A stretch of 38,941 nt of DNA, taken from assembly GCA_027490055.1 (NCBI GenBank), contig JAIXYV010000017.1:1-38941 (forward strand), in the 5' to 3' direction. The stretch is from Bacteroidota bacterium. GTDB taxonomy: Bacteria > Bacteroidota > Bacteroidia > NS11-12g > UBA955. The position numbers and the translations under genes were made by a program. Positions 1-38,941 of the stretch are shown piece by piece (the first letter of the stretch is position 1; each line of letters opens with the position of its first letter). Under the pieces are notes generated by a model, which saw nothing but the letters and a program-made list of their open reading frames with translations, did not search any database and was not told where the DNA came from.

Positions 1-35
1 AAAATAAAGCTAGAAACCCCAATGGCCAATATTTA

Positions 36-599
36 TTATTTATCATAGCTATTTCTTATATCTCTTAATGCCTTTTTTAGTTCGTTTAGCCTTTCTTCAT
101 TCTCAATAAAGAAACTGTATTCATGTACTTCCGATTCATCTTTTCTTAGTTTGAAAAAAATTTCATTGACTCCTGAGGCAACAGATAGCATTCCTATCAT
201 AGAGGGTAACCTCCAATTGCTTCGGCCTTCATAATTGTTATCTAAAAAAACAATTTTAAAACTTTCAAAATCGTGAAATTTAAAATCTGATTTCGTTTCA
301 ATTTTTATATTTTTTTCTGTAATCTCCAATATGCCAATTTGTACCCATTTGTTTTCATAATACCCAATCATTATTCCAACAATAACAACCATTATTGCTA
401 ATATTCCATAAAAGTAATAAACAAATTCTGGAATCAGTAATTTAATGCTATATAAATTAAATAATATATATTCAAGGATTCCCCCTATTAAACAAGATAT
501 AATAATAAAGTATAATAAAATTATTTTGATTTTTTGATTAATTGAAACAGCTTTTTTATTGTATTCTATCAATTTAAATGATATCATTATGTTTCCCAT
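36..599 (-). CDS. AT-rich orphan two-TM membrane protein, function unknown
   Basis: I do not recognise a family. The protein is about 187 aa. Two hydrophobic segments lie close together near the N-terminus (one around IILLYFIIISCLIGGI, the second around FYGILAIMVVIVGIMIGYY). A hydrophilic domain follows and ends in a charged helix; the layout resembles small membrane-anchored PH-like proteins, but this is inference. Three in-frame starts are possible: GTG at 611, ATG at 599 and ATG at 587. I chose 599 because GGAA lies 8 nt upstream, and because a -7 box at 618-611 would exclude the GTG. The gene is markedly richer in A/T than its neighbours and lies between two copies of an 11-bp direct repeat (24-34 and 768-778), so acquisition by insertion is possible. 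No neighbour suggests a function. Confidence 0.6.
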   Translation of the reverse strand: MGNIMISFKLIEYNKKAVSINQKIKIILLYFIIISCLIGGILEYILFNLYSIKLLIPEFVYYFYGILAIMVVIVGIMIGYYENKWVQIGILEITEKNIKIETKSDFKFHDFESFKIVFLDNNYEGRSNWRLPSMIGMLSVASGVNEIFFKLRKDESEVHEYSFFIENEERLNELKKALRDIRNSYDK

Positions 600-610
600 T
601 TCAGTTTCCA

Positions 611-618
611 CAAATTTA
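611..618 (-). promoter_or_regulatory. -7 box (TAAATTTG) for the orphan membrane protein
   Basis: On the minus strand the sequence is TAAATTTG, a perfect match to the Bacteroidota -7 consensus TAnnTTTG. No TTG sits at the right -33 distance. Transcription would start near 606, giving a leader of about 7 nt to the ATG at 599. Confidence 0.45.
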
Positions 619-660
619 ATTGTTCTTTTTGAAAATTGAAATTTTTTGTTTTGTACTTGC

Positions 661-811
661 CCTGGTCTGCGGGGTACCCCTTATCACAAACTAAACTCCG
701 GGGGGGCCTGAGTAAAGGTTGAGCCATTGCGAGTTCAGCGAGACATGTGTCGAAACCTGCATCGAAGGGCCAATATTTTTCAATAAAGTAATGGTCGATG
801 TTAAAATATTG
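661..811. repeat. Structured, repeat-like intergenic segment
   Basis: This part of the 350-base spacer between the orphan gene and the helicase holds no convincing gene. It contains the 10-bp palindrome GGGGTACCCC (671-680), a run of seven G (around 700), and a second copy (768-778) of the GGCCAATATTT found at 24-34. Two perfect inverted pairs cross each other: CATCGA 760-765 with TCGATG 795-800, and CAATATTTT 771-779 with AAAATATTG 803-811. The higher GC and palindromes look like a dispersed intergenic repeat, but a genome search would be needed to show this. Confidence 0.35.
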
Positions 812-878
812 AGTTTTAAAAATGGGATTTTCCCTCTCCCTATTCAATACTTGTGTATAACAAATTATGAAATGCGTG

Positions 879-886
879 TACCTTTG
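879..886 (+). promoter_or_regulatory. -7 box (TACCTTTG) for the helicase gene
   Basis: Perfect TAnnTTTG match about 70 nt upstream of the helicase start. A TTG at 851-853 is the nearest -33 candidate, but the 25-nt spacer is slightly long. Confidence 0.55.
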
Positions 887-956
887 CATTTTGGCAGAAT
901 TTACTCCTGCCACAAAGCATTTTTAACCCAATAAATAGTCTATTAGAAGCGTGCAG

Positions 957-3227
957 ATGAACCACCCACCTTACCTGGATAAATTGAATGATGTGCAGCG
1001 AGAAGCAGCAATGAATATTAACGGTCCCGTTATGATAATTGCGGGCGCTGGCTCTGGTAAAACCAGAGTGCTGACCTACCGTATCGCCCACATCATTAAA
1101 CAAGGCAATGATGCTTTCAATATCCTGGCGCTTACCTTCACCAATAAGGCAGCTCGCGAAATGAAAGAACGTATCGAGTCGGTTGTGGGTACCGAAGCCC
1201 GCAATATTTGGATGGGTACCTTTCACTCGGTTTTCGCCAAAATTTTGCGTATCGAAGCAGAAAAAATTGGCTATCCCCGCGACTTCACCATCTATGATAC
1301 CGATGATGCTAAAAGTCTCATCAAAACCATTCTTAAAGAGATGAACCTGGATGAGAAGTTGTACAAACCGGGACTGGTATACAACCGTATCAGTAACTGT
1401 AAAAATAACCTCATCACCCATAAAGAATATATTTCTATTCCAGATCTTTTAGAAGCCGATGCGTCTTCTGGTCGTCCGCTTATCTCTAAAATTTTTGCTG
1501 CTTACCAGTCGCGTTGCTTTAAAGCCGGTGCTATGGATTTCGATGATTTATTGCTTAACACCCACCGCTTGTTTAAAGAGCATGCCGATGTTTTGTATAA
1601 GTATCAGCACAAGTTTAAATACATCATGGTGGATGAGTATCAGGATACCAATCTCTGCCAGTATATGATCGTTAAAAGTCTGGCCAATATGTACGAAAAT
1701 ATTTGTGTGGTGGGCGACGATTCACAGAGTATCTACAGCTTCCGCGGTGCCAATATTCAAAACATCCTGAACTTCGAAAAAGACTATCCGGATCTGAAGG
1801 TGTTTAAACTCGAACACAATTACAGAAGTACCGCAACTATTGTTAACGCCAGTACCAGCATCATTGCCAATAACAAAGAGAAACTGGATAAACATATCTA
1901 TACCGATAATCCGGATGGTGATAAGATTTCTGTTATGCGCCTGCCGAGTGATAACGAAGAAGGTAAGGCTGTTGCTACCAGTATTTTTGAAGAAAAAAAT
2001 CAAAGAAGACTCAATAATTCAGACTTCGCAATATTATACAGAACCAATGCTCAGAGTAGAGCGTTCGAGGAATCATTGCGCAAAATGAATATCAAATACC
2101 GTGTGTATGGGGGTATCAGTTTCTATCAGCGCAAAGAGGTAAAAGATTTAATTGCTTATCTCCGTTTGGTGGTCAATCCCAACGACGAAGAAGCACTGAA
2201 GCGTATCATCAATTATCCGGCACGTAAAATTGGCGCTACAACTATTGATAAGTTAGTGGTGTTAGCAGCCGAGAACGAAGTGCCGGTCATGGAGATTGTT
2301 AAGAATGCTCATATGTTCCCGATTCTGGGAAGTGCTGTCGCTCATATCCGCGATTTCAGTATGATGATAGGCAGTTTCCAAACCATGCTCAAAGCAAAGA
2401 ATGCTTATGAGATTGCTGAGTATGTTGCCAAACAATCGACTTTATTAAAAACCCTTTACGAAGACAAAACGGTAGAAGGGGTTTCGAAATACGAAAACAT
2501 TGTCGAGTTGCTCAATGGTATCAAAGAGTTTACAGAAGATGATACCAACGAAAATGAAAAAACACTATCGGTTTTCCTGCAGGATATTGCCTTGTACACC
2601 GATGCAGATAAGGATGATGATGGGGATGATAAAGTGACGATGATGACCATTCACAGCAGCAAGGGATTGGAGTTTAAGCATGTGTATGTGGTGGGACTGG
2701 AAGAAAACTTGTTTCCAAGTCAGTTAAGTCTGAGCTCGCGACAAGAGCTGGAAGAAGAGCGCAGGTTGTTCTATGTTGCTATTACCAGGGCCGAAGAAAA
2801 ACTGACTTTGTCGTATGCGACATCCAGGTTTAAGTATGGCAATTTGATACCATGCGAGCCAAGTCGTTTTCTGGAAGAAATAGATCCGAAATACCTCGAT
2901 ATGTCAGGGGTTGTCAACGCTCGTCAGGAGACCATGTTCAGACCAAAAGAAAAGCAGGATGCAAAATCGTTTGGGACAGGTTATGGCATGAATGTCGGCA
3001 AGGCAGTATCGCGACCATTGCCGCAGGTAAAGGTGTCAGAAAATTTTGCGCCCAGCGATGCTTCAGCCATTGCAGAGGGGCAGACCGTCGAGCACCAGCG
3101 CTTCGGGATGGGTAAGGTAATGAAGCTTGAGGATACAGGAGATAATAAAAAAGCCATGATAGAATTTGAGGGATTAGGAACTAAAACCTTAGTACTCAAA
3201 TTTGCTAAGTTGATGATACATCCATAA
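957..3227 (+). CDS. pcrA: ATP-dependent DNA helicase, UvrD/PcrA family (SF1A)
   Basis: A 3'-5' superfamily 1 helicase acting in nucleotide excision repair, replication restart and removal of RecA filaments. All signature motifs are present in order: Q-motif LNDVQREA, Walker A AGAGSGKT near residue 30, TFTNKAAREM (Ia), VDEYQDTN (II, DExx box), GDDSQSIYSFRGA (III), LEHNYRST (IV), a motif V region ending GLEENLFPS, and FYVAITRAEEKL (VI). The C-terminal 45 residues contain HQRFGMGKV, the PcrA-type tudor-like RNA-polymerase-binding extension. The 756-aa length is normal for the family. I start at ATG 957 because family members begin just before the Q-motif; a GTG at 951 is in frame but adds only two residues. 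It is probably transcribed alone: a -7 box precedes it and another promoter overlaps its 3' end. Confidence 0.95.
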   Translation: MNHPPYLDKLNDVQREAAMNINGPVMIIAGAGSGKTRVLTYRIAHIIKQGNDAFNILALTFTNKAAREMKERIESVVGTEARNIWMGTFHSVFAKILRIEAEKIGYPRDFTIYDTDDAKSLIKTILKEMNLDEKLYKPGLVYNRISNCKNNLITHKEYISIPDLLEADASSGRPLISKIFAAYQSRCFKAGAMDFDDLLLNTHRLFKEHADVLYKYQHKFKYIMVDEYQDTNLCQYMIVKSLANMYENICVVGDDSQSIYSFRGANIQNILNFEKDYPDLKVFKLEHNYRSTATIVNASTSIIANNKEKLDKHIYTDNPDGDKISVMRLPSDNEEGKAVATSIFEEKNQRRLNNSDFAILYRTNAQSRAFEESLRKMNIKYRVYGGISFYQRKEVKDLIAYLRLVVNPNDEEALKRIINYPARKIGATTIDKLVVLAAENEVPVMEIVKNAHMFPILGSAVAHIRDFSMMIGSFQTMLKAKNAYEIAEYVAKQSTLLKTLYEDKTVEGVSKYENIVELLNGIKEFTEDDTNENEKTLSVFLQDIALYTDADKDDDGDDKVTMMTIHSSKGLEFKHVYVVGLEENLFPSQLSLSSRQELEEERRLFYVAITRAEEKLTLSYATSRFKYGNLIPCEPSRFLEEIDPKYLDMSGVVNARQETMFRPKEKQDAKSFGTGYGMNVGKAVSRPLPQVKVSENFAPSDASAIAEGQTVEHQRFGMGKVMKLEDTGDNKKAMIEFEGLGTKTLVLKFAKLMIHP

Positions 3228-3242
3228 AAAACAATAAATTTG
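3210..3242 (+). promoter_or_regulatory. Promoter TTG-N22-TAAATTTG inside the pcrA 3' end
   Basis: TTG 3210-3212 and a perfect -7 box 3235-3242 with a 22-nt spacer. The box ends only 4 nt before the ATG at 3247, so the mRNA would be leaderless or nearly so. Confidence 0.6.
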
Positions 3243-3246
3243 CAGC

Positions 3247-4059
3247 ATGAGACAATACTTAAGTTTACTTTTTATTCTGACAATCGTGTCGGCACAGGCA
3301 CAGTTAACGCCCGTGCTTAAAAATAAGAGAGGCATTGCCATTCTACCACAGCAAGGCGAATTCAGCATTGGTTTTGGTGTGAACCCGGTGTTTACCTATT
3401 TCGGTAATTTCTTTAATGGCAGTAACAGCAATAATTTCCCCGCTACTGGCTATGCAGCACCTAATCAGATGCTGGCATTGAAGTATATGAAGACCAATGA
3501 TAAAGCTTACAGAGCGAATTTCAGAATCGCCTACAATAACGATGTGTTGTCTTTCAATGTGAAAGATATGAGTCCTGGCGCCGATGTTAATGCCGTTGTA
3601 ACAGACAAGCAAAAGCGCAGCAGCAGTTTTATAGGCTTAGGTCTTGGAGCAGAGCGCAGGAAAGGGCAGGGACGTATTCAGGGAATTTACGGTTTAGAAG
3701 GCTTAATTAGCTATGCTTCAGGCAGTAGCATTAAGTATGAATACGGCAATAAATTGGAAAATCTGGACACTGGTATCATCAGAGTTAAGAAACAAAAGGC
3801 ATCTTCCTTATTTTCAGTGGGTTTCAGAGCATTTGCTGGTGTGGAATACTTTATAGCGCCAAAATTATCTCTGGGTGCCGAGTTCGGCTACGGACCATCG
3901 ATTGGCTTCAGAGGAACATCCGAGCAAACCATGGAACAGCACGATTTTGCTAAGGCTGAGACCGTAGAAACAGTTAATAGTTTGTCTCCAAAATCGACCA
4001 ATTTCACCCTGGATACCGATAATTACAACGGAATTCTGAAGATGCTGTTTTACTTTTAA
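3247..4059 (+). CDS. Secreted, probable outer-membrane beta-barrel protein
   Basis: The 270-aa protein has a Sec signal peptide: MRQ, a hydrophobic core and the cleavage-like SAQAQ near residue 19. The mature part alternates polar and hydrophobic residues with many Gly and aromatics (for example SIGFGVNPVFTYFG, LSLGAEFGYGPSIGF) and ends in ...LFYF, a terminal aromatic typical of outer-membrane barrels. I see no domain with an assigned function; PorT/OMP_b-brl-like barrels are the closest general class, by inference. Transcription probably starts at its own leaderless promoter within the end of pcrA. The next gene downstream has its own promoter. Confidence 0.7.
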   Translation: MRQYLSLLFILTIVSAQAQLTPVLKNKRGIAILPQQGEFSIGFGVNPVFTYFGNFFNGSNSNNFPATGYAAPNQMLALKYMKTNDKAYRANFRIAYNNDVLSFNVKDMSPGADVNAVVTDKQKRSSSFIGLGLGAERRKGQGRIQGIYGLEGLISYASGSSIKYEYGNKLENLDTGIIRVKKQKASSLFSVGFRAFAGVEYFIAPKLSLGAEFGYGPSIGFRGTSEQTMEQHDFAKAETVETVNSLSPKSTNFTLDTDNYNGILKMLFYF

Positions 4060-4070
4060 CAAGAAAAACC

Positions 4071-4100
4071 TTTGAATTTGAGGAAAAAATGGTATATTTG
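4071..4100 (+). promoter_or_regulatory. Promoter TTTG-N18-TATATTTG
   Basis: TTTG 4071-4074 and a perfect -7 box 4093-4100, spacer 18 nt. It predicts initiation near 4105, excluding the in-frame ATG at 4089 and supporting the start at 4125. Confidence 0.65.
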
Positions 4101-4124
4101 CACCAAAATTATCAATACATAAAA

Positions 4125-4709
4125 ATGAAAAAACTTAACAATCTTTGGATTATTGTAGCTGCGGTAACGATTGCTTTAAGCTCTTGCTATAAAGAAGGAC
4201 CTGCAATTTCTCTGAGAGCAAAAAGAGACAGACTAGCCAATGAGTGGATCTGCACAGATTACACAGTTGACGGTCAGGCTGCAGATTCTTTAAAGAAATC
4301 TTTCTATATTGGCGATTCTTTGACATTGGTATTAAACATTTCCAGAAGCAATACATACAACATGAACATGCAGTATACTAAAGAGTATTCTGAAAAGAAC
4401 AATGGTGCATTATTGAATCTTAAAACCAATTTCACAAACAAATTATACATTGTTTTAATGGGTAATTTAACTGACAACAACGTGTTATGGCAGAACATCA
4501 GCAATGGAGGTAAATGGTCTTTCCAGGATAAATTCAGAAAAGTTGAATTTAGCAGTCCGATGGGCGATTTGTCAAAAGCAGATGGTCAGAAGCTTTTCAC
4601 AGCTGATGTGTTAATGCTGAAAAACAAAAACATTAAATTACAATACGATTTGAATGGTAAATCACATACCATCACTTTCGAACCTTTAAACAAAGAGATC
4701 GTTAAGTAA
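4125..4709 (+). CDS. Lipoprotein, lipocalin-like fold possible
   Basis: The 194-aa protein starts MKKLNN, followed by a hydrophobic stretch and the lipobox ALSSC, giving lipidation at Cys19. The mature domain opens with DRLANEWICTDYTVDG; an L..EW..... opening like this is common in Bacteroidota lipocalin-like lipoproteins. Several beta-strand-like segments follow, including GGKWSFQDKFRKVEF and IKLQYDLNGKSHTITF. Function and ligand are unknown. I start at 4125 rather than the upstream ATG 4089 because the upstream extension contains the promoter -7 box and would destroy the signal peptide. A strong terminator follows immediately. Confidence 0.75.
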   Translation: MKKLNNLWIIVAAVTIALSSCYKEGPAISLRAKRDRLANEWICTDYTVDGQAADSLKKSFYIGDSLTLVLNISRSNTYNMNMQYTKEYSEKNNGALLNLKTNFTNKLYIVLMGNLTDNNVLWQNISNGGKWSFQDKFRKVEFSSPMGDLSKADGQKLFTADVLMLKNKNIKLQYDLNGKSHTITFEPLNKEIVK

Positions 4710-4727
4710 TCTTAACCCAAAATATTT

Positions 4728-4761
4728 AAAAGTCCCGAACCAGTTTCGGGACTTTTTTTTT
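4728..4761 (+). terminator. Intrinsic terminator after the lipoprotein gene
   Basis: Perfect 12-bp stem, AAAAGTCCCGAA 4728-4739 with TTCGGGACTTTT 4745-4756, a 5-nt loop, and a T-run to 4761. Confidence 0.92.
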
Positions 4762-4775
4762 GTCATATATTTCTC

Positions 4776-4783
4776 TACCTTTG
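4776..4783 (+). promoter_or_regulatory. -7 box (TACCTTTG) for the DUF4290-murA group
   Basis: Perfect -7 consensus 10 nt before ATG 4794, directly after the terminator. The nearest TTG (4760-4762) is only 13 nt away, so the -33 element is weak or absent. Confidence 0.55.
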
Positions 4784-4793
4784 ACCTAGGAAA

Positions 4794-5450
4794 ATGTCGG
4801 ATTTATTTCAATACAACACGCAGTCTAAAAAGCTTATCATCTCTGAATATGGCCGTTCTTTTCAGGACATGGTCGAACATGTTTTGAGTATAGCCGATAG
4901 AGACAAACGCCTTAAAATGTCGGAGGCTTTAATCTCTGTCATGGAGATTCTGAATCCAAGTGTTAAAGAGCAGGCAGATTACAAGCAAAAGTTGTGGGAT
5001 CACCTGCACATCATCTCCGAGTTTAAACTGGATGTCGATGGTCCGTATCCTGCACCTGAACAAAATAAAATACATCAGAAGCCAGATAGAGTAGAGTACC
5101 CTTCACTGCCGATTAAATTCCGTTTCTACGGACGTAATCTTCAATTCATGGTGCAGAAAGCGACTAATCTGGAAAATGCTGAATTACAGGGAGAGTTTTT
5201 AAATCTTTTAGCCAGTTTCATGACTAACTCATCGCGCAACTGGAACAACGAAAACCTCTCAAATAATCAATTGGCTGAACACCTGGAAGCACTTTCTCAA
5301 AATAAACTGAAGGTGAATCCAGAAGAACTCGAAATTACCCTCGAACAGCGCAAGAAGAAATTCTTCAAGCACAACAATAACAACAGCGGCGGTAATAGCG
5401 GTGGCGGCAAGTTCCACAAAAACAAAAAGTACAACAACTACAAGAAATAA
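4794..5450 (+). CDS. DUF4290 family protein
   Basis: A 218-aa cytoplasmic protein without signal peptide or TM segment. It matches the Bacteroidota-specific DUF4290 family by its opening (FQYNTQSKKLIISEYGR) and by conserved blocks such as MVEHVLSIADR and LWDHLHIISEF, which I recognise from memory. The C-terminal 30 residues are a low-complexity basic tail rich in Asn, Gly and Lys, suggesting nucleic-acid contact (inference). The family function is unknown. It lies 10 nt upstream of murA, so co-transcription is very likely; this DUF4290-murA adjacency may indicate a link to cell-wall synthesis. Confidence 0.85.
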   Translation: MSDLFQYNTQSKKLIISEYGRSFQDMVEHVLSIADRDKRLKMSEALISVMEILNPSVKEQADYKQKLWDHLHIISEFKLDVDGPYPAPEQNKIHQKPDRVEYPSLPIKFRFYGRNLQFMVQKATNLENAELQGEFLNLLASFMTNSSRNWNNENLSNNQLAEHLEALSQNKLKVNPEELEITLEQRKKKFFKHNNNNSGGNSGGGKFHKNKKYNNYKK

Positions 5451-5460
5451 GGTATCTCTG

Positions 5461-6774
5461 ATGGCAACATTCAAAGTAAGTGGTGGCAAAAAACTCAAGG
5501 GAGAAATTATACCCCAGGGTGCCAAAAATGAGGCTTTACAAATCCTCTCAGCTGTTTTATTAACCCCCCAGGAAGTTATAGTTAAAAACATCCCTGTTAT
5601 CAGAGATGTAATGAAATTGATAGAGTTGCTCGGCGACTTAGGGGTAAAGGTTAAAAAAATCACCGATGATACCTACAGTTTCATAGCAGACGATATCAAT
5701 CTGGAATTTCTGAATTCTGAAGAGTTTAAAGCGAAAGGCGCCGGACTCCGTGGATCAATCATGATCATCGGTCCGCTGCTGGCGCGCTTCGGTAAAGGCT
5801 ATATCCCTAGTCCTGGTGGCGACAAAATCGGAAGACGCCGTCTGGATACCCACTTCATCGGTTTCATGAAACTGGGTGCCAAATTTGAATACCTGCCTAA
5901 CGATCAGTTTTATAAAGTTACCGCAGAAAATGGTAAACTAAAAGGTACCTACATGCTGTTAGATGAGGCCTCTGTTACCGGTACTGCCAATATATTAATG
6001 GCAGCAGCGCTTGCCGAAGGTACTACTACCATCTATAACGCAGCATGTGAACCTTATCTGCAGCAGTTGTGTAAAATGCTTAACCGTATGGGAGCCAAAA
6101 TCACTGGTATAGGCAGTAACCTGCTAACCATTGAGGGTGTTGACTCTCTGGGCGGCACCGAGCATACCATGCTGCCGGATATGATTGAAATCGGTAGTTT
6201 TATCGGTTTAGCGGCGATGACTGAAAGTGAAATTACCATCAAGAATTGTCGTATCCCAGAACTGGGTATTATACCAGATACCTTCAGACGCCTGGGCATA
6301 CAGTTGGAATACCGCGGCGATGATATCTTCATTCCGTCTCAGTCGCACTACGAAATTGAATCTTTCATTGATGGCAGTATCCTTACCATTGCCGATGCGC
6401 CATGGCCTGGATTTACGCCCGATCTGATTAGTATTATATTGGTAACAGCCACACAGGCAAGAGGAAATGTGCTGATCCATCAGAAGATGTTTGAAAGTCG
6501 CTTGTTCTTCGTCGACAATCTAATTGATATGGGAGCTAAGATTATTCTTTGTGATCCGCATCGCGCCAATATTATGGGATTGGATAAAAAAGTGCCTTTA
6601 AAAGGAATTACAATGAGTTCGCCTGATATCAGAGCTGGTGTAGCAATGCTTATAGCGGCTATGAGTGCCAATGGTGTCAGTACAATTCGCAATATCGAAC
6701 AAATTGACAGAGGCTATCAGTACATTGATCAGCGTCTGAATAATATTGGTGCGGATATTGTAAGAATAGACTAA
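5461..6774 (+). CDS. murA: UDP-N-acetylglucosamine 1-carboxyvinyltransferase, Cys-to-Asp variant
   Basis: Catalyses the first committed peptidoglycan step in the cytoplasm, transferring enolpyruvyl from PEP to UDP-GlcNAc. The 437-aa length is normal. Lys22-Asn23 (QGAKNEAL) match the UDP-GlcNAc/PEP-binding pair of the family. The catalytic loop reads SPGGDKIGRRRLD: the usual Cys (C115 in E. coli) is Asp at residue 121, codon GAC at 5821. The same substitution is known in Mycobacterium, Chlamydia and Borrelia, where the enzyme is active but not alkylated by fosfomycin. I chose ATG 5461; an in-frame GTG at 5401 lies inside the DUF4290 gene and adds a basic non-homologous stretch. The gene is transcribed with DUF4290 upstream and probably the thioredoxin-like gene 11 nt downstream. 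Confidence 0.95.
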   Translation: MATFKVSGGKKLKGEIIPQGAKNEALQILSAVLLTPQEVIVKNIPVIRDVMKLIELLGDLGVKVKKITDDTYSFIADDINLEFLNSEEFKAKGAGLRGSIMIIGPLLARFGKGYIPSPGGDKIGRRRLDTHFIGFMKLGAKFEYLPNDQFYKVTAENGKLKGTYMLLDEASVTGTANILMAAALAEGTTTIYNAACEPYLQQLCKMLNRMGAKITGIGSNLLTIEGVDSLGGTEHTMLPDMIEIGSFIGLAAMTESEITIKNCRIPELGIIPDTFRRLGIQLEYRGDDIFIPSQSHYEIESFIDGSILTIADAPWPGFTPDLISIILVTATQARGNVLIHQKMFESRLFFVDNLIDMGAKIILCDPHRANIMGLDKKVPLKGITMSSPDIRAGVAMLIAAMSANGVSTIRNIEQIDRGYQYIDQRLNNIGADIVRID

Positions 6775-6785
6775 AGTCATTCGCC

Positions 6786-7271
6786 ATGTTAAGCAGTCAA
6801 ATTTTCAAAGCTGGTTTAGTTCTAACACTAATAGCAGTTTTATCTGCCTTCAGTAGATCTGAGCCTGAGCTAAGTGCCTTGCCAAAGGTGTATGCCGATT
6901 CATTAGATATTTCAAAATACAAGGGCAAGGTAGTCATTATAAATTTCTGGGCATCCTGGTCGAAAGCCAGCAGAGCCGAAAATAAAAATGTCGTTCGTGT
7001 CTACGAAAAATACCGTCAGAATTCTAAGTTAGTATTTGTAAGTGTGTCATTAGATACCGATGCAAAGGCCTGGAAATCGGCCATAGAAGAAGATGAAATG
7101 GCATGGCCTGATCATATCTGTGATTTCAAAAAATACAGTTCACCCATTGCGGCTCAATACGGAGTAAGCACCTTACCCAAATTGCTTTTAATTGACAAAA
7201 CTGGCAAGACACACTTGTCAGGATCAAAGATGGGAGATATCGAAAGTGCCATAGAAACCTTGATGAAATAG
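6786..7271 (+). CDS. Secreted TlpA/thioredoxin-fold protein lacking both redox cysteines
   Basis: A 161-aa protein with an N-terminal hydrophobic signal (about residues 9-24) and a thioredoxin-like domain of the TlpA/AhpC-TSA type. The fold is indicated by VVIINFWASW, by the LVFVSVSLD strand, and by the cis-proline motif STLPKLLLID. The active site, normally WCxxC, reads W58-S-K-A-S62, so both cysteines are Ser. The only other Cys, in DHICDF, is not near the motif. It therefore cannot act as a standard thiol-disulfide oxidoreductase; a binding or chaperone-like role is possible (inference). It follows murA by 11 nt with no promoter in between and probably shares its mRNA. Confidence 0.8.
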   Translation: MLSSQIFKAGLVLTLIAVLSAFSRSEPELSALPKVYADSLDISKYKGKVVIINFWASWSKASRAENKNVVRVYEKYRQNSKLVFVSVSLDTDAKAWKSAIEEDEMAWPDHICDFKKYSSPIAAQYGVSTLPKLLLIDKTGKTHLSGSKMGDIESAIETLMK

Positions 7272-7285
7272 GTAATTGCGTCAAC

Positions 7286-7317
7286 TTGTCATATTTTAAG
7301 CCTTGGCAATGTATTTG
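7286..7317 (+). promoter_or_regulatory. Promoter TTG-N21-TGTATTTG upstream of grpE
   Basis: TTG 7286-7288 and a 7/8 match to TAnnTTTG at 7310-7317, spacer 21 nt. Initiation near 7322 leaves about 10 nt of leader to the grpE ATG at 7333. No CIRCE element is seen. Confidence 0.5.
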
Positions 7318-7332
7318 CAAAGTACTGCGTGT

Positions 7333-7875
7333 ATGACGGAAGAGCAAAATAACATCGAGAATCCTGAGAACGAAGCAGTCAATAACGACAATGCTGCGAC
7401 AGAAAATACTTCAGTCCCGGAGCAGTCTGAAACTGACACACTAAAAGCACAGCTTCAGGAGGCTAATGATAAATTTTTAAGATTGTATGCTGAGTTTGAT
7501 AACTACAAGCGCAGAACCATGAAAGAGCGCGCAGAACTTTTGCAAACGGCTGGAAAAGATGTCATGCTGGCATTATTGCCTGTGATAGATAATTTTGAGC
7601 GTGCTCAGAAGGCGGCTGATTCGACTTCAGATTTGGAAGCGTATAAAGAAGGTGTGAAATTGATTCACCATCAGTTTAGTTCCATTTTACAAGCGCGAGG
7701 TTTGCAAACAATAGACAGCATTGGCAGCGATTTCAATGTCGATTTACACGAGGCAATTACGAATATTCCGGCACCTTCAGAAGAGATGAAAGGTAAGGTG
7801 ATTGACGAAACTGAAAAAGGTTACACATTAAACGGTCATGTTATTCGCTTTGCGAAAGTGATTGTAGGAGAATAA
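7333..7875 (+). CDS. grpE: Nucleotide exchange factor GrpE
   Basis: Releases ADP from the chaperone DnaK and works with DnaJ in protein folding and heat-shock recovery. The 180-aa protein has the usual build: an acidic disordered N-terminus (residues 1-35), a long helix containing FLRLYAEFDNYKRRTMKER, the LPVIDNFERA segment, and a C-terminal beta domain with DFNVDLHEAI and GYTLNGHVIRFAKVIV. I start at ATG 7333; an upstream TTG at 7303 would precede the promoter -7 box. The gene is followed by dnaJ after 15 nt, forming a two-gene chaperone operon. dnaK is not in the window. Confidence 0.95.
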   Translation: MTEEQNNIENPENEAVNNDNAATENTSVPEQSETDTLKAQLQEANDKFLRLYAEFDNYKRRTMKERAELLQTAGKDVMLALLPVIDNFERAQKAADSTSDLEAYKEGVKLIHHQFSSILQARGLQTIDSIGSDFNVDLHEAITNIPAPSEEMKGKVIDETEKGYTLNGHVIRFAKVIVGE

Positions 7876-7890
7876 TTAACACAAAACATT

Positions 7891-9015
7891 TTGGCTAAAA
7901 GAGATTTTTACGAGATACTGGAAGTAAGCAAGAGCGCTTCTGCAGACGAAATTAAAAAGGCCTACAGAAAGATGGCTATTAAATATCATCCAGATAAAAA
8001 TCCGGGTGATAAGGCTGCTGAAGAAAAATTCAAGGAAGCAGCAGAGGCTTATGAGGTATTGAGCGATGCCAGTAAAAAGCAACGTTACGACCAATACGGT
8101 CATGCCGGCATGGGTAGCAGTGGCGGAGGCTTTAACGGTGGAGGCATGAACATGGATGATATCTTCTCGCAATTTGGAGATGTCTTCGGTGGTGGTGGCT
8201 TTGGTGATTTCTTTGGCGGTTCCTCTGGTCGCGGTGGTCGCACACGCGCCAATGTTGGAAGTAACATCCGCATAAAATTAAAACTCACTTTCGCTGACAT
8301 CAAAAATGGTGTCGAGAAAAAAATCAAATACCGCAAACTGGTGGTTGCAAAGGGCACAACTTTCAAAGAGTGTTCTACCTGTAAAGGTGCTGGTCAGGTT
8401 AACCGTGTTACCCAGACTTTCCTTGGTCACATGCAAACTGTTAGTGCTTGTCCGACATGTGGCGGTAGTGGTAAAATGATTAATAACAGACCTGCTGGTG
8501 CAAACGAACAGGGACTGGTATACGAGGAGATTGAGACAACCATTAAAATTCCGGCAGGGGTGATGGAAGGCATGCAATTATCTATCAATGGTAAGGGCAA
8601 TGCGGCTCCGGGTGGTGGAATTGATGGTGATTTATTGATACTGATTGAAGAAGAACGCCATGCTGAACTGGAAAGACAGGAGCAGCATGTAATTTATAAT
8701 TTAGCCATCTCGGTAGTTGATGCCATTTTAGGTTGCAGCGTTGAGGTGCCTACCATCGATGGAAAAGCAAAAATCAGCATAGAACCAGGTACTCAGAGTG
8801 GCAAGGTATTGCGACTAAGAGCTAAGGGTTTCCCTGAGGTAAATGGCTACCACACTGGCGATCAGTTAATCAAAGTCCACATCTGGATTCCAAAAAAGGT
8901 GAGCGCAGAAGAGACAGAGATGTTGAAGAAACTTAGTGCTTCTGAGAATTTTTCATCGAAGAATGCGAAGAAGGATAAGGGGTTTTTTGACAAGATGAAA
9001 GATTATTTCGGATAA
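7891..9015 (+). CDS. dnaJ: Chaperone DnaJ with only the inner pair of zinc motifs; TTG start
   Basis: Hsp40 co-chaperone that stimulates the DnaK ATPase and delivers substrates. The J-domain is at residues 2-66 with HPD at 33-35, followed by a Gly/Phe-rich linker (about 72-118), a zinc region, and C-terminal domains I/II with a Lys-rich tail. The zinc region has only two CxxCxGxG motifs (C161/C164 and C187/C190) rather than four; their spacing matches motifs 2 and 3 of E. coli DnaJ, so zinc centre II is kept and centre I is lost. The start codon is TTG 7891: the J-domain begins right after it (AKRDFYEIL) and the first ATG lies inside helix II. The stop lies 5 nt from that of convergent pepT. 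Confidence 0.93.
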
Positions 9016-9020
9016 TCCTC

Positions 9021-10265
9021 TTACTCAGCCCACACCTGTGCTAAATGCACGATCGTCTCTACCGCTTTTTCCATATCCTGAACGCTTACATACTCACGTC
9101 TTGAATGAATGGCCATTTCGCCAGTAAAGATGTTCGGACATGGCATGCCCATAAACGATAAACGCGATCCGTCTGTACCGCCTCTGATGCTTTCTATCAC
9201 TGGTGTCATACCTGCTCTGCGATAAGCTTCTTCTGCATTACTCATAACAAATGGATATTGATCCAGCATTTCTTTCATGTTGCGGTATTGCTCTTTAAAA
9301 ACAGCGGTATATTGCGAACCCGGAAAGGCTTCTGTAGCGGCTTTAGCTAATGCTTCTAATTGCGCTTCGTGTTCTGCTAATTTCGCCGTTTCAAAGTCGC
9401 GTACAATAAACTGTATCGTCGCTTTCTCTACCGCTGCTTCAAAATGCACAGCGTGCACAAAACCCTCCATGCCTGCGGTCGACTCAGGGCACCAGGTATC
9501 TTTAGGTAATGAATTCATAAAGTAGGAAGCGACTTTAATTGCCGATACCATCTTGTCTTTGGCATAACCAGGGTGAGCGCTAATGCCATCAAATACGATG
9601 GTAGCACCATCTGCCGAAAACGATTCGCCTTCAAGGACACCTCTCGGACCGCCATCAAGTGTGTAGCCAAACTGAGCGCCGAGTTTATTCATATCTACCT
9701 TGTTAACACCTCTTCCAATCTCTTCATCTGGGGTAAATAATAAACGTATTTTACCGTGTTCTATTTCGGGATGCTGCATCATATAATTGGCGAAATCCAT
9801 AATGATGGCAACGCCAGCTTTGTCGTCGGCACCCAGCAAGGTTTTGCCAGAAGCTGTAATGATATCATCGCCAATTCTTTCTTTGAGATAGGTGTGGTCT
9901 TCAATGGTCAGAAATAAATCTGGTGCATCAGCATAGCCGATAGGCGAGCCATCAAAGTTTTTATGCAAGACAGGTTTAACGTTTGCGCCAGTAACATCCG
10001 GAGCAGTGTCAACATGCGAACAGAAACAAATGGTTGGAATATCTTTATTGCTCGTAGCAGGAATAGTTGCGTAAACATACCCATACTCGTCGAGTTCAGC
10101 ATCACTAATTCCCATAGCAAGTAGCTCTTCAACAAGTATTTTGCTGAGGTCTTTCTGCTTCATCGAAGAAGGTTGAGTGTCTGAATTTGGGTCGGCTTCA
10201 GTATCGATTTGAACATAGCGCATGAAACGCTCTGCAGCTGTATGGAGGTAATTCGAAATAGACAT
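9021..10265 (-). CDS. pepT: Peptidase T (aminotripeptidase, M20B)
   Basis: Cytoplasmic zinc exopeptidase that removes the N-terminal residue of tripeptides. The 414-aa length is normal. Metal and catalytic motifs of the M20 family are visible: SHVDTAP (His84, Asp86), LLGADDKAG (bridging Asp147), TPDEEIGRG (Glu181 as base, Glu182 as ligand), TLDGG, and GEMAIHSRREY near the C-terminus supplying the last His. The dimerisation domain contains ISAHPGYAKDKM. The start at 10265 gives the conventional N-terminus (ERFMRYVQIDTEAD). A -7 box just upstream shows it has its own promoter rather than depending on the pdhB transcript. Confidence 0.95.
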   Translation of the reverse strand: MSISNYLHTAAERFMRYVQIDTEADPNSDTQPSSMKQKDLSKILVEELLAMGISDAELDEYGYVYATIPATSNKDIPTICFCSHVDTAPDVTGANVKPVLHKNFDGSPIGYADAPDLFLTIEDHTYLKERIGDDIITASGKTLLGADDKAGVAIIMDFANYMMQHPEIEHGKIRLLFTPDEEIGRGVNKVDMNKLGAQFGYTLDGGPRGVLEGESFSADGATIVFDGISAHPGYAKDKMVSAIKVASYFMNSLPKDTWCPESTAGMEGFVHAVHFEAAVEKATIQFIVRDFETAKLAEHEAQLEALAKAATEAFPGSQYTAVFKEQYRNMKEMLDQYPFVMSNAEEAYRRAGMTPVIESIRGGTDGSRLSFMGMPCPNIFTGEMAIHSRREYVSVQDMEKAVETIVHLAQVWAE

Positions 10266-10275
10266 AATAGTAGTA

Positions 10276-10283
10276 CAAAACTA
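10276..10283 (-). promoter_or_regulatory. -7 box (TAGTTTTG) for pepT, overlapped by a palindrome
   Basis: Perfect TAnnTTTG on the minus strand 10 nt before the pepT ATG. The inverted repeat ACTAATG (10280-10286) / CATTAGT (10294-10300) overlaps the upstream edge of the box and could be an operator. No TTG is at the usual -33 distance. Confidence 0.5.
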
Positions 10284-10331
10284 ATGGTAATTTCATTAGT
10301 TACATAATAGAAAAGAAGTAAAATAGAAGGA

Positions 10332-11309
10332 TTACTTATAGGCTACAGCTTTTGCTGCTTCTACAATTTTAGCCACGCTTGGCAGGTAGGCATCAACTAA
10401 GGTTGGAGCATATGGCAGCGGCACATCCTGAGAGCAGATTCTTCTGATTGGCGCATCGAGGTAATCGAAGGCATGTCTTTGAACCTGATAGGTGATTTCT
10501 GAGCTGATAGAGGCTAATGGCCATGCTTCTTCAACAATAATCAAACGATTGGTTTTCTTGATAGAGTTGATGATGGTTTCGTGGTCGAGCGGACGAACAG
10601 TTCTTAGATCGATTACTTCAGCATTAATGCCTTCAGCTGTCAACGCAGCAACCGCTTCGTTTACTCTAAGCATCATTTTACCAAATGATACGATAGTAAC
10701 ATCGGTGCCTTCTTTAGCAATGTGCGCTTTGCCAAGTTCTAACACATATTCTTCTTCAGGTACTTCACCTTTTAAGCCATACATCTGTTCGCTTTCCATG
10801 AAGATGATAGGGTTGCCATCTCTGATAGAAGCTTTTAGTAAACCTTTAGCATCATAAGGATTTGACGGAACAACCACTTTTAAGCCAGGGGTGTTAGCGT
10901 ACCAGTTTTCAAAGTTCTGTGAGTGCTGAGCACCAAGTTGACCAGCGCTGCCGGTTGGACCTCTGAAAACCATATGGCATTTATACTGACCAGCAGTCAT
11001 GCTGTTCATTTTAGCGGCACTGTTAATTACCTGGTCGATGGCAACAAGAGAGAAGTTAAAGGTCATGAATTCTACAATTGGAATTAAACCATTCATAGCA
11101 GCACCTACTGCAATACCAGCAAAACCTAATTCAGCAATTGGCGTGTCAATAACACGTTTGGCTCCGAATTCGGCCAGCATACCCTGACTAACTTTGTAAG
11201 CGCCATTGTATTCGGCAACTTCTTCACCCATTAAGAATATGCGCTCGTTTCTGCGCATTTCTTCATTCATAGCTTCTCTTAAGGCTTCGCGGAACTGAAT
11301 TTCTCTCAT
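10332..11309 (-). CDS. pdhB: Pyruvate dehydrogenase E1 component, beta subunit
   Basis: The beta chain of the thiamine-diphosphate-dependent E1 alpha2beta2 enzyme that decarboxylates pyruvate for acetyl-CoA synthesis. The 325-aa length fits. Family features are REALREAMNEEM, FLMGEEVAEYNGAYKVSQG (the Glu that activates ThDP), DTPIAELGFAGIAVGAA, FRGPTGSAGQLGAQHSQ and VEEAWPLASISSEI. The alternative, a branched-chain 2-oxoacid dehydrogenase E1 beta, is less likely given the close fit to pyruvate-type motifs but cannot be excluded. The alpha subunit and the E2/E3 genes are not adjacent, so this gene is separate from the rest of its complex. Confidence 0.9.
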   Translation of the reverse strand: MREIQFREALREAMNEEMRRNERIFLMGEEVAEYNGAYKVSQGMLAEFGAKRVIDTPIAELGFAGIAVGAAMNGLIPIVEFMTFNFSLVAIDQVINSAAKMNSMTAGQYKCHMVFRGPTGSAGQLGAQHSQNFENWYANTPGLKVVVPSNPYDAKGLLKASIRDGNPIIFMESEQMYGLKGEVPEEEYVLELGKAHIAKEGTDVTIVSFGKMMLRVNEAVAALTAEGINAEVIDLRTVRPLDHETIINSIKKTNRLIIVEEAWPLASISSEITYQVQRHAFDYLDAPIRRICSQDVPLPYAPTLVDAYLPSVAKIVEAAKAVAYK

Positions 11310-11330
11310 TGTTTTCGACTATTGGAACGG

Positions 11331-11359
11331 CAAAAATAGTCTTTTGCCTGCAATTACAA
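11331..11359 (-). promoter_or_regulatory. pdhB promoter TTG-N18-TATTTTTG
   Basis: On the minus strand, TTG at 11359-11357 and a perfect -7 box at 11338-11331, spacer 18 nt. Leader to ATG 11309 is about 16 nt. Confidence 0.65.
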
Positions 11360-11444
11360 AAACAATACGCTGCCTTTTTGAAATAGGGGCTTTCTATACA
11401 GGTATCAATTCTTTTAACAGGTTTTTTTTAAGGTCAATGTTCAA

Positions 11445-11452
11445 TACCTTTG
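11445..11452 (+). promoter_or_regulatory. -7 box (TACCTTTG) for trmB
   Basis: Perfect match 8 nt before ATG 11461; predicted leader of about 4 nt. It excludes the upstream in-frame start at 11344. Confidence 0.6.
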
Positions 11453-11460
11453 CAGCCCCA

Positions 11461-12105
11461 ATGGCAAAGAATAAGCTTAAGAAATTTAACGAGTACGAAA
11501 CCTTCCCCAATACTTTTGATGCCCGCAACCAATTAAAAGGTAAGTGGCATTCAGAGGTGTTTAAAAATAATAATCCAATAACACTGGAACTGGCTTGCGG
11601 AAGAGGGGAGTACACCATTGGTTTGGCTAAACTGTTCCCTGATCGCAATTTTGTAGGGATAGATGTTAAAGCTTCGAGAATGTGGCAGGGCGCTAAATAC
11701 GCCATTGAAAACAACTTGCCCAATGTGGCTTTTATTCGAATTCAGATCGATTTTTTAAATGACTATTTCGCTGATGGCGAAGTAGACGAAATATGGATTA
11801 CTTTCCCTGATCCTCAACCTCAGAAACCCAGAGAGAAACAGCGCTTGACGTCGCCTAAGTTTTTAGGAAAGTACTATACCTTGCTCGGAAAGAACAAAGC
11901 GATTAATCTTAAAACAGATAGCGATTTCTTATTTACTTATACGCTTAAAACCCTTGAGCCAATTCCGATGCAAGTCAAAGAATTGCTCTTTAATATCGAC
12001 GAGAAAGAAGATTTGCAGGAAGAGTTAAAGATCAGGACTTACTACGAAAAGATGTGGCGCGAAAAAGGTATTATTATTAAATACCTGCGTTTCGTTTTTG
12101 CTTAG
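11461..12105 (+). CDS. trmB: tRNA (guanine-N7-)-methyltransferase
   Basis: Methylates N7 of G46 in the variable loop of tRNAs with S-adenosylmethionine. The 214-aa protein has the Rossmann SAM-binding motif LELACGRGEYTIGLA (residues 42-56), the acidic strand end FVGIDVK (64-70), and the family signature TFPDPQPQKPREKQRLTSP in place of the enterobacterial FPDPW form. The start at 11461 gives the basic N-terminus MAKNKLKKF; the longer frame would extend 39 residues upstream through the -7 box. The gene converges on the TrpF-like gene with stop codons interleaved (TAG 12103-12105 against TAA at 12104-12102). Confidence 0.93.
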   Translation: MAKNKLKKFNEYETFPNTFDARNQLKGKWHSEVFKNNNPITLELACGRGEYTIGLAKLFPDRNFVGIDVKASRMWQGAKYAIENNLPNVAFIRIQIDFLNDYFADGEVDEIWITFPDPQPQKPREKQRLTSPKFLGKYYTLLGKNKAINLKTDSDFLFTYTLKTLEPIPMQVKELLFNIDEKEDLQEELKIRTYYEKMWREKGIIIKYLRFVFA

Positions 12106-12656
12106 TCTTCTGACTCGAATCGCTCGAGGTATTCGGTCCAGTCAGCTTGATTTCTGGTCCCAGGCTGATCCTCTGTTTGTCCCAGTAAAGAAAGGCCTCT
12201 AAACTCGCTGGCATCTTCAGTAAGTGTCAATGATTGAAAGATAACGGGTTTGTCGCTCAGTCCAATCAATTGCTTGTAGACGTCCATATTTTCAGTTAAT
12301 AGGATATCAGCTTTTTCAATACTCGGGTGATGGGCTGTGTCGTTGACCACCACAATGGTTTTTAAACCTGTTTCAAACAGATTGAGGTCGCTGTACGTAG
12401 CTGGAATTTGCACCACCTGTATGGATAGTAGTTTAGTGAAATCGGTGATCCATTCAAGGGGTTGTTCGCCAAATTCGCCAACGAGGGCAGGACCGTTAAT
12501 CCATGAAATAATAGATTGCGCTTTACCTGGTTCGATATAAGAAGGCGAAGAGGGGTCGAAGTTAAATCCAATAAAATCGGCCCACATGCCTGCAGCATAT
12601 CTGGCGTCTGATAAATTACTGATACTGGAAAATTTAAGTAGGAATGGGTAGTTCAT
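12102..12656 (-). CDS. TrpF-like (phosphoribosylanthranilate isomerase fold) protein without catalytic motifs
   Basis: The N-terminal half resembles TrpF: LKFSSISNLSDARYAAGMWADFIGFNF corresponds in position and spacing to the family opening K-I-C-G-I-x-(N/R)-x-x-D-A and to the A-D-x-x-G-F-x-F strand, followed by PSSPSYI in place of P-x-S-P-R-Y. The catalytic Cys of KICG is Ser, the C-terminal GGTG phosphate-binding motif is absent, and at 184 aa the protein is shorter than TrpF (about 200 aa). It is not in a trp operon. I infer a paralogue that kept the barrel but lost isomerase activity. It follows the permease gene by 2 nt, so the two are co-transcribed. Confidence 0.65.
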   Translation of the reverse strand: MNYPFLLKFSSISNLSDARYAAGMWADFIGFNFDPSSPSYIEPGKAQSIISWINGPALVGEFGEQPLEWITDFTKLLSIQVVQIPATYSDLNLFETGLKTIVVVNDTAHHPSIEKADILLTENMDVYKQLIGLSDKPVIFQSLTLTEDASEFRGLSLLGQTEDQPGTRNQADWTEYLERFESED

Positions 12657-12658
12657 GT

Positions 12659-13876
12659 TTAATTAAACTTTATGGCCTTAACCGGATCGATCTTATTGAT
12701 GAGTCGCACCGGCAACAAAAGCGACAATAAGCAGATACTGATGGTGCCGATATTAACTGCCAGCAGATGGCTCCAGTGCAATGAGACTGGCACAAAAGGC
12801 AAATAATAGGTTTCCTGTGATAAGGTAATAATTTTGAAATGGTCTTGCAGATAAATCAAACTTAATCCGAGTACATTGCCAAACAAAAGTCCGAGGAAAA
12901 GGATATATGCCGCATGGTTCAGAAAGATACGTTTAATCATTCGGTTATTGCTGCCCAGTGCTTTAAGGACTCCTACCATATTGGTACGTTCAATAATTAA
13001 TATGAGCAATGCCGTCATCATATTGATACAGGCAACGATGATCATTAAAGTCAGGATAATGGTGATGTTCTGATCGAGGTAGCCCAGCCAGTCGAAGATC
13101 TGGGGATTGAGTTGCACCAGACTTTCTGAGTTCAGCGTTTGGGGCAAGTCGCGGTTAAGTAATTTGTTAGTTGCCTGCACCTGTTTGAAGTCTTTTGTCT
13201 GCACTTCGTAATGGGTTATTTCAGGGCGTTTTTGTGCAAATATTCTTTGCATTTCGCGCAAGCTTCCAATGATGTATAAGTTGTCATTTTCTTCCAGTCC
13301 CGTTTCATATATGCCAGTAACGGTGCATGGAATTACCCTGACAGGTTCATTGATGAAGTAAACTTTTACGACATCGCCAGTGTCGAGGCGCAATTTAGAA
13401 GCGATTACTTTAGAAACCAGGATATCTCTTTTATTAAGGCTATCGCCAACAGCAGGCATAGTGCCTTTAATAATTTGTTTTTTAAGATAACGGGAGTCGT
13501 ACGAACCGTCTATGCCTTTAAAAACAATGCCTTCCAGTTCTTCATTAGCTTTGATGATACCGGGTCTGGACATCACGGGAGCGATCGATAGAACATTGCT
13601 TTTGCTAAGTAATTGTTGTTTGAGCGGGAGTGAGTCTTTAAATTGAACATAGTCGAAGTTGCCGCTGGTGCCAGTAGAATGGATTTCGATATGCCCACCG
13701 AAGCCTATGACTTTTTCGGTGATTTGTTCTTTGTAGCCTACTACGATGGCGATGGCTACAATCATCACAGCAACACTGAGGCCTGCACCTATCCATGCCA
13801 GACGGATAATCAGTGAAGCAAAAGATTTAAACTTGCCCAGGGCCAGTCTGTTAGCTATGAAGAGACTCAAGCGCAT
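12659..13876 (-). CDS. FtsX/LolC-type ABC transporter permease
   Basis: A 405-aa inner-membrane protein with four TM segments: one at about residues 22-46, then a large periplasmic domain (about 50-270), then three near the C-terminus (about 272-297, 318-345 and 372-395). The N-terminal FIANRLALG, the tail RLINKIDPVKAIKFN and the cytoplasmic NMVGVLKALGSNN loop are typical of LolC/LolE- and FtsX-type permeases, which with a LolD-type ATPase release lipoproteins or drive mechanical work in the periplasm. No ATPase gene is adjacent, so the partner must be elsewhere. The substrate is unproven. A 7/8 -7 box (TATTTTCG, minus strand 13891-13884) precedes the gene. Confidence 0.85.
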   Translation of the reverse strand: MRLSLFIANRLALGKFKSFASLIIRLAWIGAGLSVAVMIVAIAIVVGYKEQITEKVIGFGGHIEIHSTGTSGNFDYVQFKDSLPLKQQLLSKSNVLSIAPVMSRPGIIKANEELEGIVFKGIDGSYDSRYLKKQIIKGTMPAVGDSLNKRDILVSKVIASKLRLDTGDVVKVYFINEPVRVIPCTVTGIYETGLEENDNLYIIGSLREMQRIFAQKRPEITHYEVQTKDFKQVQATNKLLNRDLPQTLNSESLVQLNPQIFDWLGYLDQNITIILTLMIIVACINMMTALLILIIERTNMVGVLKALGSNNRMIKRIFLNHAAYILFLGLLFGNVLGLSLIYLQDHFKIITLSQETYYLPFVPVSLHWSHLLAVNIGTISICLLSLLLPVRLINKIDPVKAIKFN

Positions 13877-13927
13877 CAGACTGCGAAAATAGTTATAAGA
13901 AATGTTTTATTGAATTAAAATATCAAC

Positions 13928-15055
13928 TCAATATTTTCTGCCTTTCCAGGTGTTAGGCGAATTTGATAAGAAGCTTAAAGCTGTTGAAGGAATGATATAA
14001 AACAGATACATTTCGTAGGTCATAACCGCGAAAGGATGTTCTACTTTCAGTTTCAAATGTTTGTTGATTTGAAGGAACTGGAACAATTGAATAAAATCTT
14101 TAACAATAAAAAGGACCAGGGCCAGTTTCCAGTTAAGGATCAATAAGACAGGCAGTGCGAAGTACCAGGCACCAAAGATGAACATCATAAAATGGTAGTA
14201 GAAAGGCATGCTCATGCCACCAGATAGCCAACGTTTTCTTTGTTTGAGAATGGCCTTAACATTTGTAAGAGGTTGCGAGTACACCATAGTCTGGTGATTC
14301 AGCTTTTGAACTGTATGAAAGCCTTTGTCGCTGATGGCTTTGAAAAGCGCGTAGTCTTCTGTGATTGAAAAAGGGATGGTTTCGTAACCACCAACTGCTT
14401 TATAGGCTCTGGCTGTAACGCCCATATTATTGCCAACTACTGTTAGGTTTTTGCCTGTTGAAGCAAAACTGTGAATGATGCCCATGAAATAAAGCCAGTC
14501 AACTTGCTGGTATTGCTCAAGGCGGGTTTTAGCTGTGATATTGGTAGTGCCACCACACATGTCAGCATTGTTGACGATCATAGTGCTCACCATGGCTTTT
14601 GCCCAGCCCGGATTAACGGCAATGTCTGCATCGGTGATAAGAAAGTATTCGCCCTTAGCGGCATTGGCCAGGGTCGCCAGCACTCTGGCTTTCCCCTTTG
14701 TTGTAGGATATTCATTGCCTATCAGGTTGATTAATCTGAATTTAGGGCGGTTTTTAATGTACTGTTCAACCAGCATCTGAGTGTAATCAGTGCTTAAATC
14801 GTTGCCAATAATGATCTCAATTTTACCTTCTGGGTAATCAAGTGCATCCAATGCTTGCATACATTCGACTATATTGAGTGCTTCATTTCGGGCAGCCACC
14901 AGAATAGAAATACTTGGCAATTCGCTGTCCGGAAGTGTAGGTGCGTCCTTTTGTTTAATTGCAATAACAATAAACAGATAAGCGAGCTGTATCAGCATGT
15001 AGATGCCGCACAGGATGATGGCGGTGTAGGTTAAAATTGTTATAAGGTTTTGCAT
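13928..15055 (-). CDS. Membrane glycosyltransferase family 2, processive (NodC/PgaC-like)
   Basis: A 375-aa inner-membrane glycosyltransferase with an N-terminal TM (about 5-33), a cytosolic GT-A domain and C-terminal TM segments (about 285-335 and around 350). Motifs are SILVAARNEA (50-59), TDAD at 141-144 as the metal-binding DxD, ITED at 231-234 as the catalytic base region, and QRKRW at 272-276, which is the QxxRW motif of processive beta-glycan synthases (cellulose, chitin, PNAG). Its start lies inside the end of the upstream deacetylase gene (16-bp overlap), indicating translational coupling. Together they suggest synthesis and N-deacetylation of an amino-sugar glycan; the product is unknown. 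Confidence 0.85.
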   Translation of the reverse strand: MQNLITILTYTAIILCGIYMLIQLAYLFIVIAIKQKDAPTLPDSELPSISILVAARNEALNIVECMQALDALDYPEGKIEIIIGNDLSTDYTQMLVEQYIKNRPKFRLINLIGNEYPTTKGKARVLATLANAAKGEYFLITDADIAVNPGWAKAMVSTMIVNNADMCGGTTNITAKTRLEQYQQVDWLYFMGIIHSFASTGKNLTVVGNNMGVTARAYKAVGGYETIPFSITEDYALFKAISDKGFHTVQKLNHQTMVYSQPLTNVKAILKQRKRWLSGGMSMPFYYHFMMFIFGAWYFALPVLLILNWKLALVLFIVKDFIQLFQFLQINKHLKLKVEHPFAVMTYEMYLFYIIPSTALSFLSNSPNTWKGRKY

Positions 15056-15651
15056 GTGTATCCTTTTTTGTGTAAATAGTCTAAATATTGGGGGAGTATA
15101 AAACGTAGGTTGTTTTCTGCTTTGACTGAGTCGTGAAATACGACAATCGATCCATTTTTGGTTTTAGTTATTAGTCCTTGCAGTGCCTTCTCCTGATTTA
15201 ATTGTCTGTCAAAATCACACGATAGTAAGCTCCACATGACGATACGAAATTTCTCTTTCAGCGCTTTTATTTGCTGTCTGGATATTCTTCCGTAAGGGGG
15301 TCTGAACAAATTAGTCTGCGTATAGTCCTGGCATTGTTCAATGTCTTTTAAATATTCGGCAGTGCTGGTGTTCCATCCCTTGATATGGTGCATGGTGTGA
15401 TTGCCCAGTTGATGCCCTTCTTTTTTTATTAATTCTAAAGTCTCAGGAAATTTCTTGGCATTGTCACCAACACAAAAGAAAGTTGCCTGCATATTGTATG
15501 GTCGCAGTTGCTCAACAACCCAAGGGGTAATTTCAGGATGCGGACCATCATCAAAAGTCAGATAAACAGTCGGTACAATACCCGGCACATTCCATGTTAA
15601 AGATGGAAATAATTTTTGAAGCCAGGAAGGTATAGACTGATACCAAATCAT
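15040..15651 (-). CDS. NodB-domain polysaccharide deacetylase (CE4)
   Basis: A 203-aa metal-dependent deacetylase. The CE4 motifs are in order: TFDDG at 32-36 (Asp34 base, Asp35 metal), HTMHH at 85-89 (His85 and His89 metal ligands), RPPYG at 117-121, SCDFD at 144-148, and VVFHDS ending at 175 with His173. There is no obvious signal peptide, although the N-terminus (SWLQKLFPSL) is mildly amphipathic; this differs from secreted peptidoglycan deacetylases and resembles cytosolic NodB. It is first in an operon and overlaps the glycosyltransferase by 16 bp. Substrate is inferred only from this pairing. Confidence 0.88.
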   Translation of the reverse strand: MIWYQSIPSWLQKLFPSLTWNVPGIVPTVYLTFDDGPHPEITPWVVEQLRPYNMQATFFCVGDNAKKFPETLELIKKEGHQLGNHTMHHIKGWNTSTAEYLKDIEQCQDYTQTNLFRPPYGRISRQQIKALKEKFRIVMWSLLSCDFDRQLNQEKALQGLITKTKNGSIVVFHDSVKAENNLRFILPQYLDYLHKKGYTCKTL

Positions 15652-15656
15652 TATGG

Positions 15657-15664
15657 CAAAGATA
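15657..15664 (-). promoter_or_regulatory. -7 box (TATCTTTG) for the deacetylase-glycosyltransferase operon
   Basis: Perfect TAnnTTTG on the minus strand, 5 nt before the ATG at 15651. A TTG at 15692-15690 is 25 nt upstream, longer than usual. The transcript would be leaderless or nearly so. Confidence 0.55.
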
Positions 15665-16008
15665 CAAGTTAGGATACTACGAGAAAAGCCAATTAAATTA
15701 ATTAATATTTAATTAACGCCTGATAATCAGGGTTTTAAAATGCGTATTTTTCCGAATCGAAAATGCGTTATTATTTGAAAAACAAAGAGTTATGCTTAAA
15801 CAAAGGGGATTTTGGCTCAAAAATCTAAATATCACTGCTTTAGTTAAATAACTTTTTGAAATAGCAAATATTTTTCTTGAATTGCAATTGTGTTTTAAGT
15901 TTACTTAAACAAAGCCATTGTTTTGTAGAACTTGCCCACAATTCGCTGCTTAACTTTAACTTAACCTAATGAAAACCTTTTAAGAATATACCTTTCTTAT
16001 CGTGATTG
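15665..16008. other. Divergent AT-rich intergenic region with small repeats, no gene seen
   Basis: Separates two divergent genes. It contains the near-palindrome CCTGAT-A-ATCAGG (15719-15731), a direct repeat AAAATGCGT (15737-15745 and 15760-15768, offset 23 nt, about two helix turns), and a repeat CTTAAACAAAG (15795-15805 and 15904-15914). These could be regulator sites, but no ORF, RNA gene or terminator is convincing. Confidence 0.4.
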
Positions 16009-16016
16009 TATCTTTG
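16009..16016 (+). promoter_or_regulatory. -7 box (TATCTTTG) for the 16023 lipoprotein
   Basis: Perfect match ending 6 nt before ATG 16023; predicted mRNA is leaderless. No TTG lies at the -33 distance. Confidence 0.5.
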
Positions 16017-16022
16017 CGACAC

Positions 16023-16640
16023 ATGAAAAGTTTTTTTTATATCATTGGTATTCTGATTGTTATAAGTTCTTGTCAAGGTTCTGCAAGTTCGGGTTCTAAG
16101 AGTTCAAGTGCTTGGTTGTCAGACTCTTTACTTATGGATAGCACCTATTCCCCAAAATCACTCACTGATGGTTTTCTGGATTCAATTATGCCATTTATCG
16201 CAAAAAAGCACGATTCAATGCCTTTCAATGAACGTTTTGATTCTGCCTATAAAAGTCATTTTTCACGTCAGAAAACAGAAAAGCAATATAGTATCATTTA
16301 TGCTGGAATGTCAGAAAATGGCTTTAATTATTTCATGCTGCGCCGCCTTGAGCCAAGTATTAAAAATGATAAGTATGCAGTGCTATGTGCCAGATACAAG
16401 CGCAATGCATCAGGTGCCATGGACACATCTACTTTCGAAGAGTTGTTCTGGACCTGGAAAATGCCTCTAAATGAACTAAACCCTAAAGCTGCTTTACTAT
16501 TCAAATTGGCCATTCAGCAAAAAGAATTAAAGCGATACATGCCAGGCAGAGAGAACGATTTGTATATCATGTTCCCGGATGGCAATGCTTATTACGACCA
16601 GAAGAACAAAGTCTGGAAGACGGCTACAGAGCTTAAGTAG
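16023..16640 (+). CDS. Lipoprotein of unknown function
   Basis: The 205-aa protein has the lipoprotein signal MKSFFYIIGILIVISSC with lipidated Cys17, followed by a Ser/Gly-rich linker (GSASSGSKSSS). The mature domain contains YSIIYAGMSENGFNYFML and RENDLYIMFPDGNAYYDQ; I recognise no family. The start is ATG 16023, because an upstream in-frame GTG at 16002 would precede the -7 box and disrupt the signal sequence. It has no clear operon partner; the next gene has a complete promoter of its own. Confidence 0.7.
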   Translation: MKSFFYIIGILIVISSCQGSASSGSKSSSAWLSDSLLMDSTYSPKSLTDGFLDSIMPFIAKKHDSMPFNERFDSAYKSHFSRQKTEKQYSIIYAGMSENGFNYFMLRRLEPSIKNDKYAVLCARYKRNASGAMDTSTFEELFWTWKMPLNELNPKAALLFKLAIQQKELKRYMPGRENDLYIMFPDGNAYYDQKNKVWKTATELK

Positions 16641-16725
16641 GTAGAATTTTTACCAATTATCTGACGGTTTATTGCTTGCTGTTTTCCACTGTGCTGGACA
16701 GCGTTGATTAATACTCTGGGCTCAA

Positions 16726-16756
16726 TTTGTTTTTCAGTCAATAAACCGTATTTTTG
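16726..16756 (+). promoter_or_regulatory. Promoter TTTG-N19-TATTTTTG for the UDP-sugar dehydrogenase
   Basis: TTTG 16726-16729 and a perfect -7 box 16749-16756, spacer 19 nt: one of the best promoter matches in the window. It sets the start at ATG 16790 rather than 16754. Confidence 0.7.
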
Positions 16757-16789
16757 CCCACTTTAAGAACTAATAAAAAGCAACAATTC

Positions 16790-18085
16790 ATGGGAATCTT
16801 TAACGAAATTGTCAAGGGAGACAAATCAATTGCAGTAATCGGACTTGGATACGTAGGGCTGCCTTTAGCACTTGAGTTTTCAAGAAAATATAAAGTAGTT
16901 GGTTTTGATATCAACCCAAAAAGGGTGGATATGCTGAACAGAAAAGAAGATCCAAGTAAGGAAGTTGAACCACATGAGTTCGATAATTGCAATATCTCTT
17001 TTTCTCATAACCTAGAGGATATTCGCGGTTGCAATTTCTACATCGTTGCTGTGCCAACCCCAATCGATGAAGCTAAAAGTCCGGATCTTAAACCTTTGAT
17101 TGGTGCTTCTAAAACCGTTGGTAAAGTTCTGAAGAAAGGCGACTACGTCGTGTTTGAATCTACTGTTTATCCTGGTTGTACTGAAGAGGATTGTATTCCG
17201 GTAATGGAAAAAGAAAGCGGACTGAAATTCAATGTGGATTTCAAAGTTGGCTATTCGCCTGAACGTATCAATCCAGGTGATAAAGTAAATACTTTAACCA
17301 AGATCCTTAAAATCGTTTCTGGTAGTGATGCCGAAAGTTTAGAGGAAATTGCAGCTCTTTACGGCTCAATCATCACTGCAGGTATTCACAAAGCGTCTAG
17401 CCTGAAAGTGGCTGAGGCAGCTAAAATCATCGAAAACACGCAGCGCGATTTAAACATCTCTCTGATGAATGAATTAAGTCTGATCTTCGACAAAATGGGC
17501 ATCAATACCTATGATGTGATAGAAGCCGCAGGCACTAAGTGGAATTTCTTAAAATTTAGTCCGGGTCTGGTGGGTGGTCACTGTATCGGTGTCGATCCGT
17601 ATTACCTGACGTATAAAGCAACTGAACTGGGACTCCATCCAAGAGTTATCGCAGCGGGTCGTTTTACCAACGATATGATGGGTGCTCACATCGCTAAAGT
17701 GGCGATCAAAAAACTAATCAGTAACGACAAGAAAATTAAAGATGCTAAAATCTTAATACTCGGCGCTACTTTCAAAGAAGATGTGGCAGATATCAGAAAC
17801 TCTAAGATTGTTGATATCGTTCGCGAATTACAAAGTTATAGCGTCAATGTTGAAGTGGTTGATCCACGCGCTGATTCTGAAGAAGTGCACGAAGAATACG
17901 GTTTCCATCTGGCTAAAACCATCGGGAATGATTATGATGGTGTAATCGTAGCCGTTAGTCACCAGGAATACAAGAACTTTGACGAGCAATACTTCAAGTC
18001 GATTTGCAATAGCAACTCTTTTGTACTAGATCTGAAAGGATTGTACCGCTCTAAATTCAGTTCTATGGAATACTGGAGTCTGTAA
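16790..18085 (+). CDS. UDP-N-acetyl-D-hexosamine 6-dehydrogenase (TviB/WbpO type)
   Basis: Oxidises C6 of a UDP-N-acetyl-hexosamine to the uronic acid with two NAD+, a step toward capsule or O-antigen sugars. The 431-aa protein has the NAD motif GLGYVG (18-23) with Asp40 after the second strand, the loop YSPERINPGDK (155-165) typical of enzymes for N-acetylated sugars rather than UDP-glucose, and the catalytic Cys265 in GGHCIGVDPYYL. The C-terminal domain includes ATFKEDVADIRNSK. GlcNAc versus GalNAc preference cannot be read from the sequence. No other capsule genes adjoin it, so it is apparently a separately regulated supply enzyme. Confidence 0.9.
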   Translation: MGIFNEIVKGDKSIAVIGLGYVGLPLALEFSRKYKVVGFDINPKRVDMLNRKEDPSKEVEPHEFDNCNISFSHNLEDIRGCNFYIVAVPTPIDEAKSPDLKPLIGASKTVGKVLKKGDYVVFESTVYPGCTEEDCIPVMEKESGLKFNVDFKVGYSPERINPGDKVNTLTKILKIVSGSDAESLEEIAALYGSIITAGIHKASSLKVAEAAKIIENTQRDLNISLMNELSLIFDKMGINTYDVIEAAGTKWNFLKFSPGLVGGHCIGVDPYYLTYKATELGLHPRVIAAGRFTNDMMGAHIAKVAIKKLISNDKKIKDAKILILGATFKEDVADIRNSKIVDIVRELQSYSVNVEVVDPRADSEEVHEEYGFHLAKTIGNDYDGVIVAVSHQEYKNFDEQYFKSICNSNSFVLDLKGLYRSKFSSMEYWSL

Positions 18086-18128
18086 GACTTTTCAGGATTC
18101 TTAGCAGTTGATTGTCATTGCTCTTTAA

Positions 18129-18168
18129 GTATCACTTAATTTGATACATCTATTTAATTATTGAATAG
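18129..18168. promoter_or_regulatory. Two adjacent 5-N9-5 palindromes upstream of the efflux promoter
   Basis: GTATC 18129-18133 with GATAC 18143-18147, and CTATT 18150-18154 with AATAG 18164-18168; each pair is separated by 9 nt and their centres are 21 nt apart, about two helix turns. They end 2 nt before the -33 TTG, an appropriate place for a regulator site. Chance is possible in AT-rich DNA. Confidence 0.3.
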
Positions 18169-18170
18169 AC

Positions 18171-18198
18171 TTGTTTTACTGTTAAAATCGTAATTTTG
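18171..18198 (+). promoter_or_regulatory. Promoter TTG-N17-TAATTTTG for the RND efflux operon
   Basis: TTG 18171-18173 and a perfect -7 box 18191-18198, spacer 17 nt; leader to ATG 18230 is about 26 nt. Confidence 0.65.
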
Positions 18199-18229
18199 AC
18201 AGCTATTCAAATCCTGATCAATTATTAAC

Positions 18230-19285
18230 ATGAATCCTTGTTTTCTAAAACTTAAACACTGCACCATAATCTCTGCTTTCATTCTGTTGTTGTCCGCATG
18301 CGGTTCATCAGATGCTAAAAAAGATGCTGGTAAAAATAAAAATTCTGGTCCCGTTACCATCGATGTTTCCATCGCCAAAACTACCGTCTATGCCAATCTT
18401 ATTGAAGCCAACGGCACAGTAATGGCATCTGAATTTGTAGAACTTAAACCTGAAGTGGCGGGCAGAATTACTTATCTGAATATCAAAGAAGGTTTGATGG
18501 TTCAGGAGGGTGCTTTGCTAGCCAAATTAAACGATGAAGATCTTCAGGCACAACTCAGGAAGTACAAAGCGCAGTTACAACTGGCCAAAATCAATGAGTC
18601 GCGTTTGAAAGTGATTTTAAAAGCAGAGGGATTAAATCAATCGGATTACGATGCAGCCCTTCAACAGGTCAATAACATCGAAGCGGATATCGCCTATACC
18701 CAGGCGCTGATTAATAAAACAGAAATACGCGCTCCTTTCTCTGGTATCATCGGTCTGCGCAATGTCAGCAAGGGCGCATTCGTGTCTCAAACTTCTGTGC
18801 TGGCGACCATACAACAGGTACAATCATTAAAGGTCGATTTTGTCTTGCCTGAAACCTATGCTTCTGCCGTTTACCAGGGTAAGAAAGTAGAAGTAGTGAA
18901 TGATTTAGGAAAACATTTTGAGGCCACAATAAGCGGTGTAGAACCTCAGGTAAATACCGCTACAAGAAATCTTAAAATTCGCGCATTGGTAGTTGCACAG
19001 ACCAAAGAATTAAGTCCGGGCGCCTTTGTGCGTGTCGTCTTTAACGAAGGCGAATCGAAGCCCCGTATATTTGTGCCCTCTAACTGTATCATACCTGAAA
19101 CCAGATTTAAGAAATTAGCAGTCATAAAAAACAATGCCGTTGAAATGACCGTGATAGAAACAGGTGTAAGAACTGGCGACAATGTCGAAGTGATTAGTGG
19201 CATAGAGGTAGGCGATACATTTGCCATTAACGGGATTTTGTTTCTTAAGCCAGGTTCAGATATTAAAGTCAGAAGCGTTAAATAA
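18230..19285 (+). CDS. RND efflux periplasmic adaptor (membrane fusion protein), lipoprotein
   Basis: The 351-aa adaptor connects the inner-membrane pump to the outer-membrane channel. It has a lipoprotein signal ending LLSAC (lipidation at Cys24), a barrel-sandwich/lipoyl half-domain (VELKPEVAGRITYLNIKEG), an alpha-hairpin of about residues 105-160 (QLRKYKAQLQLAKINESRL), the second lipoyl half (TEIRAPFSGIIGLRNVSKG), a beta-barrel, and a membrane-proximal domain ending GDTFAINGILFLKPGSDIKV. These are the standard HlyD/AcrA domains in order. It is first in a three-gene operon; the pump starts 8 nt after its stop. No local regulator gene accompanies the operon. Confidence 0.93.
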   Translation: MNPCFLKLKHCTIISAFILLLSACGSSDAKKDAGKNKNSGPVTIDVSIAKTTVYANLIEANGTVMASEFVELKPEVAGRITYLNIKEGLMVQEGALLAKLNDEDLQAQLRKYKAQLQLAKINESRLKVILKAEGLNQSDYDAALQQVNNIEADIAYTQALINKTEIRAPFSGIIGLRNVSKGAFVSQTSVLATIQQVQSLKVDFVLPETYASAVYQGKKVEVVNDLGKHFEATISGVEPQVNTATRNLKIRALVVAQTKELSPGAFVRVVFNEGESKPRIFVPSNCIIPETRFKKLAVIKNNAVEMTVIETGVRTGDNVEVISGIEVGDTFAINGILFLKPGSDIKVRSVK

Positions 19286-19293
19286 TACGGGTC

Positions 19294-22200
19294 ATGAATA
19301 TTTCAGAACTTAGTTTAAAACGGCCGGTATTTGCCATTGTCTGCAGCATCATCATTATTGTGTTTGGTGCAGTGGCTTTCAAGTTTCTCAGTCTGCGCGA
19401 GTATCCGGCCATTGATCCTCCTAATATCACTGTTAGAACCAATTATACCGGCGCTAATTCAGATATCATAGAAAGTCAGATTACCGAACCGCTCGAAAAA
19501 GCAGTGAATGGTATTCAGGGTATAAGAACTATTACCTCATCAAGTAATCAGGGAAGCAGTTCAATAACGGTCGAATTTAATCTGGATGTCGACCTGGATG
19601 ATGCTGCCAGTGATGTGCGCGATAAAGTTGGACAAGCACTTCGTCAGCTGCCTGCTGATATTGATGCTCCTCCTGTCATCTCAAAAGCAGATGCCAGTGG
19701 CGATGTGATTATAATACTCTCCGTTCAGAGTCGCGAGAAGAATATTTTAGAGCTCAGCGATTTTTCAGAGAATGTTTTACAGGAGAAGTTTCAAACCATT
19801 CCTGATGTTGCCGGGGTTAATATATTCGGACTAAGACGATATGCAATGCGTCTGGATTACAAGCCTGATCGTATGTCGGCTTATAGCATAACGCTTAGCG
19901 ATATAAAACAAGCACTGGATAAAGAAAATGTTGAATTACCTGGAGGTAAGATCTATGGTAACAATACAGAACTAACCGTTAAAACGAATGGTCGTTTAAC
20001 AACGGAAGAAGACTTCAGAAATCTCATCATCCGCGAGGATGTTAATGGGATGGTTAGGTTAATGGATGTTGCCGATGTGCGTTTGGGTAGTGAAGCAGAA
20101 GAAGTAGGCTTCAGACTCAATGGAGTGCCTTCTGTTGCCTGTGGTATTGCCCCTCAGCCGGGAGCAAATTTTGTTAAAATATCAGATGAGTTTTACAAAC
20201 GTCTCGAGGAGATTAAAAAGCAAAAAGGCTTCGAGGATATCGAATTTACTGTGGTGCTTGACAATACCAAGAATGTAAAAAGGGCGCTGAAAGAAGTAGA
20301 GGAAACTCTGATAGTAGCATTGTTGTTAGTTGTGTTGGTGGTATTCCTTTTCTTTAGAAACTGGAGTATTGCTTTCCGACCATTAATTGATATTCCAGTT
20401 TCACTCGTTGGGGCCTTCTTCATTATGTATATGGCAGATTTCAGTATCAATGTACTGACACTGCTGGCGATTGTATTAGCAACGGGACTGGTGGTAGATG
20501 ATGGTATTGTCGTGACTGAAAATATTTTCAGAAAACTTGAAGATGGTATGGATATAAAAACGGCGGCAAGAGAAGGATCTAAAGAAATTCTGTTCGCTGT
20601 AATCAGTACTTCCATTACGCTGGCAGTGGTATTTCTGCCTATCATATTTATTCAGGGTTTTGTGGGCTCGCTGTTCCGGGAGTTCGGTATAGTCATAGCA
20701 GGAGCGGTACTCATATCCGCTTTTGTTTCGCTGACATTAACACCGGTGCTCAATGTGATGCTGAATCGCAAGAATGCAAAACCATCCTGGTTCTACCTTA
20801 AAACAGAACCATTTTTTGAAGGTTTAGAAAATGGTTATAAACGTTTACTAAGTAAGTTTATGCGATTTAAATGGGTCGCCTGGCCTGTCCTTGCTGTCTG
20901 TATCTTTACAATCATATTGTTGTTTAAAACCCTGCAGTCTGAACTCGCGCCAATGGAGGATAAAAGTCAGTTTCGCTTCAATGCCACTGCTGCCGAAGGA
21001 ACTGCCTTCGACTACATGGACAGGTTTACTCAAGAGTTAGGGAAGTACTTATATGACAGTATTCCAGAGCGCGAGTTTGTGTTTGCCTCCACTAATAATA
21101 GTTTCTCAAATGGCTCTGTAAATAATGCTTTTGGTCGTGTCGTGATTTCAGATCCGGATACCAGAAAACGCACTCAGGAAGACATCGTCAATCAAACCAA
21201 TGCCAAGCTCTCTCAGTTTAACGACAGTCGTGTTTTTCTTGTACAGGAACAAACCATCAGTGTTGGCTTTGGCTCAAGAGGCTCTCTGCCTGTTCAATTC
21301 GTTTTGCAAACTCAGAACTTTGATCGATTAAAAGAAGTCTTGCCTAAATTTTTAGGTGAAGCACGTAAAGATAAAACCTTCCAGGTAGTAGATGCTAACC
21401 TTAAATTTAATAAACCAGAACTCGAGATTTCAATTGATAGAATTAAAGCCAAAGACTTAGGTTTAAGTGTTCAGGATGTTGCCAATACTTTGCAATCTGC
21501 TTTAAGTGGTGGCAGGATGGGGTACTTCCTTATGAATGGCAAACAGTACCAGATTGTTGGTCAGATGGCCCGCGCCAACCGCGATGAGCCCGCCGACCTA
21601 AGTCAGTATTATGTGCGCAACAACCGAGGCGAGCTGGTGCAATTAAGCACCGTTGTTAAAATGACCGAAACCAGTAATCCGCCTCAGCTCTATCACTACA
21701 ATAGATTTAAATCAGCAACTGTATCGGCTTCATTAGCACCCGGAAAAACCATCGGTGATGGTGTTAAGGCTATGGAGAAAATTGCAGATGGTTTGCTGGA
21801 TGAAAGTTTCCAGACTTCACTCAGCGGTCCTTCCCGCGACTATGCAGAAAGTTCTTCCAATACCTCTTTTGCATTCCTGTTGGCACTGGTGCTGATTTAT
21901 CTGGTACTCTCTGCTCAGTTCGAAAGCTTTATCGATCCACTTACCATTATGGTCACAGTGCCTCTGGCATTAACCGGAGCACTTTTGTCGCTTTGGATTA
22001 CCGGCAATACCATCAATATTTTTTCTCAGATTGGAATGATTATGCTGGTTGGTCTCGTGACTAAAAATGGTATTCTGATTGTAGAATTTGCCAATAAAAA
22101 ACGCGAAGCAGGCATACCTAAAATGCAGGCCATACTGGAAGCCTCAGTACAACGTATGCGTCCAATTCTGATGACCAGTTTAGCCACTGCTTTAGGGGCT

Positions 22201-22365
22201 TTGCCAATTGCTTTATCTTTAGGTGCTGCTGCTACCAGCCGTATTCCTCTGGGAATGGTGGTGGTGGGTGGTATCATGTTCTCTTTATTGTTAACTCTAT
22301 TTATTATTCCTGCCGTTTATGTTTTCTTTTCAAGAGATAAAAAATACCTTCAACATGAAAATTAA
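19294..22365 (+). CDS. RND multidrug efflux pump, HAE1/AcrB family
   Basis: A 1023-aa trimeric inner-membrane drug/proton antiporter. It starts NISELSLKRPVFAIVCSIIIIVFG (TM1), has twelve TM segments in two halves with two large periplasmic porter/docking loops, and keeps the proton-relay residues: the Asp pair in TM4 (GLVVDDGIVV, about 402-403; D407/D408 in AcrB) and the Lys in the TM10 region (GLVTKNGILIVEFAN, K940 in AcrB). The N-terminal periplasmic part contains the conserved ITEPLEKAVNGIQGIRTI. Substrates cannot be inferred from sequence; HAE1 systems in this phylum export hydrophobic drugs, bile salts and dyes. The outer-membrane channel gene overlaps its last 11 bp. Confidence 0.95.
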   Translation: MNISELSLKRPVFAIVCSIIIIVFGAVAFKFLSLREYPAIDPPNITVRTNYTGANSDIIESQITEPLEKAVNGIQGIRTITSSSNQGSSSITVEFNLDVDLDDAASDVRDKVGQALRQLPADIDAPPVISKADASGDVIIILSVQSREKNILELSDFSENVLQEKFQTIPDVAGVNIFGLRRYAMRLDYKPDRMSAYSITLSDIKQALDKENVELPGGKIYGNNTELTVKTNGRLTTEEDFRNLIIREDVNGMVRLMDVADVRLGSEAEEVGFRLNGVPSVACGIAPQPGANFVKISDEFYKRLEEIKKQKGFEDIEFTVVLDNTKNVKRALKEVEETLIVALLLVVLVVFLFFRNWSIAFRPLIDIPVSLVGAFFIMYMADFSINVLTLLAIVLATGLVVDDGIVVTENIFRKLEDGMDIKTAAREGSKEILFAVISTSITLAVVFLPIIFIQGFVGSLFREFGIVIAGAVLISAFVSLTLTPVLNVMLNRKNAKPSWFYLKTEPFFEGLENGYKRLLSKFMRFKWVAWPVLAVCIFTIILLFKTLQSELAPMEDKSQFRFNATAAEGTAFDYMDRFTQELGKYLYDSIPEREFVFASTNNSFSNGSVNNAFGRVVISDPDTRKRTQEDIVNQTNAKLSQFNDSRVFLVQEQTISVGFGSRGSLPVQFVLQTQNFDRLKEVLPKFLGEARKDKTFQVVDANLKFNKPELEISIDRIKAKDLGLSVQDVANTLQSALSGGRMGYFLMNGKQYQIVGQMARANRDEPADLSQYYVRNNRGELVQLSTVVKMTETSNPPQLYHYNRFKSATVSASLAPGKTIGDGVKAMEKIADGLLDESFQTSLSGPSRDYAESSSNTSFAFLLALVLIYLVLSAQFESFIDPLTIMVTVPLALTGALLSLWITGNTINIFSQIGMIMLVGLVTKNGILIVEFANKKREAGIPKMQAILEASVQRMRPILMTSLATALGALPIALSLGAAATSRIPLGMVVVGGIMFSLLLTLFIIPAVYVFFSRDKKYLQHEN

Positions 22366-23653
22366 ATTCCTGGTTTTTGCTTTTTATCTGGCATCTGTTG
22401 CACATGCTCAGCAGACAATGGATTTATCTCAGGCCATACAAATTGCCTTGAAAAATAATCTGGATCTTAAGATTGCAGAGAACGAAGCACTGATAGCCCA
22501 TAATAATAACCATTCAGGCAATGCAGGTATGCTGCCGAATGTAACTTTTAATGCAGGTGGTACGCCGGCCATAACCAATATCGATCAGAAGTTTACCAAT
22601 GGTACTATCATCGAAAGAAATAATGTCCTTAGCAATGCGGTTAATGCCAATCTGATAGCCAGCTATACTTTATACGATGGCAAACGAATGTATGCAGCTA
22701 AAAATCGTCTTGAGTTTCAGGATGAGGCTGCTGCAAATAGTTTTAAATCGCGAATTCAATCTACCCTCGGCAATGTCGTCATAGCCTACAGTGCAGTTCT
22801 CAGACATCAGGAATATCTGAAGGTCCTCGAAATTATGGAAGCTTCAAGTAAAGCCCGTCTTAAACTCACCGAGCAGAGAAAAGAAGTTGGCCTGGCCAAT
22901 AAAACTGATATATTACTGGCTCAGTTGGATCTTGAAACCAGAACGCAGGCCGTCGAATCTCAAAAGACTTTAATCGCGAATGCTTTTGCCGATTTTAACA
23001 GAGTACTCAATCAACCACTCGATTCACAATACCAGCTGCAATCAGTGGAGGCTGGCACGACTAAATTAGCAAAAACGGTACTCGATTCTATGCTAAAGCA
23101 AAATCCAGATTGGGCGATGGCTCAGAACAGTCTTGATATCGCCACTCAAATGGAAAAAGAAATTGCTGCAGCCCGTATGCCTTTACTGCGTTTGAATGGT
23201 GCTTACAATTATAATTTCTCTCAGAGTCAGGCGGGCTTTTCTTTGTATAATCAGGGCATGGGACCACAACTGGGACTGACCTTATCAGTGCCATTGTTTA
23301 CAGGAAATGTCAATAAAGTTAATGTCGATAACGCCAAGTTGAATACACTAAATGCGGCTCTTCGTAAAGAGCAAATGCAACAAAGTATCAATGCAGCATA
23401 CCTTCAGGCCTGGAATGATTATGAAGTGGCATTGAACCAATATGATTCTGATTCTGTCTCTGTGAAATTGGCAGATGATTATGCCGCATTGATGGATCTC
23501 AGATTCACTCAGGGTCAGAATACCATCATCGAGTTAATCGAGTCTCAAAAAGTCTACCTGGAAACCTATTACAGGTATATCAACACACGCTATGCATTGA
23601 AACTGACAGAAACCAGATTGTTGACACTAACGGGTCAGTTAATAAAATTCTAA
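22355..23653 (+). CDS. TolC-family outer-membrane efflux channel
   Basis: The 432-aa third component of the tripartite pump. A signal peptide (MKIKFLVFAFYLASVAHAQ, cleaved near residue 19) is followed by two repeated OEP domains rich in coiled-coil helix, including MDLSQAIQIALKNNLDLKIAENEA and LTEQRKEVGLANKTDILLAQ in the first half and LRFTQGQNTIIELIESQKVY in the second. I start at ATG 22355, overlapping the pump gene by 11 bp; the longer frame from 22319 would add 12 residues in front of the signal peptide. Its stop directly abuts the stop of mutS2 on the other strand, with no bases between them. Confidence 0.93.
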   Translation: MKIKFLVFAFYLASVAHAQQTMDLSQAIQIALKNNLDLKIAENEALIAHNNNHSGNAGMLPNVTFNAGGTPAITNIDQKFTNGTIIERNNVLSNAVNANLIASYTLYDGKRMYAAKNRLEFQDEAAANSFKSRIQSTLGNVVIAYSAVLRHQEYLKVLEIMEASSKARLKLTEQRKEVGLANKTDILLAQLDLETRTQAVESQKTLIANAFADFNRVLNQPLDSQYQLQSVEAGTTKLAKTVLDSMLKQNPDWAMAQNSLDIATQMEKEIAAARMPLLRLNGAYNYNFSQSQAGFSLYNQGMGPQLGLTLSVPLFTGNVNKVNVDNAKLNTLNAALRKEQMQQSINAAYLQAWNDYEVALNQYDSDSVSVKLADDYAALMDLRFTQGQNTIIELIESQKVYLETYYRYINTRYALKLTETRLLTLTGQLIKF

Positions 23654-26056
23654 TTAAGATATAGCCACCAGCGTTACACCATCACCGCCCAGTTGTTCTG
23701 ATTCGTGTTCGAAAGATTTGACGAATTTAACCGATCTGAGATGCTCAATAATAAGTTTGCGCAAGATGCCATAGCCTCTGCCATGAACAATTTTTAGTGA
23801 GAACATCCCTAATAAATGTGCATCATTCAACCAGTCATCCAGTTTGGCAATGGCTTCTTCTCCGCGCACGCCTCTGAGGTCGAGCTCGGCTCTGAAATTG
23901 CTTTGCTTTTCAAATAATCTTGTGTTGAAAGTCGCAGTCTTTGGGACATGCTTCTTATCCGCTACACTGTGATGTAATTCGGATAAGGGGAACCACATGG
24001 TAACTTGACCAAATAATACCTGAGCTTCCAGTTTTTTGATTTTTAAGATTTCACCACTTACTTTATGTAATTCGTGTCTGACGATACTGCCGACTTTTAA
24101 TGGTCGCGTGTCCTTTGGGGTTTCAGCAGGCTTTGCAGGTGTCTGAACTTTTTTCTCTTCAGGCTGAATGCTGGTTTTAAACTGTTCAAGGTCTTTTCTT
24201 AAAGCCTTTGTTTTTAATTTTTCAGCTTTGTTTTCTTGAATGCCTTTAATGGTCTGTTCAATTTTTTGATTGGCATTAACAAGGATATTACTGGCTTTTA
24301 CACGCGCCTCATTGATGATTTGTTGTTTGTTTTCAGATAGCGAATTCTTAAGGGATTCATAATCTACAATTAGTTTATCAAGCACCTTCTCGCGTTCCTC
24401 AACACGCTTCTTCATATCCGAAAGTTCCAGTTTGTGTTTCTCATTCTCGGCCAGTAACTCATCCAAATCAATATGCTGTTTCCACTGGTTGATTTTTCTG
24501 ACGCGTTGAATGATCTGCTCAGAGATGCCAACTTTTGTCGCCACTTCTATGGCGAATGAACTGCCGGGTTTGTCGAGCTCTAACTGGAATTTAGGTTCTA
24601 GTTTTTGCAGGTCGTATAACATACGGGCATTCTGAACGCCCTCTGTCTGATCGGCCCAGGCCTTTAAGTTTCCAAAGTGAGTCGTTACAACGCCATAAGC
24701 CTGTAAGGATAATAAATGCTCTAATATGGATTGCGCAATAGAACTTCCGATAGCGGGATCTGTCCCATTCCCTAATTCATCTATCAAAAACAAAGTGTGT
24801 TTGCCAGCGTTCTCCATAAAGAATTTCATATTCATTAAATGGCTGCTGTACGAACTTAAATTGTTTTCTAATGATTGGTTGTCGCCGATGTCTATAAAGA
24901 CAGATTGATAAACAGATAACTGACTGTCTGCCGACATTGGCACTGGTAAGCCACATTGATACATGTACTGTATCAGTCCGATGGTCTTTAAGGCGATACT
25001 TTTACCCCCTGCGTTTGGACCGCTGATTAAAACCATTTTGCCGCCTTTCTTAAAATTGAAGTTAAGCGGTACAAGTGGTTTATTGTCTTTAATTAAATGC
25101 AGATAGAGCAGTGGATGTCGGGCCTGAAGTAATAAGGTATCGTCGTGGTGCTGAACCGGCACTGGCTCGGTGGCTCTGATTTTTGAACTAAAATGACTCT
25201 TAGCACAACAGGCATCCATAAAGACACAAAACTGAACATGCTTGAAAACAGGTTGTTTGTATGGTGCTAATTGAGCAGTAACCTGTTTTAGTATCTGTTC
25301 AATCTCTTTCTTGCGCTCAAAAAACAGTTCCTTTAATTCGTTGTTGGCATCAAAACACTCTATTGGTTCGATATATAAATAGCGGCCACTCTGACTGTCG
25401 TCGTGGACAAAGCCAGGCATTTTCCTTTTGTGTTCGGCAATAATTGGAATAACTAAGCGCTCGTTTCTGATGGTGATTTCAGTATCACCAGCCCAGCCAT
25501 TCTTCTTGGCCATTTCGAATTTCGAATGTAAGAGACGTCTGACTTCCTTTTCCTTGGTATTGATTCTTTTGGTGATTTGCCAGAGCTCGGGACTGGCATC
25601 TGGGCGCAATTTACCCTCTTTGTCGAGGATACCACCAAGAATAGAAATAGCAGGTTTAAGTTCCGTTAAATTTTCCTGTACTTGTTTTAAGGCGGGGTAT
25701 TTCAGGATGTCTTGTCGGACAATGGAGACATTGTGCTGGAAAGCCTGCATGGCAAGGAAAACAACAAACAGTTCGTCTTCCGGTAACCAATGCCCTTCTT
25801 TGTCTACCGATTGTAAAATATCACTTATGAGTTCCGGGTCTTCAGGAAATTCGAATATGGCACCCGAAGATAAAAGTTCAGTGGTTTCTGAAATCTGCTG
25901 TATGGCAACACGAATGTGTTTGAGGTCTTTTGAAAAACTGAGACGCTCTATCGTTTTTCTGCCTGCTTCTGTTCGGCATTCGGACATGATGAGCGACTTG
26001 ACTTTATCAAAGCCCAGTTTCTCTTCTATGTTCTGCGGGTAATTGGAAGTTTTCAA
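23654..26056 (-). CDS. mutS2: Endonuclease MutS2, TTG start
   Basis: An 800-aa MutS-family ATPase that binds branched DNA and, in other bacteria, limits homologous recombination or rescues collided ribosomes. It has the MutS core without the mismatch-recognition domain, Walker A SGPNAGGKS near residue 346, Walker B LFLIDELGNGTDP, a long coiled coil (about 520-640), a KOW-like segment (PLKVGSIVRHELHKVSGEIL), and a C-terminal Smr nuclease domain from about residue 722 with ELDLRG and HGRGYG (HGRGTG in the consensus). The start codon is TTG at 26056: the conserved opening NIEEKLGFDKVKSLI follows closely, and the first ATG (codon 24) would cut into it. The upstream DUF4296 gene ends 5 nt before, so they are co-transcribed. 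Confidence 0.93.
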   Translation of the reverse strand: MKTSNYPQNIEEKLGFDKVKSLIMSECRTEAGRKTIERLSFSKDLKHIRVAIQQISETTELLSSGAIFEFPEDPELISDILQSVDKEGHWLPEDELFVVFLAMQAFQHNVSIVRQDILKYPALKQVQENLTELKPAISILGGILDKEGKLRPDASPELWQITKRINTKEKEVRRLLHSKFEMAKKNGWAGDTEITIRNERLVIPIIAEHKRKMPGFVHDDSQSGRYLYIEPIECFDANNELKELFFERKKEIEQILKQVTAQLAPYKQPVFKHVQFCVFMDACCAKSHFSSKIRATEPVPVQHHDDTLLLQARHPLLYLHLIKDNKPLVPLNFNFKKGGKMVLISGPNAGGKSIALKTIGLIQYMYQCGLPVPMSADSQLSVYQSVFIDIGDNQSLENNLSSYSSHLMNMKFFMENAGKHTLFLIDELGNGTDPAIGSSIAQSILEHLLSLQAYGVVTTHFGNLKAWADQTEGVQNARMLYDLQKLEPKFQLELDKPGSSFAIEVATKVGISEQIIQRVRKINQWKQHIDLDELLAENEKHKLELSDMKKRVEEREKVLDKLIVDYESLKNSLSENKQQIINEARVKASNILVNANQKIEQTIKGIQENKAEKLKTKALRKDLEQFKTSIQPEEKKVQTPAKPAETPKDTRPLKVGSIVRHELHKVSGEILKIKKLEAQVLFGQVTMWFPLSELHHSVADKKHVPKTATFNTRLFEKQSNFRAELDLRGVRGEEAIAKLDDWLNDAHLLGMFSLKIVHGRGYGILRKLIIEHLRSVKFVKSFEHESEQLGGDGVTLVAIS

Positions 26057-26061
26057 AATGC

Positions 26062-26412
26062 TTATTGGTCGTCTGAATTTGAGGCTACCATCTCGCTGAT
26101 TTTGTCAATTGCCTGTTCGTATAAGGCTTCGGCAACTTCCGGATGCTCGGCATAGTAATCGTGACTCTTGATGAAAAGTGTGTCACTTACTTTGTGTTTC
26201 TTCATTATGAAAGCCCAGTCTTTTACCTTGTCGCGTGGAGGAGAGTTGGTGTTATTGTACACCGCAGCATCCGCAATCCTCAGGTCGACAATAATGTCTA
26301 CCATCTTGGATTCTTCAATCACCCAGTCGGGTTTGTCTTTAACTTTGGGACGCGCATCTCTGCAACTCACAGCCATCATCAAAACAAGAAATAAAATTAC
26401 CTGTCGTTTCAT
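26062..26412 (-). CDS. DUF4296 family lipoprotein
   Basis: A 116-aa lipoprotein with the signal MKRQVILFLVLMMAVSC (Cys17). The mature part (WVIEESKMVDIIVDLRIADAAV ... FIKSHDYYAEHPEVAEALYEQ) matches the pattern of DUF4296, a small Bacteroidota lipoprotein family of unknown function. I start at the ATG at 26412; a frame extended to 26445 would run through the promoter and displace the signal peptide. It heads an operon with mutS2, 5 nt apart, and is divergent from the YggS-type gene with only 16 bp between the two start codons. Confidence 0.85.
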   Translation of the reverse strand: MKRQVILFLVLMMAVSCRDARPKVKDKPDWVIEESKMVDIIVDLRIADAAVYNNTNSPPRDKVKDWAFIMKKHKVSDTLFIKSHDYYAEHPEVAEALYEQAIDKISEMVASNSDDQ

Positions 26413-26428
26413 TACTTTTGCAAATATA
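26413..26428. promoter_or_regulatory. Abutting divergent -7 boxes: TACTTTTG (+) and TATATTTG (-)
   Basis: The entire 16-bp gap between the divergent start codons is two perfect TAnnTTTG boxes: 26413-26420 on the plus strand and 26428-26421 on the minus strand. Each predicted transcription start falls inside the other's box, so two polymerases could not bind at once. No clear TTG -33 elements are seen, and both lie inside the opposite coding region if they exist. Confidence 0.6.
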
Positions 26429-27076
26429 ATGCTTGCAGAAAACATATCGGGAATTAAACAAGAAATAGGCCAAAATGTTCAATTGGTAATTGTGTCTAAA
26501 TACAGACAAGTATCAGAAATCAAAAAAGCCTACGACACCGGTCACCGTGTGTTTGCAGAAAACAGAGTGCAATCATTGCTCGAACGAAGAGAACAACTGC
26601 CTCATGATATACAGTGGCACCTGATCGGTCACCTGCAAACCAATAAAGTAAAATACATTGCGCCTTTTATCCATTGCATTCAGAGTGTCGATTCGCTAAG
26701 CCTGCTGTCTGAGATCAATAAATATGCAGCAAAAAATAACAGGGTGATTGATTGTTTGCTGCAAATCTATATTGCAAGTGAAGATACTAAGTTCGGATTG
26801 AGCGAAGCAGAATGTCATGAGTTGTTACAGTCAGAAGAATTTAAAGTCATGGCCAATATCAGAATCAGAGGCCTGATGGGAATGGCGAGTAATACCGACA
26901 ACAAAGAGCAGGTAGAGAAAGAATTTAAATCACTGAAGGCCTTTTTCGAAACCATAAAATCTGGCTATACCTTCGAGCAGTTTGATGTCTTGTCAATGGG
27001 CATGAGTGGCGATTATATGCTGGCCATTGAATGCGGTAGCAATATGATCAGAGTTGGCAGTAAAGTGTTTGAATAA
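26429..27076 (+). CDS. YggS/PLPBP-family pyridoxal-phosphate homeostasis protein
   Basis: A 215-aa single-domain PLP-binding TIM barrel of the alanine-racemase-like family; it controls free PLP and amino-acid pools and has no known enzymatic activity. Key segments are LVIVSKYRQ (the Lys forms the PLP Schiff base), VFAENRVQSL, WHLIGHLQTNKVKYI (the family's H-x-I-G-x-L-Q-x-N-K), IRGLMGMAS, and the phosphate-binding end LSMGMSGDYMLAIECGSNMIRVGS. The start is ATG 26429; the much longer frame from 26168 crosses the DUF4296 gene and the promoter. Its stop abuts that of the convergent permease gene with no spacer. Confidence 0.93.
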   Translation: MLAENISGIKQEIGQNVQLVIVSKYRQVSEIKKAYDTGHRVFAENRVQSLLERREQLPHDIQWHLIGHLQTNKVKYIAPFIHCIQSVDSLSLLSEINKYAAKNNRVIDCLLQIYIASEDTKFGLSEAECHELLQSEEFKVMANIRIRGLMGMASNTDNKEQVEKEFKSLKAFFETIKSGYTFEQFDVLSMGMSGDYMLAIECGSNMIRVGSKVFE

Positions 27077-28315
27077 TTATTCGTAACGCAAAGCTTCTAT
27101 CGGATCTAGTTTAGCGGCTTTAGAGGCAGGGTAGTAGCCTGCAATTATTCCAACAACAAAACAAACCACTAAAGCTAAGATGATCCAGGCCCATGGCACG
27201 ATGAAACCTGAGTTCATGAGCAGTGATACAATATTACCGAGCAATAATCCGAAGATAATACCTGCCAGTCCGCCAATCTGGCAAATCACTGCCGCCTCGG
27301 TGAGGAATTGATATTTAATAGTAGCCGGTGTTGCGCCTAAAGCTTTTCTAGTTCCAATCTCACGGGTGCGCTCGGTAACACTCACCAGCATAATATTCAT
27401 TAAGCCAATGGCTGCACCGATGAGTGTGATAACGGCGACGAAGGAGGCAAATATTTTAACCGACTTAAGGTTGTCTTTTAATTTTTCAGAAACGGCATTA
27501 CTTTTAACCACACTGAAGTTTAACTCGCTGCCAATTTTAATGCGGCGTATGGCTTTCATCAGACCTTCTGCCTCGCTAACGGCCAGATCCATTTGTTTGA
27601 TATTGGTAATGGCAACAGAAATATTAAATGATTTATCAGAAGAGAGGTACTGCCCCTTAGCTTCGGTGTTTGAAATGTATGCCATACGGTCTTCGCCACC
27701 CATGCCCATACTGCTGCCCTTGCTTTTTAAAATGCCGATGACCTGGTATTGCGAATTACCCATAGAAAGAATTTTACCTACTGCATCTTCTTTGTTGAAT
27801 AACGCTAAGGCGATGTCTTTTCCTATAATTATGTTCTTGCTGCCGCTATTGGCTTCTGTGGCGGTAAAGTTGCGACCAAAAGTAAGCTCAGTGCCACTTA
27901 CGCTCAGGTAGTTTTCGTCGATGCATAAAACTCTGACATTCGGATTGGTTTTGTTGCTGCCACTTCTGAGAACCGAACTGAAATTGATATTGCTACTGAG
28001 AGAAACGGTAGAGGGGATGGTAAATTCTTTTTTAAATTGTTTGGCTTGAGCATAGGTAATGGGAACGTATTCGATGCGCTTTTCGCCGTGACCGCCACCA
28101 AGACGGATAACACCATCCCGGTTGCGGATGTTGAAGGTGTTGCTACCCATTTTTTGAAATGTTTGTGATAAGCCATTTTCAAATCCGTCAACTGCAGTTA
28201 ACATCCCTACCAGTGCCGAGATGCCAATGGCAATGATAAGGCAGGTAATGACAGTCCTCAACATATTGTCGCGGATAGAATCAAGAGCTATTTTAACATT
28301 CTGAAGGGTATTCAA
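27077..28315 (-). CDS. MacB-like ABC transporter permease, TTG start
   Basis: A 412-aa inner-membrane protein with the MacB_PCD periplasmic domain and a C-terminal FtsX domain: TM1 about 21-42, a periplasmic region to about 280, and three C-terminal TM segments. The FtsX signature [17 protein letters not shown] and the tail [19 protein letters not shown] are clear. Such permeases pair with a MacB/LolD-type ATPase to drive macrolide export, lipoprotein transport or envelope work; the ATPase is not adjacent. The start codon reads TTG at 28315: an in-frame TAA lies three codons upstream (28324-28322) and no ATG precedes the conserved [16 protein letters not shown]. It is probably monocistronic; only a 7/8 -7 box (TTTATTTG, minus strand 28341-28334) precedes it. 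Confidence 0.9.
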
Positions 28316-28401
28316 ATCAATTTAAGTAATATGCAAATAAAACGATTAAAGACTTAAATCCGCCCACAAGTTCTACCAAAATTCGTTATATCAGGATGAA
28401 T

Positions 28402-28460
28402 ACGCCGAGGCTCTGTGGCAAGAGTAGCCTGTAGGCGTTTGAAATTTTTTTTTATTTTTG
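28402..28460 (+). ncRNA. Orphan hairpin with T-run: candidate small RNA 3' end or attenuator
   Basis: A branched stem, ACGCC 28402-28406 with GGCGT 28434-28438 and AGGCTCT from 28408 with AGAG(T)AGCCT to 28430, is followed after 7 nt by nine T and then a second T-run (28445-28459). It has the form of a rho-independent terminator on the plus strand. No plus-strand gene ends here: the upstream gene is on the minus strand and the downstream gene starts at 28515. It is more GC-rich than its surroundings. It may end a small RNA from about 28330-28450, or act in cis. No -7 box for such an RNA is visible. Confidence 0.35.
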
Positions 28461-28489
28461 TGCAATCACAATAAAGTTTCCTAAATTTG
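28457..28489 (+). promoter_or_regulatory. Promoter TTTG-N21-TAAATTTG
   Basis: TTTG 28457-28460 and a perfect -7 box 28482-28489, spacer 21 nt. The leader to ATG 28515 is about 20 nt. Confidence 0.65.
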
Positions 28490-28514
28490 CATTCCTTATT
28501 TAAAAATAACAGAA

Positions 28515-29048
28515 ATGGATCCATTATTACATGATGTTCTAGAAATTTTAAAATTCATAATTCCTTCGCTGGTGGTTTTGGCGGTTTGCTACGTCATTAT
28601 AAATAAGGTAATGGAAGATCATCAGAACAGATTGCAACTGGAATTGAGAAAGCAAAACGCAAGTTTGCTAACGCCTTTAAAGCTGCAAGCCTACGAGAGA
28701 ATGATCTTGTTCCTCGAGAGAATCAGTCCGCAAATGTTGATTAATAACTACAACGACGGTACTAATACCGCCAGAGGTTTAAAACACTTGATGGAATCTT
28801 CGGTGACTCAGGAATACATGCACAATCTTTCTCAACAGATTTATATCTCTAATCAGGCCTGGAACATTATTAAGGTCGTGAAAGAAGAAGTTGTTCAGTT
28901 GATTCACGAAACTTACGAAAACATGGAAATGGATGCTACTGGTGTCGACTTGTCAAAAGCGATTATTGATAAAATGATTGCCGATAATTCTATCCCTACC
29001 CATAAAGCCATCGATTTCTTAAAAGCAGAAATAAATTTATATTTCTAA
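28515..29048 (+). CDS. Single-TM helical protein, probable DUF7935 family
   Basis: A 177-aa protein with one N-terminal TM segment (about residues 10-32, FIIPSLVVLAVCYVIINKV) and a helical cytoplasmic domain (QLELRKQNASLLTPLKLQAYERMILFLERI onward). I recall similar Bacteroidota proteins placed in DUF7935, but am only moderately sure of the family name. Function is unknown. It has its own promoter and lies 56 nt upstream of the mutase gene. A short weak hairpin (CAACAG 29052-29057 / CTGTTG 29067-29072) stands between them, so co-transcription is possible but not certain. Confidence 0.7.
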   Translation: MDPLLHDVLEILKFIIPSLVVLAVCYVIINKVMEDHQNRLQLELRKQNASLLTPLKLQAYERMILFLERISPQMLINNYNDGTNTARGLKHLMESSVTQEYMHNLSQQIYISNQAWNIIKVVKEEVVQLIHETYENMEMDATGVDLSKAIIDKMIADNSIPTHKAIDFLKAEINLYF

Positions 29049-29104
29049 TTGCAACAGCACTTTCTACTGTTGTTTGATAACCCTCTTAAATAACCTGATT
29101 TAGT

Positions 29105-30652
29105 TTGGAAAATAAAGAAATAAAAAATGACAGTGGTATCGTAATTCGCCAGACTTACGGTCCGGATAACTCTGAGATGCCTGGTAAATTCCCGTTTACA
29201 AGAGGTGTCAGAGAAGACATGTACAGAGGCAGATTGTGGACAATGAGGCAATATGCCGGTTTCTCAACTGCCGAAGAATCCAACAAACGCTATCACTATT
29301 TATTGAGTCAGGGCACCATGGGCTTGTCTGTGGCCTTCGATTTGCCAACACAGATTGGTTATGACAGTTCGCATGATTTTGCGGAGGGTGAAGTAGGGAA
29401 GGTGGGTGTTGCCATCGATTCACTGAAAGATTTTGAAACCTTATTTGATGGTATTAAACTGGAAGAAATAACGACCAGCATGACCATCAATGCAACGGCT
29501 TCAACTTTGCTTGCCATGTATATCGCATTGGCGAAAAAGCAGGGTGCCGATTTGAAAAAAATATCTGGAACGATTCAGAATGATATACTAAAGGAATACG
29601 CTGCGAGAGGTACTTATATCTATCCGCCTAAACCAAGTATGCGTCTGATTACGGATATTTTTGAATATTGTAGCAAAGAAGTACCTAAATGGAATACTAT
29701 TTCTATTTCAGGTTACCATATCAGAGAAGCAGGAAGTACAGCGGCCCAGGAATTAGCGTTTACATTAGCAAATGGAAAAGCCTATGTGGAAGCAGCGCAG
29801 GAAAAAGGATTAGACATTAATGTTTTTGCTAAACGTTTATCATTCTTTTTTAATGCACACAATGATATCTTTGAGGAAGTCGCTAAGTTCAGAGCAGCCA
29901 GAAGAATGTGGGCCAATATCACCAAACAATTAGGTGCTACAGATCCGCAGGCTCAGATGTTAAGGTTCCACACACAAACAGGTGGTTCAACTCTAACCGC
30001 TCAGCAACCAGAGAACAATATTATAAGAGTAACCCTTCAGGCTTTATCTGCTGTGATGGGTGGTACTCAGAGTTTGCATACCAATGGTTTTGATGAAGCA
30101 TTAAGTCTGCCAACAGAAAATGCTGCCAGAATTGCTTTGCGCACGCAACAAATTATCGGATTCGAAAGTGGTGTTACACAAACAGTCGATCCACTGGGCG
30201 GTAGCTATTATGTAGAAGCCTTAACCGACGAGATTGAAAAACTTGCACAACAATATATAGAAACTATCGATGCCATGGGTGGCAGTGTAGCCGCAATTGA
30301 GCAAGGTTACATGCAAAATGAAATTGCTAAAAGTGCTTACACGTATCAGAAAGACATCGAAAACAATGAGAAAATTATTGTAGGTGTTAATAAGTTCACA
30401 CAGAAAGAAGGAGAGGCTCAGCCTGTATTTAAAATTGATGACAGCATCAGAAAAATACAGATGCAAAAATTAGATCAGTTAAAAGCTGAGCGAAATGCCG
30501 AAGAGGTTGAGAACAATTTAAGATTGTTGAAAGAGGCGGCAGAAGGAAAAGAGAATCTGATGCCATATATTATTTCTTGCGTAGAATCCTATGCAACACT
30601 GGGTGAAATTGCCGATGTGTTAAGAAATGTGTTCGGCGAATTCAAGGGATAA
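29105..30652 (+). CDS. Methylmalonyl-CoA mutase family catalytic subunit without B12 domain; TTG start
   Basis: A 515-aa TIM-barrel catalytic domain of the acyl-CoA mutases. With coenzyme B12 these enzymes rearrange methylmalonyl-CoA and succinyl-CoA. Active-site residues align at a constant offset of 39 to the Propionibacterium enzyme: Tyr50 (Y89, in [13 protein letters not shown]), Gln158 (Q197, TIQND), Arg168 (R207, AARGTY) and His205 (H244, SGYHIREAG). Tyr plus Arg favours methylmalonyl-CoA over isobutyryl-CoA, which uses Phe and Gln. The roughly 200-residue cobalamin-binding domain is absent, so a separate B12 subunit is needed and is not adjacent. The start is TTG 29105; the first ATG (codon 25) falls just before the conserved FPFTRG. 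Confidence 0.88.
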
Positions 30653-30675
30653 AAAAATATTATAATTTTTTTTCA

Positions 30676-30716
30676 AAAATTACTGAAAGGCATAATTGTT
30701 TTTTAACAGTAATTTT
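30676..30716. repeat. Inverted repeat downstream of the mutase gene
   Basis: Perfect 10-bp arms AAAATTACTG (30676-30685) and CAGTAATTTT (30707-30716) separated by 21 nt. It may terminate or stabilise the mutase transcript; the arm ends in four T but lacks a long T-run. Confidence 0.4.
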
Positions 30717-30770
30717 ATGTAGGCTTAATCGTAAAATGGCATATTAAATCTGGCCTAAGGTTATCCAAAA

Positions 30771-30779
30771 ATAATTAAC
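30771..30779 (+). promoter_or_regulatory. DnaA-box-like site (TTATCCAAA) upstream of dnaA
   Basis: Matches TTATCCACA at 8 of 9 positions, about 107 nt before the dnaA start, followed by a very AT-rich stretch (about 30780-30830). It could serve dnaA autoregulation. I see no cluster of boxes, so I do not call an origin. Confidence 0.35.
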
Positions 30780-30885
30780 AATCAAGTTAAAAAAATTTTT
30801 TTAATAACTTTTTTTGAACTTAATTTCAGAATTGAATTTAAAAGTATACACCTTTAAATAAAATATTGAAAATCAAAGAATTACA

Positions 30886-32334
30886 ATGAGCATGAGTGGA
30901 CAACAATTTAACGCAGAATCTGTTTGGGCGAATTGCCTGAAGATTATCAAAGACAATCTTAACCCCCAAAGTTTTAAAACATGGTTTGACCCCATCCGAT
31001 CTGTTAAATTAGAAAACAAAGTTTTAACCATTCAGGTTCCGAGTCAGTTCTTCTACGAATGGCTTGAAGAGCATTATGTAACATTACTGCAAAAAACTTT
31101 AAAACAGGTATTAGGTGTTGGAGCAAAGCTGGAGTATAACATTATTGTCGAGAACAGTACACCGACTAACGGTCCGTACACAATCAATGTACCTACAGGC
31201 AGCAGCAAGAAACCTGTTACTAACGAAGTTAATTTACCGTTAAACGTTACTAACAACATCAAGAATCCGTTTATCATTCCGGGATTAAGAAAAATTCCGA
31301 TTGATTCACAATTAAATCCGAAATACACATTTGATAATTTTATCGAAGGTGAATGCAACAGATTAGCAAGAGGTGCAGGCTGGGCAGTAGCTCATAACCC
31401 TGGTGGCACAGCTTACAATCCTTTGATGGTTTTCGGTGGTGTTGGTTTAGGTAAAACGCATCTTGTTCATGCAATCGGTAACCTGATCAAACAAGTTAAC
31501 AAAAACAAAACAGTGATTTACGTATCTGCTGAAAGATTCGTTAATCAGTATGTAGAATCTGTTAAAGCCAACAACCAAAATGATTTCGTTAATTTCTATC
31601 AAAGTTTAGATGTTTTGATCGTTGACGATATTCATCAGTTATCACAAAAAACAAGAACACAAGAAATATTCTTCACCATCTTCAATCAGTTGCACCAGTC
31701 TGGCAAGCAAATCATTTTAACCAGTGATAAAGCACCAAAGGACATCAAAGATGTGGATGAAAGATTATTATCAAGATTCAAATGGGGCTTATCTGCGGAT
31801 TTAGCAATTCCAGATTTTGAAACCAGAATCGCTATCCTTGAAAACAAAGCCTACGAAAGTGGTCTGTCACTTCACAGAGAAGTGGTTGAATACATTGCTC
31901 ACAATGTAGATAATAACATCAGAGAAATCGAAGGTGCATTGATCTCATTATTGGCTCAGAGTTCATTGAACAGAAAAGAAATTGATCTGGATCTGGCTAA
32001 GCAAATGATGAAGAATTTTGTCAAAAATGCTACCAGAGAAATCAGTATCGATTACATCCAGAAACTGGTATGTGATTTCTACAATGTTTCAGTGGATTCA
32101 GTAAAATCAAAAACAAGAAAAAGAGAGATTGTACAAGCCAGACAAATTGCGATGTATTTTGCAAAAGACCTGACCAAAGCCTCTTTGAAAAATATTGGAA
32201 CTCACTTCGGTAACAGAGACCATAGTACTGTTATTCACGCCTGTCAAACGGTTAATGATTTAATCGATACAGACAAGAAATTCAGACATGATGTGGAAGA
32301 GCTGAACAAGAGAATCCGTATCAATACTTACTAG
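30886..32334 (+). CDS. dnaA: Chromosomal replication initiator protein DnaA
   Basis: AAA+ ATPase that binds DnaA boxes and opens the origin. The 482-aa protein has domain I (residues 1-80, VWANCLKIIKDNLNPQSFKTWF), a variable linker, the AAA+ core with Walker A GGVGLGKTHL and Walker B VLIVDDIHQL, the sensor region LLSRFKWGLSADLAIPDFETR, and DNA-binding domain IV with the signature FGNRDHSTVIHACQTVNDL (GGRDHTTV in many others). The length is normal. ATG 30886 is followed by a second ATG at 30892; either could be used. It stands alone, not with dnaN or recF, and a strong terminator follows. Confidence 0.97.
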   Translation: MSMSGQQFNAESVWANCLKIIKDNLNPQSFKTWFDPIRSVKLENKVLTIQVPSQFFYEWLEEHYVTLLQKTLKQVLGVGAKLEYNIIVENSTPTNGPYTINVPTGSSKKPVTNEVNLPLNVTNNIKNPFIIPGLRKIPIDSQLNPKYTFDNFIEGECNRLARGAGWAVAHNPGGTAYNPLMVFGGVGLGKTHLVHAIGNLIKQVNKNKTVIYVSAERFVNQYVESVKANNQNDFVNFYQSLDVLIVDDIHQLSQKTRTQEIFFTIFNQLHQSGKQIILTSDKAPKDIKDVDERLLSRFKWGLSADLAIPDFETRIAILENKAYESGLSLHREVVEYIAHNVDNNIREIEGALISLLAQSSLNRKEIDLDLAKQMMKNFVKNATREISIDYIQKLVCDFYNVSVDSVKSKTRKREIVQARQIAMYFAKDLTKASLKNIGTHFGNRDHSTVIHACQTVNDLIDTDKKFRHDVEELNKRIRINTY

Positions 32335-32355
32335 TATTTGCTGTAAAAAGCTTCT

Positions 32356-32393
32356 AAGACGTGAAACATGAATTTGTTTCACGTCTTTTTTTT
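32356..32393 (+). terminator. Intrinsic terminator of dnaA
   Basis: Perfect 12-bp stem AAGACGTGAAAC (32356-32367) / GTTTCACGTCTT (32376-32387), 8-nt loop, and T-run to 32393. Confidence 0.93.
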
Positions 32394-32484
32394 GTCTCAA
32401 ACAAAGGTCTTTTAATCTTTATATCTTATTGTATTACTGATGGATACACATAATTGAGGGGCGAAACAATAAATCTTAAAAAAA

Positions 32485-32516
32485 TTTGTTTAATTGTTAA
32501 ATATCCTTCATCTTTG
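32485..32516 (+). promoter_or_regulatory. Promoter TTTG-N20-CATCTTTG upstream of porP/sprF
   Basis: TTTG 32485-32488 and a 7/8 match to the -7 box at 32509-32516, spacer 20 nt. Leader to ATG 32543 is about 22 nt. Confidence 0.5.
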
Positions 32517-32542
32517 TAAATCGTACGTACTAAAATCAACCA

Positions 32543-33628
32543 ATGAAAAGAATTATACCTTCTCTACGTCTGTTAGTCGCCATCTTCACTGTCGCTGTTG
32601 CAGGAAAACTGTCAGCTCAGCAAGATCCCTACACCACCCACTACGCGTTCAACAGAACGATGTACAATCCGGCGGCAGTAGGTGCTACCAACAAATTCTG
32701 TGTGTCTATTCTCTCTCACTATCAATATCTTGGTTATGAAGACAGAACCCCGGAATTTTGGCCACAAGACAATGCCAATCCTAACGGACCAACAGGTAAT
32801 GCTGAAAAGAGCGTGGGACCGAAAACTCAGATGTTTTCATTCTCTGCTCCGGTTACTAAATACGGTGGCTTAGGTATCGGTTTCATTCAGGATAAATTAG
32901 GTTACGAAAACAGTACGCACGTAAAGTTACAAGGTGCACTAAGATATCCAATGAACAACGGTGCTTCTATCTCTTTAGGCTTTGAGGCTAACTTATTACA
33001 AAAAGGTTTAGATGGTTCTAAACTAAAGCCATTGGCTCCAAATGATCCTTCTATTCCAAGCTCTAATGTTAATGATAACAATACCATCTTCGGTACAGGG
33101 GTTTACTACCTTAATCCAATGGATAATTCAGTGTCTATCAAGAATGTTTGGTTTGGTGCTTCAGTGTTGAATTTAAACAGTCCGACTTTTACTTATTCAA
33201 CACCTTCTGGCGGTTCAGTAGTTTTCTCTACTCCAGAGAAACACATTTACTTAATGGGGGGCTTAGACATGAACGATTTCATGGGTAACAGCAATTTGAT
33301 TTTCCATCCATCAGTGATGATTAAATACAACTCAGTAGTTCAGCTGGATGCAACAGCATTAGTTGAATACCAACAAAAATTATGGGGTGGTGTTGCCTAC
33401 AGAACAACGGCAGACGCTTTCTCTGTAATGCTGGGTTACTCAGGTTTCCAGGGTAAATTGAAAGGCTTGAGAATTGGTTATTCATACGACTTAACCATGA
33501 CGAAGATTTTAACAGTATCTAGTGGTACTCACGAGCTGCAATTGAACTATTGTTTCGAGATTAAGATTCCACCACCAGTGAGAATCAATATCGTAACACC
33601 ACCTTTTATGCACAGAGATTCAGACTAA
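32543..33628 (+). CDS. PorP/SprF family type IX secretion membrane protein
   Basis: A 361-aa outer-membrane barrel protein with a signal peptide cleaved near SAQQD (residue 26). The mature start DPYTTHYAFNRTMYNPAAVGA is the family hallmark, as is the C-terminal LGYSGFQGKLKGLRIGYSYDLT followed by HELQLNYCFEIK. PorP/SprF proteins attach to the type IX secretion ring (GldK/GldN, with PorE-type links) at the outer membrane and are needed for secretion or for anchoring filament adhesins. It sits directly before gldKLMN, the usual order in the phylum. The tail PPPVRINIVTPPF is proline-rich. It may be the T9SS-essential PorP rather than one of the many SprF paralogues, judging by position only. Confidence 0.92.
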   Translation: MKRIIPSLRLLVAIFTVAVAGKLSAQQDPYTTHYAFNRTMYNPAAVGATNKFCVSILSHYQYLGYEDRTPEFWPQDNANPNGPTGNAEKSVGPKTQMFSFSAPVTKYGGLGIGFIQDKLGYENSTHVKLQGALRYPMNNGASISLGFEANLLQKGLDGSKLKPLAPNDPSIPSSNVNDNNTIFGTGVYYLNPMDNSVSIKNVWFGASVLNLNSPTFTYSTPSGGSVVFSTPEKHIYLMGGLDMNDFMGNSNLIFHPSVMIKYNSVVQLDATALVEYQQKLWGGVAYRTTADAFSVMLGYSGFQGKLKGLRIGYSYDLTMTKILTVSSGTHELQLNYCFEIKIPPPVRINIVTPPFMHRDSD

Positions 33629-33704
33629 TACGATTTTTTTTCACATTTTTTCAACGAGTGTACAATAATTGAACACAATTTTCCGTTAGCCCATTATAAA
33701 GTTA

Positions 33705-33734
33705 TTGACATTTGTCCAAAAATCATTACCTTTG
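33705..33734 (+). promoter_or_regulatory. Promoter TTG-N19-TACCTTTG for the gldKLMN operon
   Basis: TTG 33705-33707 and a perfect -7 box 33727-33734, spacer 19 nt. Initiation near 33740 gives a leader of about 40 nt and shows gldKLMN can be transcribed independently of porP. Confidence 0.75.
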
Positions 33735-33780
33735 CCAATTGACCCAAAAGTTTAACACACACATAAACAAATATTTCAGA

Positions 33781-35214
33781 ATGACCATGAAGAAACAAAT
33801 GGATTTTGTTGTCAGACAGTTTTCAAAAGCGACAACCTCTAAAGAAAACAAGTGGAGCAAGGTGCTCAGCATAGGAAGGCTGGCACTGATTATCGGCTTG
33901 TTTACATTTGCAGGATGTGGACCCCGCACGACCGGCGATTTAACCGGTGTACAGGGCAGAGGCCTGTGGTTTCACCCACAGCCTTTCGGTACTGTCTATA
34001 TTCCATCCGGAACTTATCATTCCGGTCAAAGAGACCAGGACGTATTCCAGTCTTTCGTTGCGCCAAACAAACAGGTGAGTATCGTTGCCTTTTGGATGGA
34101 TGAAACCGAAATCACTAACAACGAATACCGTCAGTTCGTTAACTTTGTTATCGACTCAATCAAAAGAGTAATGACAGGTGATGAAAAATTATTCTATGCC
34201 TTCCCTGATGATTATACTGGTAACCAGGATGTCAACAACGGTATGGGTTTCATCAACTACGATTTAGAGCTTGACGAAGAAGCTTACAAAGACGAATTAG
34301 AAGAACTTTACTACGGTGCTGACGAGCGTTTCAGAGGCAAAAAGCAAATCGATGTTAACCAATTGGAATACGAATACCAATGGTTCGATTACTCTTTGGC
34401 TGCTAACGATGTAGACAACCGTGATAAATACCAGGAAGGTCGTGTTAAAAACCGTAGAAAATACATCAAAACCAACAAAACTCTGGTTTACCCGGATACA
34501 CTTTGCTGGGTAAGAGATTTCACATACGCTTACAACGATCCAATGGCTCGTCACTACTATAACCACGTAAAATATGATGACTATCCTGTAGTAGGTGTTA
34601 ACTGGCACCAGGCAAATGCTTTCGCTGCATGGAGAACCATTTACAAAAATACTTACTGGGAGTCTTTCAACGACCCAATCACCGAAGATTTCAGATTACC
34701 TACAGAATATGAGTGGGAATATGCAGCAGGTGGTGGTCGTGTAGGTAACCCATACCCTTGGGGCGGTCCGTACACCAGAAACAGTAAAGGTTGTATGCTG
34801 GCTAACTTCAAACCATTAAGAGGTAACTACGGTGCCGATGGTGGTATGTACCCTGTAAGAGTTGATAGTTACTTCCCTAACGATTTCGGTTTATATAATA
34901 TGGCTGGTAACGTAGCGGAGTGGACTAGCAATGCATGGAGCGAGCAGTCACACGTATTCACTCACGATTTAAATCCTGATTACAGAATTGACATCGATGA
35001 ATATGCTAACGATGGTAAAGGTAACAGAACAGGTCCGGAAAACTCACCAATGACTTTAAAACGTAAAGTAATCAAAGGTGGTAGCTGGAAAGATGTTGCT
35101 TACTTCATCCAGAACGGTAGCAGAACTTACGAGTACCAAGATACAGCAAAAAGTTATGTTGGATTCCGTTGCATACAATCTTACATCGGTAGATCTAACA
35201 AAGACAGAAAATAA
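33781..35214 (+). CDS. gldK: Type IX secretion / gliding motility lipoprotein GldK (PorK)
   Basis: Outer-membrane lipoprotein of the periplasmic GldK-GldN ring of the type IX secretion system. The 477-aa protein has a long basic N-region, a hydrophobic segment and the lipobox TFAGC (Cys46). The rest is a formylglycine-generating-enzyme-like (SUMF) domain: FWMDETEITNNEYRQFV, VVGVNWHQANAFAAWR, RLPTEYEWEYAAGGG, GLYNMAGNVAEWTSNAW and IKGGSWKD. I start at 33781 (MTMKKQ); ATG 33787 is also possible, while the upstream TTG 33712 lies within the promoter. It is first in the operon gldK-gldL-gldM-gldN. Confidence 0.95.
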   Translation: MTMKKQMDFVVRQFSKATTSKENKWSKVLSIGRLALIIGLFTFAGCGPRTTGDLTGVQGRGLWFHPQPFGTVYIPSGTYHSGQRDQDVFQSFVAPNKQVSIVAFWMDETEITNNEYRQFVNFVIDSIKRVMTGDEKLFYAFPDDYTGNQDVNNGMGFINYDLELDEEAYKDELEELYYGADERFRGKKQIDVNQLEYEYQWFDYSLAANDVDNRDKYQEGRVKNRRKYIKTNKTLVYPDTLCWVRDFTYAYNDPMARHYYNHVKYDDYPVVGVNWHQANAFAAWRTIYKNTYWESFNDPITEDFRLPTEYEWEYAAGGGRVGNPYPWGGPYTRNSKGCMLANFKPLRGNYGADGGMYPVRVDSYFPNDFGLYNMAGNVAEWTSNAWSEQSHVFTHDLNPDYRIDIDEYANDGKGNRTGPENSPMTLKRKVIKGGSWKDVAYFIQNGSRTYEYQDTAKSYVGFRCIQSYIGRSNKDRK

Positions 35215-35275
35215 TTTCAAAATACTTAAAAATAACAATTACAATTAACCTTAAAAAAAACAAATTTTAACAATT

Positions 35276-35941
35276 ATGAGCAGTAACAGCATTTTCGAGA
35301 GCAAAGGATTTAAAAAAGTAATGGCTTACATCTACGGATGGGGAGCGTCAATCGTAATCATAGGGGCACTTTTTAAAATTATGCACTGGCCAGGTGCAAA
35401 CGCCATGCTGATTGCTGGTTTAGGTACCGAAGCGTTAATTTTCTTCGTGTCAGTATTTGAGCCTCAGCACGCTGAGTACGACTGGACTTTAGTATACCCT
35501 GAATTAGCAGGTATCGAGCCAACTGAAAAGAAATCAAAAAGCAATCAAGGAACTATCTCTCAGCAATTAGACAAAATGCTGGCAGAAGCTAAAGTTGGTC
35601 CGGAATTAATCGGCAGCCTTGGCAACGGTTTAAAATCTTTGAGCGATAACGTAAAAGATATGTCTAGCTTAAGTAACGCTACTTTAGCTACAACTGAATA
35701 CACAACCAACATTTCTAAAGCTTCTAAAGCGATCGAATCAATTGGTTCTGCTTCAACTGAAATCAGCAACTCTATGAGCAACTTCGCAGGTGGTTTAACT
35801 ACAATGGTTAACAACTTGTCTTCTACTGCTAACGATAGCGCTGAATTCAAAGACAATATCAATAAATTAAACAAAAACTTAGGCTCATTGAATTCCGTTT
35901 ACGGTAACATGTTGAGCGCTATGGGTGGAGCACGTGCTTAA
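35276..35941 (+). CDS. gldL: GldL (PorL), inner-membrane motor subunit of type IX secretion
   Basis: A 221-aa protein; five GldL copies surround a GldM dimer and convert proton flow into rotation. Two TM segments are packed at the N-terminus (about 14-33 and 41-60: YIYGWGASIVIIGALFKIMH and NAMLIAGLGTEALIFFVSVF). Glu52, in the second, is the likely counterpart of the essential membrane Glu (E49 in Flavobacterium johnsoniae, from memory). The cytoplasmic remainder is helical and rich in Ser, Asn and Lys. It is preceded by a 61-nt gap after gldK without a terminator. Confidence 0.95.
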   Translation: MSSNSIFESKGFKKVMAYIYGWGASIVIIGALFKIMHWPGANAMLIAGLGTEALIFFVSVFEPQHAEYDWTLVYPELAGIEPTEKKSKSNQGTISQQLDKMLAEAKVGPELIGSLGNGLKSLSDNVKDMSSLSNATLATTEYTTNISKASKAIESIGSASTEISNSMSNFAGGLTTMVNNLSSTANDSAEFKDNINKLNKNLGSLNSVYGNMLSAMGGARA

Positions 35942-35963
35942 TTTTTATTTTCAAACAGTAACG

Positions 35964-35970
35964 AAAGGAG
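35964..35970 (+). promoter_or_regulatory. Strong Shine-Dalgarno sequence before gldM (AAAGGAG)
   Basis: AAAGGAG ends 8 nt before the gldM ATG, the best canonical ribosome-binding site seen upstream of any gene here. Bacteroidota mRNAs usually lack one because the 16S rRNA tail is sequestered on their ribosomes. Confidence 0.7.
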
Positions 35971-35978
35971 AATAAGAA

Positions 35979-37577
35979 ATGGCAAGTGGTAAATTATCCC
36001 CTAGACAGAAGATGATCAACATGATGTATCTCGTGTTGATCGCCCTACTGGCATTAAATATTTCGAATGAAATTTTGAAAGCGTTCCACCTGATGGAAGT
36101 ATCTTTCAATAAAGCAAACGAATCTTTAACAGCCAAGAATAAAGCCTTAATGGATGCCTTCCAGGCAGCTGCAGATGATCCTGCTAAAGCGGTGAGAGCA
36201 AAAAAATGGGCTGAAAAAGCAAAAGAAGTTCAAAAAATCTCGGATGATTTCTGCAAAGAAATCGGAAAGTACAAAGCGGATATCGAAAAAGCTGCAGGCG
36301 GTAGAAAAGAACCTGAGTCTCCAGCTGATAAAGGTAAAGTACTTGAAATGAGCAAAGGTGATGACATGGAAGGTCACAAACACTACTTAGGTACTGATGA
36401 TGCTAAGCCAGGTAAAGGCGACGACTTGAGAAAGTTAATCGACAATACCCGTGCTAAAATGCTAAAAGTATTAGAAGGTGTTAAAGACGAAAAAGCTGTT
36501 ATCGCTGCGTTCGAAAAGAATACTGCTTTCAGAGTAGAAGATTTCAAAGACGAAAATGGCGCAACCAAAACTTGGCAGAGAGACGTTTTAGGTCACTCAC
36601 CAGTTGCTGGTGTAATGGCGATGTTGACTAAAGTACAAGGTGACTGCAAATCTTTGGAAACTGATATCTTAACTAAATTATCAGAAAACATTGATGCTAC
36701 TGTTGCTAAGTTCGATAAAACAGCTGCCTTAATCATCGCTGAGTCTACCAACGTTATGTCTGGTTCTCAGTTCAAAGCTAAAGTGGCTCTGATGGCTTAC
36801 AACTCTACTGCTGCTACTAACATATTAGTAAACGGTGTTAAAGTTCCGGTTGTTGATGGTATCGGTGAATATACTGCTACTGCTTCTGGTGTAGGTTCTC
36901 ATAAAATTGAAGCTAAGATCGAAACTATCGACCCTAATACAGGTGGCCCGACTTTCGTATCTGCTGCTCCGGTAGAATGGACTTCATTCGTTGCAGGTGC
37001 TACTATCTCTGCTGATGCGATGAACGTTCTTTATGTTGGTCTTGATAACCCAATGTCTATCTCTGTTCCTGGTGTAACTCCAGCTAACGTGTTCCCTTCA
37101 GGTTCAGGCATCGCTCTGAAACCAAACGGTGCAGGTAAGTGGATTGCAACTGTAAGTGCTGGTACAAAAACTGGTACTATCACAGTAAACGCAAAAATGC
37201 CTGATGGAACTCAGAAACGTATGGGTGATCCAATGACCTTCAGAGTAAAATCAGTGCCAAAACCTGTTGCTCAGTTAGGTTCATTAACTTCTGGTACTTA
37301 CCAGAAAGGTGAAATCGCTCTGCAAAACACTTTATATGCTTACCTTGAGAATTTCGTATTCGAAGGTGTTAAGTTTACAGTAACTAAATACAGAGTTATC
37401 TTCATGCCTAAAAAAGGTTATATGGAAGAAGCTGCTGTAAGTGGTAACAGCGCTGCTGCTATCAAATCATTCGCTAACAAAGCTAAGACTGGTGACCTGA
37501 TCGTTATCGACGGTATCAGAGCAGTTGGTCCTGGTGGCGAAAAACCATTGAACCCGATCACATACACATTTAAATAA
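35979..37577 (+). CDS. gldM: GldM (PorM), motor shaft of type IX secretion
   Basis: A 532-aa protein anchored in the inner membrane by one TM helix (about residues 13-31, following SPRQKMINMMYLVLIALLALN) and extending through the periplasm as a dimeric shaft that transmits GldL rotation to the GldK/GldN ring. Arg9 in the N-terminal stretch matches the conserved Arg that faces the GldL glutamate. After a helical region (about 35-235) come three or four beta domains (about 240-532), including the C-terminal domain that contacts the ring (YKVI-like segment TVTKYRVIFMPKKG). The length is typical. It is preceded by an unusually strong ribosome-binding site; gldN begins 1 nt after its stop. Confidence 0.95.
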   Translation: MASGKLSPRQKMINMMYLVLIALLALNISNEILKAFHLMEVSFNKANESLTAKNKALMDAFQAAADDPAKAVRAKKWAEKAKEVQKISDDFCKEIGKYKADIEKAAGGRKEPESPADKGKVLEMSKGDDMEGHKHYLGTDDAKPGKGDDLRKLIDNTRAKMLKVLEGVKDEKAVIAAFEKNTAFRVEDFKDENGATKTWQRDVLGHSPVAGVMAMLTKVQGDCKSLETDILTKLSENIDATVAKFDKTAALIIAESTNVMSGSQFKAKVALMAYNSTAATNILVNGVKVPVVDGIGEYTATASGVGSHKIEAKIETIDPNTGGPTFVSAAPVEWTSFVAGATISADAMNVLYVGLDNPMSISVPGVTPANVFPSGSGIALKPNGAGKWIATVSAGTKTGTITVNAKMPDGTQKRMGDPMTFRVKSVPKPVAQLGSLTSGTYQKGEIALQNTLYAYLENFVFEGVKFTVTKYRVIFMPKKGYMEEAAVSGNSAAAIKSFANKAKTGDLIVIDGIRAVGPGGEKPLNPITYTFK

Positions 37578-37578
37578 T

Positions 37579-38415
37579 ATGAAAAGAATTCTCGTCATCT
37601 TAACCTTCTGTCTGGCTATTGGTGCCAATGCTCAGGTCAACTACGGAGATTTTATTACCAGTGGTGAACATACCAGCTATGTAAAAGTAGCAGTTCGTCA
37701 AAGACCGGTAGTAGCTTATCCATACCTGAGAGAGGCAGATGTTAAGTTTTCCAGACGTGTCATCAGATGTATCGACGTACGTCAGAAGATGAACAAACAA
37801 TTAGAATGGCCTCGTCAACCTCTTAACAGGTTGTTATACGAAGAAATGTCTAAAGGTAATATCATCCCTTACAAAACCGACTCTTTGTTGTCTTTCTACA
37901 ATACAGAAGACTTCACTAAGCGCGGTGGTCAGGAAATTATCGTATTCATCGCTACCGATCCTGATGATCCGACCATTGGTTACGATTCTACCTACTATGA
38001 GCCGTACAAATATGAAAATATTAAAAAGTACTGGGTTATGGAAGATTGGATCTTTGACTATAAGCACTCTGTGTTTAAGCCAAGAATCATCGCTGTTGCA
38101 CCTATCTTCAGACCATCTTACGGTGGTGCTACTGCGCCTGAACAACCATTGTGCTGGATTAAAATGGACGAAATTCGCGGCTTGTTAGCGAACACAGAAA
38201 TGTTCAATCGCTACAACGACGCTTCTCGTCTGAGTTTCGATGATTTCTTCCAGATGAGAATGTTCGATAGCTTCATCGTGTATGAATCTAACGTTTTCGA
38301 CAACTACGTTAATCAGTTCCAGGAATACGAAAATGACGCCGTTGGTGCATTGCTGAAAAGTGATGAAATCAAAAACGACCTGTTCATCTTCGAACACGAC
38401 CTGTGGCAGTTTTAA
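37579..38415 (+). CDS. gldN: GldN (PorN), periplasmic ring subunit of type IX secretion
   Basis: A 278-aa periplasmic protein that forms the outer ring with GldK. A signal peptide (MKRILVILTFCLAIGANAQ, cleaved after residue 18) precedes the family domain with VIRCIDVRQKMNKQLEWP, YWVMEDWIFDYKHSVFKPRI and MFNRYNDASRLSFDDFFQMRMF. Only one copy is present; some Flavobacterium species carry a gldN/gldO duplication. The start codon is 1 nt after the gldM stop, giving close coupling. A terminator follows, ending the operon. Confidence 0.95.
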   Translation: MKRILVILTFCLAIGANAQVNYGDFITSGEHTSYVKVAVRQRPVVAYPYLREADVKFSRRVIRCIDVRQKMNKQLEWPRQPLNRLLYEEMSKGNIIPYKTDSLLSFYNTEDFTKRGGQEIIVFIATDPDDPTIGYDSTYYEPYKYENIKKYWVMEDWIFDYKHSVFKPRIIAVAPIFRPSYGGATAPEQPLCWIKMDEIRGLLANTEMFNRYNDASRLSFDDFFQMRMFDSFIVYESNVFDNYVNQFQEYENDAVGALLKSDEIKNDLFIFEHDLWQF

Positions 38416-38435
38416 CTAAAACATACTTTCAAAAG

Positions 38436-38462
38436 AACCCGGACTACAATCCGGGTTTTTTT
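38436..38462 (+). terminator. Intrinsic terminator of the gldKLMN operon
   Basis: Stem AACCCGG (38436-38442) / CCGGGTT (38451-38457), 8-nt loop, and T-run to 38462. Confidence 0.9.
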
Positions 38463-38472
38463 ATGCCCGATT

Positions 38473-38767
38473 AGGAAATAGGAATTAGGATATAGGATTT
38501 AGGGTTGCTGACGCTCACTATTTCCTTTCCCCTTCACCGCGGAGCGCAGCTCTTTTTGACCGTGAACCGCGGGACTTTTTGACCCCGTAGAGCAAAGCTC
38601 TCAACGGGGCAGGCTTTGGATTGCAAGTCCAACGGCTATAATTTGTGTATCGATGTTGGATGTTTGTCAGAAACCACAGCCATCCCAGCACTAATCCCAG
38701 CCATCCCAGTCTGCCCGCGCAGCGCCATTCCTTTCCCCTAAATCCTATTTCCTATCTCCTAATTCCT
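38473..38767. repeat. Inverted-repeat-bounded intergenic element of about 295 bp
   Basis: The two ends, 38473-38504 and 38736-38767, are inverted repeats of 32 nt with 28 identical positions. Each arm is built of 7-bp units of the type TAGGAAA/TAGGATT. Inside are TTCCTTTCCCCT in direct orientation (38522-38533 and 38728-38739), ACCGCGG twice (38536 and 38566), CTTTTTGACC twice, a hairpin CCCCGT-AGAGC / GCTCT-ACGGGG (38583-38609), and CAGCCATCCCAG twice, 21 nt apart (38677 and 38698). No ORF is convincing. It looks like a small non-coding mobile or palindromic repeat unit. Confidence 0.55.
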
Positions 38768-38830
38768 GAAAAAACCAGCAATATATACCTTCATTTTCCG
38801 TTATAATTATAGCATTAAATTATTCGTATT

Positions 38831-38884
38831 ATGAGACATTCTACACCTTCATTTTTTAGTTATTTTATAGATACGGGCACTTGA
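38831..38884 (+). CDS. Putative 17-aa Phe/Tyr-rich leader peptide of an attenuator
   Basis: ATG 38831 opens a 17-codon ORF encoding MRHSTPSFFSYFIDTGT and ending at TGA 38882. Three Phe codons (38852-38857, 38864-38866) and one Tyr codon (38861-38863) lie immediately upstream of the 5' arm of an intrinsic terminator (38869-38877), and the stop codon lies in the terminator loop. This is the architecture of ribosome-mediated attenuation: a ribosome held at Phe codons for lack of charged tRNA would cover the 5' arm and allow read-through. The regulated gene would lie beyond the window; aromatic amino-acid biosynthesis is the natural guess (inference). I see no good -7 box and no Shine-Dalgarno. 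Confidence 0.55.
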   Translation: MRHSTPSFFSYFIDTGT

Positions 38885-38913
38885 TCCACTCATGTAACCC
38901 GTATCTTTTTTTT
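38869..38913 (+). terminator. Intrinsic terminator overlapping the leader ORF
   Basis: Perfect 9-bp stem AGATACGGG (38869-38877) / CCCGTATCT (38898-38906), a 20-nt loop, and a run of eight T to 38913. It follows no ordinary gene, which supports a role as an attenuator. Confidence 0.8.
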
Positions 38914-38941
38914 ACCTCTTTTATCAGTTATTAACACTGAT

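Follow-up and report, generated by a model that had tools for sequence, protein, structure and literature searches.

The gldN-gldM2 spacer in the source genome

The window, that is the whole stretch of 38,941 nucleotides analysed here, lies on contig C79 of the source genome (G000), and its last position, 38941, is also the end of this contig. Near this end the first copy of gldN is followed by a promoter-like block, a short open reading frame (ORF) and a hairpin around the stop codon of this ORF (Table 1), which together are called the leader. A terminator-like hairpin sits between the gld operon and the leader and separates them, and the relatives have a similar GC-rich hairpin with a T-run 3' of gldN. 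In the same spacer, inverted copies of a dispersed repeat flank about 230 bp. Elsewhere in the genome the repeat has at least a dozen additional matches and the intervening segment several, and the pair with its segment resembles a small mobile or REP-like element.

Table 1. Features near the end of the window, and the leader ORFs of the other nine genomes
Feature	Position	Strand	Basis or remark
gldN (first copy), T9SS ring subunit, upstream neighbour	37579..38415	+	TIGR03523 equivalog
Terminator-like hairpin ACCCGG..CCGGGT and T run after gldN	38438..38461	+	Read directly; similar in relatives
Dispersed repeat AGGAAATAGGAATTAGGATATAGGATTTAGGG, inverted copies	38473-38504 and 38736-38767		Flank part of the gldN-gldM2 spacer
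Promoter-like block GCAATA-N15-CGTTATAATTAT	38778..38810	+	Counterpart in all 10 gldM2 leaders
Leader ORF MRHSTPSFFSYFIDTGT, 17 codons	38831..38884	+	ATG at 38831, stop TGA at 38882-38884 (read from the window sequence); 17 codons in 9 of 10 gldM2 leaders, 18 in one
Hairpin around the ORF stop codon, 9-bp stem	38869..38906	+	AGATACGGG (38869-38877) pairs with CCCGTATCT (38898-38906) in the window sequence; fold z peak at stop; own-versus-swapped arm test
T8 run behind the hairpin, intrinsic-terminator feature, G000 only	38906..38913	+	The other nine leaders lack a run of six or more T immediately 3' of the hairpin
Second small hairpin ATCAGT-TATTAAC-ACTGAT at contig end	38923..38941	+	18 nt of it also form the beginning of contig C111
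Leader ORF, G013			MNNYAFTTNNLIELTGSG
Leader ORF, G003			MNIYTKLLSSKAFCNSA
Leader ORF, G009			MKNYLNFYIRLHLEQNE
Leader ORF, G014			MNNYINSCISVRIEQNE
Leader ORF, G004			MNFYYIPSTPKHLIQLE
Leader ORF, G015			MRKFTHLTYWQFVLKKE
Leader ORF, G007			MNCYYISIKTVCLIQLE
Leader ORF, G012			MNCYYISTKTVCFVQLE
Leader ORF, G006			MNCYHISTKSTCFIQLE

The ORF ends within the hairpin: its last codons double as the 5' arm, and its stop codon falls in the loop. With its nine base pairs and eight T the structure has the form of an intrinsic terminator, in which a G+C-containing stem is followed by a T-run. The 121-nt stretch around the ORF and hairpin gave a fold z of -2.8 against dinucleotide shuffles, and the 64 nt around the ORF stop gave -4.7. 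When terminators were defined by a stem of at least 8 bp and at least 6 T, this ORF was alone among the window's ORFs of 10-30 codons in having its stop inside a terminator loop, and 10 first-order shuffles of the whole sequence contained no such case. An earlier note on this DNA had described a 17-codon ORF running into a 9-bp stem with a T-run and its stop in the loop, and this description proved exact. A search of the end of the window with Rfam 15 gave no leader-family match to the leader, even at E<=5; the only matches obtained were sub-threshold chance ones located elsewhere.

Identity of the downstream gene

C79 ends with 18 nt that recur without a mismatch as the first 18 nt of another contig, C111, which carries in order 172 nt of leader, a gene for a 529-aa GldM (NCBIfam equivalog TIGR03517, 294 bits against a cut-off of 180) and typA. 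On the basis of this end overlap and of synteny the two contigs are taken as adjacent, which makes gldM2, a gene of the type IX secretion motor, the gene downstream of the leader. The candidacy of typA as the immediate downstream gene was rejected because it comes after gldM2. Among relatives of the same genus gldN is followed by typA in G001, G002, G005 and G008, and elsewhere by second copies of both gldM and gldN. The hairpin at the contig junction also has a counterpart in the G003 leader (L109, near 1200-1216), TCGGT-TATTAAC-ACCGA, with a compensatory G-C for the A-T of G000.

Of the 17 genomes of the genus examined, 10 have gldM2 through a tandem duplication of gldM (35979-38415 and L128:173-1759 in the source genome), which in relatives includes gldN. 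The source genome has gldM2 without a second gldN between it and typA.

Comparison of the ten gldM2 leaders

All ten gldM2 genes found in the genus are preceded by the leader with its promoter-like block, short ORF and hairpin. These ten leaders represent about six independent lineages of one genus, and the analysis was by sequence comparison throughout. The gldN-gldM2 spacer measures several hundred nucleotides in each, and its parts come in the same order: the GC-rich hairpin with T-run, the promoter-like block, 32-59 nt, the ATG, the short ORF, the hairpin, 187-324 nt and gldM2.

The block upstream of the ORF reads RCAATA-N15/16-CGTT followed by an A/T stretch in 10/10 leaders and is regarded as promoter-like, with no sigma class assigned. 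The pattern was also considered as a marker of a larger gene set and was rejected, as its other matches were few and not far above control numbers. The ORF and hairpin were absent from every other match to the pattern that was looked at, and apparent matches in G000 and G011 fall within other, coding sequence and so are not leader copies. A DNA search of the relatives with the leader returned two chance matches, including one within a coding gene; no dispersed copies of the leader were found, and the unit of ORF and hairpin was seen only ahead of gldM2. A different upstream block, GCAATAAAT-N-CGTTTTAATTTTGCGTTTTGCAAT, is conserved just before the start of genes whose product begins with MATKKSNSFRNA (L214, L232, L234 and L237; FtsK-like by eye).

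The start codon of each leader ORF was a matter of choice: in G013 another ATG lies upstream in the same frame, and in G009 and G014 an earlier ATG is present with a stop straight after it. Nucleotide identity of the ORFs between lineages is mostly 17-52%, near saturation, with the exceptions of G009 and G014 (71%) and of G004 with its clade (about 70%). Differences at codon positions 1, 2 and 3 among the four closest leaders number 28, 17 and 16; third positions are not in excess, and selection on the peptide is therefore not visible. A tyrosine at codon 4 is shared by eight leaders. These comparisons indicate that the frame and length of the ORF have been kept and that the peptide sequence has not.

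The hairpin at the stop codon

When a 48-nt fold window was slid along the ten leaders, the lineage-mean z was positive early in the ORF (about +0.6) and fell to about -2.1 at its stop codon. As the leaders do not align, covariation was assessed by an arm-swap test, in which the segment preceding each genome's stop was folded against segments that follow the stop in genomes of other lineages, for comparison with the genome's own pair. Own arms pair better than swapped ones (lineage-averaged z -2.07). The other placements tested in the leader, among them each of the two arms with the start of the ORF, with that of gldM2 and with the regions between, gave nothing below z -0.84, and the hairpin at the stop codon is therefore the only leader pairing supported across lineages. 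The stem is strong in G000, G003, G004, G006 and G015, moderate in G007 and G012, and weak in G013 and G014; in G009 it is formed partly by the stop codon itself. Concealment of the gldM2 start by one of the arms was rejected, since the pairing of arm and start region was no better than with swapped partners.

The earlier note had seen no separate antiterminator, and among the placements tested in the ten leaders no conserved alternative partner was found. In the nascent RNA of G000, however, the 5' arm has a potential partner in the region just ahead of the ORF (-6.9 kcal/mol). This pairing, weak and not conserved, is a possible antiterminator of that genome; it can also form in G014 and could complicate the model given below. 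A run of at least six T directly behind the hairpin was found in none of the nine other leaders, and intrinsic termination is thus not the conserved function. Behind the hairpin an excess of C over G, as in Rho-type termination, is modest and missing from some leaders. What is conserved is the geometry of ORF and hairpin.

Phenylalanine and tyrosine codons

The leader had been proposed as an attenuator sensing phenylalanine or tyrosine, on account of the sequence FFSYF ahead of the terminator. The comparison speaks against this: the leaders hold only 1-4 Phe and Tyr codons each, FFSYF occurs in G000 alone, and the first gene downstream of 38941, gldM2, is neither an amino-acid nor an aminoacyl-tRNA gene. 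The conservation that the earlier note expected upstream of the orthologues was found for the frame and length of the ORF and for the hairpin, but not for the Phe/Tyr codons or the T-run. Of the findings that this note had named as refuting its proposal, a downstream gene without relation to amino acids is thus present, and a lack of ORF conservation applies in part, to the codons invoked. A conserved codon run, a matching gene, an exclusive antiterminator shared by the leaders and an Rfam leader family, by which amino-acid attenuators are recognised, were all missing. FFSYF is simply what the T-rich stretch TTTTTTAGTTATTTT happens to encode.

The phenylalanine pathway and PheS/PheT were rejected as regulated genes, pheS and pheT being on other contigs. 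Prephenate dehydratase was found in 3 of 117 relatives and in no genome searched of the genus or the family. This near-absence, together with the location of pheS and pheT, leaves a role of phenylalanine without support from the context. The pheT gene is split over two contig ends (L125 and L126, that is C2 and C31 of G000) that appear to overlap by about 130 profile positions, possibly an artefact of assembly or of strain variants.

A proposed translation-coupled switch and its alternatives

The reading that we favour, and to which we give about an even chance, is that the leader is a translation-coupled switch for gldM2 with a stop-codon hairpin controlled by the ribosome, which in G000 takes the form of a minimal attenuator. 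It starts from what is seen in the sequence, namely the position, length and frame of the ORF, the pairing of the hairpin, the downstream gene and the lack of a conserved alternative partner, and from these we infer promoter use, translation, termination and the direction of control. A promoter after gldN would start an RNA with about 280 nt before gldM2, the 17-codon ORF would be translated at once, and its end codons would make the 5' arm of a hairpin with the stop in its loop or top. A ribosome near or at the stop would cover this arm and keep the hairpin open, and without a ribosome the hairpin would form. As there is no conserved alternative partner, a ribosome on the ORF is the simplest agent for opening and closing the hairpin. 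In G000 the hairpin and T8 would end transcription, and gldM2 would be transcribed only if ribosome and polymerase keep step, so that the signal sensed would be the state of translation or of coupling and not one amino acid. The earlier suggestion that a ribosome covering the 5' arm blocks the terminator therefore agrees with the interlocked ORF and hairpin and with the lack of a conserved antiterminator, but the T-run that makes the hairpin a terminator is present in 1/10 leaders. In the other nine genomes the hairpin would have to act otherwise, through pausing, stability, ribosome release or Rho.

Such a difference can also be explained by a post-transcriptional role, in which the stop-codon hairpin would shield the 5' end or modulate the release of ribosomes and the stability of the gldM2 mRNA, the T-run of G000 being incidental. 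We hold this to be possible though rather unlikely: the hairpin is common to the leaders and the T-run is not, and a long stretch (187-324 nt) lies between the hairpin and gldM2, but in G000 the stem and T8 have the full form of an intrinsic terminator, and neither arm shows conserved pairing with the gldM2 start region. That the leader is an independent small transcript, coding for a small protein or acting as a dual-function RNA, with its own terminator and merely beside gldM2, is improbable. In G000 the unit is a closed one, with promoter-like block, ORF and terminator; the peptide, however, is not conserved, the terminator is missing in the other nine leaders, the unit occurs only before gldM2, and no housekeeping-type TAnnTTTG promoter lies between the ORF and gldM2 in 9/10 leaders.

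A true Phe/Tyr attenuator confined to the G000 lineage as a derived state would fit the position of FFSYF right before the terminator and a genus that seems to lack the usual route to phenylalanine. It is nevertheless highly improbable given the missing codons in the other leaders, the identity of the gene as gldM2 and the T-richness of TTTTTTAGTTATTTT, which is enough to give Phe and Tyr. A chance overlap of a terminator with a spurious ORF, short ORFs being common in A+T-rich DNA, is scarcely credible when the arrangement is absent from all 10 shuffles of the window and ORF length and hairpin position are common to ten genomes.

Returning to the translation-coupled switch, a more specific form of it, which we put forward with somewhat less assurance, is that the ORF is selected for its length and position only and that its ribosome opens the hairpin at its own stop, coupling gldM2 to the state of translation. 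If this is true, the leader would be an attenuator in Bacteroidota, where few leader-peptide switches have been described, with neither regulatory codons nor an antiterminator. Codons that drift while the length and the stop-codon hairpin are kept would separate the sensing of translation from the sensing of an amino acid. Such a leader also makes the coupling of ribosome and polymerase in this phylum open to a simple test by genetics.

Comparison with known systems

In Porphyromonas gingivalis T9SS genes are under a non-housekeeping (ECF) sigma factor through PorXY-SigP (PMC4800418). T9SS genes are thus concerned in both cases, but a leader ORF does not figure in the part of that account drawn on here (PMC4800418), and the promoter-like block carries no evidence of being a SigP site. 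A broad survey of premature terminators leaves Bacteroidetes unmentioned in its main text (PMC2965389), and no leader ORF ahead of a T9SS gene was described in the open literature searched, which is not proof of absence.

In the same phylum tetQ of Bacteroides is a translational attenuator (PMC5418344). The gldM2 leader shares with ermC, cat and tetQ a leader ORF interlocked with a hairpin, and it differs from them in that the gldM2 start region has no conserved pairing and no resistance gene is present. With the ribosome-mediated his, trp and phe attenuators it has in common a short leader ORF and, in G000, a terminator before the gene, but it lacks their conserved regulatory codons, conserved antiterminator and amino-acid gene.

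In the pyrBI operon of E. coli the leader ORF runs into the terminator without an antiterminator, and the coupled ribosome itself blocks the terminator; the signal at pyrL is UTP-sensitive pausing. The leader of gldM2 differs in having a shorter ORF than pyrL, the T9SS gene gldM2 downstream and a T-run in only one of ten genomes. As in pyrBI, however, the ORF of G000 extends into a terminator without an antiterminator, apart from the non-conserved pairing described above, and by this analogy the G000 leader resembles pyrBI more than the his, trp and phe attenuators.
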